From the NCBI RefSeq assembly GCF_022024015.1, contig NZ_CP091786.1:3410001-3474000 (forward strand): 64,000 nt of DNA. The letters are read 5' to 3'. Under the pieces are notes generated by a model. It ran no database searches and was not told the DNA's origin. It saw only the letters and a program-made list of their open reading frames with translations. This document shows positions 1-64,000 of this stretch, one piece after another; position 1 is the first letter of the stretch; each line of letters starts with the position of its first letter. Source of the stretch: Prevotella sp. E9-3 (lineage in GTDB: Bacteria; Bacteroidota; Bacteroidia; Bacteroidales; Bacteroidaceae). The position numbers and the translations under genes are program-made.

Positions 1-1472
1 AGGACGCCACAGCCACGCGGATAACGAATGACAAAGGGTCCCATATCGGGCAGCTGGGCCGTGTACATCATACGACGCAATTCATGCTCGTCCATTGGTG
101 AGCAAATAGTGAGATTAGGAATAGGCCGCAAACTGGCTAAGTCAAAAGCACCATGATGCGTTGGTCCGTCCTCGCCTACTAGTCCGGCACGGTCCAGACA
201 GAGTACTACGGGCAGTCGGAGGATCGCCACATCATGAATAATATTATCGTACGCGCGTTGCGCGAAAGCGCTATAGATATTACAGAAAGGCAGCAAGCCG
301 TCTTTTGCCATACCGGCTGAGAAAGTGACAGCATGACCTTCGGCAATACCCACGTCAAACGTGCGTTCGGGCATCGCCTGCATCATAATGTTCATGGAAC
401 AACCTGTAGGCATGGCCGGTGTAACGCCTACTATACGTGGATTCTGCTTGGCCAGTTCTAAGAGTGTTTCACCGAAAACGTCCTGGAATTTAGCCGGTTT
501 ACCCTTGGTGTCGCTCTTAATCAGTTCGCCTGTATTGGGATCGAAGCGTCCTGGCGCATGCCATATCGGGGTATAATCCTCGGCAGGAGCGAATCCGTGT
601 CCTTTCTTTGTATGCAGATGCAGCAGTTTTGGTCCTTTCATATCCTTCAGTTGTCGAAGAATACGTACCAGTTCTTTCACATCGTGACCGCCGAAAGGAC
701 CGAAATAGCGGATATTCATACCTTCAAAGATATTCTGCTGATGCGAAATGGCACTCTTGATGGCATTGGTCAAACGGATAAGACCTTTACGGCGGTCTTC
801 CTTCAACAATCCCTTTGAGCTCAGCCATTGCGATACTTTGAAGCGTACACAGTTATAGGTTTCGTTGGTGTTCAGTCCCAACAGATATTGTTTCATGCCA
901 CCCACCGACAGGTCGATAGACATGTTATTGTCGTTCAGAATGATCAGCATGTCGTTCGGACTCGACGACACGTTGTTCAGTCCCTCAAAAGCCAGTCCGC
1001 CACTCATGGCACCATCGCCGATGACGGCCACCACCTTGCGTGGAGAGGATGAAGATTTCTGAAAGTTGGCGGCTACTGCCATACCAAGAGCAGCCGAGAT
1101 ACTATTTGAAGCATGACCACATACGAACGAGTCGTACTCGCTTTCCTCTGGAGAAGGGAAAGGCTTGATGCCATGCAACTTACGATTTGTTTTGAATTGT
1201 TCGCGACGACCAGTCAGTATCTTATGTCCATAAGCCTGATGGCCCACATCCCATACGATGCGGTCTTCAGGAGTATTGAATACATAATGGAGTGCTACCG
1301 TCAGTTCCACCACGCCCAGGCTGGAGGCCAGATGGCCCGGATTCACCGACAGTTCTTCTACAATGTCCTGTCGCAACTCGTCACAGAGTTGTGGCAACTG
1401 ATCTACCGTAAGTTTTCTTAGGTCTGCAGGAAAGTTTATGCTACTGAGAAGTTCTTGATTATTTGCTTCCAC
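1..1472 (-). CDS. dxs: 1-deoxy-D-xylulose-5-phosphate synthase, 3' end off window
   Basis: Thiamine-diphosphate enzyme that condenses pyruvate with glyceraldehyde 3-phosphate, the first step of the MEP isoprenoid pathway, in the cytosol. About 490 codons are present and the frame runs off the left edge. The family is usually 620-640 residues, so roughly the last 140 are missing. GTG at 1472-1470 is taken as the start because an in-frame TGA lies three codons upstream. Visible motifs are [10 protein letters not shown] near residue 40, [11 protein letters not shown] near 75, the cofactor motif IGDGAMSGG near 150 and PFVIRYPRG near 485. It lies 49 bp downstream of the FKBP gene on the same strand and may share its transcript with glyS. 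Confidence 0.95.
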
Positions 1473-1521
1473 AATCGGTCAATCTTAGTTCTGACAAAAC
1501 GATCATACCCTACCCACATCC

Positions 1522-2142
1522 TTAGATGTTTGGCAGGGCAGTCCCTTCTGGGGCAATGGCATAGAGTGTCATATCGAAAATCAGTGTACTATAGGCGGGG
1601 AGTCCAGTCTGACTGGCAGCTCCATAGCCCAAAGCATAGGGGATATATACACGCCATGTATCGCCGCGATGCATGTGCAGCAATGCTGTGGTAAATCCTA
1701 ATACCGTGCCCGACACTTTGAAACGGGCCGTAGCATTCGTTTTCACGTTGTAGTCGCCATAAACAGTGCCGTCAAAGATTTTTCCGTCGGAACTGTTGGC
1801 CACTTCAGTCGATATGATACGTCCCTGATAGCTCACCCTCACCGAGTCGTTGAACAGGGGTCTCACCGTGTCGGTAGTCTCAAAACCGGTAGGAATCACC
1901 TTCACATAGATATAATCGGTATTCTTTCCGGGTATTGAGTCGGCACTCTTTGAGAAGCACTTGATTTTCTTCCAAGTACCTGAGCCATTGGCGAGCGAGT
2001 CTTCCAAGGTGGCAAAGAACTGGTCGTTGCGTTCCTGCCAGTTGGCATACTGATCCACCTCGCCTGTATCCTCAGTGCATGACGACAGGCCGAGAAGGCC
2101 CATCGTCATTACAGTGAGAAATATGATGAAATGATTTTTCAT
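1522..2142 (-). CDS. FKBP-type peptidyl-prolyl isomerase lipoprotein
   Basis: Predicted proline cis-trans isomerase acting on exported proteins. Residues 1-22 form a lipoprotein signal ending in LLGLSSC (Cys22), followed by acidic TEDTGE. The C-terminal half carries an FKBP fold, with VSYQGRI, FDGTV, the GFTTALLHMHRGD segment, YIPYALGYG and a final FDMTLYAI strand. The length of 206 residues is normal for Bacteroidota FKBP lipoproteins with an N-terminal extension. Its ATG directly follows the glyS stop codon (TAA then ATG, no gap), so the two are translationally coupled. Family assignment is firm; the substrate is unknown. Confidence 0.9.
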   Translation of the reverse strand: MKNHFIIFLTVMTMGLLGLSSCTEDTGEVDQYANWQERNDQFFATLEDSLANGSGTWKKIKCFSKSADSIPGKNTDYIYVKVIPTGFETTDTVRPLFNDSVRVSYQGRIISTEVANSSDGKIFDGTVYGDYNVKTNATARFKVSGTVLGFTTALLHMHRGDTWRVYIPYALGYGAASQTGLPAYSTLIFDMTLYAIAPEGTALPNI

Positions 2143-3684
2143 TTACTGGAGTTTTTTCAACAAAGAAGCGATGCTCACCTTATCCTCAATGATTGAAGCC
2201 AGGTCGCTGATCTTCACACGTTCCTGCTCCATGGTATCGCGGAAACGCAGGGTTACGCAACCATCGTTCAGGGTATCGTGGTCAACGGTCACGCAGTAAG
2301 GAGTACCGATAGCATCCTGACGGCGATAGCGCTTTCCGATAGAGTCCTTCTCATCGTACTGGCAGTTGAAGTGGAACTTCAGGTCGTTGATAATCTCGCG
2401 TGCCTTCTCGGGCAGTCCGTCTTTCTTCACCAGAGGCATCACAGCCAGCTTCACAGGAGCCAGTGCTGCGGGCAACTTCAGTACTACGCGGGTTTCGCCG
2501 TTCTCCAGTTTCTCCTCGCAGTATGAGTGACACATGATAGAAAGGAACATACGGTCAACACCGATAGAGGTCTCGATAACGTAAGGCACATAGCTCTCAT
2601 TGGTCTGAGGATCGAAGTACTTGATGCTCTTGCCAGAGAACTTCTCGTGCTGAGAAAGGTCGAAGTTGGTACGTGAGTGGATACCCTCCACCTCTTTGAA
2701 TCCGAATGGCATCTTAAACTCGATATCGGTAGCGGCGTTGGCATAGTGAGCCAGTTTGTCGTGGTCATGGAAACGGTAGTTCTCTGCACCGAAGCCCAGA
2801 GCCAGGTGCCACTTCATACGAGTTTCCTTCCACTTGGGGAACCACTCCAGTTCTGTGCCGGGAGCTACGAAGAACTGCATTTCCATCTGTTCGAACTCAC
2901 GCATACGGAAGATGAACTGACGAGCTACAATCTCGTTACGGAAAGCCTTACCAATCTGAGCGATACCGAAAGGAATCTTCATACGACCGGTCTTCTGTAC
3001 GTTCAAATAGTTCACGAAGATACCCTGAGCAGTCTCAGGACGCAGATAAACCTTCATTGAGCCATCGGCACTGGCACCCATCTCGGTAGAGAACATCAGG
3101 TTGAACTGACGTACGTCGGTCCAGTTCTTAGTACCGCTGATAGGATCAACGATTTCCTCGTCGAGGATAATCTGCTTCAGTGCCTCAAGGTCGGGACCCT
3201 GCATAGCAGCAGCATAGCGGGCGTGCAGAGCGTCGCGTTTCTCCTTAGCTTCCTTCACGCGCTCGCTGGTCTCCATATATTTTTCTTCATCGAAAGAGTC
3301 GCCAAAGCGCTTGCGGGCTTTCTCCACCTCTTTCTGAATTTTCTCGTCATACTTGGCTATCTGATCCTCGATGAGTACATCGGCGCGATAGCGTTTCTTG
3401 CTGTCACGGTTGTCAATAAGGGGATCGTTAAAAGCATCCACGTGACCAGAGGCCTTCCAGATGGTGGGGTGCATAAAGATAGCAGAGTCGATACCTACGA
3501 TATTCTCATGCAGCAGGACCATTGACTTCCACCAATACTGCTTGATATTGTTTTTCAACTCTACGCCGTTCTGTCCATAGTCATAAACGGCGCCCAGTCC
3601 GTCATAGATATCGCTTGAAGGGAACACGAAACCGTACTCTTTGCAATGCGATACGATTTTCTTAAAAACGTCTTCTTGTGCCAT
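2143..3684 (-). CDS. glyS: Glycyl-tRNA synthetase, alpha2 (eukaryote/archaeal-like) type
   Basis: Charges tRNA-Gly with glycine in the cytosol. At 513 residues in one chain it is the homodimeric class II GlyRS, not the alpha2beta2 bacterial form. Motif 2 is seen as FRNEIVARQFIFRMREFEQ near residue 245 and motif 3 as SIGVDRMFLSIM near 375, with the anticodon-binding domain at the C-terminus. The N-terminal PSSDIYDGLGAVYDYGQNG is typical. A promoter with -7 element TACCTTTG lies about 33 bp upstream of the ATG. The FKBP gene follows with no gap. Confidence 0.96.
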   Translation of the reverse strand: MAQEDVFKKIVSHCKEYGFVFPSSDIYDGLGAVYDYGQNGVELKNNIKQYWWKSMVLLHENIVGIDSAIFMHPTIWKASGHVDAFNDPLIDNRDSKKRYRADVLIEDQIAKYDEKIQKEVEKARKRFGDSFDEEKYMETSERVKEAKEKRDALHARYAAAMQGPDLEALKQIILDEEIVDPISGTKNWTDVRQFNLMFSTEMGASADGSMKVYLRPETAQGIFVNYLNVQKTGRMKIPFGIAQIGKAFRNEIVARQFIFRMREFEQMEMQFFVAPGTELEWFPKWKETRMKWHLALGFGAENYRFHDHDKLAHYANAATDIEFKMPFGFKEVEGIHSRTNFDLSQHEKFSGKSIKYFDPQTNESYVPYVIETSIGVDRMFLSIMCHSYCEEKLENGETRVVLKLPAALAPVKLAVMPLVKKDGLPEKAREIINDLKFHFNCQYDEKDSIGKRYRRQDAIGTPYCVTVDHDTLNDGCVTLRFRDTMEQERVKISDLASIIEDKVSIASLLKKLQ

Positions 3685-3716
3685 AATAATAATGTGTAAA
3701 TTTCGAAATTTGCGTG

Positions 3717-3724
3717 CAAAGGTA
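3717..3724 (-). promoter_or_regulatory. Predicted -7 promoter element of glyS
   Basis: TACCTTTG on the minus strand matches the Bacteroidota sigma-ABfr -7 consensus TAnnTTTG and lies about 33 bp upstream of the glyS ATG. No clear TTTG was seen at -33 because this stretch is occupied by 7-bp repeats. Confidence 0.6.
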
Positions 3725-3730
3725 AGAAAA

Positions 3731-3800
3731 AAAGTGAAGAGTGAAGCGTATAGCGTAAAGAATTTGCTGCTACGTAACTCTTTTTCACTCTTTATTCTTC
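3731..3800. repeat. Degenerate 7-bp repeat element between lipoprotein gene and glyS
   Basis: Heptads such as AGTGAAG-AGTGAAG-CGTATAG-CGTAAAG-AATTTGC run through this gap, followed by CTCTTTTTCACTC, which partly mirrors the left side. The AATTTGCT junction resembles the inner edge of the palindromic elements in cca. The stop codon of the upstream lipoprotein (TGA within GAGTGA) falls inside the repeat. This is probably an eroded member of the same family; confidence is moderate because the core module is missing. Confidence 0.45.
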
Positions 3801-4153
3801 AATTTCCGGATATACTTTATCTTTGCACCGAGTGTTTCCCACTCCGCCTGAAGTGAATCGCGATGGGCGCGCAACTGGTTCAGTTTGAGCACTTCAGGCG
3901 AGTTATCTTTCAATTTCGTACTGTTTGCCATCACCCATTCGTGTTGGCGGTCGTGTTCGGCCTTAGTGGCTTCAAGAGCACTATCCACCCAGGCAAGCCG
4001 CTGCTGAGCCTCGGCCAGTGCAGAATCCTGTTTCTGTACAAGGGCAGCCTTACGCTGCTCAATCTCGGCGCGACGCGACTTATCGGTACAACCGACTGTG
4101 AGACACACAACTATCAACAAAATAGCTGTTTTTATGCAATAAATACTCTTCAT
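3785..4153 (-). CDS. Small coiled-coil lipoprotein of unknown function
   Basis: Not recognised as a named family. A 22-residue lipoprotein signal ends at VGC (Cys22). The remaining 100 residues are charged and helical, rich in Lys, Glu, Gln and Ala, with heptad-like spacing typical of a coiled coil (for example AEIEQRKAALVQKQ). It is likely a periplasmic or membrane-anchored helical protein. It has its own -7 element (TACTTTTG at 4204-4197), and its stop codon is embedded in the 7-bp repeats that precede the glyS promoter. Confidence 0.7.
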   Translation of the reverse strand: MKSIYCIKTAILLIVVCLTVGCTDKSRRAEIEQRKAALVQKQDSALAEAQQRLAWVDSALEATKAEHDRQHEWVMANSTKLKDNSPEVLKLNQLRAHRDSLQAEWETLGAKIKYIRKLKNKE

Positions 4154-4196
4154 GCTATATCCCTTTCCGTATAGTTAATCAAATTGCTATTGACTG

Positions 4197-4204
4197 CAAA
4201 AGTA
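4197..4204 (-). promoter_or_regulatory. Predicted -7 promoter element of the small lipoprotein gene
   Basis: TACTTTTG on the minus strand matches TAnnTTTG and lies about 43 bp upstream of the ATG at 4153. Confidence 0.55.
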
Positions 4205-4236
4205 CTAAAAAAAAACTCAGAACCAACGAGCGATCA

Positions 4237-6075
4237 TCAGAAGGTCACCAAAAATGAGCCGCCGATGGTAAAGTAGTGCACATCCTTTTTCTTCTTGAAC
4301 TGATAGGGATCGAGGTTTGTGCCTGCTGCATGATAAACCGATTCAAGATTGGGGGTGGCAAGCTTCATAAAGCGATAGGGGTCGTAAGTCAGCGTGAACT
4401 CCTTGCGAGAGTAATCATAGTCAACATATACTCTCCACGAGAAGTTTGATTTGTACTTATAGGTCAGCGACAGACCTGTGCCATAATTGGTTGAATTATT
4501 GCCGCCCATTGTCAGATAGTCCCATTCCTGTTCGTAATCCTTGTTTGCCGACTCAAATTTCTGAACAAACAGCATAGGGCCGTTCTCAACATCCAGTGGC
4601 ACTGTAGTACCTTCAATAGGAACTCCCAAAGAAATACCGGTAGGCTCCGGAAGTCCTTCAGCCAGTGTCATCAGATATCCCACGTTTTTGACATCGCCTT
4701 TATAGACAGCATTGATATCCAGTTCCTGAGTCATCGTTCTACCAATCAGCAGTTTACTGCCCAGAGCGAACCTTTCACCTAAAGGTACATTGAAATACAA
4801 TCCCACACTGGCCGAGAATTCTGTCAGGTGGTCGCTCTCCACAGTATATTCCTCGTCAGTACAAACATTTTGCAGTTCTTTCTTAATATCATCAGTCGGT
4901 ATGAGAGAATAGCTGTCTATCACATTCAAGATCTCATTGCTAATCTTCACCCGGTCTTCTCGTGCACGACCGATGAAGTCGCTCCACGACTTAGCGGTCA
5001 TGGCACGCACACGCAAACGTCCGCCCACACCCACATATTTATTGAAGAAATAAGCGCCCTCGGCATCCACCACAGAAGCGGTATGGAAATCTACGCCGAA
5101 ATTAATGCCGTCGCTAAAATCTTCAGCATCCTCTGCATAGGTGATATCCTCGACTCCGAAATTCAAACTCTTCAGTCCGAAGCCCATACCCATGCCAATA
5201 CTGAAGAAGGAAGGTTTATCACTGAACCTTTCATGGTCGTTGCGCAGCAATCCTCTGTCCTTGAACAGTGCGTCGCCAACAAAATAGCCCAACTCTGTTG
5301 ACATGATACCGATACCGGCACCTGACAGCACATCACTGATCCAGTGACGGTTGTTCAGAATACGCATCACGCCTGTTGCCGTTGCAACGCTATAGCCAGC
5401 TACCGAATACCACGGTGAACGGGTCAGTCCATATTCTTTATGCAGAATAGTAGCGCCCACAAACGAGGTGGCCGTATGTCCTGAAGGCCATGAGTTGCGC
5501 GTACTTCCATCGGGGCGCATCTCGCTGGCGGTGTATTTGATGCCATTCACAAAAGCAGCCATGAAAGCATACGATGCCAGCGAACTGGTAACCAGTCGCG
5601 GCCAGTCGCTACGACCTTCCACGCCGCCCACTTTCAATCCAACCGTCATCAACGGTCCGAAGAACTGGGTGTAGTCATCTATGCGCGTTTTGAAATTCGT
5701 CATCAGACTGGCTTTGGTCCGGGAGTCTTGCTTAAAATTGTTTTTCTCTCCCTTGATAACAACACCGGCCAAGAACACCGGCACACCCACAAAGGTCACA
5801 TCATCAAGAAAGCTATAAGGCTTCACGCCTGGATTGGTTTTCGACTTGAAGAAATCGAAATCCATCTTTGCTTCGGGCCTTGCCGAAACAGACTGAGAGG
5901 GTAAGTCAAAAGTACGCTGCTCATAATAAGTAAGAGGCTGATGGATAGCGTAGTTCAGTTCAGGTTTCATTTCGGGAACCTCCAGCTTCATGGCGTCCAT
6001 GTTGCGCCAACTGTCGGCAGTAGCAATGGCCGACACTATAACGCCTACCAATGCAAGAAATAATCTCTTTTTCAT
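4237..6075 (-). CDS. PAP2-family phosphatase fused to a C-terminal beta-barrel
   Basis: Predicted lipid or phosphoanhydride phosphatase of the PAP2 superfamily. The ATG at 6075 (MKKRLFLALVG) is chosen because a -7 element at 6116-6109 overlaps any longer start and because this start gives a clean signal peptide of about 20 residues. In this numbering (612 residues) the three catalytic motifs are K180 with R187-P188, PSGH at 197-200, and RHWISD with H244 and D248. The last 300 residues alternate polar and aromatic positions and end in SFLVTF, as in an outer-membrane beta-barrel. This suggests a phosphatase domain at the inner face of the outer membrane. The barrel call is inference. Confidence 0.8.
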   Translation of the reverse strand: MKKRLFLALVGVIVSAIATADSWRNMDAMKLEVPEMKPELNYAIHQPLTYYEQRTFDLPSQSVSARPEAKMDFDFFKSKTNPGVKPYSFLDDVTFVGVPVFLAGVVIKGEKNNFKQDSRTKASLMTNFKTRIDDYTQFFGPLMTVGLKVGGVEGRSDWPRLVTSSLASYAFMAAFVNGIKYTASEMRPDGSTRNSWPSGHTATSFVGATILHKEYGLTRSPWYSVAGYSVATATGVMRILNNRHWISDVLSGAGIGIMSTELGYFVGDALFKDRGLLRNDHERFSDKPSFFSIGMGMGFGLKSLNFGVEDITYAEDAEDFSDGINFGVDFHTASVVDAEGAYFFNKYVGVGGRLRVRAMTAKSWSDFIGRAREDRVKISNEILNVIDSYSLIPTDDIKKELQNVCTDEEYTVESDHLTEFSASVGLYFNVPLGERFALGSKLLIGRTMTQELDINAVYKGDVKNVGYLMTLAEGLPEPTGISLGVPIEGTTVPLDVENGPMLFVQKFESANKDYEQEWDYLTMGGNNSTNYGTGLSLTYKYKSNFSWRVYVDYDYSRKEFTLTYDPYRFMKLATPNLESVYHAAGTNLDPYQFKKKKDVHYFTIGGSFLVTF

Positions 6076-6108
6076 TTTAGCAGATATTTTCAGGTTACTA
6101 TCTGGGCA

Positions 6109-6116
6109 CAAAGTTA
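6109..6116 (-). promoter_or_regulatory. Predicted -7 element of the PAP2-barrel gene
   Basis: TAACTTTG on the minus strand fits TAnnTTTG, about 34 bp upstream of the chosen ATG. It forms a divergent promoter region with cca. Confidence 0.55.
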
Positions 6117-6159
6117 CTAAAAATATTTAAATTGGCCGTAACACGCTACTCTTTTTTTG

Positions 6160-6167
6160 TACCTTTG
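6160..6167 (+). promoter_or_regulatory. Predicted -7 element of cca
   Basis: TACCTTTG matches TAnnTTTG and ends 18 bp before the cca ATG, giving a very short 5' leader. Confidence 0.6.
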
Positions 6168-6185
6168 CACCCAAATTAAAAAAAT

Positions 6186-7976
6186 ATGAAACTATATTCC
6201 GACGAAGAACTTGCAGAAATTCTCGACAAACCGGTATTTCATCTTATTGGCGAATCGGCCGACCACCTGGGCCTTGAATGCTATGTGGTAGGCGGTTTTG
6301 TACGCGATATTTTCCTGGAGCGTCCCAGCAACGACATCGATGTGGTTGTTGTGGGCAGCGGTATCGAACTAGCCAAGGAAGTGAAGCGCCGTCTGGGCAG
6401 AAAGGCCCACCTCAGCGTGTTCAAGAACTTCGGAACAGCACAAGTGAAGTTAAGTGGAGAGTCTTTTTCAAGTGTAGAGTGTAGAGTGGATAGTGGAGAG
6501 TTTGCTACCGCTCCGCAGGACAGTTCAAGGAATAGTGAAGAGTTAAAAACGAAGAGTGAAAAAACTGCAGCGGTAGCCGCTCGGCCTTTGGACGCTTGCA
6601 CGGCAAGAAACTCTACACTCTCCACTCTCCACTCTACACTCCCTTCTGCAGCGGTAGCAAACTCTCCACTCTCCACTCTACACTCTACACTAAAAGAGCT
6701 CGAGTTCGTCGGTGCCCGTCGTGAAAGCTATAGTCATGATTCGCGAAAGCCTATTGTGGAGGACGGCACTCTGGAGGATGACCAGAACCGTCGCGACTTC
6801 ACCATCAACGCTATGGCTATCTGTCTAAACAAGAACCGTTTCGGCGAACTTGTCGATCCCTTCAACGGACTGGCCGACCTTGAGGATGGCATCATCGCTA
6901 CACCACTCGAACCTGGCATCACCTTCAGCGACGACCCACTGCGCATGATGCGCTGCATCCGTTTTGCCACCCAACTGAATTTCCAGATAGAAGACGAGAC
7001 TTTCGAAGCCCTGCAGCGCATGGCCGACCGCATCAAGATTGTAAGCGGCGAGCGCATCGAAGTGGAACTGAACAAAATCATCATGGCCCCCCACCCCAGT
7101 ATCGGCTTTGAATACTTGCAACGCTCCGGACTGTTACAGATCATTCTGCCCGAGCTGTCGGCACTCGACATTGTAGAACAGAAAAACGGACGCGCTCACA
7201 AAAACAACTTCTACCACACACTGGAAGTGCTGGAGAACGTTGTTTCAAATGAAGAATTAAGAATGAAGAATGAAGAATTTGCTACCGCTCCGCAGGACAA
7301 CTCACAGGAAAGTCTCAATGGAAAAAATGCAGCGGTAGCAAATTCTTCATTCTTCATTCTTAATTCTTCACTTGAAAAAGACTCTACACTTTATCTCCGC
7401 TGGGCCGCCCTACTCCATGACATTGGAAAGACCAAGACCAAGCGTTGGGACCCTGCCATCGGCTGGACTTTCCACAATCATAACTATGTGGGTGCCAAGA
7501 TGGTAGCTCAGATATTCCGTAGGCTGAAACTGCCTTTGGGAGCAGAGATGAGGTATGTGCAGAAACTGGTAGATATGCACATGCGTCCACAGGTTATTGC
7601 CGACAACGAAGTGACCGATTCGGCCGTACGCCGACTGCTGAACGATGCCGGCGACGACATCGACGACCTGATGTGCCTCTGCGAAGCCGACATCACTTCA
7701 AAGAACGAGGTAAAGAAAAAGATGTTTCTCGAAAATTTCCGAATGGTGCGCGAGAAACTTACCGACCTGAAGGAAAAAGACTACAAGCGTTTGTTACAGC
7801 CAGTTATCGACGGCAACGAAATCATGGAACTGTTCCATCTGAAACCTTCACGCGAAGTGGGCACTTTGAAACAAACACTCAAAGATGCCGTACTCGACAA
7901 CAAGGTTGAGAACGAACGCGAACCCCTCATGCAGCTTCTCATGCAAAAAGCCCGTGAAATGGGGCTTGTGCAATAA
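6186..7976 (+). CDS. cca: CCA-adding tRNA nucleotidyltransferase / HD-domain protein with two in-frame repeat insertions
   Basis: Adds or repairs the 3' CCA end of tRNAs in the cytosol. The nucleotidyltransferase head shows GGFVRDIFLERPSNDIDVVV (GG, RD and DxD), then GTLEDDQNRRDFTINAMAI and DPLRMMRCIRFA. The HD domain shows FYHTLEVLENV and LRWAALLHDIGKTKTKR. At 596 residues it is about 115 longer than usual (around 480). The excess lies in two low-complexity inserts, near residues 90-169 and 354-402. Both are encoded by palindromic elements that share the peptides EFATAPQD and AVANS. Both fall between secondary-structure elements of the head and the HD domain, and no core motif is lost, so the gene is probably functional. 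Confidence 0.92.
   Translation: MKLYSDEELAEILDKPVFHLIGESADHLGLECYVVGGFVRDIFLERPSNDIDVVVVGSGIELAKEVKRRLGRKAHLSVFKNFGTAQVKLSGESFSSVECRVDSGEFATAPQDSSRNSEELKTKSEKTAAVAARPLDACTARNSTLSTLHSTLPSAAVANSPLSTLHSTLKELEFVGARRESYSHDSRKPIVEDGTLEDDQNRRDFTINAMAICLNKNRFGELVDPFNGLADLEDGIIATPLEPGITFSDDPLRMMRCIRFATQLNFQIEDETFEALQRMADRIKIVSGERIEVELNKIIMAPHPSIGFEYLQRSGLLQIILPELSALDIVEQKNGRAHKNNFYHTLEVLENVVSNEELRMKNEEFATAPQDNSQESLNGKNAAVANSSFFILNSSLEKDSTLYLRWAALLHDIGKTKTKRWDPAIGWTFHNHNYVGAKMVAQIFRRLKLPLGAEMRYVQKLVDMHMRPQVIADNEVTDSAVRRLLNDAGDDIDDLMCLCEADITSKNEVKKKMFLENFRMVREKLTDLKEKDYKRLLQPVIDGNEIMELFHLKPSREVGTLKQTLKDAVLDNKVENEREPLMQLLMQKAREMGLVQ
6452..6691. repeat. Palindromic heptad element E1, in frame inside cca
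   Basis: Arms at 6471-6512 and 6650-6691 are inverted copies with one mismatch in 42 bp. They consist of 7-bp repeats (AGTGTAG, AGTGGAT, AGTGGAG) running into TTTGCTACCGCT, mirrored by AGCGGTAGCAAA. The core contains CCGCAGGACA, a second AGCGGTAGC, and a two-hairpin module at 6577-6609 with stem CTTGC/GCAAG. An outer segment at 6452-6473 (AGAGTCTTTTTCAAGT) recurs inverted at the right end of E2. There is no stop codon in the cca frame. Exact borders are uncertain. Confidence 0.85.
7247..7391. repeat. Palindromic heptad element E2, in frame inside cca
   Basis: Arms 7247-7289 and 7331-7373 are inverted copies with one mismatch in 43 bp, built of GAATGAA-type heptads running into TTTGCTACCGCT and its complement. 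The 41-bp core begins CCGCAGGACAACTC, as in E1. The heptads differ from those of E1, yet the two arms of each copy match each other. The segment from 7370 (ACTTGAAAAAGACTCT) recurs inverted at the left end of E1. Confidence 0.88.
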
Positions 7977-7994
7977 CACTTTTTCTATATTCCA

Positions 7995-8126
7995 ATTGTT
8001 ATTCAATTGCATTGCAATTATTATTCAGTTGCAACGCAATTACCATTCAGTTGTAATACAATTGTTATTCAGTTGCAATACAATTGTTATTCAGTTGCAG
8101 TGCAATTGAATAACAGTTGCGATATA
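7995..8126. repeat. 22-bp tandem repeat array, six units
   Basis: Five clear units and a sixth degenerate one run head to tail with a 22-bp period. The core is ATTCAGTTGCAATACAA, with variants GCAACGCAA and GCATTGCAA. Each unit holds an imperfect TTGCA/TGCAA dyad. There are no spacers, so it is not a CRISPR. The same family recurs at 45723-45898. The array starts 19 bp after cca and is followed by about 200 bp of AT-rich DNA before the susC promoter. Confidence 0.85.
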
Positions 8127-8328
8127 GCATAATTATCATTACAAAATAGCTGCTTTTTTGTTCTTTTTGCTTATTCATAATAATACAAGAATATGCAAAA
8201 ATACCAACATTTTTATAATAAATTCTACATTTTTGTTTCAAATTCCAATCAAAAAGTGCGTTTTTTTGCCGTTTTTTCAGATAATTATCAAGAAAAGCGT
8301 AAAAAAATGCAAAATATTAGCAACATTT
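8127..8328. other. AT-rich gene-free spacer
   Basis: No gene recognised. The stretch is strongly A+T rich, with T-tracts and the motifs GTGCGTTTTTTTGCC and AAAAGCGTAAAAAAATGC. It separates the 22-bp array from the susC promoter. A similar AT-rich stretch follows the second array near 45900-45990. Confidence 0.5.
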
Positions 8329-8360
8329 TTTGTGTCAATAAAATAGTATGTTTAATTTTG
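8329..8360 (+). promoter_or_regulatory. susC operon promoter (TTTG, 20 bp, TAATTTTG)
   Basis: TTTG at 8329-8332 and TAATTTTG at 8353-8360, separated by 20 bp, fit the Bacteroidota -33/-7 consensus exactly. Transcription would start near 8367 and leave a leader of about 175 nt before the susC ATG. The leader may have a regulatory role, but no named structure was recognised in it. Confidence 0.75.
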
Positions 8361-8544
8361 CAAACCGAAAGAAAAAGGCAAACAATATTTACTATTTGTT
8401 CGTTGATATACGGAAACGGTTAGCGATTCGTCAAAAAAGACTTCAGCACTCGCTCCAAATCTCACGGACAACCATTTAGGATAACAAGAAATAGAACACC
8501 TTATATTATTAATTATAATTACACAAAAACAAGAGAGAGAGTTT

Positions 8545-11500
8545 ATGGAAAAAAGACTATCAATGCTTTTGGTAAGTCTCTTCCTTTTAGTAGGAGGAGC
8601 ACTAGCCCAAACAAGAGTCAATGGTACCGTAGTGTCTCAAGAAGACGGCCAAGCTGTGATTGGAGCATCCGTCTTTATTATTGGCACCAATCTAGGTACA
8701 GTCACTGACGCTAATGGTAAGTTCACCATTGTTCTGCCAAATGACAAGAACAAGATTCGTGTATCTTACGTTGGCATGGTAACCCAAACCTTAACGGCTA
8801 AAAACGGAATTACCGTACGCCTTGCCTCAGACGCCACTTCACTGGATGAAGTTGTGGTAACTGCTTTAGGTATTACACGTCAGGAGCGCACGCTTGGTTA
8901 TGCAGCTACCACGCTGAAAACCGATGACTTAACCGAAGCGCACAACACCAACGTGACAAATGCTCTGGCTGGTAAGGTAGCCGGTGTTAGCGTACAGTCA
9001 ACATCGGGCGACCCCGGACAGGCTACATCTGTTGTAATCCGCGGTTTCAGCTCTATCAACGGTTCTAACCAGCCGCTGTATGTCGTTGACGGCGTGCCCT
9101 TGCAGAACACTACATTTAATGGTGAGGCAGGCAACCTGAACACAGGTATGGGCTTTTCTAATACATTAGGTGGTATTTCTAACATCAACCCCAACGATAT
9201 TGAGTCGATGACAGTACTGAAGGGTGCTGCCGCTACAGCTTTGTACGGTAGCCGTGCTGCCAATGGCGCTATTATCATCACAACCAAGACCGGTAAGAAG
9301 GGCGAGAGCCGTAACTTCACCATCAACTACGAGGGTAACGTAACAGCCCGCAACATAGCCAACCTGCCTGAGTTCCAAAACAAATGGGGTCAGGGTTGGA
9401 ATGGTGGACAGACATTCATCGAGAACGGTTCTTGGGGTCCAGCCCTCGATGGTTCACAGCAGGTGTTCGGTCCTATCTGGAACAACCAGCAGATGATTCA
9501 CGAGTACAGCGCTGCCGAAGACAACATCAAAGATTTCTTCGACACAGGTATTTCTACCAGCCACAGTATCTCTCTGAGCGGTGTATCTGCCGATAACAAG
9601 GCAACTTACTACCTGAGCTACTCTTATACCAAGGACGACGGTATCATGCCTACCGATGCAGACTCTTACAAGCGTAATACAATTGCTACTCGTGGAAGTT
9701 TTGAAGCTACCGACTGGTTGAAGCTTTCATCTTCAGTCAACTTCGCTACCTCTAGCACCAACACTGTAGGTAACTTCCAGGGCACCTCAGTAATTGATGG
9801 TCTGTATGAGTTCCCCCGCGATCTCTCATTGGTTGACCACAAAGACCTCTCAAGTGCTTTCAACACTCCTGAGGCTTGGTTGACTCCTTACGGAATCACC
9901 AACCCCTACTGGGCACTGGAAAACAACTTCAACCAGAACAACAGCAAACAGATAAACGGTAAGATTCAGGCCGATATCACTCCGCTGGATCAGCTGACCC
10001 TGTCTTATCGTTTCGGCTTTGACTATACAGACTATGACCTCAAGGTGGGCGAGCCCGAAATTGCACTCGATGACGCTCTGATCACCGACGATATGGGTTA
10101 TGCTCCCTCTAACATGAACCAGGCTGGTGCTATCTACAACCGCTACCTGCGCAAGTATGAGCTGAACCACGACTTCCTGGCAAACTGGAGCGACAAATAC
10201 TTCAATCAGAAGCTCGATGTTAATGCCAATGCTGGTGTGAACATCAACGAACGCTATCAGACTTATATGGATGGTATGGTAACCAATCTCGCCATCTACA
10301 ACGGTTATTGGAACCTGAACAACGGTTCGAACAAGCAGGAGCTTCTCGACCGTCAGTCAAAGCGCCGTCTGGTTGGTCTATTCGGTGACGTAACATTTGG
10401 TTGGGACGAAATGCTCTACCTTGAGCTGACAGCCCGTAACGACTGGTCGTCAACACTCCCCGAAGACAAGAACAGCTATTTCTACTCTGGCGTAACTGGT
10501 AGCTGGATTTTCACCAAGCTGTTACCCAAGAACAAGATTCTCGACTTCGGTAAACTGCGTCTGGCTTATGGTAAGACTGGTAACGATGCCGATCCCTATA
10601 GCACTCTTGCTACCTTCACTCAGGCTTACGCCAATGGTTATTATGGCTCAGACATCATCAAGTTCCCATTCAATGGCGTTGGCGCTTTCCAGAACTCATC
10701 TTCTATCGGCAGTACTTCACTGAAGCCCGAGATGACCACTGAGTTTGAGGTAGGTCTGAACATGCAGTTCTTTGACAACCGCTTCGGTTTCGATGCAGCT
10801 TTCTACAACCGTGTAACCAGCGACCAGATTTTCTCACTGCCCACCGATCCTGCTACCGGATATTACTACAAGGTGATGAACGTAGGTGAGGTTCGCAACC
10901 GCGGTATCGAGTTACTGATCAACACTACCCCAATCCGCACCAAGAACTGGCGCTGGGATCTGAGCTTCAACTTCGCAAAGAACTGGAACAAAGTGCTCGA
11001 GATGCCTGAAACACTCGATCGCATTGAGATCAACCGTTTCTCTGCCGGCAACGATGCCGTCTATATGTACGCTGAAAAGGGAAAGCCCGTAGGTACACTC
11101 TACACCTACCTGCCCACCTACACTCCTGACGGCAAACTGATTGTGGGTAAGGACGGTCAGCCCGTGCTCACTTCAGATGTACAGGATACTGGCAAGACCA
11201 CCAACTATGACTGGACCGGTGGTATCAACACTTCTATCACTTTCCAGAACCTGACATTGAGTGCTTCACTCGATATCCGTAAGGGTGGCTACATGTTCTC
11301 TCGCACAAAGAACCTGATGCAGTTCACCGGTAACGGTACAATCTCTACCTACAACGATCGTAATCCGTTCATCATCCCCAACTCGGCTGTTGTAACTGCT
11401 ACTGACGCCAATGGTAATCCTACCGCTTGGGAGGATAACAATACACCTATCTACTTGGGTGACGGCAGCTATCAGACCTACTTCAACGACTATGGCTACG

Positions 11501-11781
11501 GCCAGGGTGGTGAGGCTTACCTCATTGACCGTTCATTCGTAAAACTGCGCAACGTTAACCTGACATGGAACCTGCCTAAGAAATGGGCCAGCAGCATCTA
11601 CCTGACCAACGTAGCTGTGTCTGTGTTCTGTAACAATGTGTTTGTATGGACTGCAAAGGACAATTACTACATCGATCCTGAGGTCAGCTCTTGGGGCAGT
11701 GAGCTCGACGGCCAGTTCGGCGAACTCTACTCTAATCCTACCTGCCGCACATACGGTGCCAGTCTTAATGTGAAATTCTAA
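8545..11781 (+). CDS. SusC/RagA-family TonB-dependent outer-membrane receptor
   Basis: Forms the outer-membrane barrel of a nutrient importer energised by TonB. Order: signal peptide (residues 1-21, ending ALAQ), a carboxypeptidase-D-like domain (GTVVSQEDGQAVIGASVFI to about residue 95), a region with DEVVVTALG resembling a TonB box, the plug (SINGSNQPLYVVDGVPL, then GAAATALYGSRAANGAIIIT), and a long beta-barrel to the C-terminal Phe. The length of 1078 residues is typical. The SusD partner starts 19 bp downstream after a GGAGG sequence. The order SusC, SusD, Ig-like lipoprotein, second lipoprotein recalls the BT_2264-BT_2261 complex of B. thetaiotaomicron. That comparison is from memory of the family and the substrate is not evident. 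Confidence 0.93.
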   Translation: MEKRLSMLLVSLFLLVGGALAQTRVNGTVVSQEDGQAVIGASVFIIGTNLGTVTDANGKFTIVLPNDKNKIRVSYVGMVTQTLTAKNGITVRLASDATSLDEVVVTALGITRQERTLGYAATTLKTDDLTEAHNTNVTNALAGKVAGVSVQSTSGDPGQATSVVIRGFSSINGSNQPLYVVDGVPLQNTTFNGEAGNLNTGMGFSNTLGGISNINPNDIESMTVLKGAAATALYGSRAANGAIIITTKTGKKGESRNFTINYEGNVTARNIANLPEFQNKWGQGWNGGQTFIENGSWGPALDGSQQVFGPIWNNQQMIHEYSAAEDNIKDFFDTGISTSHSISLSGVSADNKATYYLSYSYTKDDGIMPTDADSYKRNTIATRGSFEATDWLKLSSSVNFATSSTNTVGNFQGTSVIDGLYEFPRDLSLVDHKDLSSAFNTPEAWLTPYGITNPYWALENNFNQNNSKQINGKIQADITPLDQLTLSYRFGFDYTDYDLKVGEPEIALDDALITDDMGYAPSNMNQAGAIYNRYLRKYELNHDFLANWSDKYFNQKLDVNANAGVNINERYQTYMDGMVTNLAIYNGYWNLNNGSNKQELLDRQSKRRLVGLFGDVTFGWDEMLYLELTARNDWSSTLPEDKNSYFYSGVTGSWIFTKLLPKNKILDFGKLRLAYGKTGNDADPYSTLATFTQAYANGYYGSDIIKFPFNGVGAFQNSSSIGSTSLKPEMTTEFEVGLNMQFFDNRFGFDAAFYNRVTSDQIFSLPTDPATGYYYKVMNVGEVRNRGIELLINTTPIRTKNWRWDLSFNFAKNWNKVLEMPETLDRIEINRFSAGNDAVYMYAEKGKPVGTLYTYLPTYTPDGKLIVGKDGQPVLTSDVQDTGKTTNYDWTGGINTSITFQNLTLSASLDIRKGGYMFSRTKNLMQFTGNGTISTYNDRNPFIIPNSAVVTATDANGNPTAWEDNNTPIYLGDGSYQTYFNDYGYGQGGEAYLIDRSFVKLRNVNLTWNLPKKWASSIYLTNVAVSVFCNNVFVWTAKDNYYIDPEVSSWGSELDGQFGELYSNPTCRTYGASLNVKF

Positions 11782-11800
11782 GAAAAGGAGGAAACAAAAC

Positions 11801-13321
11801 ATGAAGAAACTAGCATTAATCGCAACAATAGCATTCGGGATGGCCGCCACGTCGTGCGACAGCTATATGGACATCAACGAAAATCCCAATTCACCCACAA
11901 AGTCTGACCTTTCGGCCGACATGATTCTGCCTGCTGCAGAAATGAACATTGCCTCAAGCTATGGCAACTTCCTGCGCACCGTAGGTGGTTACTATGCACA
12001 GCACTATGTTCAGTCATACGGTACGAGCAACTATCTGGACTTCTCACAGTTCACAATGTCTGCTACTCGTTCTGAGGGCACATGGACACAGATTTACCAG
12101 CGCGGTCTGCAGAACCTGAAGACTGTCGATGAAATGGCTACCGAGTCAGAAGATTGGGGTACCCACCTTGCAGTAACTGTACTGCGTGCATTTGCTTTCC
12201 AGACTCTGGTTGACTGCTACGACGCAGTTCCTTATACTGAGGCACTCGACCTCGACATCGTTACACCTAAGTTTGACGAAGGACAGGTTGTTTATGACGG
12301 CATCATCGCAGAACTGGACGAAGCTCTGGCAAAAGTGACTGGTTTGGAAACAGTAAGCAAGAACTTCCTGTACAGCTCAGCTGAAGACTGGATTAAGTTT
12401 GCCAACGCACTCAAACTGCGCATTCTGATGCGTGAAAGCGGTGTGAAGGACGTTACTGCCCAGCTGGATGCTCTGGTAGCTGCCAACAACTTCCCCACTG
12501 AAGATGTACAGTATGCCGGCATCTGGAGCAATGTTTCTGGTCAGGCTAACCCCTACTATCAGGAAGAATTTGCTTCATACTTCGGTTCAACACAGGTAAA
12601 CGTTGTGGCCAACATTGCCATCATCGGTACCATGCAGCAGAAGGATGCTGCTGGTGATGTGGTATATGAAGATCCTCGTTTAGCTAAGTTCTTCGAGAAG
12701 AACAGTGCTGGTGTGTTCACCGGTGGTATTTCAGGTACAAACTTTTCTACCTCAAGCACCTATAAAGCAGCTTATTGGTGCCGTCCTGTAATGGCTTACG
12801 ACACCCCACTTGACCTGATCACCGTATTCGAGACTGAGTTCTTCTTGTCAGAATACTACGCTAAGAAGGGTGACGCTGCTAATGCTAAGACTCACTACGA
12901 GGCTGCTATTCAGGCTTCATTCGACAAAGCTGGCGTAAACGGTGCTGCTGCCTGCATCGCCCGTTTCCCCTATGACCAGTCGAAATATCAGGAAGTTATC
13001 GGTATTGCCAAATGGGTGGCTCTGGCCGGTGTGAACAACTTCGAGGCATGGTGTGAGATGCGCCGTTTGGACTATCCCGCATTCGGTACTGTTAGCGGTC
13101 TCGACATGTACAACAAGCAGGACGACAGCAGCTACAAGCCCGAACTCTATGCTCCTGGAACACTCTATACTCCTATCGACGTGTTCAACGAGGTAGGCGA
13201 CAACAAGTTGTTGGAGCGTTTCCCCTTGCCCGGCGTATCTACTTCACGCAATACCAATGCGCCTAAGTACGACGAGAACAACAAGTTCAGTTATACAAAG
13301 CCCGTATTCTGGGGTAAATAA
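11801..13321 (+). CDS. SusD/RagB-family substrate-binding lipoprotein
   Basis: Surface lipoprotein that forms the lid of the SusC barrel and binds substrate. The lipoprotein signal ends in GMAATSC (Cys19). DINENPNSPT near residue 30 is characteristic of the SusD-like branch that tends to lack nearby polysaccharide hydrolases. TPR-like helices follow, as in GTWTQIYQRGLQNLKTV and VLRAFAFQTLVDCYDAVPYTEAL, and the C-terminus has ERFPLPGVSTSRNTNAP. The length of 506 residues is normal. It sits second in the four-gene operon. With no glycosidase next to it, peptide or small-molecule import is as likely as glycan import. Confidence 0.92.
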   Translation: MKKLALIATIAFGMAATSCDSYMDINENPNSPTKSDLSADMILPAAEMNIASSYGNFLRTVGGYYAQHYVQSYGTSNYLDFSQFTMSATRSEGTWTQIYQRGLQNLKTVDEMATESEDWGTHLAVTVLRAFAFQTLVDCYDAVPYTEALDLDIVTPKFDEGQVVYDGIIAELDEALAKVTGLETVSKNFLYSSAEDWIKFANALKLRILMRESGVKDVTAQLDALVAANNFPTEDVQYAGIWSNVSGQANPYYQEEFASYFGSTQVNVVANIAIIGTMQQKDAAGDVVYEDPRLAKFFEKNSAGVFTGGISGTNFSTSSTYKAAYWCRPVMAYDTPLDLITVFETEFFLSEYYAKKGDAANAKTHYEAAIQASFDKAGVNGAAACIARFPYDQSKYQEVIGIAKWVALAGVNNFEAWCEMRRLDYPAFGTVSGLDMYNKQDDSSYKPELYAPGTLYTPIDVFNEVGDNKLLERFPLPGVSTSRNTNAPKYDENNKFSYTKPVFWGK

Positions 13322-13350
13322 TAGTAACACATATTAAACAGAAGACTTTT

Positions 13351-14037
13351 ATGAAAACAAGAATCATATCAATTCTGACGCTGATGGCTGCCGTATTCAC
13401 ACTGAGCAGCTGCAGCGACGATTCAACCGATGGTCTCACTCGTATTACTTACTATGCGATACTCGAGTTGAATGGCGACGAGGCAATGACTGTTCCCGTT
13501 GGAACAACATTCAATGATCCCGGTTGTAAAGCACTTATGAAAGGTGAGGATGTTTCAGATCAGGTCATAGTTACAGGTACTGTAGATACTAACACACCTG
13601 ACTTCTACACAATCGACTATCTGGTTGTCAACAAAGATGGTTTCAAGGCTAGTACCTCACGAACAGTAGCTGTTGTTGATCCAAACAACTTCGCAAGTCC
13701 CTATTTCAGTGCTTGCCAATACGGATCACGTCAATATAGCAATCTGCCCGTTAAAATCACTGACAACGGCGATGGCACCTATACTATCGACGACTTGGCT
13801 GGCGGTTTCTACGTATATGGCCGCTATCCCGGATATCCATACGATTTCTCCTATGAGGCCAAACTCAAACTCAATGCTGACAACACAGTGTCACTCGTAG
13901 AAGAAGGCGACGGATCAGAATGGTACTGGGAAATTCCACTTACCATCACATCAGGCAAATACGATGCCGCAAATGGTAAAATTGAGCTGCTAATCAATTT
14001 CGATGGCGACCCATTAACAGTAACTTTAACAAAGTAG
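13351..14037 (+). CDS. Lipoprotein with Ig-like domain, SusCD accessory
   Basis: The lipoprotein signal ends at LSSC (Cys21), followed by SDDSTD, an acidic start that suits surface export in Bacteroidota. Residues 30-110 look like a DUF5011 or bacterial Ig-like domain (VPVGTTFNDPGCKA, then YTIDYLVVNKDG). The rest has aromatic-rich strands (GGFYVYGRYPGYPYDFSYEAKL). At 228 residues it matches the third gene of BT_2264-BT_2261-like operons. It probably docks on the SusCD complex as a surface binding protein; the ligand is unknown. It sits 29 bp after susD and 11 bp before the next gene. Confidence 0.72.
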   Translation: MKTRIISILTLMAAVFTLSSCSDDSTDGLTRITYYAILELNGDEAMTVPVGTTFNDPGCKALMKGEDVSDQVIVTGTVDTNTPDFYTIDYLVVNKDGFKASTSRTVAVVDPNNFASPYFSACQYGSRQYSNLPVKITDNGDGTYTIDDLAGGFYVYGRYPGYPYDFSYEAKLKLNADNTVSLVEEGDGSEWYWEIPLTITSGKYDAANGKIELLINFDGDPLTVTLTK

Positions 14038-14048
14038 TTTAGAGCTAT

Positions 14049-14606
14049 ATGAAAAAATCATTATATCTTGCAGCACTGCTGCTCACAACAGTTTTCGCTT
14101 CTTGTGAAAAAGACGAGATCGGCGGAACAGCTACAGAGTCAATGGCCGGACAGTGGTACATCACTGTTGATGCTGTAGATGAAAATGGCAAAACAATAAC
14201 TTCTGGCGAGGATTACTTCGGCTATGGAAAAGTACAGATTCTGACTTACAACACTGTAGCTAACACAGCTGACTCTATGTGGGTGTCAAGCAACGGAAAT
14301 TTTGATTTGGCTAGTGACTACGGTGTTCCAAGTTATCCTAACTATGCTTTCAGAGTAAAGGTTGGCATCAACCAAGGCAACTTAACATTCAGCTCTGACA
14401 AAGCTGAGAATGCTGATGGTGACTACCCTGTAACCATTACTGAAGGCAAGATTTTGAAAAATGCCGGTCATCAGAACAATGGTTCAGCTGCCGACAGCAT
14501 CGTATTCTTCATCAGCTATGAAGGCGATCCCTGGTATCCGGCCGACGGCTATGCCAAGTATAAAGTGAGCGGTGTTCGCTACTCTGGTCTTGTTGAGAAC
14601 GACTAA
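14049..14606 (+). CDS. Lipoprotein resembling the Lipid_bd (PF12888-like) family, SusCD accessory
   Basis: Last gene of the SusCD operon. The signal ends in VFASC (Cys19), followed by EKDEIGG. The 185-residue protein contains MAGQWYITVDAVDENGK near residue 35 and alternating strands suggestive of a lipocalin-like barrel, with FFISYEGDPWYPADGYAKYKVSG towards the end. This resembles the fourth gene of BT_2264-BT_2261-type loci. Family assignment is by recall of motif and context and has not been tested by search. A strong terminator follows within 25 bp, ending the operon. Confidence 0.68.
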   Translation: MKKSLYLAALLLTTVFASCEKDEIGGTATESMAGQWYITVDAVDENGKTITSGEDYFGYGKVQILTYNTVANTADSMWVSSNGNFDLASDYGVPSYPNYAFRVKVGINQGNLTFSSDKAENADGDYPVTITEGKILKNAGHQNNGSAADSIVFFISYEGDPWYPADGYAKYKVSGVRYSGLVEND

Positions 14607-14629
14607 ACCTTTATTACACATAATATCAG

Positions 14630-14657
14630 ACCGGGCGTCATCATGATGGCGCCCGGT
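14630..14657 (+). terminator. Intrinsic terminator of the SusCD operon
   Basis: ACCGGGCGTCA (14630-14640) pairs over 11 bp with TGGCGCCCGGT (14647-14657), one pair being G-U, around a six-base loop. It is followed by a T/A-rich tail, TATATATTTATAG. Confidence 0.85.
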
Positions 14658-14772
14658 TATATATTTATAGATAAAGCACATATTATTTTAAAAACTATCA
14701 TCTTTCACGAACAAATCTATTAAAAATATGTAAAAAAGGAAGTGTCAACGTACACCATATTTATCTATTTCG

Positions 14773-14780
14773 TATCTTTG
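14773..14780 (+). promoter_or_regulatory. Predicted -7 element of the RND efflux operon
   Basis: TATCTTTG matches TAnnTTTG, about 80 bp upstream of the adaptor gene. No exact TTTG is seen at -33. No regulator gene is adjacent, so control of the pump is not visible here. Confidence 0.5.
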
Positions 14781-14861
14781 CAATCCGAAAACTCACAAGC
14801 CAATAAAAAGTTTTCGGAACATTATTAGAATTTATATATAAATTTAGAAGGAAAAAATAGT

Positions 14862-16040
14862 ATGAAGATTAACAAAATCATGTTGGTTGCGGCTTGCGCT
14901 GCCACTCTTGTTTCGTGTGGTAATGGCGGTGGACGCCCCAACTTTGGAGACAATGAGTTTCCCGTTGCAGAAGTAGGCACTTCAAACGCTGCCATGCAGC
15001 AGACGTATCCTGCAACAATCAAAGGTATTCAGGATGTACAGATCAGCCCGAAACTGGGTGGTTTCATCACAAAGATTTATGTAAAGGAAGGTCAGGTAGT
15101 AAGTGCCGGACAAACGCTGTTTGAGATTGACAATGTGACCTATCAGGCACAGGTGCGTCAGGCACAGGCTGCAGTGAACACCGCAAAGACACAGGTTAAG
15201 ACTGCCGAACTGACTTACAATAACTCCAAGAAACTTTTCGACAACAAGGTGATTGGCGACTATGAGATGCAGACTGCCCAGAACACCTACGAACAGGCTA
15301 AGGCCGGACTGGCTCAGGCTGAAGCAGCACTGGCAAACGCTAAGGAGGCTTTGAGCTTCTGCTTTGTAAAGAGTCCTGCCGCTGGTGTAGTTGGTACGCT
15401 GCCTTTCAAAGTGGGCGCACTGGTGGGTGCACAGAATGTGCTGACCACCGTGAGCGACAACTCAACCATGGAGGTTTATTTCTCTGTGAACGAAAAGGTG
15501 GCTCTTGAGATGTCGAAGACCGAAGGCGGTCAGAGCGCTGCCTTGGATTCTCTGCCCGCTGTTAAACTGCAGTTGGCCGACGGCACTATCTACGCCCATG
15601 AGGGTAAGGTGACAAAGATGAGCGGTGTGATCGATCAGGCCACTGGCTCTATCCAGATGATTGCCGTATTCCCCAACCCTGAGAAATTACTGAAGAGCGG
15701 TGGTTCTGGCAATATCGTGATTCCACGCGATCACAGCAACGTGATTGTGATTCCTCAGAGCTGCGTGATGGAGGTACAGAACAAGATGTTCGTTTACACC
15801 ATGAACGACAGCAACAAGGTACAATATACCGAGATTACTGTTGACCCACAGAACGATGGCAACACTTATGTAGTGAGAAGCGGTTTGAAAGTCGGCGACA
15901 AGTTCGTTACCAACGGTATCACCAAGCTGACCGACGGCATGGAGATTGTACCCATCACTACCGAACGCTATCAGCAGAAAATCGATGAGCAGGCTAAGGC
16001 TATGAGCGCTGGCGACATTGTGAACGCAATGAAGAAGTAA
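14862..16040 (+). CDS. RND efflux periplasmic adaptor (membrane fusion protein) lipoprotein
   Basis: Links the inner-membrane pump to the outer-membrane channel of a tripartite multidrug efflux system. The lipoprotein signal ends in LVSC (Cys19). The lipoyl half-motifs (VQISPKLGGFITKIYVKEGQVV and later FCFVKSPAAGVVG) flank a coiled-coil hairpin of about residues 95-160 rich in Ala and Gln. Beta-barrel and membrane-proximal domains follow. The length of 392 residues is typical. The pump gene starts 13 bp downstream after AAGGAGG. Confidence 0.92.
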   Translation: MKINKIMLVAACAATLVSCGNGGGRPNFGDNEFPVAEVGTSNAAMQQTYPATIKGIQDVQISPKLGGFITKIYVKEGQVVSAGQTLFEIDNVTYQAQVRQAQAAVNTAKTQVKTAELTYNNSKKLFDNKVIGDYEMQTAQNTYEQAKAGLAQAEAALANAKEALSFCFVKSPAAGVVGTLPFKVGALVGAQNVLTTVSDNSTMEVYFSVNEKVALEMSKTEGGQSAALDSLPAVKLQLADGTIYAHEGKVTKMSGVIDQATGSIQMIAVFPNPEKLLKSGGSGNIVIPRDHSNVIVIPQSCVMEVQNKMFVYTMNDSNKVQYTEITVDPQNDGNTYVVRSGLKVGDKFVTNGITKLTDGMEIVPITTERYQQKIDEQAKAMSAGDIVNAMKK

Positions 16041-16053
16041 GGAGGACAAACAA

Positions 16054-19000
16054 ATGACATTTACAACATTTATCAAGCGCCCGGTACTCTCGACGGTAAT
16101 TTCTATCCTCCTGGTACTGCTGGGCTTCATCGGACTCTTCACACTGCCTATTGAGCAGTACCCCGATATCGCACCGCCTACAGTGGTCGTCTTTACCAGT
16201 TATCCTGGTGCTGACGCCGAGACGGTGAAGAACTCTGTGATTACACCGCTCGAAGAGAGTATCAACGGTGTGGAAGGCATGGACTATATCTCATCTACCG
16301 CTTCATCAGGCTCAGCACAGATTTCTATTCTGTTCCGTCAGGGCATGAACGCAGATATGTGTGCCGTGAACGTGCAGAACCGTGTCAGCCAGGCTCAGGC
16401 CCTGCTGCCCGCCGAGGTGACACAGATCGGTGTGACGGTGATGAAGCGTCAGACCTCACAGGTTATCATGTACACACTGACCAGTGACGGCCGCTACGAC
16501 GATGAGTTCCTGACCAACTACTCTAACATTAACATCGTGCCTGCCATCAAGCGTATTGAGGGTGTGGGCGATGTGCAGAGCCCTGGTCTGAAAACCTATT
16601 CAATGCGTATCTGGCTGAAGCCCGACGTGATGAAACAGTACAACCTGATGCCTACCGACATCACTGGTGTACTGGCAGAACAGAACATCGAGGCTGCTCC
16701 TGGTACTTTCGGTGAGCAGAGCAATGTGGCCTATGAATATGCCATGCGCTATACCGGTCGTTTCAAGACTGCTGAAGAGTTCGGTAACATCATCATTTCG
16801 AGCGATGCCAACGGCAACACTCTGAAACTGAAGGATGTGGCAAAGATTGAACTCGGAGGTCAGCAATATACCGTATCGATGAGAAACAACAACATTCCTT
16901 CGGTACTGGGTATGGTACAGCAGATTGCCGGTTCAAACGCCAACGAGATAGCCAAGAACGTGAAAAGAGAACTGGAAGAGCAGGCGAAGCTGTTCCCACC
17001 GGGCATGACCTACAAGATCAACTATGATGTTACCGAGTTCTTGTATGCCTCTATCGAAGAGGTGGTGTTCACACTGGTGTTCACACTGATTCTGGTGTTC
17101 ATCGTAATCTATGTGTTCCTGCAAGACTGGCGCTCAACACTGATTCCTCTGATTGCCGTACCTGTATCACTTATCGGTACGTTCTTCTTCCTCGAAGTGT
17201 TTGGCTTCTCTATCAACCTGCTGACGCTATCGGCCTTGCTGCTGGCTATTGCCATTGTAGTGGACGATGCCATAGTGGTGGTTGAAGCCGTTCACGCCAA
17301 ACTGGACCAAGGATACAAATCTACGCTGGTAGCTTCTATCGATGCCATGAACGAGATTTCGGGTGCCATCATCTCTATCACCCTTGTGATGGCTTCGGTG
17401 TTCATCCCTGTATCGTTCATCGGTGGTACATCTGGTACGTTCTATCGTGAGTTCGGTGTGACCATGGCCGTATCTATCTTCATTTCGGCACTGAACGCAT
17501 TGACACTTTCACCTGCTCTCTGTGCTATCTTCCTGAAAGCGCACGATGAGAACGGACATGAAAAGAAGATGTCAATGATTGACCGTTTCCACGCCTCGTT
17601 CAACACTGCCTACGACAAAGTGCTGGGCAAGTATAAAGGTGCTATTGAAAAACTGGTGCGCAAGCCTATCGCCATCGGCATTGCTGTCATCGCTGGTATC
17701 GCTGTGCTGGCTGTTTCTATGGCTACTACAAAGACAGGTCTGGTGCCTGATGAGGATACTGGTACCATCTTCTGTACCATCTCTATGCCTCCTTCAACGT
17801 CAGTGGCCCGCACCCGTCAGATTATCGATGAGGTAGATAAGATCTTAGCTGCCGACCCTGCCGTTCAGAGCCGTGAGCAGATTCAGGGTTATAACTTCAT
17901 TGCTGGTGCCGGTTCCGACCAGGCTACGTTTATCATCAAACTGAAGCCGTTCTCAGAGCGTCAGAAAGGATTCTTCTGGAAGCTCGCAGGACTGTGGGAA
18001 GGCGATGGTATCTTCCGTTTCTTCCTTAATCCATACGAGTCAAATGGTGTGCTGGCGCAGATCTACCTGAAGACAGCCCATATCAAGGATGCACAGATTC
18101 TGGCCTTCGCTCCGCCTATGATTCCCGGTTTCTCTGCCAACAGTGGTGTATCATTGGTGATGCAGGACCGTACCGGTGGCGACCTGACCAAGTTCTTCGG
18201 CATTGTGAAAGACTATCTGGCCGAGCTGAACAAGCGTCCTGAGATTCAGATGGCTATGACCTCATACAACCCGAACTACCCACAGTACATGATTCATGTA
18301 GATGTGGCTAAGTGTAAGCAGAGCGGTATCTCACCCAAACTGGTGCTGAACACCCTGCAGGGCTACTATGGCGGTCTGTATGCTTCAAACTTCAACGCCT
18401 ACGGTAAGCTGTATCGTGTGATGGTGCAGGGCGATCCCTCTACCCGCATGACGCCTGAGTCACTGAAGAGTGTATATGTTCGCACTCCTAAAGGAATGTC
18501 ACCTGTTGAGGAGTTCTGTCGTATGGAGCGTGTTTATGGACCTTCTAACATCAACCGCTTCAACCTGTTCACCTCTATCAACGTGACAGCAACTGTGGCC
18601 GACGGCTATTCTACCGGTGAAGCCATTAAAGCTGTAGAGGAAGTAGCTGCCGACATACTGCCCACAGGCTACACCTATGATTATAGTGGTCTGACACGTA
18701 GTGAGGCTGCATCAAGCAACTCTACCGCACTGATCTTCGTACTTTGCTTCATCTTCATCTATCTGATCCTGTCAGCACAGTACGAGTCATATATCCTGCC
18801 ATTGGCCGTAGTACTCTCAGTACCGTTCGGTCTGGGTGGTGCCTTCCTGTTCACCAATCTGTTTGGCCACTCCAACGATATCTACATGCAGATCTCGCTC
18901 ATCATGCTGATCGGTCTGTTGGCTAAGAACGCCATTCTGATTGTACAGTTCGCATTGGAGCGCCGCCACACAGGTATGGCCATCTCATGGTCGGCTGTGC

Positions 19001-19311
19001 TGGGTGCCGCTGCCCGTCTGCGTCCTATCTTGATGACGTCACTGGCCATGGTTATCGGTTTGCTGCCAATGATGTTCGCATCGGGTGTAGGTAAGAACGG
19101 TAACCAGACACTGGGTGCAGCAGCAGTAGGCGGTATGCTCATCGGTACACTGTTACAGGTACTGGTGGTTCCCACACTATTCACCATCTTCCAGTCGCTG
19201 CAGGAGCGTATCTCGCCCATGAAGTTTGAAGGCGATGAGGAAAATCCTGATGTGACCACAGAGTTGCTGCAATATGCCAACCGCCCAGTAGATTATGAAT
19301 TAGAGAAATAA
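16054..19311 (+). CDS. RND multidrug efflux pump, HAE1 (AcrB/MexB-like) family
   Basis: Inner-membrane proton-driven transporter that expels drugs, dyes or bile-like compounds; the substrates here are unknown. It has 1085 residues, with the N-terminal helix FIKRPVLSTVISILLVLLG, two large periplasmic loops and twelve membrane segments. The paired proton-relay aspartates of TM4 are visible in AIVVDDAIVVVEAV near residue 405. The C-terminal half repeats the layout, with YLILSAQYESYILPLAVVLS and NAILIVQFALE. It is the middle gene of the adaptor-pump-channel operon. Confidence 0.95.
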   Translation: MTFTTFIKRPVLSTVISILLVLLGFIGLFTLPIEQYPDIAPPTVVVFTSYPGADAETVKNSVITPLEESINGVEGMDYISSTASSGSAQISILFRQGMNADMCAVNVQNRVSQAQALLPAEVTQIGVTVMKRQTSQVIMYTLTSDGRYDDEFLTNYSNINIVPAIKRIEGVGDVQSPGLKTYSMRIWLKPDVMKQYNLMPTDITGVLAEQNIEAAPGTFGEQSNVAYEYAMRYTGRFKTAEEFGNIIISSDANGNTLKLKDVAKIELGGQQYTVSMRNNNIPSVLGMVQQIAGSNANEIAKNVKRELEEQAKLFPPGMTYKINYDVTEFLYASIEEVVFTLVFTLILVFIVIYVFLQDWRSTLIPLIAVPVSLIGTFFFLEVFGFSINLLTLSALLLAIAIVVDDAIVVVEAVHAKLDQGYKSTLVASIDAMNEISGAIISITLVMASVFIPVSFIGGTSGTFYREFGVTMAVSIFISALNALTLSPALCAIFLKAHDENGHEKKMSMIDRFHASFNTAYDKVLGKYKGAIEKLVRKPIAIGIAVIAGIAVLAVSMATTKTGLVPDEDTGTIFCTISMPPSTSVARTRQIIDEVDKILAADPAVQSREQIQGYNFIAGAGSDQATFIIKLKPFSERQKGFFWKLAGLWEGDGIFRFFLNPYESNGVLAQIYLKTAHIKDAQILAFAPPMIPGFSANSGVSLVMQDRTGGDLTKFFGIVKDYLAELNKRPEIQMAMTSYNPNYPQYMIHVDVAKCKQSGISPKLVLNTLQGYYGGLYASNFNAYGKLYRVMVQGDPSTRMTPESLKSVYVRTPKGMSPVEEFCRMERVYGPSNINRFNLFTSINVTATVADGYSTGEAIKAVEEVAADILPTGYTYDYSGLTRSEAASSNSTALIFVLCFIFIYLILSAQYESYILPLAVVLSVPFGLGGAFLFTNLFGHSNDIYMQISLIMLIGLLAKNAILIVQFALERRHTGMAISWSAVLGAAARLRPILMTSLAMVIGLLPMMFASGVGKNGNQTLGAAAVGGMLIGTLLQVLVVPTLFTIFQSLQERISPMKFEGDEENPDVTTELLQYANRPVDYELEK

Positions 19312-19320
19312 GAGAAGACT

Positions 19321-19355
19321 CTCCCCATTCCCCTCCCTGCGAGAGAGGGGAATGG
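19321..19355. repeat. Palindromic CCCCTC element between pump and channel genes
   Basis: CCATTCCCCTC (19325-19335) is perfectly complementary to GAGGGGAATGG (19345-19355) around a 9-base loop. The leading ACTCTCCCC is shared with the stem-loop at 25157-25190. There is no T-tract, so it is more likely a repeat than a terminator. It could modulate the ratio of downstream channel transcript. Confidence 0.65.
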
Positions 19356-19368
19356 ATAGTATAATTAA

Positions 19369-20811
19369 ATGAAGATAAAGATGAATAATATATTAAGGAA
19401 AAAGACATCTAATTCCCTCCTCTCGAGAGGAGTATGGGGATTGGTTCTTGGTTGTCTTTTGCTGAGCAGCTGCGGACTCTACAACAAATATGACCGTCCT
19501 GAAGAGGTGAACACCAAGGGATTGATTCGCGACATCGTGAGTGATGGCGACACCCTTCAGGTGAACAGCGACGAGAATTTCGGTAATCTTCCCTGGCGCG
19601 AAGTATTCACTGACCCTCAATTGCAGGGCCTTATCGAGAAAGCACTGGAGAACAATACCGACCTGCGCAATGCTGCACTGAACGTAAAGATGATGCAGTC
19701 AATGCTCACGGTATCGAAACTGGCTTTCCTTCCCTCAATAGCAATTGCTCCTCAAGGAACCATCAGCCGTGTGCAGATGGATGGTGCTTCAACAACGAAG
19801 ACCTACCAGTTGCCAATTGCAGCCTCATGGAATATTGACCTCTTCGGCAATCTGCTGTCCATGAAGCGTTCTGCTCAGGCACAGCTGCTGGCCACAAAAG
19901 ACTATCAGGTGGTGGTGAAGACCAATATCATCTGTGGTGTGGCCAATCTCTACTATACGCTGATGATGCTCGACGAACAGCTGGACATTCTCAACAATAT
20001 GGAGAACCTGACGAAAGAGACCTGGGACATGATGAAACTGCAGATGGAACTGGGCCGTGCCCGTTCTACCAGTGTTCAGAGTGCCGAGGCCAGCTACTAC
20101 AGCGTACAGGCTTCAAAGGCCAGCATAAAACAGCAGATTCGCGAGATGGAGAACTCTATGTCACTGCTGCTCAACGAGGCTGGTCACCAGATTGAACGTG
20201 GTAAGTTCTACAATCAGTCTCTGCCCAGCAACTTTGCTACGGGTGTAGGCATTCAGTTGCTCTCTAACCGTGCCGATGTGCACGCTGCCGAGATGGCACT
20301 GGCGCAGTGCTTCTACGACACGCAGACAGCACGCTCACGCTTCTATCCCAACATCACTATCACTGGCAACGCCATGTTCACCAACTCACTGGGCTCAGCC
20401 ATCGTGAACCCCGGTAAGTGGATTCTCTCAGCTGTCGGCTCACTCACCCAGCCCATCTTCCAGCACGGACAGATTGTGGCTGGACTGAAAGTAGCCAAGG
20501 CTCAGCAGGAGCAGGCACTCAACAACTTCCAACAGGCCATTCTGAAAGCCGGCAATGAAGTGAGCAACGCTTTGGTTGCCTATAACACCTGCGATGAGAA
20601 GAGCCAACTGGACGAGAAACAGGTGAAGATCTACGAACAGAACGTGGAGGACACCCGTCAGCTGTACACTTCGAAAGGTAGCAGCTATCTGGAAGTGATC
20701 CAGGCACAGAGTGGACTGTTGAATGCACGTATCACTAAGGTGCAGGACGACTTCTCAAAGATGCAGGCTGTTGTAAGCCTGTATCAGGCACTGGGAGGCG
20801 GTTCAAAGTAA
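19369..20811 (+). CDS. Outer-membrane efflux channel (TolC/OprM/NodT family) lipoprotein
   Basis: Outer-membrane duct of the RND system. Lipobox LLLSSC places the lipidated Cys at residue 36, an unusually late position. The first 20 or so codons overlap a perfect 16-bp palindrome (19417-19432) that encodes the SLLSRG part of the signal. The mature protein of about 445 residues contains two outer-membrane-efflux repeats: LPWREVFTDPQLQGLIEKAL with RNAALNVKMMQS, and later LSNRADVHAAEMALAQCFYDT with STLPQ-like segments. It is the third gene of the operon. Start 19369 is kept because no stop intervenes; an inner ATG at 19381 (residue 5) is equally possible. Confidence 0.9.
   Translation: MKIKMNNILRKKTSNSLLSRGVWGLVLGCLLLSSCGLYNKYDRPEEVNTKGLIRDIVSDGDTLQVNSDENFGNLPWREVFTDPQLQGLIEKALENNTDLRNAALNVKMMQSMLTVSKLAFLPSIAIAPQGTISRVQMDGASTTKTYQLPIAASWNIDLFGNLLSMKRSAQAQLLATKDYQVVVKTNIICGVANLYYTLMMLDEQLDILNNMENLTKETWDMMKLQMELGRARSTSVQSAEASYYSVQASKASIKQQIREMENSMSLLLNEAGHQIERGKFYNQSLPSNFATGVGIQLLSNRADVHAAEMALAQCFYDTQTARSRFYPNITITGNAMFTNSLGSAIVNPGKWILSAVGSLTQPIFQHGQIVAGLKVAKAQQEQALNNFQQAILKAGNEVSNALVAYNTCDEKSQLDEKQVKIYEQNVEDTRQLYTSKGSSYLEVIQAQSGLLNARITKVQDDFSKMQAVVSLYQALGGGSK
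19411..19442. repeat. CCCCTC-family palindrome inside the channel signal peptide
   Basis: A perfect 16-bp palindrome, CTCCTCTCGAGAGGAG (19417-19432), is flanked by AATTCC and GGGGATT in mirror arrangement. It resembles the palindromes at 19321 and 25157 but lies within the coding sequence, in the n-region of the lipoprotein signal. Confidence 0.6.
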
Positions 20812-20842
20812 ATTGATAATTGATAATTGAAAATAGATAATT
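20811..20842. repeat. 7-bp repeat array filling the channel-lpxA gap
   Basis: AATTGAT, AATTGAT, AATTGAA, AATAGAT and AATT run from the last base of the TAA stop of the channel gene directly into the ATG of the next gene, leaving no other intergenic sequence. The same unit recurs inverted at 42762-42792. Confidence 0.8.
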
Positions 20843-21622
20843 ATGGCAAGCGAAATAAGTCCAAAAGCCGAGATTTCACCCAAGGCTAAGATCGGTAACA
20901 ACTGCAAGATATTCCCCTTCGTCTATATCGAGGACGATGTGGTGATTGGCGACAATTGTATCATCTTCCCCTTCGTGAGCATCCTGAACGGAACACGCAT
21001 GGGAAACGGCAATAAGATTCATCAGGGTTCGGTGATTGCTGCCCTACCCCAGGATTTTAATTTCCGTGGCGAGAAGTCGGAGTGCATCATAGGCGACAAC
21101 AATATCATCCGTGAGAACGTGGTCATCAACCGTGCCACCCATACTGGCGGACAGACCGTCATCGGCAACAACAACGTGCTGATGGAAGGCGCCCATATCT
21201 CACACGATACGAAGGTGGACAACGACTGCGTGTTCGGTTACGGCACAAAGATTGCCGGAGACTGCGTGATTGGTCATGGTGTAATCTTCTCATCGTCGGT
21301 CATCGAGAATGCCGGCACCCGTGTGGGCGATGGAGCTATGATTCAGGCCGGAACAACCTTCTCAAAGGATGTTCCTCCTTATATCGTCTGCAGCAAGCGC
21401 TCTGAATATGGTGGTGTGAACTTCACCATGGGCCGTTCGTATGGTGTGGATGAAAAGGTATTGAAGCATATTGCCAATGCCTACCGACTGGTTTACCTGA
21501 GCAATACTTCACTCTTTGATGCCATCAAGCAGATTGAAAATCAGGTGCCCGACAGTCCCGAAATTCGCAACATCCTCAAGTTCATGCGCAGCACTACACT
21601 GGGCGTAATCGGCAAGAAATAA
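20843..21622 (+). CDS. LpxA-like UDP-N-acetylglucosamine acyltransferase, divergent
   Basis: Left-handed beta-helix acyltransferase of the LpxA group, which adds the first acyl chain in lipid A synthesis in the cytosol. It has 259 residues. Hexapeptide repeats run from residue 2 to about 190 (IGNNCKIFPFVYI, VIGDNCIIFPFVSI). LPQDFNFRGEKSECIIGDNNIIRENVVI and GAHISHD carry the region of the catalytic His. The usual LAGH and AVHQF segments are here IAGD and SVIEN, so two conserved histidines are replaced. This suggests a paralogue with altered substrate or activity rather than the primary LpxA. It is joined to the efflux operon by a 7-bp repeat array. Confidence 0.8.
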   Translation: MASEISPKAEISPKAKIGNNCKIFPFVYIEDDVVIGDNCIIFPFVSILNGTRMGNGNKIHQGSVIAALPQDFNFRGEKSECIIGDNNIIRENVVINRATHTGGQTVIGNNNVLMEGAHISHDTKVDNDCVFGYGTKIAGDCVIGHGVIFSSSVIENAGTRVGDGAMIQAGTTFSKDVPPYIVCSKRSEYGGVNFTMGRSYGVDEKVLKHIANAYRLVYLSNTSLFDAIKQIENQVPDSPEIRNILKFMRSTTLGVIGKK

Positions 21623-21632
21623 AACATTATTG

Positions 21633-21692
21633 TTATTAAATAAAAAGATTGCGGCACTACCTATGTAACGCCGCAATCTTTTTATTTAATAA
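21633..21692. terminator. Bidirectional intrinsic terminator
   Basis: A perfect 23-bp inverted repeat (21633-21655 with 21670-21692) surrounds a 14-base loop. The GC-rich inner stem GATTGCGGC/GCCGCAATC is flanked by A-tract and T-tract, so it terminates in both directions. It ends the efflux-lpxA operon and can also serve the convergent transporter gene. Confidence 0.92.
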
Positions 21693-21708
21693 TCAGAAGA
21701 AAAAGAAA

Positions 21709-21875
21709 CCTCACATTCCACCTCTCACCTCTTACATCTTACCTCTTACATTCTACATTCCACCTCTCCGCTCGACCTTTGGTCGCTCGCAAGGCGAGAA
21801 CTCTCCGCTCGGCTCCGCCGCTTGCAACAAGCAAGAACTCTCACCTCTCAACTCTCACCTCACTCTTCCTCTTTT
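21709..21875. repeat. Heptad element E4 with two paired-hairpin modules
   Basis: 7-bp repeats of CCTCTTA, CATTCTA and CCTCTCA type flank two tandem copies of a module (21768-21800 and 21805-21837), each starting CCGCTCG and ending AGAA. Each module holds two small hairpins. In copy 1 the stems are CGACC/GGTCG and CTCGC/GCGAG; in copy 2 they are CGGC/GCCG and CTTGC/GCAAG. The module also occurs in E1 inside cca. The right end overlaps the last codons and the stop codon of the transporter gene. Confidence 0.8.
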
Positions 21876-22818
21876 GCCAAATCTCAATACTGTTAATGAT
21901 ATTCTGCCAGAGGATATAGCAACCGGGACCTACCGACGATAACGGATTCAGATAGGCACTGGACAACCAGATGGCAAAAGCCGTATTCTTCTGTCCCAAG
22001 GCCTGTCCTGCCTCTTGTGCATGACCAAAGAAATGGCCGATGAAACGGCCCACGGCAAACTGAACCACACACACTATAAGTCCCATCATGGCTATAGCCA
22101 GCAACAGCCAGATGCTGACACCGGCATGAACGATATTCTTCACCGTAGTACCCGTGACAATCATCAACGAACAGGCCCAGAGATAATAGCTCAAATCGCG
22201 AATAGAGATAATACGCTGATGAAGACGCTTCATCGTGTGCTTCACAATATAGGCCAGTATCATGGGGACTATCAGCACCATAAATACTTCGTTCAGTATT
22301 TTCAGAAAGGCCGGCCAGAACTCCATGTGGATGCCCGGCTCTACCAATGGAAAACAGACAGGCACCAGCAGGACCGTGATAAAGTTGGACAGGAAAGTAT
22401 AGGTTGTCATCTGTTCCAGTGAGCCGCCCAGTTTCTGAGTCACCACGGCAGCAGCCGTTGCACAGGGCGAGATGATACACATAAGGATAGCCTCCAGTAG
22501 GACAAGCATTCCACTCGCAGACGGGTTGTGAGATACCATCAGCAAGATAACCGCCATCAATATTCCGATGAAAAGCACTTGAAAAACACCTACCCACAGA
22601 TGCCAGGCCACAGGGCGCAACTGGCGGAAATCCACCTTGCAGAATGTTACAAACAGGATGAGGAACATAAACCAAGGCAAAATGGTGGCCATGATAGGCG
22701 AAAAGAACACTGCCGCCTCGCTTAACTGAGGCGTAAAGGCAAACAACAGATAGACCATCGTACCCATGCCCATGGCAAAGGGAAGAGTCCAGTCTTTAAT
22801 AAATCTTACTATATTCAT
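21841..22818 (-). CDS. Bile acid:sodium symporter (BASS)-like membrane transporter
   Basis: Predicted inner-membrane secondary transporter of about 325 residues with 9-10 hydrophobic segments. CIISPCATAAAVVTQKLGG near residue 110 and a later QKNTAFAIWLSSAYLNPLSSVGPG match the paired sodium-site repeats of the BASS fold. The substrate is not predictable; relatives carry bile acids, pantoate or other organic anions. ATG at 22818 is preferred because the longer frame starts at TTG inside the -7 element. The last residues, KSEVRVER, and the TGA stop lie in repeat element E4, so the native C-terminus may have been altered. Confidence 0.75.
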   Translation of the reverse strand: MNIVRFIKDWTLPFAMGMGTMVYLLFAFTPQLSEAAVFFSPIMATILPWFMFLILFVTFCKVDFRQLRPVAWHLWVGVFQVLFIGILMAVILLMVSHNPSASGMLVLLEAILMCIISPCATAAAVVTQKLGGSLEQMTTYTFLSNFITVLLVPVCFPLVEPGIHMEFWPAFLKILNEVFMVLIVPMILAYIVKHTMKRLHQRIISIRDLSYYLWACSLMIVTGTTVKNIVHAGVSIWLLLAIAMMGLIVCVVQFAVGRFIGHFFGHAQEAGQALGQKNTAFAIWLSSAYLNPLSSVGPGCYILWQNIINSIEIWQKRKSEVRVER

Positions 22819-22827
22819 TTCAGTATG

Positions 22828-22835
22828 CAAAGGTA
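22828..22835 (-). promoter_or_regulatory. -7 element of the BASS transporter gene, near-leaderless
   Basis: TACCTTTG on the minus strand ends 9 bp before the ATG, so the transcript would have almost no 5' leader. Confidence 0.55.
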
Positions 22836-22894
22836 CAAAAAGACTCTTCAGAATGCTCCTTTTACTTGAAAAAATGACAATTTAGTTGAAGTTT

Positions 22895-22926
22895 TTTGCC
22901 TATTAAATAAAAAAAGGCGAACTTTG
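22895..22926 (+). promoter_or_regulatory. Promoter of the secreted protein pair
   Basis: TTTG at 22895-22898, a 20-bp spacer and GAACTTTG at 22919-22926, one base off the TAnnTTTG consensus, 44 bp upstream of the first ATG. Confidence 0.55.
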
Positions 22927-22969
22927 CCCCGATTGATTTCAAGAACAACTACAACATAATAAAGAGCAT

Positions 22970-23371
22970 ATGAAGAAGTTATTTGTATGTATGATGCTTC
23001 TGACGGGAACGCTCGCCGCACAAGCCTACGACTATCCCTACCTGACATTCCAGATTTCGGATGGAACAACGAAAACTGTCAGCGTTGAGTCACTGGTCAT
23101 CACCTTCAACAACGGTCAGATGGTAGCCACATCAGGAACTGACAGCCAGACCATATCTCTCTCCCAACTGTCTAAGATGTTTTTTTCGGTTAGTAGCGAT
23201 GCCACTGCCATCAGCGAAGTGACCACTGAAAGCGACGCCATCGAGGTGTTTTCCATCAGTGGCCACTCTCTGGGCCGATACACTTCCTCCAGCGAAGCCA
23301 AGAACGCACTGAAGTCGGGTGTCTATATCTTCAAAAGTAAAAACAATTCTGCTAAAATCACTATAAAATAA
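22970..23371 (+). CDS. Small secreted protein with T9SS-like C-terminal tail
   Basis: Function not recognised. A signal peptide of about 19 residues (ending AAQA) is followed by a 70-residue segment with YLTFQISDGTTKTVSVESL. This reads like the start of many Prevotella secreted proteins in which a strand segment precedes a sorting tail. The last 45 residues (VFSISGHSLGRY, then LKSGVYIFKSKNN, ending KITIK) resemble a type A T9SS sorting domain. The stop overlaps the next start by one base (TAATG), so it is co-translated with the beta-helix protein, of which it may be a partner. Confidence 0.6.
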   Translation: MKKLFVCMMLLTGTLAAQAYDYPYLTFQISDGTTKTVSVESLVITFNNGQMVATSGTDSQTISLSQLSKMFFSVSSDATAISEVTTESDAIEVFSISGHSLGRYTSSSEAKNALKSGVYIFKSKNNSAKITIK

Positions 23372-25146
23372 TGAAGAAGTCATTGACTATAATACTGGCC
23401 CTCCTGCTGACCATCACTGCAGGAGCACAGACCATGAACGTTGTTGTGGGCAATACCACCTATCAGTTTCCTGCTACTCAGGCGGGCAATATGAACTATT
23501 CTGCAGATGCAGCCTCGGGCACTGACCTCACCATCATGGGCAAGGTGTTCAATACTAGCAACATCACCAAGATTTTCATTGACAACAGTAACGTGACCGA
23601 CAATCTGGTCACTGTAGCCTACAACGGTACAGAGGCAACGGTCGTCGTGGCCGGCAATGTGGCGCAATATGTACAGCCCACCATCAACGGGGCCCACGTC
23701 ACCATTGAACAGACGAACACGGATGCCGTTGATGGCGATGAGATTACCTATCAGCTTGCCGGAACAACAAGCGATGGTGATTTCTCACTCTCTGGTTCCT
23801 ATAAGTGTACCGTATCACTGGCTGGTCTTACACTGACCAATCCCAGCGGTGCTGCTATCAACATCACCAACGGCAAGCGCATTCAGATCAGTGCGAAGAA
23901 CGGCACCGAGAACACGCTCACCGACGGCGCCAACGGTTCTCAGTCGGGTTGTATCTACAGCAAAGGCCAGATCCAGCTTCAAGGCAAAGGCACACTCAAT
24001 GTCTATGGCAAGACCAAGCACGGCATCAAGAGCGGTGACTATATCCAGGTAAAGAACCTTACACTGAATGTAAAGTCGGCCGTGAAAGACGGCATCAGCT
24101 GCAATGAGTATTTCCTGATGGAGAGCGGCACTGTCAACATCAGTGGCGTAGGCGATGATGGCATTCAGGCTGATTTGGACGGTACCACCTCAACGGGTGA
24201 GACAACCGACCACGAGGACGAGGACTCAGGTAACATCTATATAGAAGGCGGTACACTGAACGTAACGGTAACCGCTGTTGATACAAAGGCCATCAAGTCG
24301 GCTGGCGATATGAGAATCTCCGATGGAACCCTCACCCTGAAGGCAACCGGCTCTGGCAGCAAATGCATCAAGAGCGATGGAAAACTCACCATCAACGGAG
24401 GCACCATCAACGCTACCGCATCAGGCAGCAACTACAAGTACGGCAGCACTTCAGCCTCGGCCAAAGCCATCAAGTGCGATGGAGCACTTACCATCAATGG
24501 TGGTACTATCATTGCAACAGCCAGTGCCCACGAAGCTATTGAGAGCAAGAGCACCATCACCATCTCTGGCGGTAACACCTATGCCCAGTCTGGCGACGAC
24601 GCCATCAACTCTTCCTCTACCTTCACCATCAAGGGAGGCTATGTGATGGGCTATTCCACTGGCAACGACGGTCTCGATGCCAACGGCAACTTCAATATCT
24701 CTGGCGGTGTAGTCTATGCCATTGGCAAAAACTCTCCTGAGATGGCTATCGATGCTAATACCGAAGGCGGATTCAAACTGACCATCACTGGCGGCATCAT
24801 CTTCACCTGCGGTCCGCTGGAAGGTGGCTCTACCCTTACACAGGCCTGCTATTCCACCTCTACCATCAACAAGAACGTGTGGTATTCACTGACCGACGGC
24901 AACAATACTTACTGCTTCAAGACACCCTCAAGTCTCAGCGTCAGCACCCTGGTGGTCTCAGCTTCCACCCAGCCCACGGTGAAATCGGGCGTTACAGTAT
25001 CCAACGGCACTTCCATCTTCAATAACATGGGTTATTATAATGCCACCGTCAGTGGTGGTTCGAATGTCACACTCTCATCTTACACCAGTGGTCAAGGCGG
25101 TCCCGGCGGTGGCGGCGGCGGACACGGTCCTGGAGGAAGGTGGTAG
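23371..25146 (+). CDS. Secreted carbohydrate-binding beta-helix protein (Cthe_2159/DUF4353-like)
   Basis: Signal peptide MKKSLTIILALLLTITAGAQ, then a 100-residue lead domain and a long right-handed beta-helix of about residues 130-500 built from repeats such as KLTINGGTINATA, AIKCDGALTINGG and GDDAINSSS. The combination of ITISGGxxY turns with acidic D-D pairs matches the calcium-dependent, pectin-binding Cthe_2159-like family. It ends in a glycine-rich tail (GPGGGGGGHGPGG) with no sorting domain. It is coupled to the upstream gene by a TAATG overlap. A structural or adhesive surface role in binding acidic polysaccharide is inference. Confidence 0.75.
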   Translation: MKKSLTIILALLLTITAGAQTMNVVVGNTTYQFPATQAGNMNYSADAASGTDLTIMGKVFNTSNITKIFIDNSNVTDNLVTVAYNGTEATVVVAGNVAQYVQPTINGAHVTIEQTNTDAVDGDEITYQLAGTTSDGDFSLSGSYKCTVSLAGLTLTNPSGAAINITNGKRIQISAKNGTENTLTDGANGSQSGCIYSKGQIQLQGKGTLNVYGKTKHGIKSGDYIQVKNLTLNVKSAVKDGISCNEYFLMESGTVNISGVGDDGIQADLDGTTSTGETTDHEDEDSGNIYIEGGTLNVTVTAVDTKAIKSAGDMRISDGTLTLKATGSGSKCIKSDGKLTINGGTINATASGSNYKYGSTSASAKAIKCDGALTINGGTIIATASAHEAIESKSTITISGGNTYAQSGDDAINSSSTFTIKGGYVMGYSTGNDGLDANGNFNISGGVVYAIGKNSPEMAIDANTEGGFKLTITGGIIFTCGPLEGGSTLTQACYSTSTINKNVWYSLTDGNNTYCFKTPSSLSVSTLVVSASTQPTVKSGVTVSNGTSIFNNMGYYNATVSGGSNVTLSSYTSGQGGPGGGGGGHGPGGRW

Positions 25147-25156
25147 AAAAGAGACT

Positions 25157-25190
25157 CTCCCCCTACCCCTCACTGTGAGAGGTAGGGGAG
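25157..25190. repeat. CCCCTC-family stem-loop after the beta-helix gene
   Basis: CTCCCCCTACCCCTC pairs with GAGAGGTAGGGGAG with two bulges and a small loop. The outer GACTCTCCCC is shared with the element at 19321. There is no T-tract, so it is a repeat first and at best a weak terminator. Confidence 0.55.
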
Positions 25191-25249
25191 TAGGAAGTCT
25201 GACTATACCCCCAAATCTCACTTAGATTACAAAAAAAACACCACAAAAT

Positions 25250-25281
25250 TTTGTTAATAAAAGAAAAATATTTATATTTGC
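25250..25281 (+). promoter_or_regulatory. Promoter of the DUF3943 gene
   Basis: TTTG at 25250-25253, a 20-bp spacer and TATATTTG at 25274-25281, a full consensus match 28 bp upstream of the ATG. Confidence 0.75.
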
Positions 25282-25309
25282 GCCATAAATAACCGAAAAC
25301 TAATCTCTT

Positions 25310-27697
25310 ATGAAGAAATCAGTTATTGCTGTGGCAATCATCTTGTTCAATGCTATTGGCATGATGGCCCAGGAAAAACATGGTGCAAACAATATCAGTG
25401 ATTCCAACCAGAAAGTAAGTGCACGCAATATCGGCTTAGGTTTCATCAATATTGCCGACTCGTTGAAGGGCGTACAGTTTTCGCCCATTTCCAATATCTC
25501 AGAACATGCCTCTGGCCTCCAGTTGTCAGTTTTCAGCAATGTATCCTACGACGGCATGAACGGTTGCCAGCTTTCTGTGCTGAACAATATTACCCTTGGC
25601 GAGGCCAACGGACTACAACTAACGGGTTTCACCAATCAGAATGTGGGCATCCTGAAAGGCATACAGATAGCCTTCCGCAATGCTACCGATACGCTGAGAG
25701 GCGTGCAGATAGGTATGTTCAACATCACCGCCCACGACTATCAGAAAGGTGTACAGATAGGTCTTATCAACTACTCTCACGACACTCAGTCGAAACGCTA
25801 CGGACTCGTCAACATCAATCCCAACACCAAGATTTCCGTCATGGCCTTTGGCGGTACCAACTCCAAGGCCAACATCGCCCTTCGTTTCCGCAACCGCTCT
25901 ACCTATAATATTATAGGTGCAGGTACCCACTATATGGGTCTGAACAACAAATTCTCTGGCGCCCTATTCTATCGCATCGGTCAGTATTTCCATCTCACCC
26001 CGAAACTTTCAGTAAGCGGCGATGTGGGCTTCTTCCATATCGAAACCTTCAAAGAGCATTCCACCGAAGCTCCCGAGCGTCTTTTCTCTCTTGAGGCCCG
26101 TCTGAACCTCGACTATCAGTTCAACAAGAAATGGGGAATCTTCGGCACCATTGGCTATGGCAACACACGCTACTACAGTCACAACGAGAGTTTCCGTAGC
26201 CGCATGATTGGCGAAATGGGCCTCACCTATAGCTATGCTGGCTATAACAATCAGCGAAATCGCACACTCAAACTTCATTCCGACGAGGATATGGCCGATG
26301 GCAGCGACACTCGCTTCGCACTGCCCGACAAGCCCAACATAGCACGTACCGCAGCCATGATTACGGCACTGAATGTGTTTGTAAACCGCTATGATGACTG
26401 GGTGCTTGACGAAGAATTTCCACGCATCACCTTCAAAAGCGTAGGCCACAACTTTGAGCATGCCTTTGTATGGGACAACGACAATTTCAACACCAACCTG
26501 TTTGCCCACCCCTATCATGGCAATCTCTATTTCAACTCTGCCCGTGCCAATGGTCTTAACTTCTGGCAGTCGTACCCCTGCGCCCTGGGCGGTTCGCTCA
26601 TGTGGGAGTTCTTTGGCGAGATTACTCCTCCTGCCATCAACGACCTGATAGCCACCTCTATTGGCGGTACCTGTATCGGTGAAATAACGTTCCGCATCAG
26701 CGACCTTTTCTATGATGACCGCGAAATCGGTTTCAGCCGCTTCCTTCGTGAGTTTGGCGGAACACTTGTATCACCCATGAAAGGACTGAAGCGTATCCTC
26801 ACTGGTGAGGCCTGGCAGCAGAAAAGCCGCAACTACCTGCACCACGACTATAGCCGCATCCCCGTGAACTACAGTATTTCTCTCGGTTCGCGCTATTTGG
26901 CCGACGACCAGGCCCTGTTCCGTGGCGAGCACAACCCCTATCTGGAACTGTCCATGGAATATGGTGATGCTTACGACAACGAAGAGAACAAGCCCTACGA
27001 CTATTTCCATTCCAGCGTCACAATGGGATTCTCCAGCAATCAGCCCTTCATTAACCGTCTGAACCTGTTGGGCCGCATCTGGGGCACTCCCATCAGCGAT
27101 ACCGATAAGTTTGAAGCCGACTTCGGTCTGTTCCAGCATTTCAACTTCTACAATTCCGAAGCCGTAAAGGATGGTACCGACCTTATCCCCTACCGCATCA
27201 GCGAGGCAGCCTCTGTCGGCCCGGGTCTCATCTATCGTTTCCCGCAGTTGGAAGAACGCAGTATGGAACTTGAACAGCGTATTTTCCTCAGTGGAATTCT
27301 GCTCGGTGGTTCACTGAGCGACTATCTGTTTATCCAGGAGCGCGACTACAACATGGGCAGCGGATTCTCGGCTAAAGTGCAGACATGCATGGACATCAAG
27401 AAGATTGGCTATATGAATATCGACGCCAACTATTTCCACATTTTCACATGGAAAGGCTACGACCGTGCAGAATGGATAGGCAAGGAAGGTTTCGACCTCG
27501 ACTACACCAATGCACAGGGCGATCCCGGCAACACCCGTATGATAGCCTTCAATGCCAACTTCGGTATCTACCTGAGCCGTCACCTGTCACTCAACATGCG
27601 TGGCAGCTATTTCATGCGCCATGCCCATTACCGCGACTTCGAGAATGTTGATGCCAAGACCTTTGAACTGCGCGCAGGTCTCACCTATAAGTTGTAA
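25310..27697 (+). CDS. DUF3943 membrane protein with N-terminal surface repeats
   Basis: Function unknown. A signal peptide ends near MMAQ (residue 21). Residues 30-165 carry imperfect repeats of about 25 residues (GLQLSVFSNV, GCQLSVLNNI, GLQLTGFTNQ, GVQIGMFNIT, GVQIGLINYS), resembling LA_2272-type surface repeats. The middle and C-terminal parts match DUF3943, including FAHPYHGNLYFNSARANGLN and LGGSLMWEFFGE near residue 400. The last residues form amphipathic strands ending in LTYKL, suggesting an outer-membrane barrel. The total of 795 residues is longer than DUF3943 alone because of the repeats. It is monocistronic, with its own promoter, and convergent with the HTCS gene 29 bp away. Confidence 0.8.
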   Translation: MKKSVIAVAIILFNAIGMMAQEKHGANNISDSNQKVSARNIGLGFINIADSLKGVQFSPISNISEHASGLQLSVFSNVSYDGMNGCQLSVLNNITLGEANGLQLTGFTNQNVGILKGIQIAFRNATDTLRGVQIGMFNITAHDYQKGVQIGLINYSHDTQSKRYGLVNINPNTKISVMAFGGTNSKANIALRFRNRSTYNIIGAGTHYMGLNNKFSGALFYRIGQYFHLTPKLSVSGDVGFFHIETFKEHSTEAPERLFSLEARLNLDYQFNKKWGIFGTIGYGNTRYYSHNESFRSRMIGEMGLTYSYAGYNNQRNRTLKLHSDEDMADGSDTRFALPDKPNIARTAAMITALNVFVNRYDDWVLDEEFPRITFKSVGHNFEHAFVWDNDNFNTNLFAHPYHGNLYFNSARANGLNFWQSYPCALGGSLMWEFFGEITPPAINDLIATSIGGTCIGEITFRISDLFYDDREIGFSRFLREFGGTLVSPMKGLKRILTGEAWQQKSRNYLHHDYSRIPVNYSISLGSRYLADDQALFRGEHNPYLELSMEYGDAYDNEENKPYDYFHSSVTMGFSSNQPFINRLNLLGRIWGTPISDTDKFEADFGLFQHFNFYNSEAVKDGTDLIPYRISEAASVGPGLIYRFPQLEERSMELEQRIFLSGILLGGSLSDYLFIQERDYNMGSGFSAKVQTCMDIKKIGYMNIDANYFHIFTWKGYDRAEWIGKEGFDLDYTNAQGDPGNTRMIAFNANFGIYLSRHLSLNMRGSYFMRHAHYRDFENVDAKTFELRAGLTYKL

Positions 27698-27726
27698 ACA
27701 TAAAAAAAACAAGTTGACTCCTTGCA

Positions 27727-30700
27727 TTAAGGCATGATGAACGACGGGTTGATGCCCTTGTGCTTCTTGAATGTACGAGAGAAATAGTTAGGATCGGAGA
27801 AACCGGTGGCATAGGCCGTCTCGCTCACATTATATCCCTGACGAAGCATTTTCTCGGCACGGTCGAGTCGCTTGGTGCGAATATAATCGCCCATAGACAT
27901 TCCCACGAGTGTTTTCATCTTGACATGCAACAGCGAACGGCTGATGAGTAGGGCCGAGGTGATATCGGCTACCGAGAAATCGCTGTTGGCAATGTTCTGA
28001 TCTACCAGTTCACTTATCTGACGAATAAAGTTCTTGTCCAGATCGCTGAGCGAGGTGGCTTCAATATCAGCCTCATCAGCAGCATGCTGCACCTCCGACT
28101 GGCGCGTTTTCTGCAACTGGATAATGTTCTTGATCTGCAACTCCAGCACTTCCGGGTCGAAGGGTTTCGACACATAGGCCTCTGCCCCACTCTTATAGCC
28201 AGCCACCACATCGGCCGAGTCGCTCTTGGCCGTGAGCAGGATAACGGGAATATGTGAGGTTTCTACAGCCCCCTTCAACGTCCTACAGAGCGTGATGCCA
28301 TCCATTTCTGGCATCATCACATCGCTCACCACAAGGTTCACTTCCTCTTCGGCAACACTCGCCATCGCTTCCTTACCATTGCGAGCCGTCAGCACCCGAC
28401 AGTCTTTCGAGAAATAGGAACGCAGATATTCCAACAAGTCCTCATTATCCTCTACAATCAGTAGTGTAGAGCGCTGATCTTCTTCGTTATTCTCATTTCC
28501 TTCGCTATGAACACTTTCCACATCACTGTTAGGTGATACCGGTGTCATGGCGGTATAGTCGCTCAGTGGCACTATCACCTTATCGTCGGTAAGCAGACAT
28601 TTGTCATCGAAAGCCTGTGGTGAAACACAGAGTCTGCAGGTGAAGGTAGAGCCACTGCCCGGCGAGCTCTCCACGCCGACATCTCCCTTATGAACATCAG
28701 CCAGGCGTTTCACCAGCGACAGTCCGATGCCCCATCCGCTGTTGTTCACATTATGTCCTCGCTTGGTCTGATAGTAGCGTTCGAAGATATTCTTCTGTTC
28801 CTCCTCGGCAATGCCTATACCTGTATCGCTCACCGAGAACTGCAGATAGGTGAGCCCGTCACTGTCTATGATTCGTCCTTTCACGGTAATCACTCCACCT
28901 TCAGGCGTAAATTTCAAGGCATTGGTGAGCAGATTGTTCAGCATCAGATCCAGATAGTTGGGCGAGAACCACACCTCTTCACCATTATCCTCTGTATCGG
29001 CCATGAGTTGCAGGCCCTTGGCACGAGCTGGCTCGGCAAACGACTTCGCTATTCTTCCTATCAGTTCCAACGGATTGCCCCGTTGGATATAAAATGGAAA
29101 CTGATCTGTTTCCAGTTTGTTGAACGTGACCAGCTCGTTGATGAGCGCCTCCATTTTCTGCGCATTCTTAATCGCCATATTAAGATGCTGCTCGCTCTCG
29201 CCAGTCAGTGCCTGCTCTTGTCGGGACAGACTTCGCAGTGGAGCCACAATGAGCGAGAGGGGGGTCTTCAATTCGTGCGATACAGTAGTAAAGAAGTCCA
29301 GCTTTGCCCTGTCTATTTCCTCCAACTTGGCCTTTTCCATTTTAGCCAGTCTCACCTCATTGCGCGAGCGCATCCTTTCATTGAACACACGCCACACCAC
29401 ATAGGCTATAACAACCATCAGCAGCATATAGACAAGGAATGCCCAAAGGGTGAGATAGAACGGCGGGCGCACAATGATGGTGACCACACGCTCGGGCTGA
29501 CTGTCCCACGCGTCGTTCGAACTGTTGGCCCGCAAATGAAGCCGATAGGTTCCGGGATGCAGATTATAGCCGTTGAACCTGCGCTCACTGCCCACGCTGC
29601 GCCAGTCACTGTCAATACCTTCCAGCCACAACTGATATTCTATCGAACTGTTCTGTCCGGGAGCTATCACGCCATACTGGATAGTAAACGAACGGGCCTG
29701 ATCATAGCTCAAACTGATGGTATCGGTGACATCCAGCGCCTTGGTCAGCGGCGATTCCTCAGTAGAGGCCAGCATCACCTTATTATTAATAACAAGCGAC
29801 GACAGATGCACGGCATAGGTGGCAGTCCTTTCCTTCTCAACGGTCAATTTTTGATGAGTACGATGATTCCTGGTGAGCGACACCAATCCATTTACCGTTC
29901 CGAAAAGCATGGTGCTGTCAGAGCAAAGCAATGCCGACGAGAAGTTGAACTGATTGGTAGGCAGTCCGTCCTGTGTGGTATAGCGACGAACTGTCTGCTT
30001 ATCAAGATCGTACTGATAGAGTCCGCGCCCAGTGGCTATCCACAGGTGATGGTCGGCATCCTCACTGATGCTGCACACAGTGGCATTGCGAAGGGTTGCA
30101 TCGAGCTCAAAGGTTTCTATCGAACGGTAAGGGGCAGTCATAAACTGCAGTCCGCTGTTGTTGGTACCTATCCAGAGCGTACCCTGATGGTCCTGAAAGA
30201 CAGCTGTCACATAGTTCTCACGCAGACCACCGGCCTGTCTGGTCCAATGTTGCACCTGTTCAGTCTCACTGTCCAAACGGAACAGGCCTCCACTGGCACA
30301 TCCTGCCCAAAGGCTTCCATCGGCAGTAGCACAGAGGGTATAGACGAAGGTGGTGTTGAGAGGAGACTGAGAGGAGCGGAGCGACAGGAAACAGTCTGTT
30401 TGAGGGTCGTACCGGCGCAGTCCTTGGGTAGTGGCCACCCAAAGCCGGTGCTGGCGGTCGAAGGCTAGGTCGAAGATAGCATCCGAAGTCAGTCCATTGG
30501 TAAGCAGATAGCGTTGCCACCTGCCCGTTGTCAGATTGTAGCGGAACAGTCCGTAACGGAATGTACCTATCCACATGTCATGACTCACATTGTCGTAACA
30601 CAGGGTATGAACGTTTGTACCCATATCCACCCCCTTAGTGGGCAATGGAGCGAACTGCTGACGGTTGGCCTCATAGACAAACACGCCAGCGTCCTCGGTG

Positions 30701-31776
30701 GCTATCCAGAACACCCCCGGAGTAGTTTCACACATTTGGCGCACCACCTTTCCGTTCAGTTGTCCCTGAGCATAGCCCGGTTCGGCCCATGCAAACAGTT
30801 TGTTGCTGCGCATCAGGATGTCAACACCACCAAAATAGCTGCCTATCCACAGATTGCCATAACAATCGTTGAGAATGGAGTAGATGGCATTGTCGCTGAT
30901 CAGCGTGGGCGCCTGAAACCTATGCCGGATGATGTCGATACCTCCGTCGGGATGTATCACGGTAAGTCCGCGCTCGGTGCCCAGCCAGATGTTATGATCA
31001 TTGTCTTCCGCAATCTCCCTCACTATGCCGTGCGATATCTCATGGGGAGCGAAGATTCTCTTCTGTCCGGTCTTCAAGTCCACACACATCACGCCCTGTC
31101 CGTTGCGTCCCAGCCAGAGATTACCCTTGTGGTCGAACATCATAGGCATAATGCCGTCTATGCCCGTGGTAAAATCCTGATAGAGTGCAGGGTCCAGTCG
31201 GGTCATCTTCGTGAGCGATGCATCGTAGGAATAGACAGACGTGTTGGAAGCCACATAGAGATTATCGTCCTTGTCAACAGCCATCGACACGATAAATCCT
31301 ATCTCCAGCGAAGGATAGCGCACAAAGGAGTCCGCTTTCTCATCATAGACGGTCAGAAAATCGCCTGCGCCCACTATCCGTCCAGAGGCCATTTCCAACA
31401 GGCTCAGCACATGCTCCGTACTGCCGTGATAGGTAGAGAAATCGTCGGTGTCGGGCCTGTACCTGCTGATGCCAGCCTCAGTACACACCCAGATGCGCCC
31501 TTTGCTGTCGCAGCGAATCACCTTTATGAAATTGTTGCTCAACGAGCCGGCCTTTGTTTCGTCGTGGAAATAGCAGTGCATCTCATACCCATCGTAACGA
31601 ACCAGTCCGTTGCGGGTACCTATCCAAATATTGCCATCATGGTCCTGTGCCAGCGCCTCCACCTGCTGATGGGGCAGTCCGTCCTGACTGGTAAGATGGC
31701 GGAAGCGATAGTTTCCCGCTGCCTGTAGTGTGAGCAGGAAACAGATGCATGCTAATATCCCGACTAAACGTTTCAC
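27727..31776 (-). CDS. Hybrid two-component system sensor/regulator (HTCS) of the PUL
   Basis: One-protein sensor and activator spanning the inner membrane. Order: signal peptide (1-20), about 14 Reg_prop beta-propeller repeats (for example DHDGNIWIGTRNGLVRYDG) to about residue 670, a Y_Y_Y domain, a membrane helix near 765-790, a histidine kinase with FTTVSHELKTPLSL (His834), an HATPase with GWGIGLSLVKRLAD, a receiver domain from about 1103 with LIVEDNED and phospho-acceptor Asp1152 (VVSDVMMPEMDG), and an AraC-type helix-turn-helix at 1250-1349 (ETAYATGFSDPNYFSRTFKKH). Its start overlaps the GH43 stop by 4 bp, so it is the last gene of the operon it probably activates. A direct repeat at 42551-42586 is a candidate operator. 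Confidence 0.95.
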   Translation of the reverse strand: MKRLVGILACICFLLTLQAAGNYRFRHLTSQDGLPHQQVEALAQDHDGNIWIGTRNGLVRYDGYEMHCYFHDETKAGSLSNNFIKVIRCDSKGRIWVCTEAGISRYRPDTDDFSTYHGSTEHVLSLLEMASGRIVGAGDFLTVYDEKADSFVRYPSLEIGFIVSMAVDKDDNLYVASNTSVYSYDASLTKMTRLDPALYQDFTTGIDGIMPMMFDHKGNLWLGRNGQGVMCVDLKTGQKRIFAPHEISHGIVREIAEDNDHNIWLGTERGLTVIHPDGGIDIIRHRFQAPTLISDNAIYSILNDCYGNLWIGSYFGGVDILMRSNKLFAWAEPGYAQGQLNGKVVRQMCETTPGVFWIATEDAGVFVYEANRQQFAPLPTKGVDMGTNVHTLCYDNVSHDMWIGTFRYGLFRYNLTTGRWQRYLLTNGLTSDAIFDLAFDRQHRLWVATTQGLRRYDPQTDCFLSLRSSQSPLNTTFVYTLCATADGSLWAGCASGGLFRLDSETEQVQHWTRQAGGLRENYVTAVFQDHQGTLWIGTNNSGLQFMTAPYRSIETFELDATLRNATVCSISEDADHHLWIATGRGLYQYDLDKQTVRRYTTQDGLPTNQFNFSSALLCSDSTMLFGTVNGLVSLTRNHRTHQKLTVEKERTATYAVHLSSLVINNKVMLASTEESPLTKALDVTDTISLSYDQARSFTIQYGVIAPGQNSSIEYQLWLEGIDSDWRSVGSERRFNGYNLHPGTYRLHLRANSSNDAWDSQPERVVTIIVRPPFYLTLWAFLVYMLLMVVIAYVVWRVFNERMRSRNEVRLAKMEKAKLEEIDRAKLDFFTTVSHELKTPLSLIVAPLRSLSRQEQALTGESEQHLNMAIKNAQKMEALINELVTFNKLETDQFPFYIQRGNPLELIGRIAKSFAEPARAKGLQLMADTEDNGEEVWFSPNYLDLMLNNLLTNALKFTPEGGVITVKGRIIDSDGLTYLQFSVSDTGIGIAEEEQKNIFERYYQTKRGHNVNNSGWGIGLSLVKRLADVHKGDVGVESSPGSGSTFTCRLCVSPQAFDDKCLLTDDKVIVPLSDYTAMTPVSPNSDVESVHSEGNENNEEDQRSTLLIVEDNEDLLEYLRSYFSKDCRVLTARNGKEAMASVAEEEVNLVVSDVMMPEMDGITLCRTLKGAVETSHIPVILLTAKSDSADVVAGYKSGAEAYVSKPFDPEVLELQIKNIIQLQKTRQSEVQHAADEADIEATSLSDLDKNFIRQISELVDQNIANSDFSVADITSALLISRSLLHVKMKTLVGMSMGDYIRTKRLDRAEKMLRQGYNVSETAYATGFSDPNYFSRTFKKHKGINPSFIMP

Positions 31777-32873
31777 CTGAAAATATACTTTTTACCGTTA
31801 GCAACTAATAGTTCGGAAAACAGCGGCATACGGGTGTCGGTCATACGCCCTGCCAAATCATAATAGCGGGCAGTAGCATTGAGGTCATCGCTGGTCTGAG
31901 CGCCCCCCATATCGCTGATACCTGCAGCCCGACCGGGTGTGGTGGGACGAATCATTGAGCCTTCCACCATTTGCAGGCGATTGCCCACAAACTCCATCGA
32001 GGCTATATACATGCGGCGCGGTGCCACTGTTGTTTCTGAATCGTGGGCATGGAACACAATGCGCAACTGGCCTTCCTTGTCGGTGAAGAACGAGTGATGG
32101 CCGGTGCCCACAAGATTCTCTACCCTACGTACAATCGGGTTGTTGGCATACTTCTGCCAAACAGGTGTTGCCCCGCCAACGGTCGATAGCGAACGGCTCA
32201 TGGCATAGCCCACGGCATAGTCCTGACTGCGATAGTCATTGCCCGAATAGGTGAGGTAGTAGATATTGTTGTGCTTCAGAATGAAGGGTCCCTCGTTGAC
32301 ACGTCCCAAGAGGTTTTCCCACGTCTGAGTCACATTGATACACTTTCTGAGCGTTCCCTCTACAGGGGTTATCATGTCGTCGGCCAACTGGCACATCCAG
32401 ATGCAATTACCATCGGTAAAGCGCACAAAGAAGCAGTAAGCCGTACCGTCTTCGTCGAAGAATACCGAGCTGTCTATACATTTCTCATCGCCAATCAGCG
32501 ACTCCATCATCGGACCGCCCTGCTGCTTGAAGGGTCCTTTGGGCGAAGTGGCCGTAGCCACATACAGGTGCTCGTTGGCCGAGAAGTACATATAGTACTG
32601 TCCATTCTTAAAATAAACCTCCGGCGCCCAGAACCACTGCTGTTCGGTTGTGTTCTCTTTGCTTAGTGCCAGTTCATTCTGCTTGCGCCATCCGCGCAAA
32701 TCGGTCGATGTCCACACCTCTATACCATTGGCATCGTGGGTGCCGTAGGCATAGTAGGTATCTCCATCCAGCAGTATATAGGGGTCGGCCAGGGGAACTA
32801 TACTCTTGTCCTGCGCCTTCACACCTGAGAAAGCCAGCAGGCATAACATACCAAAAAGGAAGAATCGTTTCAT
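31773..32873 (-). CDS. Glycoside hydrolase family 43, arabinosidase/xylosidase type
   Basis: Secreted five-bladed propeller hydrolase. Signal peptide to about residue 20. The three catalytic acids are visible: Asp30 in PLADPYILLDGDTYY (base), Asp134 in CIDSSVFFDEDG (pKa modulator) and Glu194 in RVNEGPFILKHN (acid). WAPEVYFKNGQYYMYFSA is also typical of the family. The last 40 residues (ARYYDLAGRM, ending NGKKYIFR) resemble a T9SS sorting tail. Arabinan or arabinoxylan side chains are the likely substrate class, but the subfamily cannot be told by eye. It overlaps its neighbours by 4 bp on each side. Confidence 0.88.
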   Translation of the reverse strand: MKRFFLFGMLCLLAFSGVKAQDKSIVPLADPYILLDGDTYYAYGTHDANGIEVWTSTDLRGWRKQNELALSKENTTEQQWFWAPEVYFKNGQYYMYFSANEHLYVATATSPKGPFKQQGGPMMESLIGDEKCIDSSVFFDEDGTAYCFFVRFTDGNCIWMCQLADDMITPVEGTLRKCINVTQTWENLLGRVNEGPFILKHNNIYYLTYSGNDYRSQDYAVGYAMSRSLSTVGGATPVWQKYANNPIVRRVENLVGTGHHSFFTDKEGQLRIVFHAHDSETTVAPRRMYIASMEFVGNRLQMVEGSMIRPTTPGRAAGISDMGGAQTSDDLNATARYYDLAGRMTDTRMPLFSELLVANGKKYIFR

Positions 32874-34693
32874 TTTACAAAATATTTTTTTCCATTATTA
32901 ATTACTATCTTTGAAAAAGGACTTGCCGTCTGACGGCCGCCCACAGTGTAGGTCCTGTCAGTAAGCAAAGGACTTGCCGACGGTATCGACACCTCATGTA
33001 TGTCTTCTACATCTTCGGGCAGCGCACCCAGTTGCAGGGGCATCCAGGTATAAGGCTTCATTTGCTTGGCATCGGGAATGGTCTCAGTATATACTTTTCC
33101 CGAACGGTTGTCGGCACATTCCAGAGCAAAAGCCAACCGGTGGTTTACTGGTGTTTCGTCCAGTCCCAGGGCACTCCAGGGTATGGCTATCTCTACCATA
33201 TAATAGGAAGAGGAGTTCGATGCTGCTGTGCGCAAGGGCATCAGCGACTTGTCGGCCGTTTTCCAACTGCTGTCTTTCCCCATCTGCATGCGGAAGAAAG
33301 TGCCGTCGGGGCGTATCATCAGTTTGTAACAACCCTGTTGTGGAGCGCTTTCTGCCTTCTCTCCGGCATCTATCAGCAGTGTCAGACAGTCGGCATTGGC
33401 CCCCGTGGTCACCAAGGTACGGTCGCTCACCCGTGCCACGAAGTAGAGCGAGTCAAGGTCGTAAGCCATATCGGCTGCCACACGGGTACCCGTCTGCGTG
33501 CCCAGCAGAATCTGTGTGGCAGTGCGCGTCTTATAGCCCTCGTTGGGCGAAATCTTTCCGTCAACAGCAGGTTTTCCATAGGGTGCCAGCAACTGTCTGA
33601 CGGGATAGCCCTTGATCATCTCAATATTACCGGCTATGCCGCTCACGGCCACCACCACGCCCGTATCTATCACAGCCAGCGAGTTCCACAGTCCTTCCTC
33701 GTTTTCGCCTATATTGAACGGCACCGACACGGCTTTGAAGTCGCGTGCCTGCTCGTTGCCCACAGCCACACGCATCTGTATCTTTCCATTGTGGTCGTAG
33801 GGCGACTGGTGACTCATCACCGTTTCGCCCCAAGGCAGCACTCTCAGATAGGGAGCGCCACCCGTAGCTAGTGGGCAGTAGTTCAGGTTCAGTGTCTTTT
33901 CACGATTGACATCGTTGGCATTTACCCAGTAGTTGTTCCAGTTGTTCTCCAGCGTTGTGCGCACCGTGGTGGGGAAGAAATCGCCATAGCCCCAGCCGTT
34001 ATCCTCGATGATGACCACTATCTCCTGCTGGTCCTTCAGCAATACGGGCACCGGCATGCCATCGCGGAAACCTGCACGGTAACAGATTTTCTGTGGTGCC
34101 GACCACGACAGTCCACCATCGAACGAACGGCAGAGAGATATCTGCTGGTCGTTGTTCATGGTGTAGGGTCCTTCATCGGCAAAGTACAGTTGCAGTTCGC
34201 CCGAAGGCAGTTCCAGCATCGAAGGCTCCCAACATCCGTCAGCAAAGGTGTACGAGGCATCGTTCACAAATATCTCGTCGCTCCACGTCTTACCGTTGTC
34301 GGTAGAGCGTTTGCAGCGAATACCAAACTTCCGTTCCTCTGAATAGGGAGCCTTGGGCCGAGGGTTGTAGGCCACAATGATGGTACCGTCCGAAAGTTGA
34401 ATCAGGTCGGGCACGGCCTCGTTGATGCCGCTGGGATTGTCGACAATCCTTGTGGCTGAGCTCCATGTGGTGCCCTTGTTCTGACTGAAGGCAATCTTGA
34501 TGCCCCCACCCTCGCAAACAGCCATCAGTCGGCCGTCCTGTAATTCTATGATACGGGCATAGCCGCCACCAGTGAACACCGTGGTACGGGTGGCCGTGTC
34601 CCAGAAAATGCGCGAACCGCTATAGGTCTCAACAGCACTGCTTGTCTGCCAGCCTAACGCTAAGAATAAGAAACTGATCAGTGTTCTAATCAT
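32870..34693 (-). CDS. Sialidase-fold exo-glycosidase with CBM9/DOMON-like domain
   Basis: Signal peptide to about residue 20, then a six-bladed sialidase-type propeller to about residue 370 with Asp-box-like motifs (SQNKGTTWSS, STDNGKTWSD, SFDGGLSWSA). RIIELQDGRLMAVCEGGG and GINEAVPDLIQLSDG resemble GH93 exo-arabinanases, which would fit the neighbouring GH43, though a GH33-like sialidase cannot be excluded. Residues 375-560 look like a family 9 carbohydrate-binding or DOMON module (KPAVDGKISPNEGY, then YMVEIAIPWSALGL). The tail (TYTVGGRQ, ending NGKKYFVK) resembles a T9SS sorting signal. The GH43 start overlaps this gene's stop by 4 bp. Confidence 0.7.
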   Translation of the reverse strand: MIRTLISFLFLALGWQTSSAVETYSGSRIFWDTATRTTVFTGGGYARIIELQDGRLMAVCEGGGIKIAFSQNKGTTWSSATRIVDNPSGINEAVPDLIQLSDGTIIVAYNPRPKAPYSEERKFGIRCKRSTDNGKTWSDEIFVNDASYTFADGCWEPSMLELPSGELQLYFADEGPYTMNNDQQISLCRSFDGGLSWSAPQKICYRAGFRDGMPVPVLLKDQQEIVVIIEDNGWGYGDFFPTTVRTTLENNWNNYWVNANDVNREKTLNLNYCPLATGGAPYLRVLPWGETVMSHQSPYDHNGKIQMRVAVGNEQARDFKAVSVPFNIGENEEGLWNSLAVIDTGVVVAVSGIAGNIEMIKGYPVRQLLAPYGKPAVDGKISPNEGYKTRTATQILLGTQTGTRVAADMAYDLDSLYFVARVSDRTLVTTGANADCLTLLIDAGEKAESAPQQGCYKLMIRPDGTFFRMQMGKDSSWKTADKSLMPLRTAASNSSSYYMVEIAIPWSALGLDETPVNHRLAFALECADNRSGKVYTETIPDAKQMKPYTWMPLQLGALPEDVEDIHEVSIPSASPLLTDRTYTVGGRQTASPFSKIVINNGKKYFVK

Positions 34694-34714
34694 AACTATT
34701 ACTTTATATATTAT

Positions 34715-35668
34715 TTATTGTGTAACAAAAGCCACCCTCGTCACCGCCTTCACCTGTGGATTGTCGGCATGAGTGCGCACCAGCGTATATGTAGCCTGCG
34801 GGTCTATGTCGCTGCTAGAGGCAACCTCCTTGCCGTCAGCCAAGAGTTTTACATCGTCTTCCAGCGTAAAGGTCATCGTCCTGCCACTCACGGTATAGCT
34901 GAGCAAATCCTGATAGTAGGCCGAGCGCTGCAGCTGGGCCTCCGTTCCGTCAACGCTGAGCGAGAGGAATTCGGGATAAACCATGCCATAGTACTCATAG
35001 TTGGCAACGGCACCCGAATGGGCCACCACCCTCAGCTGGTGCCTCACTGACAAATCGTAGTAGGCACGTGCATCATAGGGAGCACCATCCACAAACACCC
35101 GTGCCGAGTCGCTGGCCACACTGATGTTCAGTCGCTGGCGCTGGGCGTTCACCGCCATCTCACGATTGTTGTACAACTGTTTCTTGGGCAGTCGCATCAC
35201 CCAGGTATCGGCAGTCTGCTCGGCATAATAAACATTGGGCGTCACCGTGGCACTGATGGCATTAATGGCAGTTGATTGGTCAACCACAGTGACCACAAAA
35301 CTCAGTGTGTCGGTATGTTGCGATGCGCCCATAAAGGTGTCGTAGGTCGTAGCCACACACACCACCTTGAACGTGCCTGGCGTGGCATAGCTATAGGTGA
35401 ACAGCTGTTTGTTGACCACAAAGCCGGTGTTGCTGGAATCGCGCAACTCGTACTGATGGTCTTTGTCGCCGGTATAGACCACCACTTGGTCGGCCACACC
35501 GCCAAAACGTAGCGTCATCGACTCGTTGACTGTCAACTGCCTGTTGTCCACGCTCACTTCCACCTTCGGCTGCCGTGCTTCTTGATTGTCGTCGGCACAT
35601 CCTGCAAGCAGCCATGCAATAGATAAAGAATACAACAGGAATAGACTGTTTTTTATCATTGGTTTCAT
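34715..35668 (-). CDS. PUL surface lipoprotein, SusE-position, unknown ligand
   Basis: Lipoprotein signal ending LLAGC (Cys24), followed by ADDNQEA, an acidic start that suggests surface display. Residues 35-135 look like a PKD or Ig-like domain (YSYATPGTFKVVCVATT). The remainder is a set of strands with repeated hydrophobic pattern and no catalytic motif. By position, directly after susC and susD, it is likely a glycan-binding accessory protein. No specific family is claimed. It lies 21 bp upstream of the sialidase-fold gene. Confidence 0.65.
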   Translation of the reverse strand: MKPMIKNSLFLLYSLSIAWLLAGCADDNQEARQPKVEVSVDNRQLTVNESMTLRFGGVADQVVVYTGDKDHQYELRDSSNTGFVVNKQLFTYSYATPGTFKVVCVATTYDTFMGASQHTDTLSFVVTVVDQSTAINAISATVTPNVYYAEQTADTWVMRLPKKQLYNNREMAVNAQRQRLNISVASDSARVFVDGAPYDARAYYDLSVRHQLRVVAHSGAVANYEYYGMVYPEFLSLSVDGTEAQLQRSAYYQDLLSYTVSGRTMTFTLEDDVKLLADGKEVASSSDIDPQATYTLVRTHADNPQVKAVTRVAFVTQ

Positions 35669-35704
35669 TGTATATAACGTTTCAATTAAAAGGATATTGT
35701 AAAT

Positions 35705-35762
35705 AATTATAGCTATAATTACGGCAATTATAGCTATAATTTGTCAGATTATAGCTATAATT
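35705..35762. repeat. Three 16-bp palindromes at 21-bp period
   Basis: AATTATAGCTATAATT occurs at 35705-35720 and 35726-35741, and once with its first base changed at 35747-35762. The period is exactly 21 bp, about two helical turns. It lies in the gap between susD and the downstream lipoprotein gene. Related sequence occurs near 45492-45530. Confidence 0.85.
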
Positions 35763-35770
35763 TTATTTCG

Positions 35771-37498
35771 CTAATAGCCAGGATTCTGCTCAACAACGCC
35801 ATTTGACAGGTCAATTTCATTCTGTGGGATGGGCAATACTTCGTTAACTCCAACACGGAAATACAATCCACGGCTGTTTGGACGCGAACGGCCAAAGGTG
35901 TGAAGCACGGTGGCTGCCTGTCCCTGACGCACGAGATCGAAGTAGCGGTCCCACTCGAAAGCCATCTCCATGCGGCGCTCCTGCCAGATCTGGTCGCGCA
36001 CATAGCCATAGCTACCTGGCTGATAGAGTTTGGTGCTGCCATTGATGGTGTTCACCTGTGCCTTGCACTTGTTCAGTTGGGCGAGTGCAGCCTCACGCTG
36101 TCCCGTCTCGTTCAGTGCCTCGGCATAGGTAAGGACAACTTCCGCATAACGGATGATGCGGCGGTTGCGACCATTATCGCCGGCATACTGCGGCTGGTCT
36201 TTTCGGGGGGTGTACCATTTCAGCGATACGTGACGGCCTTCACCGCCCTGCCATATCTCACCGTCGGGAGTGTTTCCCTGATGGTGAATGGTGAACTCCT
36301 TGCGGATATCATCGCCAAAGAGGGAGGTAAGAATCTCGCTGGTGGCATACATCACCGTGTTGCCTACGGCGAAATGTTCCATTCCGGCGCCTTCGTTGGT
36401 ATCGCCATTGGTACCGTCGGCACTCTCCTTGAACACTACCTCAAACACAGAACCACGGCAGAACTCGCCATCGGCATACCACTGATACACATAGCTCCAC
36501 TTGCTGCCCCCATCGAGCGGCTGACCGTAGTAGTCGCGATACTCCAGCGAATAGACATTCTTGAGCGATTCCATGGGCATGTCGGCAGTCTCATAGGGAT
36601 CGGTATCGGCATTCAGCTCGCGCGGTTTGAACCACAGGCGCTGGCGCAGTGACTCCCATTCTTCTTTTCCGTCATAGTTCAGCACCTGTCCCAGGGTGAG
36701 CACGGCATCGTCAACGAAATAGCTGCCCAATCGGGCCACCTCATTCCACTTCTCGGAAGGCACTCCTGGCTGGGCCTGATACATGAGCACTTTCATCAAC
36801 AGGGCGATAGCAGCGCCACGAGTGACCTTGCCTGTTTCCTGTGAGCCCCATACCACTGGCAGCATGATGGCCGCTTCACGAAGGTCTTTCTCAATATAAG
36901 CATAGCAGGCCTCACGGCTGCTGCGTGGAATCACCAAGCTATCCACCGTTTCCACCTCAGGACGAATGGGCACGCCGCCATAGGTTTTCACCAGATTAAA
37001 ATAGAAGAATGCCCGCAGGAACTTGGCCTGTCCGTAGATACGGCGAACCTGCTGATAGGCGGTATAGGCATCGGTAGAGAGTTTCACTCGGTCAATATTG
37101 GCAATCACCTGATTGGCTCTGTGAATGCCTTTATAGTTGACCTCCCAGCGCTGGCGAATCCAGGTGTTCGAGGTGTTGAAACGGAACATCACGAGCTGTC
37201 CCATCTGTGAGGCCAGCCCTTCGTCGGTGCCCAGCACATTGTCGGCCATGGCCTCGCCGAAACGCCATTCCTGATTGTTATAGCTGTCGCTCTGCAGCAC
37301 GTCATAGACGGCATCCAAGGCCGACTGTATCTTATAGGGTGTGTCGTAATAGGTCTGATCGGTGGCATTGCCTGTTATTTCCTTGTCAAGGAAATCGGAA
37401 CAGGAGGCCATGGAAAGGAATACGCAGCAGAATAGACAACGCAGGGCCTTGCCCACAATGCTGAGACTATCGATATGATTGTTGGTATTTGTTTTCAT
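35771..37498 (-). CDS. SusD/RagB-family substrate-binding lipoprotein of the PUL
   Basis: Surface glycan-binding lid of the SusC transporter. The lipobox LSMASC places Cys at residue 33, after a long n-region, and is followed by SDFLDKE, a common SusD start. TPR-like helices (YGQAKFLRAFFYFNLVKTYGGVPI) near residue 125 and a C-terminal NGVVEQNPGY are typical. The length of 575 residues is normal. It follows susC by 18 bp. In this operon with two glycosidases it probably binds arabinose- or rhamnose-containing oligosaccharide, which is inference from context. Confidence 0.94.
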   Translation of the reverse strand: MKTNTNNHIDSLSIVGKALRCLFCCVFLSMASCSDFLDKEITGNATDQTYYDTPYKIQSALDAVYDVLQSDSYNNQEWRFGEAMADNVLGTDEGLASQMGQLVMFRFNTSNTWIRQRWEVNYKGIHRANQVIANIDRVKLSTDAYTAYQQVRRIYGQAKFLRAFFYFNLVKTYGGVPIRPEVETVDSLVIPRSSREACYAYIEKDLREAAIMLPVVWGSQETGKVTRGAAIALLMKVLMYQAQPGVPSEKWNEVARLGSYFVDDAVLTLGQVLNYDGKEEWESLRQRLWFKPRELNADTDPYETADMPMESLKNVYSLEYRDYYGQPLDGGSKWSYVYQWYADGEFCRGSVFEVVFKESADGTNGDTNEGAGMEHFAVGNTVMYATSEILTSLFGDDIRKEFTIHHQGNTPDGEIWQGGEGRHVSLKWYTPRKDQPQYAGDNGRNRRIIRYAEVVLTYAEALNETGQREAALAQLNKCKAQVNTINGSTKLYQPGSYGYVRDQIWQERRMEMAFEWDRYFDLVRQGQAATVLHTFGRSRPNSRGLYFRVGVNEVLPIPQNEIDLSNGVVEQNPGY

Positions 37499-37516
37499 TG
37501 TTCTGTCTCCTCCTTC

Positions 37517-40500
37517 TTAGATTCCTAATTTTACGCCAAAAGTAAACGAACGGGCCTGCGGATAGTTACCGAAATCGACACCCATGCTCAGGTTGTTGCC
37601 CTCGGTGCCTACTACACGACCTACTTCGGGGTCGAAGCCATTATAGCTGGTGAATGTGAACAGGTTGTAACCCGTTACCGACAGGGCCAGACTATTGATA
37701 CCCAACTTGTCGAGCAAGCTCTGAGGCACGTTATAGGTGAGGCGCATTTCTTTCAGGCGCATATAACTGCCATCGTGCACAAAGAAGTCGCTGGCACGGA
37801 AGTTTTGGTTGTTGTCTGAACCACGCAGGTCGGGCACGGTGGCCGAAGTGTTCAGCGGGAAGTATTCGCGGCCCTCAATCAGCTGGCCCGACCAGTGCTG
37901 TGAGCGCAAGTCGCTATATACATTGCCATTGGCGGCATTGTACAGCACATTATCCATCACATTGAAAATCTTGTTACCGGTCTGGCCCTGAAAGAAAATA
38001 CTCAGATCTACATTCTTATAGCCAGCCGACAATGGAATACCGAACACAAACTTGGGCAGCGGAGAACCCAGATAGGTACGGTCCTCGGCCGTTATCTTGC
38101 CATCGCCATTGAGGTCCTTGAAACGGAAATCGCCCGGTTTGGTGGTCTGCTCCCAGTAGTTCTTACCGAAATCATACTGTGCACTGGCACGTACCTCCTC
38201 GTAGGTTTGGAAGATTCCGTCGGTCACATAGCCGAAGAAGGCACCAATGGGCTGACCGACCGCCGTCTTTGTCACGGGGTCGTCAATCACCAGTCCGGCC
38301 GTAGTGCCCCAGATGGGCTCATTGCCCGTTCCTAAAGAGGTCACTTCGTTCTTGATCCACGACAGGTTGAAACCTACTTCATAGCGGAAGTTGTTTCCTA
38401 TATTGTCGCGCCACTTCACGTCGTATTCAAAGCCCCAGTTTTTCACCGCACCGGCATTCGTCATGGGGGCCTGGTCCAGTCCGGCAGAGATGACCGTGGG
38501 CACACGCAACAGCATGTCGGTGGTCTTGCGGTTGAAATACTCGGCACTGATCATGAGCCGATTCTTCAGGAACGAGAAGTCGAAACCGATGTTGAACGAC
38601 TCGTTCTTCTCCCACTTGATATCGTCGTTGCCCAATACCGTGGCCGTTGAGCCCTCCCAAAGAATATGGTTGCCCAGTCCGTAGGGATAGTTGTAGCCAG
38701 AGCTGAGGTAAGTGTAGCGTGCCAGTTCGTCGATACGGTTATTACCCAGCAAGCCCCATCCCACACGCAGTTTGGCCAGAGAAAGCCAAGACTGGTCACG
38801 CAACCAAGGAAGATTAGAGAACTTCCAGCCGAGCGACACCGAGGGAAACACGCCCCAACGATTGCTTTTCGAGAACTTTGAGGAACCATCGGCACGGATA
38901 TTAGCCTGCAGCAGATAGGTGTCGGCGAATGAATAGTTGATGCGGCCAATCCATCCGATGCTGGTCCACTCACGGTCCAAGCCGTAGGTCTTGTCGCCCG
39001 TATAGGCCGACGACAGATAGTGGAACACATCCTCGTTGCTGGGCGTTCCGCGACGTCTTGACTCCTGGTAACTGGTGGTTTGCCCCTCAAGCACTTGTCC
39101 GGCCAGAAGGGTCAGACTGTGTTTCTTTGTTTCAAACAAGTAGGTAAGAAGGTTATCTACCTCCCACTTGCCTGTGTTCATCTGATATTTATATACTTCT
39201 GAGAGTGAGGTGGGCATGGTAAAGTCTTCGTTCAGCCCCCACACTTCGGAGAAATTATCGTTGGTCTGTCGGGTGTTATAGTAGGAGGCCTTGAACTGAT
39301 AGGTAAGTCCCTTCAGCAGCTTGGCATCCAGACTGATGTTCATGTCCATGCGCTGGGAGTGGGAGGCATCGTTGTTGCGGTCGAGCACCGCCAGCGGATT
39401 GTTGCTGTACCAATAGCCCTTGCTGTCGTAGAGGTAGGTCATGGGACTTTCGCTCAACGCCTGTTTCAGAATGCTCGACGAGCCTTCGGGCACACCGTTG
39501 CGCCCGTCGCTGGTGAAAGCGAGGTTGGTGGTCATCGTGAGCCATCGAGCCATCTGGGTTTTCACGTTCAGTCGGCCGTTGAAACGCTGATAGTCGCTGG
39601 TGCGCACAATACCCTCTTCATTATAATAGCTGGCACTGGCCAGATACTGCGTCTTCTCTGAGCCACCCGACACCGACAGGGCATGCTGCTGTTTGATACC
39701 CGTTCGGGTGATGGCATCCCAATAGTTGCCGGCCGAGTTATTGCGGATGGTGTCTATCTCGAAAGCCTTGGCCGGGTCGTAGGCAAGATTGCCGGCGGCA
39801 TCGGGCGACATGTAGAGCTGGCCGTTATAAGAATAGCGATTGTTGTTGGTCAGGTAGTCGTTCATCAGGGCATAGTCTTCCGGTCCCATCACATCGATTT
39901 TCTTCCACGGATTGGAAAAGCCCACATATCCGTCGTAGGTAATGCGGGTCTTTCCCTCACGACCGTTCTTGGTGGTGATGGCCACCACACCGTTGGCAGC
40001 ACGCGAACCGTAGATGGCACTCGAGGCCGCATCCTTGAATATCTCGACATTGGCAATGTCGGTAGGATTCAGATAGTCAATATTGTCAACCACAAAACCA
40101 TCGACCACATAGAGCGGATCGGCATCGTTGATAGTTCCGGTGCCACGAATCTTGATAGTTGTCTTTCCACCGGGGGCACCTGTATTCTGAATGATGTTTA
40201 CACCGGCGGCTCGTCCCTGCAGGGCCTGCAGAGCCGAGGAGACGGGCATATCGTTGATATCCTTGCCCGATACCGACGAGATAGAGCCGGTGATATCACT
40301 CTTTTTCTGGACACCATAGCCAATGACCACCAGTTCGTCGAGTACCTGGGTGTCACTGCTCATCGCCACATCAATCTGGCGGCGACTGCCCACACGCTCA
40401 CTCTGTTTCTTATAGCCCATATAGGTGAACTCGAGCGTGGCGTTGGGCCCGACGCTGATAGTATATTTTCCGTCGAAATCGGTCACGGCACCATTCTTCT

Positions 40501-40657
40501 GCCCCACTTCCTTCACGGTGACGCCAATGAGCGTCTCTCCACTCTGTTTGTCGGTGACCACACCTGTCACCTGGACCTTCTGGGCCCAGGCAACGGTGGT
40601 AGTCAGCAGGGCAAGCAACAATGTGAAGACCCTTTGTATCGTTTTGCGATTGCGCAT
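37517..40657 (-). CDS. SusC/RagA-family TonB-dependent glycan transporter of the PUL
   Basis: Outer-membrane importer of 1046 residues. Order: signal peptide ending TVAWAQ (residue 25), a carboxypeptidase-D-like domain (VTGVVTDKQSGETLIGVTV), LDELVVIGYG as TonB box, the plug (LQALQGRAAGVNIIQNTGAPGG, GTINDADPLYVVDGF, ASSAIYGSRAANGVVAIT) and a barrel ending SFTFGVKLGI. It is the second gene of the PUL operon, 40 bp after the ELWxxDGT gene and 18 bp before susD. Confidence 0.95.
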   Translation of the reverse strand: MRNRKTIQRVFTLLLALLTTTVAWAQKVQVTGVVTDKQSGETLIGVTVKEVGQKNGAVTDFDGKYTISVGPNATLEFTYMGYKKQSERVGSRRQIDVAMSSDTQVLDELVVIGYGVQKKSDITGSISSVSGKDINDMPVSSALQALQGRAAGVNIIQNTGAPGGKTTIKIRGTGTINDADPLYVVDGFVVDNIDYLNPTDIANVEIFKDAASSAIYGSRAANGVVAITTKNGREGKTRITYDGYVGFSNPWKKIDVMGPEDYALMNDYLTNNNRYSYNGQLYMSPDAAGNLAYDPAKAFEIDTIRNNSAGNYWDAITRTGIKQQHALSVSGGSEKTQYLASASYYNEEGIVRTSDYQRFNGRLNVKTQMARWLTMTTNLAFTSDGRNGVPEGSSSILKQALSESPMTYLYDSKGYWYSNNPLAVLDRNNDASHSQRMDMNISLDAKLLKGLTYQFKASYYNTRQTNDNFSEVWGLNEDFTMPTSLSEVYKYQMNTGKWEVDNLLTYLFETKKHSLTLLAGQVLEGQTTSYQESRRRGTPSNEDVFHYLSSAYTGDKTYGLDREWTSIGWIGRINYSFADTYLLQANIRADGSSKFSKSNRWGVFPSVSLGWKFSNLPWLRDQSWLSLAKLRVGWGLLGNNRIDELARYTYLSSGYNYPYGLGNHILWEGSTATVLGNDDIKWEKNESFNIGFDFSFLKNRLMISAEYFNRKTTDMLLRVPTVISAGLDQAPMTNAGAVKNWGFEYDVKWRDNIGNNFRYEVGFNLSWIKNEVTSLGTGNEPIWGTTAGLVIDDPVTKTAVGQPIGAFFGYVTDGIFQTYEEVRASAQYDFGKNYWEQTTKPGDFRFKDLNGDGKITAEDRTYLGSPLPKFVFGIPLSAGYKNVDLSIFFQGQTGNKIFNVMDNVLYNAANGNVYSDLRSQHWSGQLIEGREYFPLNTSATVPDLRGSDNNQNFRASDFFVHDGSYMRLKEMRLTYNVPQSLLDKLGINSLALSVTGYNLFTFTSYNGFDPEVGRVVGTEGNNLSMGVDFGNYPQARSFTFGVKLGI

Positions 40658-40697
40658 ATTTCTCTTTCCGTTTATCGAACAATGTTCTCTTTATTGG

Positions 40698-42464
40698 TTA
40701 TCGAACCACTTTCTTCTTTCCGTCAATGATGTAAATGCCCTTCTGCAGGTGGTCGGCATCAATGCGCACACCGTTCAGCGTGTAGGCCTGTTGTTGGGGA
40801 ACTTCCACCTTGACAGTGGTAATGGCGGTCTTCTCGGCCTCGGTCATAAAGTCTGGTTCCAGGTAGCCCATATCGCTCTTTCCGTCCCAATTGGGCTTGG
40901 TGTACTTATAGGCATACACATGCTTGGTGGCATCGCTGGCAAAGACGATGGTGCCGCCCATATTGCGCAGGGTGTTCACCAAATCGCCCTTCTGCAGGTC
41001 GATATGGGTGCAAACCACGGGCTCGGCATTCCATGCATCCAGACGGTAGAGACTGGTGGCATAGCCGCTCTCCACGATATTCTCCTCATTCCACCAGTAC
41101 ATAGAGCCACCGGCCACCACCTGCTCTTTCACCCAGTCGCTTAGCGTGCCAGGGCGCCAGTTGCCATACTGAGGCCAAACCTTCTCGCCATCGGTGCACC
41201 ATAGTTCGCCACCATAGTGATTCTCATTGGCAGCATCGAAACCGTGAGCGGCACAGAACATGTAATAACCATCGAACACACAACCGGGATCTACAAACGA
41301 ATTGTGGTCGATAGAAGGAGCCTCATCCCACACATCCATATATACATAGTCGTCTTTCTGCATGTTGGAACCGGCTAGCTCATAACCGCCGGTAGCATCC
41401 CAGCCGCGCCACCAGATACGGTCTTTATACACTTCCCAACTGGTGCCGAAAGTGCCGGCATGATAGCCTATTCCGTTCTCGTTCTTACCGGGGTGAGTAT
41501 CTTTCACCATATAGGTATGCTCATCGCCGGCACCGTCAGGTTCATTGGCCTTCACTGCCTTTGTACCATCGGTAAACCAAGGCTCGCCACCAAAGTCGGG
41601 TGTCCATGCCTGGAAGAAGCAACCCTCGTTCTTATAGTTCTCCAGATTGTCGAGACCACTGTTGCGGGTATAGCCTTCGGCATAGCCCCACTGCCCTTCA
41701 GGCCAGCGCTCCCAGTTGATATCCATCACACAGTAGGTTCCTGTCTCGGTACCATCGGTGACCCACAGCTCTTCACCGGTAGAGCCATCTATATTGTCGG
41801 CCTTGAAAAACACGCGACGGCCCACACGCACATAGGCAGTATGAAGGGTGGTGTTGTCCTGTCCGGGCCAGCGCATATCCACTTTGGCCACGCGCTTGGT
41901 ACCCTCAACGGTGCCATCGGTAATCCAAAGCCAGCGCTGCGGTCCACGGTCGGGATCGTATTCAGAACTTTCATCATCATAGGCAGCAAAAACGGCACGT
42001 TTCTCATCCATTTGGATAAAGGAAACGGGATTGGCTCCAAACATATAGTCGGTGAGCATGAAGGTTCCTTCGGCAGTACCGTCGCTCACCCATGCCTGCA
42101 CATCATAATCATCTGTATAGGCGGCAAAGAGCACCTTATCGTTCAGTCGGCCCAAATAGCCGGGATTGGACGAACCGTTGCCAGGAACAATGTCAGACAC
42201 CAAATGTGTACCCTCCTTCGTTCCATCCGTAACCCACAACTCTTCACCATGCTCGGCATCGGTAGCGGCAAAGAAGGCCTTATAGCCTTTCTCGGGCGAA
42301 CCGGCCACCACAATATTCTTCTGTTTGTCCTGTTTGCGTTCAGGATTCACGTTGGCCTCAACACCATCGGGGAGTACGTCAACAAGTTCACCCTCAGATT
42401 GGGCAGATGCAGCACCAGCTGTGAACAGCATGACCAAGGTCAAAAAAGTTTTTACCTGTTTCAT
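40698..42464 (-). CDS. Secreted ELWxxDGT-repeat beta-propeller protein, first gene of the PUL operon
   Basis: Signal peptide ending ASAQ (residue 22). The body consists of repeats of the ELWVTDGTKEGTHLV type (also AWVSDGTAEGTFML, LWITDGTVEGTKRV, ELWVTDGTETGTYCV and PWFTDGTK), which form propeller blades. The tail (QQQAYTLNGVRIDADHLQKG, then YIIDGKKKVVR) resembles a T9SS sorting domain. No catalytic residues are recognised. As the promoter-proximal gene it would be the most strongly expressed, which suits an abundant surface binding protein. That function is inference. Confidence 0.78.
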   Translation of the reverse strand: MKQVKTFLTLVMLFTAGAASAQSEGELVDVLPDGVEANVNPERKQDKQKNIVVAGSPEKGYKAFFAATDAEHGEELWVTDGTKEGTHLVSDIVPGNGSSNPGYLGRLNDKVLFAAYTDDYDVQAWVSDGTAEGTFMLTDYMFGANPVSFIQMDEKRAVFAAYDDESSEYDPDRGPQRWLWITDGTVEGTKRVAKVDMRWPGQDNTTLHTAYVRVGRRVFFKADNIDGSTGEELWVTDGTETGTYCVMDINWERWPEGQWGYAEGYTRNSGLDNLENYKNEGCFFQAWTPDFGGEPWFTDGTKAVKANEPDGAGDEHTYMVKDTHPGKNENGIGYHAGTFGTSWEVYKDRIWWRGWDATGGYELAGSNMQKDDYVYMDVWDEAPSIDHNSFVDPGCVFDGYYMFCAAHGFDAANENHYGGELWCTDGEKVWPQYGNWRPGTLSDWVKEQVVAGGSMYWWNEENIVESGYATSLYRLDAWNAEPVVCTHIDLQKGDLVNTLRNMGGTIVFASDATKHVYAYKYTKPNWDGKSDMGYLEPDFMTEAEKTAITTVKVEVPQQQAYTLNGVRIDADHLQKGIYIIDGKKKVVR

Positions 42465-42521
42465 AAAAAGTTTTTAGTTTTAAGTTTTTATAAAAAAAAT
42501 AAGTTAGCGATTATTCAGTTG

Positions 42522-42529
42522 CAAAAGTA
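42522..42529 (-). promoter_or_regulatory. PUL operon -7 element, no -33 box
   Basis: TACTTTTG on the minus strand fits TAnnTTTG, 58 bp upstream of the first PUL ATG. The -33 position lacks TTTG and is instead next to a direct repeat, as expected of an activator-dependent promoter. Confidence 0.65.
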
Positions 42530-42550
42530 GTGGAAATCCTGATTTATGGC

Positions 42551-42586
42551 CTGTAATATTGTTTAGAAGGTCTGTAATATTGTTCA
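42551..42586 (-). promoter_or_regulatory. Candidate HTCS operator: 15-bp direct repeat at 21-bp spacing
   Basis: CTGTAATATTGTTTA (42551-42565) and CTGTAATATTGTTCA (42572-42586) differ at one base and lie 21 bp apart. That matches the half-site spacing of AraC-type activators. The nearer copy is 21 bp from the -7 element, so a bound activator would overlap the -33 region. Assignment to the HTCS at 27727-31776 is inference. Confidence 0.6.
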
Positions 42587-42605
42587 AAAAGATAGAATAA
42601 AAAAA

Positions 42606-42639
42606 TTGCTGCACTGAAAAACAAATTCCAGTGCAGCAA
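42606..42639 (-). terminator. Intrinsic terminator of the GH78 transcript
   Basis: On the minus strand TTGCTGCACTG pairs perfectly over 11 bp with CAGTGCAGCAA around a 12-base loop and is followed by a run of seven T. It separates GH78 transcription from the PUL operon promoter just downstream. Confidence 0.9.
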
Positions 42640-42761
42640 CCATCATATTACTTACTTAATTTCACACTATTCATTGCATCTTCAGATACATTACAAAATT
42701 CCTTGTCATAGAAAGAAAAATTCTCAAATTCCCTAATTCTTGATAAAAAATCACTTCCGCA

Positions 42762-42792
42762 ATCAATTATCAATTATCAATTATCAATTATC
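42762..42792. repeat. 7-bp repeat array at the GH78 stop codon
   Basis: Four ATCAATT units plus a partial one. On the minus strand they read GATAATT, and the TGA stop of GH78 is formed within the first repeats. The unit is identical, inverted, to the array before the lpxA-like gene. Confidence 0.8.
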
Positions 42793-45369
42793 AGAACTAT
42801 GAACTGTATAAGTTCCGCTCTCATACTTCTTCCCTTCCGTCTGTCCGGGCAGGATGACAGTAGCGGTGGCACCCTTGGGAATGGTGAATGTCCATACCCA
42901 CTTGTCGCCCTCGTAGTGCCAGCTGCTCTTGATGAGTCCGGCAGCCGACTGATATTCGGCGTCGAGATGACCCAAACGCTTGTCGGGCACGGGGCGCATG
43001 ATGATGTGACGGAAGCCAGGCTCGGCCGTATCGGCAGCAATACCGGCAGCCGTTTGCCACAGCCACTGGCACACACAGCCATAGGCATAGTGATTGAATG
43101 AGTTCATGCCCCGCGGACCCATACCGCTATCGAGGGTATAACTGTTCCAACGCTCCCAGATAGTGGTGGCCCCGTTGTCGATAGAATAGAGCCAACTGGG
43201 GTTCTTACGCTGGAAGAGCAGCTCGTAGGCTATGTCAGACATGCCATTGTCGGTGAGGGTCTGCATGAGGATTGAGGTACCGAGGAAGCCTGTCTGCAGG
43301 CAGTTGCCGTGGGCGGTGAAGTTCTCGCGCAAGCGGACAATCATGTTCTCTTTAGCCTGTCCTTCCACCAGATGATTCTTCAGGGCAAAGAGGGCGGGCG
43401 TCTGCATGGTGTTGAGAATCTCGTTAACAAAGGTGCCGTCGGCACGGAGGAAACGACTCAACAGCTGTTCGCGTGCCTTAGCGACCATCGCTTCATAGGG
43501 GGCTGCATTGCGACTGGTGGCACGGGCCATATCGGCCATCATCTGTGCGTCCATAGCCCAATAGCACAGGCTCAGGTAGTTCCAGTAATCAATAGCATCA
43601 GCCTTAGGCTTTCCATTCTCAAAGGCAGTGCCGCCACAACTCTCCAGAGGCTCATAACTCAGCCAGTCGGCCCATTGATAGTTGCCGTTCTCGGCTATGA
43701 GGGCCTGATGGTCGTATTGGGTCTCGTTGATATGCTGAATGAACTTATCCATGGCAGCCCAGTTCTCATCGATGATGTCGGTATCGGCATACTGCTTCCA
43801 GATGGTCCAGGGAACAATCACGCCGGCATCGGTCCATCCCAGACGGGTGCACTCGCCGCCATACTGTGCCGTAGGTGCCACACCGGGGAAACCGCCCTGC
43901 TCGTTCTGAGAGTCACGCATATCGCGCATCCACTTATGGAAGAACTTACGAGTGTTGGCAAAGAAGGTGCCTGTTTCGGTGAACACCTGTGTATCGGCGG
44001 TCCATCCCAGGCGCTCGTTGCGCTGAGGGCAGTCGGTGGGCACCGACAGGTAGTTGGAGCGCTGGCCCCAAAGGGTGTTCGAAATGAGCTTGTTGATCAG
44101 TTCATTGCCCGTAGTGATGGTACCCGTTTCCAGTTCCTTGGCTATAGAGGTGACGGGAACAGAGACAATAGACTTGATGGTGACGGTGTCGGTGGCTATG
44201 ATATCCATATAGCGATAGCCAAAGAAAGAGTAGCGCGGCGTGTATTTCTCTATGCCCTCGCCGGCAAAGGTATAGCTGATGCGGGCACCAATAGCACCCA
44301 TGCGCAGGTTGTCACGATGAACACTGCCCTCGGGACCGTCCATGCCACGGCTCTTTGCGCCATTGCCATCATTGAGCAGTTCGCCGGGCAGACACAGCAG
44401 CGTGGTGTTTCGGCGCGCCATGAACACAAACGAAGGTACGGCAGCACAGTTCTGACCGAAGTCAACCACCAGGTTATCGCCCGGCACAAGGGTAATCTCT
44501 TCGTCGGGACCAAACTCACTCTCAATCACCACTCGGCCAAATTCCTCGTTCTTGCTTTCGGTGAAATGGCGCCAGATGTAGGATTTCACGGGCTTCATGG
44601 CCAGATCGGTGCGGTGATAAACCTCGGCACCGTCGGATGGAAGGATATCGCCATTGAACTCGGTATTCTCCTCGACAGCACCTTTCACCTCGAAGCCCAA
44701 TGGCTGGCGGGCGTCAAACTCCTCGCCATCGAAAATGGCAGCATGCTGCACCTTTCCGGCTATGCCAGCCTTCCACTGGTCGGTGTTGGTACCATAACGA
44801 CGGGTAGTGCCGTCGGTATAGGTGATTTCCAGTACACCGCGAAAGGCACATTTCTTGCCTATCATACCATCGTGGCCCCAGGGAGTAACAATTTTGTCGC
44901 CCCACCAACCGGGTGTCACCTGAGCAGCCAGCACGTTGGTCTCGCCGCTCTTCTTATTTAATAATGGTGTAATATCGTAGGTAAACGAGCGTTTGGTCTT
45001 GCTGTGATGGGTGAAACCGGGACGCAGCACCTCACGACCAATCACCTGTCCGTTGACATACAGTTCGTTGATGCCCAGACTGGTAATCATCCAACGGGCC
45101 TTCTCAACATTTGCATCATTAATAACAGTGGAGAGAAACCAGCTGGCACCATCGGCAGCACGACCATTGCTATCGTCATTGATAGCACCCTGTACAACGG
45201 GGGCGTCAACAGCCGAAATCCATTTTGACGACTGCCAGGCGGCATCGTCAAGGGGTGCAGTACGCTCAGCCGTCAACGGTGATTCTGAACTGGAGCATCC
45301 CCACACAGTCATCATTATTGAAGCTATCCAAAAAGACTTCATAATGGTAAGAATAGTTGTTTTGTTCAT
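42784..45369 (-). CDS. Alpha-L-rhamnosidase, glycoside hydrolase family 78, lipoprotein
   Basis: Removes terminal alpha-L-rhamnose, probably from rhamnogalacturonan-type glycans. ATG at 45369 is chosen because the longest frame (45405) overlaps the -7 element; ATG at 45342 (MKSFWIAS) is an alternative. The lipobox MTVWGC is followed by SSSESP. Order: N-terminal beta domains (YVNGQVIGREVLRPGFTHHSK), a middle beta domain (FVFMARRNTTLLCLPGELL), the (alpha/alpha)6 barrel with PQRNERLGWTADTQVF and the acidic ATTIWERWNSY, then a C-terminal beta domain. It is a single-gene unit with its own promoter and terminator, upstream of the PUL operon on the same strand. Confidence 0.9.
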   Translation of the reverse strand: MNKTTILTIMKSFWIASIMMTVWGCSSSESPLTAERTAPLDDAAWQSSKWISAVDAPVVQGAINDDSNGRAADGASWFLSTVINDANVEKARWMITSLGINELYVNGQVIGREVLRPGFTHHSKTKRSFTYDITPLLNKKSGETNVLAAQVTPGWWGDKIVTPWGHDGMIGKKCAFRGVLEITYTDGTTRRYGTNTDQWKAGIAGKVQHAAIFDGEEFDARQPLGFEVKGAVEENTEFNGDILPSDGAEVYHRTDLAMKPVKSYIWRHFTESKNEEFGRVVIESEFGPDEEITLVPGDNLVVDFGQNCAAVPSFVFMARRNTTLLCLPGELLNDGNGAKSRGMDGPEGSVHRDNLRMGAIGARISYTFAGEGIEKYTPRYSFFGYRYMDIIATDTVTIKSIVSVPVTSIAKELETGTITTGNELINKLISNTLWGQRSNYLSVPTDCPQRNERLGWTADTQVFTETGTFFANTRKFFHKWMRDMRDSQNEQGGFPGVAPTAQYGGECTRLGWTDAGVIVPWTIWKQYADTDIIDENWAAMDKFIQHINETQYDHQALIAENGNYQWADWLSYEPLESCGGTAFENGKPKADAIDYWNYLSLCYWAMDAQMMADMARATSRNAAPYEAMVAKAREQLLSRFLRADGTFVNEILNTMQTPALFALKNHLVEGQAKENMIVRLRENFTAHGNCLQTGFLGTSILMQTLTDNGMSDIAYELLFQRKNPSWLYSIDNGATTIWERWNSYTLDSGMGPRGMNSFNHYAYGCVCQWLWQTAAGIAADTAEPGFRHIIMRPVPDKRLGHLDAEYQSAAGLIKSSWHYEGDKWVWTFTIPKGATATVILPGQTEGKKYESGTYTVHSSDN

Positions 45370-45404
45370 CATTACTTCAAAATACAGTTTTAAGTTTAGT
45401 GGCA

Positions 45405-45412
45405 CAAAGTTA
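45405..45412 (-). promoter_or_regulatory. Predicted -7 element of GH78
   Basis: TAACTTTG on the minus strand, about 35 bp upstream of the chosen ATG. No TTTG is seen at the -33 distance, so expression may need an activator. Confidence 0.55.
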
Positions 45413-45491
45413 TGATTTTAGCGAATGAAATAATAAAAAAAATTGGTCAAATTATATCACTCTTGTTCCAACGCCGCCCGGTATCCCAATT

Positions 45492-45530
45492 ATCATAGCC
45501 GTTATAGCAAATATTATAGCTGCTATGGGC
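45492..45530. repeat. Two imperfect ATAGC palindromes at 21-bp period
   Basis: ATCATAGCCGTTATAGC and ATTATAGCTGCTATGGG start 21 bp apart (45492 and 45513), about 80 bp upstream of the GH78 -7 element. They resemble the palindrome array at 35705-35762. Confidence 0.5.
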
Positions 45531-45722
45531 ATTTATCAAAATTATTCATACTATGGCCCTCAAAACTCGAGCCAAATTCACCAAACGTGAAGTCGGTCGG
45601 AAATACACGAGTTATAATGCGCCTTGCTTGCAAATCACAACTCACTATGTATCAGTACGTTGTGAATACGAACAAGGTTTCTGCGAGGTATGATGCAATC
45701 AACGTTCATCATACCGAACAAT

Positions 45723-45898
45723 ACCCCATTTTCAGCCTGCAACCACCATTCTATTGCAATGCAACCACCATTCTACTGCAATGCAACCACCATTCCATTG
45801 CAATGCAACCACCATTCTATTGCAGAACAACCACCATTCTATTGCGAAGTAAGTACCATTCAGTTGCAATGGAGGTTGCATTCAGTTGAAACAAACTA
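45723..45898. repeat. 22-bp tandem repeat array, eight units
   Basis: Eight head-to-tail units of exactly 22 bp, the best conserved containing ACCATTCTATTGCAATGCAA. The last two units (ACCATTCAGTTGCAATGG, then GCATTCAGTTGAAA) converge on the sequence of the array at 7995-8126. The array ends in an AT-rich stretch with ACGCTTTT and AAAAGCGT. It lies about 310 bp upstream of the GH78 promoter. No gene is recognised between 45413 and 46154. Confidence 0.85.
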
Positions 45899-45999
45899 TT
45901 CAGTCAACTGTTCAATTACAATCAAATTTGTTCAAAAAAACGCTTTTCAACGGGAAAAAAAGCGTCATTTGCCCTAAATTCACCAGCTTTTTACACAAA

Positions 46000-46098
46000 A
46001 CGTCGGCAGTAAACTCGCATGGAAGGGCTAAAACGAAGCTATTTTATGCAGAGCCAGAGAGCAAAATTTTTGTCAATATTCTTCATATAAGAGACCCA
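46000..46098. repeat. Long direct repeat A, left copy, at edge of the restriction island
   Basis: About 99 bp beginning ACGTCGGCAGTAAACTCGC and containing GCAAAATTTTTGTCAATATT. It is repeated in the same orientation without gaps at 55076-55174, with about nine in ten bases identical. The pair brackets the hsd genes and most of the Fic region. Confidence 0.85.
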
Positions 46099-46154
46099 CT
46101 AGTACGACTCTGTGTTAATTGAAAGGTCAGATGGGAGAGATGGTACTACGAATC

Positions 46155-49100
46155 TCATCTATCACCTTCTGCTGCCATTGGATAGCCAAGGGGAATATCT
46201 CTGGTTTTGGGTTCTGAGGCATTTCTAACCATAGGTGTATAGGCTTCGATGATGTGCCGCCAGTCATTATTGCTCATGCCAGGATAGCGTTCGCCAAACG
46301 TTTTCTGAACCTCAATCTGCAATTCGCCGTTAGTGATGCTGCTATCCATGTGAAGCCGGTCAAAGATAAGATTGCGTATATCCCTGTCGTCCTCAACATT
46401 CTCCAACTTCTTGTATGACAACATCAGTCCGCTATATACCGAATCAAACACACGATTGTTGATAGCAGCCATGAAGTCAGGATTGTCCAGATAGTAACGG
46501 CAGAACTCCGTGTTCTCGTTCAACATACCGGCCACAATCATCATCAACGACGCTGCACATTGCTGCATAGCCGTTTCCTTATTGCTGTTCTTGGCCGCAT
46601 TGACAAATGTCTCGTCAGCACGCAGACGCTCAGGCAATTCTTCTAATTGCTCTTTAGCCTTTTCCATATTGCTGAAGTGAAGATTGTTCCATTCGTTCAG
46701 AATGTCGCTTAACTTCACCAAATCCGGTTCTTGTGGACCTTGAACTGTTCCTACAGGTATTGGTGAAATCTCTGAATTCTTATTCTCTAATTCTATCTTT
46801 TTCTCATCATTCTTTATCAGGCGGTACTTATCAAAATCAATAGAGTCCAGCAACCCTTCGGTAAAGTCCTCACCTGTCAGTTTGGGCAGTTTATGTACGA
46901 GCAATGAGAAATAAGTATCCAACATTTCCCACTCCGTACTCTTGAATGGCATCACTGCAGCTATAAAAGGATAAGTGCGGAGGAATCCCTTGATACTGCT
47001 CTTCGTGGTTATCTGCATATTCTCGTCAAGAGCCTTGAACCGTTCCACCGCCTTGTTCACTATTGGGTCAAGTGTTTCTCTTGGAGCATTGCTCCAATAC
47101 TTCTCATTCAGCAGTCTCACCTCTTCCTCTGTATAGATATTAGCTTCTTCTATCTGCATCAGCAAATCGTTGAGTTTGTTAGGATCTGTCTCTTTCGAGA
47201 GAATCGTGGTCTTATAGAAACGTTGGAATGATTTTTGAATATCATCAGCATCATTAGCGAAATCCAGTACGAAGGTATCTCGCTTTTTGGGATGACAGCG
47301 ATTCAGTCTTGATAGCGTCTGCACAGCCTTCACATCCGTAAGAACCTTGTCAACATACATCGTATGCAGCAAAGGCTGGTCGTAGCCTGTCTGGAACTTG
47401 TCTGCCACTACCAGTATGCGATATGGATCATGCTCCATGTTCTCCTCAATATCCTTTGAGGGGAAACCGTTGATGTCTGCTTCCGTCACATCCTTTCCAC
47501 CATAGTTCTTCGAGCCAGAGAAAGCTACGATAGCCTTGTATGGACTCTTACGCTCTTCCAACAGACGCTTGATTTCATAGTAGAATTCAATAGCTCTGAG
47601 TATGCTGCTTGTTACCACCATGGCCCTTGCCTGACCTCCTACTTTTCCCTTGTCAATAACTTGGGTATGGAAGTGCTCCACAATAATACTTGCTTTCTGC
47701 TGAATCGTTTCAGGCTGACTTTCCACAAAAGCACGCAACTTCTTCATGGCTTCCTTCTTGTCGAACATGGGATCGTTCTCTACCGCCTTCACTATCTTAT
47801 ATAATGAGGTATAGGTGGTATAGTGCGCCAATACATCCATAATGAAGCCTTCTTCAATAGCCTGTTTCATGGTGTATTCGTGGAATGGTTTGTGGCCTAT
47901 TTCTCCATCCGGCTGTTGGAAAGGCGTGCCAAACATCTGCAGCGTTTTGTTCTTGGGCGTAGCCGTGAAAGCATAGTAGTTCGCATTCTTCACCATTTTA
48001 CGTCCCTCAATGATGGCAGTAAGGCGGTCTTCTAAATCCATCTCGTCGTCACCCGCGTTACCGCTCAATGCTATATTCATCTTGGCACTCAGCGAACCAT
48101 TCTGACTGCTGTGCGCCTCGTCGATGATGATGCCAAAGCGCTTGTGCTTCAGTTCACCACCGATAGCCTCCAAGATGTATGGGAACTTATGAACAATAGT
48201 AATGATAATCTTCTTGCCACTCTCCAGATGATTTCTCAAAGATTCTGCGCTGTCTGCCCAAGCTACCAAGTTCTGCAGGCGTTTGAAGGCCACAATATTA
48301 TTCCTGATCTGCGTGTCCAGATTCACACGGTCTGTCACCACAATCACACTATCCAGCAATGCCTGTGTTCCGTCCAACAATCCTACCAACTGATAAGCCA
48401 GCCACGTAATAGAGTTTGACTTACCAGAACCTGCTGAGTGCTGAATCAAGAATCTTTGACCTACACCCTTGGCTTTTGTCTCTGCCAACAACCTACGCAC
48501 ACAGTCCAGCTGGTGATAGCGAGGCCATATCACGCTTTGCTTCTCTGTATTCGTCTTAGGGTCGAGCTTCTTGATTACCTGTGCATAGTTTTCGATAATA
48601 TCCGAAAGCGACTCCTTTGCCAATATCTCTTCCCAGAGATAGGCCGTCTTCACACCATTGGGATTGTTGGGGTTGCCAGCACCACCATTCACACCTTTAT
48701 TAAATGGAAGGAACCACGATGATTTGCCACTCAGCCAAGTACACATTTTGATGTCATCGTCATCCACAGCGAAATGTACTGCACAGCGCTTTGGTGCCAG
48801 CAAAGGGTCCTTTGGGTCACGGTCCGTCTGGTATTGCTTCACGGCATTTTCCACCGTCTGCCCTGTATAGTGGTTCTTCAGTTCCATGGTGATCAGTGGC
48901 AGACCATTCAGCGACACCATCAAGTCTATGCGATTGTCGTTCTCCTTGCTATATGCCAACTCCTTGGTGATGCAGAAAATATTCTTCTTGTACAGCTCCT
49001 GCGCTGTGGGGTTCAGTTCAGAAGGAAGAGGATAGTACATGTCGAAGAGTTCTGATATATAGCGGAAGCCCTTGCGCAGCACATCCGTCACGCCACGATT

Positions 49101-49337
49101 AGCCAACTGCTTTGCCAACTCCGTGAAGAACCTGCGTTCAGATATCTCATTGCCAAAACATGCCGTATTCTCCACTTTCTGTCTTTGCGTTGAAAGTAGG
49201 AATCGCTTCACTCGCTCCGTATCCAGAGCATAGTCTTTAACGTAGTCATTGCTTGTTCCCTCTTCATATCCTTGCTTATCTCTCAAGTAAGCAAGAATCA
49301 TGTCTTCGAGGTTCATTTCACTTACATTTGTCGGCAT
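46155..49337 (-). CDS. hsdR: Type I restriction enzyme, R subunit
   Basis: Motor and nuclease subunit of a type I restriction-modification complex that cuts unmodified DNA. It has 1060 residues. The N-terminal nuclease motif has D138, E152 and K154 in IDLMVSLNGLPLITMELKNH. The helicase motor has Walker A SAGSGKSNSI near residue 305, the DEAH box IIIDEAHSSQNG, FTATPKNKT, and QTLSRLNRCHP as motif VI. The C-terminal helical region probably contacts HsdM. It is the last gene of the hsdM-hsdS-TA-hsdR cluster and lies 64 bp after the toxin gene. Confidence 0.95.
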   Translation of the reverse strand: MPTNVSEMNLEDMILAYLRDKQGYEEGTSNDYVKDYALDTERVKRFLLSTQRQKVENTACFGNEISERRFFTELAKQLANRGVTDVLRKGFRYISELFDMYYPLPSELNPTAQELYKKNIFCITKELAYSKENDNRIDLMVSLNGLPLITMELKNHYTGQTVENAVKQYQTDRDPKDPLLAPKRCAVHFAVDDDDIKMCTWLSGKSSWFLPFNKGVNGGAGNPNNPNGVKTAYLWEEILAKESLSDIIENYAQVIKKLDPKTNTEKQSVIWPRYHQLDCVRRLLAETKAKGVGQRFLIQHSAGSGKSNSITWLAYQLVGLLDGTQALLDSVIVVTDRVNLDTQIRNNIVAFKRLQNLVAWADSAESLRNHLESGKKIIITIVHKFPYILEAIGGELKHKRFGIIIDEAHSSQNGSLSAKMNIALSGNAGDDEMDLEDRLTAIIEGRKMVKNANYYAFTATPKNKTLQMFGTPFQQPDGEIGHKPFHEYTMKQAIEEGFIMDVLAHYTTYTSLYKIVKAVENDPMFDKKEAMKKLRAFVESQPETIQQKASIIVEHFHTQVIDKGKVGGQARAMVVTSSILRAIEFYYEIKRLLEERKSPYKAIVAFSGSKNYGGKDVTEADINGFPSKDIEENMEHDPYRILVVADKFQTGYDQPLLHTMYVDKVLTDVKAVQTLSRLNRCHPKKRDTFVLDFANDADDIQKSFQRFYKTTILSKETDPNKLNDLLMQIEEANIYTEEEVRLLNEKYWSNAPRETLDPIVNKAVERFKALDENMQITTKSSIKGFLRTYPFIAAVMPFKSTEWEMLDTYFSLLVHKLPKLTGEDFTEGLLDSIDFDKYRLIKNDEKKIELENKNSEISPIPVGTVQGPQEPDLVKLSDILNEWNNLHFSNMEKAKEQLEELPERLRADETFVNAAKNSNKETAMQQCAASLMMIVAGMLNENTEFCRYYLDNPDFMAAINNRVFDSVYSGLMLSYKKLENVEDDRDIRNLIFDRLHMDSSITNGELQIEVQKTFGERYPGMSNNDWRHIIEAYTPMVRNASEPKTRDIPLGYPMAAEGDR

Positions 49338-49401
49338 TGTCTTTATCTTGTTTTATTAACGTCTTAATTCTAATCAAGACAATAGCGACACAAGAAAGCG
49401 A

Positions 49402-49701
49402 TTATTGCTTTTGATACAATTTCAAAGGCTTTCGCTCTGATGAGCGGATACTGAGAACCGTAATTTTTCTAGTATTATAACGAAAGATGATTGTAAATCC
49501 CATCAAATAGAAAAAGCGAACATCACTTCGAGTTGAAGGGCTGCTTGCTGTAGGAGTCATAGCCTTTTGCCGTAAATCTGCCAGCAGACATTTCAACAAG
49601 CGACGACTATAAGTGTCATTTCCATTACGTTCGTCATAAAACTCCAGAATTTTCTGAAGTTGTACTGTAGAACGCCGACTAAATTCTATTAGTCGAGCCA
49701 T
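49402..49701 (-). CDS. RelE/ParE-family toxin
   Basis: Small basic protein of 99 residues with the RelE/ParE layout: helices (FSRRSTVQLQKILEFYDE), then strands with DVRFFYLMGFTIIFRYN and KITVLSIRSSERKP. It is predicted to inhibit translation or gyrase; the target cannot be told. Its start overlaps the antitoxin gene by 13 bp. It is embedded between hsdS and hsdR, where it could stabilise the restriction operon. Confidence 0.75.
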   Translation of the reverse strand: MARLIEFSRRSTVQLQKILEFYDERNGNDTYSRRLLKCLLADLRQKAMTPTASSPSTRSDVRFFYLMGFTIIFRYNTRKITVLSIRSSERKPLKLYQKQ

Positions 49702-49937
49702 TTCGCAAACATTGTTTTAAACTCGCCCATAGAAACGACTTCTCCACGCTCTACTTCAGCCAATTCTTCCTCAATATCAGGAGTGACCTGCAAAGTCCCA
49801 TCAACTATGTTAGCATAGTCAACGGTTTCGGGCATTTCATAGTCTGTAACCATTGCCGTAGCAGCAACAGCTTCACCAGCCGTCATCACTTTGCCGTCCT
49901 CTTCGTCAATCCTTGAATATGGTTTTCTCTCTTTCAT
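49689..49937 (-). CDS. Antitoxin partner of the RelE/ParE toxin
   Basis: Acidic 82-residue protein with an N-terminal segment KPYSRIDEEDGKVMTAGEAV and an acidic helical C-terminal half (DIEEELAEVERGEVVSMGEF) that ends in FAKWLD. It sits just upstream of and overlaps the toxin, the normal order for type II pairs. It has no obvious helix-turn-helix, so autoregulation is uncertain. Confidence 0.65.
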   Translation of the reverse strand: MKERKPYSRIDEEDGKVMTAGEAVAATAMVTDYEMPETVDYANIVDGTLQVTPDIEEELAEVERGEVVSMGEFKTMFAKWLD

Positions 49938-50060
49938 TTGCGTTTATTTCTGCTGCAAAGATAGAGCTAATAATCAATAATTCCAAAGATTTCTTTCACT
50001 TTCTTGTGCCGCAATGTCAAAGACCTCTTTTCTTGCACAGCTTTTCAGCCACACCTTATT

Positions 50061-51293
50061 TTATATCATTTCGTTTTGAACATTTATCTGTCCTGTTACG
50101 CAGTCAGCAATAAGTCGCTGCTTATACTCTTTTAAATAGTCTATTTCTGATTGTAGCTCAGAAGCAAGTTTATCTATCTTCTCGCACTTCTCTTCGATGT
50201 AGGCGACGATGGATTGTTGCTCGTTGAGAGGTGGAATAGCCAATTTCTTTTGTTTTAATGAACTCCAATCTAAGTTTCTCTGGATGGAACCAATTCCCTT
50301 TGAACATATATAATAATATGCAACACACGAGGTTGAACGTAGTAAATAATTTGCATATAATGGATTCAGCTTTGATGACATTTCAAATATGAAGTATGCA
50401 GGACTTATTATACCTCTATATCTTGAAACGCCAACGGAACCTCTCCACGCTTGTTGATTGTTCAGAACAAAATCACCAATATCTACTAGTTGATATTTTG
50501 ATAAGTCTTTACTCGTTGGGTTTGTTCTTTTATTGTTATCTTCAGAAAATCTAATGACTCCTCGATCAAGATAAACAGATAGTAACTCTTCATTCACATG
50601 GTTACATATTGATTTTTCTTTAAATAAAGTTGCAAATCGATATTGTACCCAATGCTCTGGTATTTCCCCAATCCACGAGATGCCACTATCCTTCATCTTC
50701 GCATCAGGATTCAAGCCTTTAGTGACAGCATCGGCAATGGTTTTCTGTTTCAGTTCCTGAAGCAGTTCTATCTCTTTCTCCTTGTCTGCTACATAAGCAT
50801 CTATCTTGGAAGTCTTATCCTCCAAGTAACTTACAATCTTCTCTTGCTCAGCAAGAGGAGGAAGAGGGATTGATAACGCCATGATTTTTGATGCAGCCAA
50901 CCCTGGTTGAGCTGCAGTTCCAAATGCATATTGATTCAAATTAATGGCTATTAAAGCATAATAAACATAGTTGATATCTTCTCTCCTAACATAAGTTATT
51001 AGAGCATGATCTGTCGCCCAAAATTTTCCGTTATAGTGGTGAACATTACCAGATAAAGCACCTTGCCTTCCAATAAGCAAATAATCACCATCTACATTAT
51101 ATCTGTTATAATAACCCCGCATACCATTTGCACCAAAAACGGGATATGGACCTTCATCTAATATATCTAATGAGGTAATGTTGTTACCGCTTTTCATAGA
51201 ACAAACCCTCTTTACAGGAATGCAATTCCAATGACTTGGAATCTCTTCGAACCCTTGCATATATGTGGGCTTATATGAACTATACCTCTCCAT
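50061..51293 (-). CDS. hsdS: Type I restriction-modification specificity subunit
   Basis: DNA-recognition subunit of 410 residues. Two target-recognition domains (about 1-150 and 205-350) each end in the usual conserved phrase (IPLPPLAEQEKIVSYLE and AIPPLNEQQSIVAYIEEK), followed by coiled-coil spacers (KIDAYVADKEKEIELLQELKQK and KIDKLASELQSEIDYLKEYKQR). It follows hsdM with a one-base gap. No second or partial hsdS copy and no flanking inverted repeats were seen, so shuffling of specificity is not supported here. Confidence 0.94.
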   Translation of the reverse strand: MERYSSYKPTYMQGFEEIPSHWNCIPVKRVCSMKSGNNITSLDILDEGPYPVFGANGMRGYYNRYNVDGDYLLIGRQGALSGNVHHYNGKFWATDHALITYVRREDINYVYYALIAINLNQYAFGTAAQPGLAASKIMALSIPLPPLAEQEKIVSYLEDKTSKIDAYVADKEKEIELLQELKQKTIADAVTKGLNPDAKMKDSGISWIGEIPEHWVQYRFATLFKEKSICNHVNEELLSVYLDRGVIRFSEDNNKRTNPTSKDLSKYQLVDIGDFVLNNQQAWRGSVGVSRYRGIISPAYFIFEMSSKLNPLYANYLLRSTSCVAYYYICSKGIGSIQRNLDWSSLKQKKLAIPPLNEQQSIVAYIEEKCEKIDKLASELQSEIDYLKEYKQRLIADCVTGQINVQNEMI

Positions 51294-51294
51294 A

Positions 51295-53154
51295 CTACTT
51301 CCCTAAGATTTCGTTCAACAATCCGTCTGTGCGTTCCTCGATGCCACGAATATCCTGGCTGATTTCGTCAATAGTACGCAACTGCTTGGGCTTATAGAAA
51401 TACTTGGTGAATGAGAGTTCGTAGCCTGTCTCGACACTCTTCATGTCGATGATAGCATCGGGAGAGTAAGGCTTGATTTCGTTCTCAAAGAATCCTTCTA
51501 TGCCTCCTTCATAACGGAAAGGTATAATTTCCGTATCCTTGCTCTTTTTGTCTATCACAGGTTCACCTTTCTTCATGATGATATTGCCTTGTTCGTCACG
51601 CTGTGGCTGATAGACTTTCACACTCCAGTAACCAAACTCGTTGTTAGGGAATATCTTGCTTTGAGGTGTCTCTTTGAAGTCCATCAGCAGCTTCATAATC
51701 TGAGCACGGTCTGTATCAGAAGTCTCGCAGTTCTTCTCACCTAAGTTTTTGCGCAAAGGTGTTTTTATCTCGGTGGCATCAATAAGCTGTACAAAGCCCT
51801 TACGACGTTCCTCTTTCCTGTTCGTTATAACCCAAATGAAGGTGCCAATACCCGTGTTGTAGAAGTCCTTCTCAGGCATAGCAATGATGGCTTCAAGCAG
51901 GTCGTTCTCTATGATATACTGGCGCAGGTTGCTGGCTCCACTTCCTGCATCACCCGTAAAGAGTGAAGAGCCATTATGTACTTCCACAATACGAGTGCCC
52001 AAGGCTGTATCTTCTCTCATGCGAGAAAGGTTGTTGGCAAGAAACATCATCTGCGCATCGCCAATATCAGGAATCAAAGAAAGTTCTTTGCCCTCACCAT
52101 CTAAAACAGTAAAGCGACTGTCCGTAAACTTCTTTTTGTCTTTTTCGTCAAGGCCGCGTTTCTTGAGATCTTCCTTCCAAGGTGTTCCAAAAGGAGGATT
52201 GGAGATGCAGAAGTCGTAGGTCTCACCTGGGTGACCATCACGCGATATGGTACTGTCGAAGGCTATATATTCACGCTGCTCTGTGCCATGATGATATTGG
52301 AAAGACTTGATATTCTCAGAAATCATCAGGTCTGCCTTGCAGGTAGCAAAAGTATCAGGCTGGAGCTCTTGTCCGAAGATGTTTACCTGAACGTTCTTGC
52401 CTTGCTCTTTCGCAATCTCCAAGATACGATCCTTTGCAATCGTTAGAATACCACCAGTGCCACACGCACCGTCGTAAATATGATAGGTATTATCCGTTAT
52501 CTTGTCTGCGATGGGGAGCACAGCCAAATCGGCCAGCAACTTCACATAGTCACGAGGCGTGAAGTGTTCACCGGCCTCTGTTACGTTGTTTTCCTCGTTG
52601 AATTTGCGCAGCAGTTCTTCGAAGATGGTGCCCATTGTGTGGTTATCAAGTCCTGGAAGGCGCACATTGCCATTATCGTCAAGTACCGGTTTGTTAGACA
52701 GGTTAATCTTGTCGTCTGTAAACTTCTCGATAATACTGCCCAGACGTTCTGCCTCAGTAAGGTTATCAACCATCTGGCGCAGGTGGAACTTATCGATGAT
52801 GTCCTGCACATCCTTGCTAAAGCCATTCAGATAGTCCGTAAAGTTCATCTTCAGTCGCAGAGGATCTGTTTCACTCTTCAGTGTCTTCATCGTAAACTTC
52901 GACGTATTGAAGAATGGATAACCAGTAACATTATATAATATAGGATCCTGATTCTGGATATTGCTCTCATCAAGCTTTTGCTTCATGGTAAGCAACGCTT
53001 CCTTTGTAGGCTCCAACAGCACGTCAATGCGTCGAAGCACCATCATGGGCATGATAATCTTCTTATACTCACCTTTCTCGAAGGCATATACAAGTACATC
53101 TGTTGCAATATTCCAGATGAACGAAAACAGTTGGTTATATTGACTCTGATTCAT
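51295..53154 (-). CDS. hsdM: Type I restriction-modification methyltransferase subunit
   Basis: N6-adenine methyltransferase of 619 residues that protects host DNA and forms part of the restriction complex. It has the helical HsdM N-terminal domain, the SAM-binding motif YDGACGTGGILTIA near residue 230 and the catalytic NPPFG (CISNPPFGTPW) near 318. GEHFTPRDYVKLLADLAV upstream of the SAM motif is characteristic. It is the first gene of the operon and is preceded by a long structured leader. Confidence 0.96.
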   Translation of the reverse strand: MNQSQYNQLFSFIWNIATDVLVYAFEKGEYKKIIMPMMVLRRIDVLLEPTKEALLTMKQKLDESNIQNQDPILYNVTGYPFFNTSKFTMKTLKSETDPLRLKMNFTDYLNGFSKDVQDIIDKFHLRQMVDNLTEAERLGSIIEKFTDDKINLSNKPVLDDNGNVRLPGLDNHTMGTIFEELLRKFNEENNVTEAGEHFTPRDYVKLLADLAVLPIADKITDNTYHIYDGACGTGGILTIAKDRILEIAKEQGKNVQVNIFGQELQPDTFATCKADLMISENIKSFQYHHGTEQREYIAFDSTISRDGHPGETYDFCISNPPFGTPWKEDLKKRGLDEKDKKKFTDSRFTVLDGEGKELSLIPDIGDAQMMFLANNLSRMREDTALGTRIVEVHNGSSLFTGDAGSGASNLRQYIIENDLLEAIIAMPEKDFYNTGIGTFIWVITNRKEERRKGFVQLIDATEIKTPLRKNLGEKNCETSDTDRAQIMKLLMDFKETPQSKIFPNNEFGYWSVKVYQPQRDEQGNIIMKKGEPVIDKKSKDTEIIPFRYEGGIEGFFENEIKPYSPDAIIDMKSVETGYELSFTKYFYKPKQLRTIDEISQDIRGIEERTDGLLNEILGK

Positions 53155-53191
53155 AGTCTATGCAATAGTGTTTTAGGCAGCACACTTGTCA

Positions 53192-53492
53192 TTAGAATGA
53201 TTATAGGCCTTCTAAAATCAGAGCCTCCAGACATGGAAAAAGCGTAGAACGCTACTTACCCATATCTGGAGGCCGTGAGATTGCCTATAACATCCGGAAT
53301 AAGTCGTGCCTACGCTATCGCATAGGCATTAACTTGTCTTTGGATGTTATGAATATCTTGTGAATTTCTCAGGTTCCCAGATATTTCCAACAACATTAAT
53401 GCTGTATTTATGTTTCCCTCAAAAGTCATATCGCCACTCTGCACTCAGAGATTCTGCTGTAGTTTTCACCGTTTACGGTGTGTCGGCGATAT
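53192..53492 (-). ncRNA. Candidate structured leader RNA of the hsd operon
   Basis: Gene-free region upstream of hsdM, downstream of a predicted -7 element. Three compound helices are visible. The first is ATATCGCC/GGCGATAT (53428-53435 with 53485-53492), enclosing hairpins CTCTG/CAGAG and CACCG/CGGTG. The second is ATAACATCC/GGATGTTAT (53287-53295 with 53342-53350), enclosing AAGT/ACTT and TGCCTA/TAGGCA. The third is a 14-bp stem at 53223-53236 with 53260-53273, enclosing AGCGT/ACGCT. The plus-strand mismatches in the second and third become G-U pairs in minus-strand RNA. TTATAGGC/GCCTATAA (53201-53208 with 53283-53290) competes with the second helix, so two folds are possible. No known RNA family was recognised. 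Confidence 0.55.
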
Positions 53493-53499
53493 TTGATTG

Positions 53500-53507
53500 C
53501 AAATATA
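53500..53507 (-). promoter_or_regulatory. Predicted -7 element of the hsd operon
   Basis: TATATTTG on the minus strand matches TAnnTTTG and would start transcription near 53493, at the outer edge of the first leader helix. No TTTG is evident at -33. Confidence 0.5.
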
Positions 53508-53618
53508 CGCAATAATTATCTAATACGGTGTATTTTAATGGAAATTTAACCGTCCGAGGCATAGGATTCTGCCTAAACAGGGAACGGAAGGATACATATG
53601 CTATATGGTTTGACTTGC

Positions 53619-53715
53619 TTTTTCTTTGCCAATTCAGATAATAGTCTTAACTTTGCAGGCTGAAAAATAAAAACAGATTTAATTGAACCGACAATGACAA
53701 TCAACGAAAGGCAAG
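53619..53715. repeat. Long direct repeat B, left copy: duplicated sufE promoter and first codons
   Basis: These 97 bp match 55269-55365 with one mismatch (C at 53689 versus A). The repeat contains a full promoter, TTTG at 53625-53628, 19 bp, TAACTTTG at 53648-53655, and an ATG at 53694 followed by the first codons of sufE (MTINERQ). After the repeat the sequence departs and the frame stops at 53751-53753. The promoter copy probably drives the fic gene. Confidence 0.88.
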
Positions 53716-53787
53716 CCTGTAGATATTCCATGGAAGTTAAAAGAAATGGATGATAAACTGGCGAACTATTATACCAACTTCTTCTAA
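53708..53787 (+). pseudogene. Fragment reading as the 3' end of a lost gene
   Basis: The frame reads GKPVDIPWKLKEMDDKLANY and then YTNFF before a TAA at 53785-53787. It looks like the tail of a coding gene truncated by the junction with repeat B. No family is recognised and there is no start codon of its own, so the call is tentative. Confidence 0.3.
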
Positions 53788-53799
53788 CACCGTGAAGTC

Positions 53800-54675
53800 A
53801 TGAGCAAAAAGTCTATCCGTTTTTTTAACGACCGTGAGGTACGGGCCGTCTGGGACGAAGAGCACAACAAGTGGTGGTTTTCGGCTACAGACATTGTGCG
53901 AGCCATCAATGATGAGGAGGATTATGTAAAGGCCGGTAACTATTGGCGCTGGCTGAAAAAGAAGTTAAACACAGACGACATTCAACTCGTGAGTATCACT
54001 CACGACTTCAAATTCGAGGCTCCTGATGGCAAACAACGTAAGGCCGATGCGCTGGATGCAGAGGGTGTGCAGACATTAGCCATCCACTATCCTAACAATC
54101 GGGCTAATGCCTTTCTCAATTGGTTCACCTATAGCGACAACAGCATTGACGGGCAAAGCAAGAAGAAAGCATACACGCTGATAGAGAGTGGTTTGCTCGA
54201 CAGTATGGAGCCAGGAACGGTGAAATGCCTACAACAGATTCATGCCTACCTCTTCGGCGGACTCTATGACTTTGCCGGGCAGATACGCACCAAGACTATC
54301 TGGAAAGACGGTACGCTGTTTTGTCGTGCCGAATATCTGATGCAGAATCTGAGGCTTATTGAACAGATGCCTGAAAATTCTTTCGATGAAATAGTCAATA
54401 AGTATGTAGAGATGAACGTGGCGCATCCCTTTATGGAAGGCAATGGGCGTTCTACTCGCATCTGGTTGGACTTGATGTTCAAGAAAAACCTGAAACTGTG
54501 TGTCGATTGGAGCCAGATAGACAAGAAACGCTATCTGGAAGCGATGCGGAGAAGTACCACTGACCCAACATACATTAAGGCCTTACTTAACGGGGCAATG
54601 ACAGATGAGATTGATGACCGTGAGATTTTTATGAAAGGCATAGACTACTCTTACTATTACGAACAGGAAGAATAG
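53800..54675 (+). CDS. Fic-domain protein with N-terminal BRO/RhuM-like domain
   Basis: Predicted nucleotidyl-transferring enzyme (AMPylation or similar) of 291 residues. Residues 1-110 resemble the BRO or virulence RhuM N-terminal domain (IRFFNDREVRAVWDEEHNKW, WFSATDIVRAIND). The Fic core has the catalytic loop HPFMEGNGR at residues 209-217 and GGLYDFAGQIRTKTIW upstream. No clear inhibitory S/TxxxEG/N helix was found, so control of activity is unclear. Such proteins often travel with type I restriction operons. It is on the opposite strand to hsdM and follows the duplicated sufE promoter. Its 3' end abuts the remains of another gene, consistent with deletion. Confidence 0.85.
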   Translation: MSKKSIRFFNDREVRAVWDEEHNKWWFSATDIVRAINDEEDYVKAGNYWRWLKKKLNTDDIQLVSITHDFKFEAPDGKQRKADALDAEGVQTLAIHYPNNRANAFLNWFTYSDNSIDGQSKKKAYTLIESGLLDSMEPGTVKCLQQIHAYLFGGLYDFAGQIRTKTIWKDGTLFCRAEYLMQNLRLIEQMPENSFDEIVNKYVEMNVAHPFMEGNGRSTRIWLDLMFKKNLKLCVDWSQIDKKRYLEAMRRSTTDPTYIKALLNGAMTDEIDDREIFMKGIDYSYYYEQEE

Positions 54676-54950
54676 CGTATACAACTGTTACATTGTTTGC
54701 TTATCGCAAATATGCCGACCTAGACAGGCAAGAACGAATATATGCTTGTTATCAGCATGCCTGTCTGAAGTATGTCACCAATGACAAGATGACCAACCTG
54801 ACGCTTCGCGAACGCCTTGGAATAGACAAACAGAACTACCCGATGGCATCACGTATTATAAAGGATACTTTGATTGCAGGAAAAATCTAGGAGGAGAAGA
54901 CGGAGAACCAAATCCGGAACAATAAAGGGTATGTGCCATTCTGGGCTTAG
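54676..54950 (+). pseudogene. Remnant C-terminus of an AlbA_2-type ATP-binding transcriptional regulator
   Basis: One frame reads VTLFAYRKYADLDRQERIYA, then CYQHACLKYVTNDKMTNLTL and RERLGIDKQNYPMASRIIKD. It stops at TAG (54888-54890) and resumes in frame as EEKTENQIRNNKGYVPFWA to a second TAG at 54948-54950. The order and the YVPFWA ending match the end of Bacteroidota Schlafen/AlbA_2 domain regulators. The N-terminal several hundred residues are gone and an amber codon interrupts the tail, so it is decayed. A short ORF (from 54693) persists but is unlikely to be functional. Confidence 0.65.
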
Positions 54951-55073
54951 GGTATGTAACTGGTATGTAACTGGAGGCTTGTTTTTATACTTAACAGACA
55001 TTGAAGTCTCCCATAAATAAGGGGCATCTTGAATGTTCTCGGTATGTAACTGGTATGTAACTCACATGTAACT
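54951..55073. repeat. 11-bp GGTATGTAACT repeats in a gene-free stretch
   Basis: Two tandem copies at 54951-54972 and two at 55041-55062 plus a variant CACATGTAACT at 55063-55073. The period is 11 bp, one helical turn. They lie between the regulator remnant and repeat A; nothing else is seen in 54951-55075. Confidence 0.7.
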
Positions 55074-55075
55074 GA

Positions 55076-55174
55076 ACGTCGGCAGTAAACTCGCATGGAA
55101 GGGGTCATTCGAAGCTATTTTATGCAGAACCAGAGAGCAAAATTTTTGTCAATATTCCTCATATAAGAGGCCTA
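55076..55174. repeat. Long direct repeat A, right copy
   Basis: Same orientation as 46000-46098. Differences cluster at GGCTAAAA versus GGTCATTC, plus scattered single changes. There are no insertions or deletions over 99 bp. Confidence 0.85.
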
Positions 55175-55268
55175 CCCCAACCCCATACTTGGGAGGGACA
55201 TTATCCCAAATGAACTTTCAATACAAAATATTTTGATTTTTGAGGCGGGGAGAAACAAGAGCAACACA

Positions 55269-55365
55269 TTTTTCTTTGCCAATTCAGATAATAGTCTTAA
55301 CTTTGCAGGCTGAAAAATAAAAACAGATTTAATTGAACAGACAATGACAATCAACGAAAGGCAAG
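55269..55365. repeat. Long direct repeat B, right copy: native sufE promoter and start
   Basis: Matches 53619-53715 with one mismatch. It contains TTTG, a 19-bp spacer and TAACTTTG at 55298-55305, and the first seven codons of the intact sufE gene. Confidence 0.88.
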
Positions 55366-55763
55366 ACGAGATTATAGAGGAGTTTCAGGGGTTTGACGAC
55401 TGGATGGATAAGTATCAGTTGCTGATAGACCTGGGAAATGAGCAGGAGCCACTGGATGAGAAATACAAGACTGAGAGCAATCTGATTGATGGCTGTCAGA
55501 GTCGTGTGTGGCTTCAAGCTGACTATGAGGACGGTCGTATTCATTTCTCAGCTGAGAGTGATGCGCTGATAGTGAAAGGTATTGTTGCTTTGCTGATCAG
55601 AGTGCTTGACAACAGCACCCCACAGGAGATTCTTGATGCCGATCTTTATTTTATTGAGCAGATAGGATTGAAAGAGCATCTTTCGCCCACCCGCTCAAAC
55701 GGATTGCTGGCAATGGTGAAGCAAATGCGAATGTACGCACTGGCATACGGGAAAAAAGGATAA
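55344..55763 (+). CDS. sufE: SufE-family cysteine desulfurase activator
   Basis: Accepts sulfur from SufS for iron-sulfur cluster assembly in the cytosol. It has 139 residues. The active-site cysteine is Cys51 in SNLIDGCQSRVWLQA, the same position as in the E. coli protein, and the C-terminal half contains LIRVLDNSTPQEILDADLYF. The promoter is the consensus TTTG-N19-TAACTTTG just upstream. The promoter and first codons are duplicated 1650 bp upstream, which suggests an insertion event at this locus that restored the gene. Confidence 0.92.
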   Translation: MTINERQDEIIEEFQGFDDWMDKYQLLIDLGNEQEPLDEKYKTESNLIDGCQSRVWLQADYEDGRIHFSAESDALIVKGIVALLIRVLDNSTPQEILDADLYFIEQIGLKEHLSPTRSNGLLAMVKQMRMYALAYGKKG

Positions 55764-55806
55764 TCCTTCAGACGCTCCACAGCCCCTCTCGACTCACCAT
55801 CGCAAT

Positions 55807-56253
55807 ATGAAACGGACTCAAGATGATTTCTACATAGAAAGTAAACGCCTTCGCAAAGAGGTATTGCAACTAGCTGAAAGGCTAAAAGAGCATCCCATGC
55901 ATTTTACAGTAAATAATGGTATTACGATGGAGGTCGAAATCACTAAGTCTGATCTTAAGACAATTGTAAGTAAAGCTTCACGAGACAATAAATTCAATGC
56001 TATCAAAAATGCGTTAGCAAAGGATATCCCATCATTCCTAAAAAAAGCCGAATACCTTGGGTGGCGAACCATACTAGAAGGAAAACATGAAGAAAGTGCC
56101 TTCTTCGTATATTTTGATCGCGAGATTGGGGTAAGATCAATTTTGGCTATGCGAAAAATGAAGAATGGTGGTCCTTACAAGCCATACGCCATTATTGATC
56201 AGCATGCTTTTGAAACAACCGTTAGCGAGCTTAAAAAAGGAACTCCGCTTTAA
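55807..56253 (+). CDS. Conserved hypothetical protein, possibly mobile-element associated
   Basis: Not recognised with confidence. The 148-residue protein is basic and helical at first (FYIESKRLRKEVLQLAERLK), then has KASRDNKFNAIKNALAKDIP and a strand-rich end with HEESAFFVYFDREIGVRSIL and YKPYAIIDQ. The end vaguely recalls domains found in large polyvalent phage proteins or BECR-fold nucleases, but no catalytic set is evident. It is AT-richer than its neighbours. Its stop codon lies within an inverted repeat (56241-56250 with 56292-56301), and a perfect 22-bp direct repeat follows. It lies 43 bp after sufE, but joint transcription is not clear. Confidence 0.5.
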   Translation: MKRTQDDFYIESKRLRKEVLQLAERLKEHPMHFTVNNGITMEVEITKSDLKTIVSKASRDNKFNAIKNALAKDIPSFLKKAEYLGWRTILEGKHEESAFFVYFDREIGVRSILAMRKMKNGGPYKPYAIIDQHAFETTVSELKKGTPL

Positions 56254-56260
56254 TGGCCTT

Positions 56261-56350
56261 GCTTGCCGGACCAACCGGGGCTATCCATCTGAAGCGGAGT
56301 TTAAAAGTGCTTCTGTTTTTAACGAGTCGCTTGCCGGACCAACCGGGGCT
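56261..56350. repeat. Perfect 22-bp direct repeat with CCGG dyad downstream of 55807-56253
   Basis: Copies at 56261-56282 and 56329-56350 are identical, with core CTTGCCGGACCAACCGGGGC, 68 bp apart. Each contains a CCGG/CCGG dyad. An inverted repeat AACTCCGCTT (56241-56250) / AAGCGGAGTT (56292-56301) brackets the first copy and the stop codon of the preceding gene. Confidence 0.75.
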
Positions 56351-56430
56351 CCCATCCTAAACAGGTTCCTTTCATGCTGCAAATGTAGGAATAATTCCTG
56401 AAACGTCCAAATTTTGGAGCTATTTCTTTC

Positions 56431-57717
56431 TTACTCAGCATATGTGCTAAGTCTTCTTAGCATATATTTTTTTACATCTGCCCATCGGTAGTAAGGGCCT
56501 TGATAGGCGGGGATGGGAAGAGTGGCCTCTTGCTCGTTCAGCAAGACTTTCAGCAACGGGTCACGGTCTTTCGCATTACGGCGATAGAATACTAACTGGA
56601 GGTTGCCGGCCATGGGGAACACCCGGTAGTCAATCCATCCGCTGGCAGCCAGTGAGTCAAGATTATCCACTTGCTTGTCGTATCCGTTGATGCCCATCAG
56701 ACAAACCAAGGGCAGCAGAATGGTGTCGTGACCGAAACGCAGTTGGACGTTGGTTTCCTTCAGTTGTATGCACGAGTCGGCATCAGCAATCATCTTGCGC
56801 AGGAGGTTGCGTTGTACGAAAGGCTGTGTGCCGCCGTTCAGAGAAGTGAACCCGTAGCCCAGATACCACCATACGTTTGCCGTAAGCCAGTTGTTGTATA
56901 TCTCGTTTGGTGTGAAAATGTCGTACAGGCTTACAGAATCGGCCAGTTCGGTATTTTGCAGGATGCCAGCCAAACGGAACAGGCGCAAATGCAACTCCTT
57001 GATATCAATACTGTCTCTTATATATGCCGGGTCGTTGAACAACGAGTTCATCAGACGGTCGTGAGCCCAATGGTCCTCGCAGAACTTGTTGTATGCCTTT
57101 ATCAGCGTGTCGGGACGGTTTTTCGCCCTGAGTTTCTTGTCTTGATAGTACATGAAGTAATTCTCGTGACCACTGGCTGTCTTTCTGATTTCCAGTCGTG
57201 GATTGTAGGCTTTCAGCTGGAGGATGGCATTGCCCATTGACAGGATGCATCGTGACACCACCGTGCTACGGGCGTCAACTGTGGCATTTCTGCGAAAGAG
57301 CTCTGGGAAATTCTCGGTCATACGGCGGGCAATGTCCCTAAGCTGTTGGGCACCCAATGGTGTGAGGTCGCCACAGTGACCGGTAGTCTTTTCCCTGATA
57401 TACTGGGCACGTTTCAGCACGTCTATTCCCAGCTTGGTCAGTTTACCCAGTTTCTCAGCCTCTTTCAGTATGCGTGGCACATAGTTATATTCCTCTTTCT
57501 TGGTCAGGTAGCGCGAGCCGTGACGGCCATAGTGACTCAAGTAGAAAGGCTTCATCCCTTTGGGTGCAGGGGTCAGTTTTGTCTGATGTGATGGATATGC
57601 CACACTATTGCTGGCAGAAAGATTGGGGTTGCCAAGTATCTCTTCCTGTGATGTTGGCTGCGCAGAAAGCAGTAGAATGGATATTTGGAAAATGACCAGC
57701 AGTAGAAGTCGGCTCAT
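56431..57717 (-). CDS. Histidine-type acid phosphatase, MINPP/phytase-like
   Basis: Predicted secreted inositol polyphosphate phosphatase. ATG at 57717 (MSRLLLLVIFQISILLL) is preferred over the longer frame from 57921 because it begins a signal peptide ending LLSAQ; the extra upstream residues look non-natural. The length is then 428 residues. The catalytic RHGxR motif is SHYGRHGSRY (R65-H66-G67-S68-R69) and the proton-donor region is LRFGHDT near residue 320. Gut Bacteroidota use such enzymes, also in outer-membrane vesicles, to degrade phytate; that role is inferred. It is divergent from the gene at 57908. Confidence 0.88.
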   Translation of the reverse strand: MSRLLLLVIFQISILLLSAQPTSQEEILGNPNLSASNSVAYPSHQTKLTPAPKGMKPFYLSHYGRHGSRYLTKKEEYNYVPRILKEAEKLGKLTKLGIDVLKRAQYIREKTTGHCGDLTPLGAQQLRDIARRMTENFPELFRRNATVDARSTVVSRCILSMGNAILQLKAYNPRLEIRKTASGHENYFMYYQDKKLRAKNRPDTLIKAYNKFCEDHWAHDRLMNSLFNDPAYIRDSIDIKELHLRLFRLAGILQNTELADSVSLYDIFTPNEIYNNWLTANVWWYLGYGFTSLNGGTQPFVQRNLLRKMIADADSCIQLKETNVQLRFGHDTILLPLVCLMGINGYDKQVDNLDSLAASGWIDYRVFPMAGNLQLVFYRRNAKDRDPLLKVLLNEQEATLPIPAYQGPYYRWADVKKYMLRRLSTYAE

Positions 57718-57876
57718 TAGGGAAGCTTCGTTTTTGTTTGGATTGTGATAGAGATTCACATGCGTTGTCTGCAAAGATAACAATATTTTTACAATGAGTT
57801 GATGAGTCTGCATATAATTACTGCTATTTTTCATTACATTAACAATCAAAATCGTACGCCGCGTATGTTTTTTTAG

Positions 57877-57884
57877 TAATTTTG
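57877..57884 (+). promoter_or_regulatory. Predicted -7 element of the 57908-rpoN unit
   Basis: TAATTTTG fits TAnnTTTG, 23 bp upstream of the ATG at 57908. Confidence 0.55.
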
Positions 57885-57907
57885 CACAATAATAAATAAT
57901 AGATGAT

Positions 57908-58555
57908 ATGGCAAGGAACACAGTTTGGCAGGACGACTATTGGCTTCCCATCATGCAGATATACTTGCGTAAGCCCGTTGGTGTGAAGCCCACTTACAGC
58001 CGCGACATGGTGAACCTCAGTCTTGAACTGCACATAGCTCCCCCATTGTTGGCAGCACGTATGCAGCAGGTTGCCACACTCAGTACACCCAGAGTAGAGC
58101 ATTTCTGGCAGAGCTATGCCGAAAATCCGCGCCGACTGGCTCGAGCCGTTCGTCTATGGCGCGAGATGCGTGGTTTCGGGCTCCCGGATATGTTTTACAA
58201 CGGCGTAGAGGTGAACGAAACCTTCGAACGTGATTTCCGCCCCCTTCCAGAAGAGCCTTCGCTCACACCGGTGGCCCTGATCCTGATACTCGATCTGTAT
58301 TTCCGTCTGACTCCCATTACGATGGTGGCCGAAACACCGGAAGTGACGGAACTGGCCCAACTGTTGAAAGTAAATGCATCGCTGGTGGTCAGCGCTTTAG
58401 AGACCTATCAGCTGTGCGATCCCTACCTGCATCGCTCTTCTTCAGTTCCGCATCCACTTTCTGAACCCTGTCAGGAAATATGGCAGCGTTTCGGAAATGG
58501 CGAGACCGAAGAACTGTCCACTTTTGCCGAGGAACTCAAAGAATACTACCGTTAG
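57908..58555 (+). CDS. Conserved hypothetical protein upstream of rpoN
   Basis: Not recognised. A soluble 215-residue protein with no signal peptide, helical in outlook, with MARNTVWQDDYWLPIMQIYL at the start and SLTPVALILILDLYFRLTP near residue 125. It ends 4 bp before the rpoN start, so the two are almost certainly co-transcribed and perhaps functionally linked. There is no DNA-binding or catalytic motif I can name. Confidence 0.7.
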   Translation: MARNTVWQDDYWLPIMQIYLRKPVGVKPTYSRDMVNLSLELHIAPPLLAARMQQVATLSTPRVEHFWQSYAENPRRLARAVRLWREMRGFGLPDMFYNGVEVNETFERDFRPLPEEPSLTPVALILILDLYFRLTPITMVAETPEVTELAQLLKVNASLVVSALETYQLCDPYLHRSSSVPHPLSEPCQEIWQRFGNGETEELSTFAEELKEYYR

Positions 58556-58559
58556 AGAA

Positions 58560-60083
58560 ATGGCTCAGAGTCAGATACAAGAACAGAAGCTGGAGCAGAA
58601 ACTCCAACAGAGCATCTCAGCCCAGCAGTTGCTACAGGCGCAACTTGTAGAGTTGCCCATTACGCAACTCATGGAGCGTATTGAGACCGAGATGCACGAC
58701 AATCCGGCTCTGGAGACATCTGCTGACGAGGACATGCCTCTGGATGATCATTTCAGTACTGACGGAAGTATAGACAGTGACGACTCTTCCGATGACGATT
58801 TCGACCTGCAGCGTGAACGTGAAGAGCGCAGCGATGCCCTTGACGCCGCTCTTGAGAATATAGGGCGCGACGATGAAGAACTGCCCGTTTATCATGGTGG
58901 CTACTCATCGGCCGAAGAGCGTGAGGACATGGTGTATGGCGATACGCTCTCCTTCTACGACCAGATTCTGCAGCAGGTCAACGAGCTGCAGATCACCGAG
59001 CGTGAGCGTTATATCATGGAGTATCTGATAGGCTCGCTCGACGATGACGGTCTGTTGCGCAAGGAGTTGGAGAGCATCAGCGACGAACTGGCCATCTATC
59101 ACAATGTAGATGCCACCACCGATGAGATTGAACAGGTGCTTCATAAACTTCAGCAACTTGACCCTCCCGGTATTGGCGCCCGCTCGCTGCAAGAGTGCCT
59201 GCTGCTCCAGATAGACAGAAAGGGAGAGGAGGATAATTATTCTCCAACGCTCATTGCCCAGATGCGTGAGGTGATCAGTAACCATTTTGAAGAGTTCACC
59301 AAGAAACACTGGGACCGCATCCGTTCGGCCTTAGGCATTAAAGACAATCAGGTGGAACTCCTTCAGCGCGAACTGCGCCGACTGAATCCCAAACCGGGTG
59401 CCTCTATGGGTGAAAGCGTGGGGCGCTCCATGCAACAGATAACTCCCGATTTTATTGTAGATACACAGGATGACGGTACGCTCACCTTCAGCCTCAACAA
59501 TGGCGAACTGCCACAGTTGCAGGTGTCGCAGTCGTTTGCCGATTTGCTGAAAGACTATCAGCAGAACAAGGAAGGTCTCTCTCGACAGATGAAGGAAGCC
59601 CTTCTCTATACCAAGCAGAAAGTAGATGCCGCACAAAGCTTTATTGAGGCTGTGCGCACCCGCCGCCACACGCTTACCGTGACGATGAAGGCCATTATCC
59701 AGATTCAGCACCGCTTTTTTGAGGATGGAGACGAAGCCTCGCTGCGCCCAATGATTCTGAAAGATGTGGCTGCAAAGACGGGGCTCGACCTTTCTACTAT
59801 CTCACGCGTCAGCAACTCCAAGTATGTACTTACCCGCTGGGGCATGTTCCCATTGAAATTTTTCTTCAGCGACGGCTTTACTACCGAGAGCGGCGAGGAA
59901 CTGTCCACCCGTGAGATAAAAGCTGCCCTGCGCGAAATAATCGAGGGTGAGGACAAGAAACACCCATTCTCTGACGATGCCCTCAGCGATTTGCTGAAAC
60001 AGAAAGGCTATCCTGTGGCCCGTCGCACGGTGGCTAAGTATCGCGATCAGATGGGGTTCCCTGTAGCACGATTAAGAAAATGA
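58560..60083 (+). CDS. rpoN: RNA polymerase sigma-54 factor
   Basis: Alternative sigma factor that needs AAA+ enhancer-binding activators. ATG at 58560 (MAQSQIQEQKLEQKLQQ) is chosen because the family begins with this glutamine-rich region I; the frame from 58497 overlaps the upstream gene. The length is 507 residues. Region I covers residues 1-50 (LPITQLMERIETEMHDNPAL), followed by an acidic linker (DDSSDDDFD). The core-binding domain and helix-turn-helix come next, and the RpoN box ARRTVAKYRDQMG lies near residue 490. The PAP2-like gene overlaps its stop by 4 bp. Confidence 0.96.
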   Translation: MAQSQIQEQKLEQKLQQSISAQQLLQAQLVELPITQLMERIETEMHDNPALETSADEDMPLDDHFSTDGSIDSDDSSDDDFDLQREREERSDALDAALENIGRDDEELPVYHGGYSSAEEREDMVYGDTLSFYDQILQQVNELQITERERYIMEYLIGSLDDDGLLRKELESISDELAIYHNVDATTDEIEQVLHKLQQLDPPGIGARSLQECLLLQIDRKGEEDNYSPTLIAQMREVISNHFEEFTKKHWDRIRSALGIKDNQVELLQRELRRLNPKPGASMGESVGRSMQQITPDFIVDTQDDGTLTFSLNNGELPQLQVSQSFADLLKDYQQNKEGLSRQMKEALLYTKQKVDAAQSFIEAVRTRRHTLTVTMKAIIQIQHRFFEDGDEASLRPMILKDVAAKTGLDLSTISRVSNSKYVLTRWGMFPLKFFFSDGFTTESGEELSTREIKAALREIIEGEDKKHPFSDDALSDLLKQKGYPVARRTVAKYRDQMGFPVARLRK

Positions 60084-60700
60084 GTAAAGAAAAAAATATC
60101 ATCTATCTGGCACGGTTCGTGAGTTTGCTGTTCACACCGTTCTACTTGCCACTCGTCGGACTCATTATCCTGTTCACGTTCAGCTATCTGGCACTTCTGC
60201 CCATTAGCTATCAGCTTGAGATACTGTGCATCGTCTATCTGTTCACCATTCTGCTGCCCACCTACCTGATTCATTTCTACAGGAAATATCAGGGATGGAC
60301 ACTGATAGAACTGGGGCAGCGCGAGCGCCGTATGGTGCCTTATGTACTTTCTATAGCCTGCTATGTAAGTTGCGTGGTACTGCTGATGCATCTGGGTGTG
60401 TTCCGCTTTGTGAGTAGTATTATCCTGTCGGCATTAGTCTTACAGATTCTCTGCGCCATCATCAATATCTGGTGGAAAATATCTACCCATACGGCCGCAA
60501 TCGGTGGCGTGGCAGGTGCACTTTTGGCCTTCTCTGCTCTGTTTGCCTTCAACCCCGTGTGGTGGCTCTGTCTCACCCTCATTGTGGCCGGCGTGCTGGG
60601 TTCTGCCCGCATGATTCTGCGTCAGCATTCGCTGTCACAGGTGCTGGGTGGTTTCGGCGTAGGCTTTTTCACAGCGCTGATAGGTATTCTGTATTTTTGA
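60080..60700 (+). CDS. Integral membrane protein resembling PAP2 superfamily, incomplete motif set
   Basis: Six to seven hydrophobic segments over 206 residues. WWKISTHTAAIGGVAGALLA and ARMILRQHSLSQVLGGFGVG resemble the second and third PAP2 motifs (SxH and RxxxxxH). The first motif is only suggested by RERRMVPY, so catalytic ability is uncertain. It starts at ATGA overlapping the rpoN stop, so it belongs to the same transcript. Phosphatase or lipid-transfer function is inference. Confidence 0.65.
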   Translation: MSKEKNIIYLARFVSLLFTPFYLPLVGLIILFTFSYLALLPISYQLEILCIVYLFTILLPTYLIHFYRKYQGWTLIELGQRERRMVPYVLSIACYVSCVVLLMHLGVFRFVSSIILSALVLQILCAIINIWWKISTHTAAIGGVAGALLAFSALFAFNPVWWLCLTLIVAGVLGSARMILRQHSLSQVLGGFGVGFFTALIGILYF

Positions 60701-60776
60701 ATCATCAAATAACAAGTTCTGCTTTCTGAATCGAATCATCAATTATAATAATAAATAGTAATTCCAACAAAAAACA

Positions 60777-61283
60777 ATGACTCCACAAGTTAGCATCATC
60801 ATGGGCAGCACTAGTGACCTGCCCGTTATGGAGAAAGCCTGCAAGTTGCTCGACGAGCTGCAGGTTCCGTTTGAAGTGAATGCCCTTTCGGCTCATCGCA
60901 CTCCCGAGGCTGTTGAGGAATTTGCCCGTACCGCCAAGGATCGTGGTCTGAAAGTGATTATTGCCGGTGCCGGTATGGCTGCCGCACTGCCCGGCGTGAT
61001 AGCCGCTTCTACCACTCTGCCGGTGATCGGTGTACCCATCAAAGGTATGCTTGATGGTCTTGACGCCATGCTCAGCATCATCCAGATGCCCCCGGGCATT
61101 CCTGTGGCTACTGTGGGTGTGAACGGTGCCCAGAATGCAGCTATCCTTGCTGTCGAGATGCTGGCTCTCGCCGATGAAGCGTTGGCCGAACGTCTTTCAG
61201 CCTATAAGAGCGGACTGAAGGCTAAGATTGAGAAGGCCAATAAGGAACTGGCTGAAGTGAAATATCAGTTCAAGACGAACTAA
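60777..61283 (+). CDS. purE: N5-carboxyaminoimidazole ribonucleotide mutase
   Basis: Purine biosynthesis step converting N5-CAIR to CAIR. It has 168 residues, typical of class I PurE. Visible are IIMGSTSDLPVMEKACKLLD at the N-terminus, NALSAHRTPEAVEEFA with the catalytic His, AGAGMAAALPGVIA, and IQMPPGIPVATVGVNGAQNA. It lies 76 bp after the PAP2-like gene on the same strand and ahead of the panE-like gene. No purK was seen in the window. Confidence 0.95.
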   Translation: MTPQVSIIMGSTSDLPVMEKACKLLDELQVPFEVNALSAHRTPEAVEEFARTAKDRGLKVIIAGAGMAAALPGVIAASTTLPVIGVPIKGMLDGLDAMLSIIQMPPGIPVATVGVNGAQNAAILAVEMLALADEALAERLSAYKSGLKAKIEKANKELAEVKYQFKTN

Positions 61284-61333
61284 GTGAATTTTCGGTTCAA
61301 GACAAACTAATTCGGTCTAAGAGATACTTACTC

Positions 61334-62254
61334 ATGAAAAAAGTTTATGGCGTCATAGGTGTCGGGGCTATCGGCGGGTTCTACGGAGCCAAGCTGGCAC
61401 ACAGCGGACAGGAAGTCCATTTCCTGTCGCATAGCGACTATCAGTATGTGAAGGACAATGGTCTGCAGGTTGATTCGTGCGACGGCTCGTTCCATATTGA
61501 CCATCCACATGTCTATCAGTCGGCAACTGACATGCCAAAGTGTGATGTGGTGCTGGTGGGCTTGAAAACCACCAACAATCATCTTCTGCCCGAACTACTG
61601 ACCCCATTGCTGAAGCCCTCTACCCTGGTAGTACTCATTCAGAATGGTATTGGTGTAGAGGCCGATGTTCAGCAGATGTTCCCCCATCTGCAGTTGGTGG
61701 CAGGCTTGGCTTTCATCTGTTCTGCCAAAACCAAGCCCGGCGTGGTCAATCATCAGTGCTATGGCAACATCAACTTAGGCAACTACTCTTGCCGTGACGA
61801 AAGACTGCTGCAGGAAGTTGTTGACGATTTCAATGCCACTGGCGTGCGTGCACAGCTGGTAGAATATGAGGAAGCACGTTGGAAAAAGGCTGTTTGGAAC
61901 ATGCCCTTCAATGGCATGACCGTAGCCTTGAACACACGTACCGATTTGCTGCTGAAGAATCCGGCTACCCGCCAACTGATTCGTGACCTGATGATGGAGG
62001 TAATCAATGCTGCCCGCCATTTAGGGGTGAAGAACATTGACGAGACGTTTGCCGACAAGATGATTCACACCACTGATGTGATGACTCCCTATTCGCCTTC
62101 AATGAAACTTGATTTCGATTTCCACAGGAAGATGGAAATCAAGTACCTCTATTCACGTCCTATAGAGATAGCCCGTCAGGCAGGTTTCGAGATGTCTAAA
62201 CTGTCGATGCTCGAAGCCGAACTGAAGTTCTTGTCAGAGGAAGAAGAGGGCTGA
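61334..62254 (+). CDS. Putative 2-dehydropantoate 2-reductase (ApbA/PanE family)
   Basis: NADPH-dependent ketopantoate reductase family, pantothenate synthesis, though many paralogues have other substrates. It has 306 residues. The Rossmann motif is YGVIGVGAIGGFYGAKLA at the N-terminus, followed by VLVGLKTTNNHLLPE and QNGIGVEADV. The catalytic lysine region is EEARWKKAVWNMPFNGMTVA near residue 185. Its last 79 bp overlap, tail to tail, the 3' end of the DUF4435 gene. Confidence 0.85.
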   Translation: MKKVYGVIGVGAIGGFYGAKLAHSGQEVHFLSHSDYQYVKDNGLQVDSCDGSFHIDHPHVYQSATDMPKCDVVLVGLKTTNNHLLPELLTPLLKPSTLVVLIQNGIGVEADVQQMFPHLQLVAGLAFICSAKTKPGVVNHQCYGNINLGNYSCRDERLLQEVVDDFNATGVRAQLVEYEEARWKKAVWNMPFNGMTVALNTRTDLLLKNPATRQLIRDLMMEVINAARHLGVKNIDETFADKMIHTTDVMTPYSPSMKLDFDFHRKMEIKYLYSRPIEIARQAGFEMSKLSMLEAELKFLSEEEEG

Positions 62255-63357
62255 GGGATCTGAGTGTTCTGAGTATTCTGAGTGTTCTGAGTGTTCTGAG
62301 TATTCGGAGTGTTCGGAATATTCTGATTATTCAGATTATTCTGAATACTCTGATTATTCTGATCATTCTGATCAAAATACCCTTGAATATCGGCCTGAAG
62401 TTTGCGGAAGGGTGCCGAAAGCGTATAGCCGGTGTTTTTCTTCAACATGGTTTTAATGTCCTGTCGCGAGTTTTCGTAGCAGGACATTTCATTTCGCTTC
62501 TGTGTGCCGTGAGCCCTCGAGTGATAGATCTCGTTCTGCCGTTCCTGTCTCAGCTGGTTGCACACCTTTGTTAGAATCGGAGCCACAACGGTATCGAACA
62601 GATGGTGGCCCTGAATGTACAGATAAGTGGTCTGAGGAGTTACGCCCAGCGTCAGAATCTCGTCTTTCAGTTTCAGGTACGCCTCTTTGTTGCCGGGAAA
62701 CATCCGTTGCAGTTCGCGCACTTTCTGAAAAGCTTTCCGCCGCACATTCTGAATGGAGCGTACGGAATCTTGTATCACAAAACCGCCGGGGTCGCACACT
62801 CGATTGAAATCGGTGAGTGAGAAACGCCCGTAGTGACCCGTTCGGTAAGCCCACACCGACCATACGAACAATGGGAAGATGGCTTCACTGAACTGACTGA
62901 AATATTCCTGGAAGTCGAAGATGCGGTGATCGTTCAATGTTACGGCCACACACACATCGTGCAGCGAAGGAGCATAACATTGATAGTTTTCAATGGCATA
63001 AACATAAGTGTGAAACACGTATGGACTGGTCAGAATCTTTTTCGACGTAGGTGTCACTCCCTGCAGCAGATAGTCGTAGTCGGCATCCACACAGGCTATC
63101 ATGTCAGGGCCTGTCTGTCCTTCAATGAAATTCATCAGTACCGACTTCTTCCCCCTTAGCAGGGCTTGTTTTGAAGGGAGCATCACCTCAAAATAGCGGG
63201 TCTCGTCTTCAAAAGGACCTAATACGGTGCGCCAAAAGTAAATATCATCGTAGCTCTCGACGTAGGCCACAATCCTGCGTCGTGCTTTCTTCGACCTCAA
63301 GGCGTTGGCTGCCTGGAAGTACTGACTGTTGATATTATCTCTTAAACGGTTCGACAC
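62176..63357 (-). CDS. DUF4435 (TOPRIM-like) protein, AriB-like partner of the adjacent ATPase
   Basis: GTG at 63357 (VSNRLRDNINSQYF) is chosen because related proteins begin here; the longer open frame upstream is repeat element E3. The length is 393 residues. TOPRIM-type acidic residues are Glu34 in IVAYVESYDDIYFW and Asp91/Asp93 in IACVDADYDYLL. DUF4435 plus an ABC-type ATPase is the composition of PARIS (AriB and AriA), in which phage triggers release AriB to cut a tRNA. That function here is inference, since similar pairs are common in Bacteroidota. The C-terminus is an Asn/Gln/Thr-rich repeat tail encoded by 9-bp repeats, and it overlaps the panE-like gene antisense. Confidence 0.75.
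   Translation of the reverse strand: MSNRLRDNINSQYFQAANALRSKKARRRIVAYVESYDDIYFWRTVLGPFEDETRYFEVMLPSKQALLRGKKSVLMNFIEGQTGPDMIACVDADYDYLLQGVTPTSKKILTSPYVFHTYVYAIENYQCYAPSLHDVCVAVTLNDHRIFDFQEYFSQFSEAIFPLFVWSVWAYRTGHYGRFSLTDFNRVCDPGGFVIQDSVRSIQNVRRKAFQKVRELQRMFPGNKEAYLKLKDEILTLGVTPQTTYLYIQGHHLFDTVVAPILTKVCNQLRQERQNEIYHSRAHGTQKRNEMSCYENSRQDIKTMLKKNTGYTLSAPFRKLQADIQGYFDQNDQNNQSIQNNLNNQNIPNTPNTQNTQNTQNTQNTQIPQPSSSSDKNFSSASSIDSLDISKPA
62259..62375. repeat. 9-bp tandem repeat encoding NTQ-like tail
   Basis: About 13 units of TCTGAGTGT type (variants TCTGAGTAT, TCGGAATAT, TCTGATTAT). Read on the minus strand they encode NTQ, NNQ and NDQ tripeptides near the C-terminus of the DUF4435 protein. The nearly identical units at the left end suggest recent slippage. 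Confidence 0.85.
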
Positions 63358-63372
63358 GGATGAAGATTTTTT

Positions 63373-63526
63373 AGTGTAAAGTGTAGAGTTTAGAGTGGAT
63401 AGTGTAGAGTTTGCTACCGCTCCGCAGTACAACTCAAAGAATAGTGAACAGTTAAAAGTGAATAGTGGAAAGATTGCAGCGGTAGCAAACTCTACACTAT
63501 CCACTCTAAACTCTCCACTATACAGT
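63373..63526. repeat. Palindromic heptad element E3 between ATPase and DUF4435 genes
   Basis: Arms 63373-63421 and 63478-63526 are inverted copies with three mismatches in 49 bp. Heptads such as AGTGTAG and AGTGGAT lead into TTTGCTACCGCT and its complement, as in E1 and E2. The core begins CCGCAGTACAACTC. The last codons and TAG stop of the ATPase gene (63518-63520) lie inside the right arm. The element is open in the DUF4435 frame, so a read-through N-terminal extension is possible. Confidence 0.85.
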
Positions 63527-64000
63527 GATGTCGCTCACTTCTGTGACGTTGTCCACCCATCCGTTCATCACTACGGCCGGCGAGTGAGTGGTGAGTATAA
63601 TCTGTACGTTCGGGTTCAGTTCCAGAATCAGATCGATGAGTTTCTTCTGCCATTCAATGTGCAGGCTCACTTCCGGTTCGTCCATGAACAGTACGTAGGG
63701 CTGATCATCCTCAACAAGGACAGTGAGCAGGATGATGAGCATCTGCTTTTCGCCACTCGACAACTGGTAGGGCATGAGTTGCTCACCTATTTGTGTGAAT
63801 CGTATCTCGTTTTCAGTGCGCACAATGCGTTTCCCGGTATTGGAAAACAGGTCGTCGAGCATGTCCTGAAAGCGTTTCTTCTTTTGCGACAGTTGCTGGG
63901 CTGCATCCATATTGCCAGTCTGCAACTGCTCAATGATACGGTTGCCAACATTCACTTGATAGTCCAGAAACTTACGTTGCAGGTGGTAGAGCTGTATGTC
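63518..64000 (-). CDS. ABC-type/AAA ATPase, C-terminal part only, AriA-like
   Basis: The frame is open to the right edge, so the N-terminus with Walker A is outside. The last 160 or so residues show the ABC signature YQLSSGEKQMLIILLTVL, Walker B YVLFMDEPEVSLHIEWQ and the switch histidine in IILTTHSPAVVMNG, as in SMC/OLD-like and AAA_15/21 ATPases. It is followed by the DUF4435 gene on the same strand, the PARIS arrangement. The final residues (DITV then TAG) are partly encoded by repeat element E3. Confidence 0.8.
   Translation of the reverse strand, partial: DIQLYHLQRKFLDYQVNVGNRIIEQLQTGNMDAAQQLSQKKKRFQDMLDDLFSNTGKRIVRTENEIRFTQIGEQLMPYQLSSGEKQMLIILLTVLVEDDQPYVLFMDEPEVSLHIEWQKKLIDLILELNPNVQIILTTHSPAVVMNGWVDNVTEVSDITV

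What the first reader, a model, noticed from the sequence alone, without database searches (positions are those of the whole stretch)
6452..7391. Two long palindromic elements inserted in frame inside an essential gene (cca)
E1 and E2 have inverted arms of 42-43 bp with one mismatch each, made of 7-bp repeats ending in TTTGCTACCGCT/AGCGGTAGCAAA. Both keep the cca frame open, add about 115 residues, and fall in loops of the nucleotidyltransferase head and the HD domain. Both encode EFATAPQD and AVANS. The heptads differ between E1 and E2, yet each element's two arms match one another, so the palindrome is maintained as a unit. This recalls the Rickettsia palindromic elements in principle but is a different sequence family; I know of no description.
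Basis: partly seen in the sequence, partly recalled or inferred. Interest (0 to 1): 0.88.

Follow-up and report, generated by a model that had tools for sequence, protein, structure and literature searches.

The report
Mobile hairpins inside essential bacterial genes
Two hairpin-shaped DNA inserts sit in frame inside an essential tRNA-repair gene of a Prevotella-like bacterium; they look like stripped-down copies of a little-known, probably mobile element that carries a small four-helix protein gene and occurs in several bacterial phyla.

Summary
E1 (about 6471-6691) and E2 (7243-7377) are near-perfect palindromes in frame in cca (596 aa; 477 in relatives without inserts). They are not unique to cca. 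The genome has 14 loci with the exact cap TTTGCTACCGCT; 7 lie in frame inside genes (cca twice, carA, a carA-carB linker, mutS2, a GH2 glycosidase, an M20 peptidase). Of 108 heptad-bearing copies read in Prevotella loci, all 25 sense copies inside long frames read FATA. Left and right arms covary. cca proteins identical elsewhere differ by most of an element at these loops.

Main new result: the same arms and cap flank genes for a 23S-rRNA-intervening-sequence ("four helix bundle", PF05635) protein. Of the loci fetched, 65 of 73 such genes in the genus, and 12 of 13 on plasmids of five phyla, lie between inverted repeats, mostly 7- or 8-bp arrays; none of 995 random segments scores that high. 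Cap type follows the protein's tree. So E1 and E2 are best read as gene-less relatives of an S23/IVP-carrying palindromic element, surviving where a frame stays open. Mobility and translation are inferred. They work like Rickettsia palindromic elements; sequence kinship was not tested.

The parts
6186..7976 (+). cca (tRNA nucleotidyltransferase), 596 codons, interrupted in frame by E1 and E2
   Evidence: ORF; Pfam PolyA_pol, PolyA_pol_RNAbd, HD
6471..6691 (+). E1: palindromic element, heptad arms of AGTGTAG/AGTGGAT type, loop S1 of the head domain
6471..6512 (+). E1 left arm: about 4 heptads then cap TTTGCTACCGCT (6501-6512)
6577..6608 (+). second cap-like module inside E1 (CCGCTCGGCCTTTGGACGCTTGCACGGCAAG); similar modules lie near own-genome 83.9 kb and 2.313 Mb
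   Evidence: read
6610..6640 (-). extra right-arm heptad array inside E1
   Evidence: (pairs I4, I6), one search hit 3416608-3416640
6650..6691 (-). E1 right arm: cap' AGCGGTAGCAAA (6650-6661) and inverted heptads
7243..7377 (+). E2: palindromic element, heptad arms of AATGAAG/AATTAAG type, loop S2 at the start of the HD domain
7278..7289 (+). E2 cap TTTGCTACCGCT
7331..7342 (-). E2 cap' AGCGGTAGCAAA
63375..63524 (.). E3: third palindromic copy, between an ATPase-like ORF (63518-64000, -; name read from sequence) and a DUF4435 ORF (62176-63504, -); open in frame with the latter

Best explanation
E1 and E2 are gene-less (non-autonomous) members of a family of palindromic mobile elements. The full element is: about four 7-bp repeats, a cap (here TTTGCTACCGCT), a gene of about 370 nt for an S23/23S-rRNA-IVP four-helix-bundle protein starting shortly after the cap, the inverted cap, and the inverted repeats; about 500 bp in all. 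Shown: this anatomy, the shared cap and heptad types, the covarying arms, the phase bias, the dispersal over unrelated genes, and differences of most of an element between otherwise identical cca proteins. Inferred: that the S23/IVP protein binds the hairpin ends and helps the element copy itself, directly or in trans for gene-less copies; that copies land widely and, in genes, only those in a stop-free phase and in tolerant loops survive; that arm identity is kept because one arm is copied from the other (hairpin-templated repair or replication); and that the cca inserts are translated as disordered loops.
For: Own genome: 23 exact caps (reversed-pattern control 1) at 14 loci, 7 in frame inside genes (domains). 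Phase: 25 of 25 sense copies read FATA; antisense 20 of 25 assigned to AVAN. Of 58 copies outside long frames only 9 are stop-free in the FATA phase. Arms covary. P0004-P0007 against P0019/21/29/32/37: 99.5-100% identical in the compared parts but 32 aa apart at S2. S23/IVP link: cap A and such heptads at both ends of 14 IVP genes, e.g. L349, L420, L404, L198, L440. Inverted flanks scoring above 12 at 62 of 69 distinct IVP loci and 3 of 4 scored apart; best arm period 7 in 38 and 8 in 19 of the 62. Random segments: at most 12 in 800, at most 11 in 195. Cap label on the IVP tree: 5 changes, shuffled mean 22.1, 0 of 200 as low. Beyond the genus: 12 of 13 plasmid IVP genes of Spirochaetota, Bacteroidota, Bacillota, Cyanobacteriota and Chloroflexota, period 7 in all 12.
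Against: The complete own genome shows no cap-A IVP element: no exact cap pair 330-520 bp apart; of its IVP genes examined one has another cap (3538816), one no clear arms (2482472) and one other arms (2501911); 3 of 6 matches were not examined. So E1/E2 have no obvious helper at home. No insertion event, target-site duplication or catalytic step was seen. Some cap-A IVP elements sit in the same gene context in several species (L349, L420, L422), which looks inherited. The match of gene-less units to IVP arms of their own genome is modest: 48 of 17,160 label assignments do as well, yet the own genome was the best column in only 1 of 4 genomes (G065). Some cca inserts are plain heptad arrays without caps and 7-aa indels occur, so slippage also acts. 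Heptads are common beyond this family: a loose heptad pattern has 219 own-genome matches against 98 for its reversed control. 8 of 73 IVP loci lack clear arms. Near-copies inflate the tree test.
Confidence: 0.72

Rival explanations
1. Not mobile: surface loops of essential proteins are hypervariable simple-repeat tracts that grow and shrink by slippage of 7-bp units, and palindromes arise locally by template switching.
For: Cap-less heptad arrays in the same cca loops (L058, L060, L063); 21-bp (7-aa) indels between P0045 and P0051; heptad variety between copies; many heptad matches outside this family.
Against: The same 12-bp cap recurs at 14 loci of one genome, several with similar inner sequence, and in several species. 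Cap and heptad types match PF05635-carrying elements. A 32-aa piece with the cap is present or absent between otherwise identical proteins; deletion between arms could also give that difference.
Confidence: 0.14
2. Regulatory or structural elements under selection: heptad-cap units are leaders or binding sites, as proposed for TAACTGA repeats, and coding copies are by-products.
For: 30 of 40 single non-coding units have the ATG of a long frame within 200 nt after the cap, 14 of 40 have one on the other side. Most TAACTGA repeats of one Beggiatoaceae genome lie just upstream of start codons (PMC4679880, abstract).
Against: Half of the own-genome loci lie inside genes; orthologues in other species lack the element or hold another one. 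The orientation bias is also expected if single units are left ends of elements whose own gene starts just after the cap.
Confidence: 0.08
3. REP/BIME-type palindromes mobilised by a Y1 (RAYT) transposase.
For: Palindromic, dispersed, paired inverted units; 12 of 20 genomes searched have PF01797 matches.
Against: No PF01797 match in the complete own genome. Arms are heptad arrays and are linked to PF05635 instead.
Confidence: 0.02
4. Assembly artefact.
For: Long palindromes are hard for assemblers (established knowledge).
Against: Single-contig genome of 3.73 Mb; frames open throughout; E2 almost unchanged in P0002 and P0003, listed from other contigs and sources.
Confidence: 0.01

Closest known systems
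Rickettsia palindromic elements (RPE; also Wolbachia)
   Same: Palindromes of about 150 bp inserted in frame in unrelated housekeeping genes, with a conserved peptide (passages of PMC10969869 and PMC2996958).
   Different: Here heptad arms with a cap, single half-units, and a linked protein gene (PF05635). Sequences were not compared; the passages read name no gene-carrying RPE.
23S rRNA intervening sequences with an S23p ORF (e.g. Coxiella, Leptospira)
   Same: Terminal inverted repeats around an ORF of the S23p family; called a selfish element, mobility proposed but unproven (PMC4990558, passages incl. part of the abstract). PF05635 '23S rRNA-intervening sequence protein' is the family of the L349 protein.
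   Different: The 20 IVP loci scanned hold no rRNA match; the ones I read lie beside protein genes, and their gene-less forms lie inside them. The passages read do not mention heptad arms.
TAACTGA heptamer repeats of Beggiatoaceae, cyanobacteria and Bacteroidetes
   Same: 7-bp direct repeats, often just upstream of start codons, some in ORFs (PMC4679880, abstract and two sections).
   Different: Described as direct repeats with one indirect set; no link to PF05635 in the parts read. The cyanobacterial PF05635 loci here mostly have inverted heptad arrays of other sequences.
PARCELs
   Same: Palindromic repeats that code for protein (PMC2996958, abstract).
REP/BIME and MITEs
   Same: Short, dispersed, palindromic, non-autonomous.
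   Different: No Y1 transposase in this genome, no target-site duplication shown, arms are heptad arrays.

Membership tests
Rickettsia palindromic elements (RPE) | Palindrome inserted in frame in unrelated genes | tested here: met
Rickettsia palindromic elements (RPE) | Sequence belongs to one of the described RPE families | not tested
   No RPE sequence was fetched or compared
23S rRNA IVS / S23p element | PF05635 ORF inside inverted terminal repeats | tested here: met
   Met for the gene-carrying relatives; E1 and E2 themselves carry no such ORF
23S rRNA IVS / S23p element | Located in a 23S rRNA gene | tested here: not met
   No rRNA match in 20 IVP loci at gathering threshold; E1 and E2 lie in cca
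REP/BIME with RAYT | Y1 transposase in the genome | tested here: not met
   G000: 0 matches
MITE | Terminal inverted repeats shared with an autonomous element | tested here: inconclusive
   Cap and heptad types are shared with IVP-carrying elements of relatives; none with this cap was seen in the same genome, and autonomy of those is not shown
MITE | Target-site duplication | tested here: inconclusive
   Relatives' loops read are too different to place the ends base by base
TAACTGA-type heptamer repeats | Direct repeats of that heptamer | tested here: not met
   Heptads of this family are AGTGTAG, AATGAAG and similar

The most novel reading that the evidence does not exclude
PF05635 'four helix bundle' genes define a mobile-element class that crosses phyla: palindromes with heptad (or octad) arms. 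Its solo ends and gene-less palindromes would account for many bacterial heptanucleotide repeats and for in-frame inserts in essential genes, and 23S rRNA intervening sequences would be one niche of the same class, with the S23 protein as its mobility or hairpin-binding factor.
Probability: 0.55. Interest if true: 0.93.

Novelty: new variant of a known kind. Interest (0 to 1): 0.87.

Why it matters
It adds another lineage in which palindromic DNA is inserted in frame into essential genes, and it supplies a candidate gene-carrying parent. It gives the S23/IVP protein, said to have no known function in the passages read of PMC4990558, a genomic role that can be tested: binding and copying heptad-armed hairpins. 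It also offers a possible source for heptanucleotide repeats in Bacteroidota and cyanobacteria, and makes cca a natural laboratory for how an essential enzyme accepts about 120 foreign residues.

Tried and rejected
RAYT (Y1 transposase) mobilisation: disfavoured, no PF01797 in the complete genome. Element-caused carA-carB fusion: rejected, several relatives have the fused frame without this element (L290, L291, L293; L296 has a long repeat linker). DUF559 as helper of this family: among the regions printed I saw no DUF559 frame with cap-A ends; DUF559 lies in another palindrome family. A plasmid or phage origin: only weak matches. IVP elements in 23S rRNA: none among 20 loci. Target-site duplication: not resolvable. 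Literature: of which I saw listings, showed no description of this family or of a PF05635-heptad link (open-licence PMC only; 0 papers with at least 3 of 5 terms). First counts of IVP loci (63 of 72; 43 of 50) held a few duplicates and cut-off loci; the recount is.

Full report
1. What is there. The window ORF 6186-7976 is cca by Pfam. It holds two near-perfect palindromes, E1 and E2. Each is built of about four 7-bp repeats, the cap TTTGCTACCGCT, an inner stretch, and the inverse. The window has six exact caps in three inverted pairs; the third pair, E3, lies at 63375-63524 between an ATPase-like frame and a DUF4435 frame. As RNA the stems are very stable (z -14.6 and -12.2).

2. The sites in cca. 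57 of 60 genomes have a cca match. Of 29 relatives' loci fetched, S1 could be read in 26 and S2 in 21; none has E1 or E2. Several carry other heptad inserts at the same two loops; one (L059) is a palindrome with a different cap, GGTATGATTA. Among 120 listed of 8000 homologous proteins (the list favours insert-bearing relatives because the query has inserts), 96 had both anchor motifs. P0012, P0013 and P0016 lack both inserts. P0002 and P0003 share E2 almost unchanged but differ at S1. P0004-P0007 and P0019/21/29/32/37 are 99.5-100% identical in the compared parts but differ by 32 aa at S2. P0001 (the window protein) and P0003 are 100% identical in the compared parts and have quite different S1 inserts. 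So the loops change faster than the rest of the protein, and by large pieces. A weak AlphaFold model leaves the inserts disordered between secondary-structure elements.

3. The family in this genome. 23 exact caps at 14 loci (control, the reversed pattern, 1). Seven loci are in frame inside genes: carA, a carA-carB linker, mutS2, GH2, M20 peptidase and cca twice (domains). Two are open with the start of a frame (a radical-SAM protein read as QueE, and DUF4435), and five lie outside long frames. Without an exact cap, further in-frame heptad inserts were read in an FprA-like protein, a sodium:solute symporter, two C-terminal linkers, an alanine racemase and PurL. Among these own-genome loci I recognised no broken gene, but the five loci outside frames were not compared with orthologues. 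A BLAST of the E1 left arm gave 44 own-genome matches at E up to 10; a loose heptad pattern gave 219 against 98 for its reversed control.

4. Frame and arms. Of 125 distinct cap copies in the loci fetched by then, 108 have heptads and 17 do not. Inside frames of at least 150 codons, 25 of 25 sense copies are in phase TTT GCT ACC GCT (FATA). Of 25 antisense copies 20 were assigned to the AVAN phase and 5 to phase SGSK; two of the five have both phases open (L007, L168), and L007 (mutS2) reads AVAN in its full frame. 29 of these 50 copies have a partner cap, so palindromes can count in both classes. The other two sense phases are nearly always closed by stops, so the sense phase is forced for any survivor; antisense, two phases are usually open. 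Of 58 copies outside long frames, 9 are open in the FATA phase, 53 in AVAN and 56 in SGSK. Coding sense copies carry heptad variants such as AATTAAG, AGTTAAG or AGTGGAT where the common heptad would give TGA or TAG. In 33 palindromes the two arms agree at 0.865 against 0.755 between elements (0 of 20,000 shuffles); in the own genome 0.906 against 0.822 for 11 elements (14 of 20,000).

5. Spread. 68 of 150 genomes of the genus have the cap, but by arithmetic a 12-mer turns up by chance in about a third of 3-Mb genomes; 13 genomes have 10-23 copies against reversed-pattern controls of 0-2. A longer pattern found 17 named stretches, 12 of them Prevotella or Prevotellaceae MAGs (some titled goat rumen or roe deer abomasum); the other 5 lack heptads. 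Of 40 single non-coding units, 30 have a start codon of a long frame within 200 nt after the cap and 14 have one on the other side.

6. The gene-carrying relatives. One cap pair in G023 is about 385 bp apart and encloses a PF05635 (23S_rRNA_IVP) gene. The family occurs in 52 of 60 genomes of the genus, over the cut-off in 47. Loci were taken in three lots: the best 30, 20 regions I picked, and the best 30 from 24 genomes chosen mostly because they carry cap-A copies; so the share of cap A is not a frequency. After removing duplicates and loci cut at an end, 62 of 69 IVP genes have inverted flanks scoring above 12; of 4 loci whose gene the L349 protein did not find, 3 score above 12. 800 random segments never exceed 12. 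The best repeat period is 7 in 38 and 8 in 19 of the 62. In the first lot 24 of 28 exceeded the 95% point (13) of flanks paired between different loci, whose maximum was 26. On a tree of 71 IVP rows (one of them a cut-off near-duplicate) the caps A (14), B (10) and other (47) need 5 changes against a shuffled mean of 22.1 (0 of 200 as low). Cap A falls in two groups, one with AGTGTAG-type heptads like E1 and one with AGTGAAA/AATGAAG-type heptads like E2. Gene-less units resemble the IVP arms of their own genome somewhat (48 of 17,160 label assignments as good; for example 29 of 30 bases between L352 and L349), but the own genome was the best column in only 1 of 4 genomes.

7. Beyond the genus. 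tblastn of the IVP protein against plasmids gave 26 records. I fetched 13, roughly one per genus. 12 of 13 score above 12 and the thirteenth 12, against at most 11 in 195 random segments; the best period is 7 in all 12. They span Treponema, Bernardetia, Monoglobus, Chlorohelix and cyanobacteria.

8. How it most likely works. The gene-less palindromes share ends with IVP-carrying elements, as MITEs share ends with transposons. I infer that the four-helix protein (only solved relative found by sequence: 2rld) recognises the hairpin ends, and that copies landing in genes survive only in a stop-free phase and in tolerant loops. The catalytic step is unknown. No cap-A IVP gene was seen in the own genome, so E1 and E2 may be stranded or may depend on an IVP of another type.

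9. Relation to what is known. It works like Rickettsia palindromic elements (passages), and its gene-carrying form is like 23S rRNA intervening sequences, for which mobility with an ORF-encoded factor was proposed but not shown. The 20 loci scanned are not in rRNA, and there is no RAYT in this genome. Ten literature searches in an open-licence library showed no description in their listings; subscription papers are not covered.

10. Changes made on re-checking. The IVP counts were recounted without duplicates (62 of 69 plus 3 of 4 instead of 63 of 72), the modest result is told in full, and my confidence went from 0.75 to 0.72 because of the latter.

Noticed in passing
L269 (own genome C1:138000-142500), L274, L275, L276, L277, L279, L280; protein P0084: A second palindromic family: C-rich inverted repeats around a DUF559 (PF04480) endonuclease-like frame, inserted in frame in host genes (names read from sequence: DegT aminotransferase, a helicase at the same spot in two genomes, ABC-F ATPase, leucyl-tRNA synthetase, epimerase; cca loop S1 in P0084). 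25 of 37 DUF559 loci score above 12 for inverted flanks.
   Followed up: partly
L319, L323, L328 (purL): The PurL loop holds a heptad insert in the window's genome and a different palindromic heptad insert in G004; G015 has a short loop.
   Followed up: partly
L369-L398: One IVP clade has octad (8-bp) arms such as AGTTGACA or AGGAGTTA instead of heptads.
   Followed up: partly
L203 2222-5380; L290, L291, L293, L296: carA and the start of carB are one reading frame in this genome and several relatives, with variable linkers.
   Followed up: partly
P0031: A 1018-aa protein joins cca to PF00149 and PF02872 domains.
   Followed up: no
window 7990-8120; L205 after about 5700: About 20-bp repeats around CAATTG/GCAATACAA motifs downstream of cca; a similar tract lies near own-genome 105 kb.
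   Followed up: no
L218, L219: Cap-bearing inserts in linkers just before C-terminal sorting-like tails (WYSLDGRRV..., WYTLDGRKL...; motif name recalled).
   Followed up: no
window 62176-64000: ATPase-like frame next to a DUF4435 frame with E3 between them; possibly a defence-type pair (guess, not tested).
   Followed up: no
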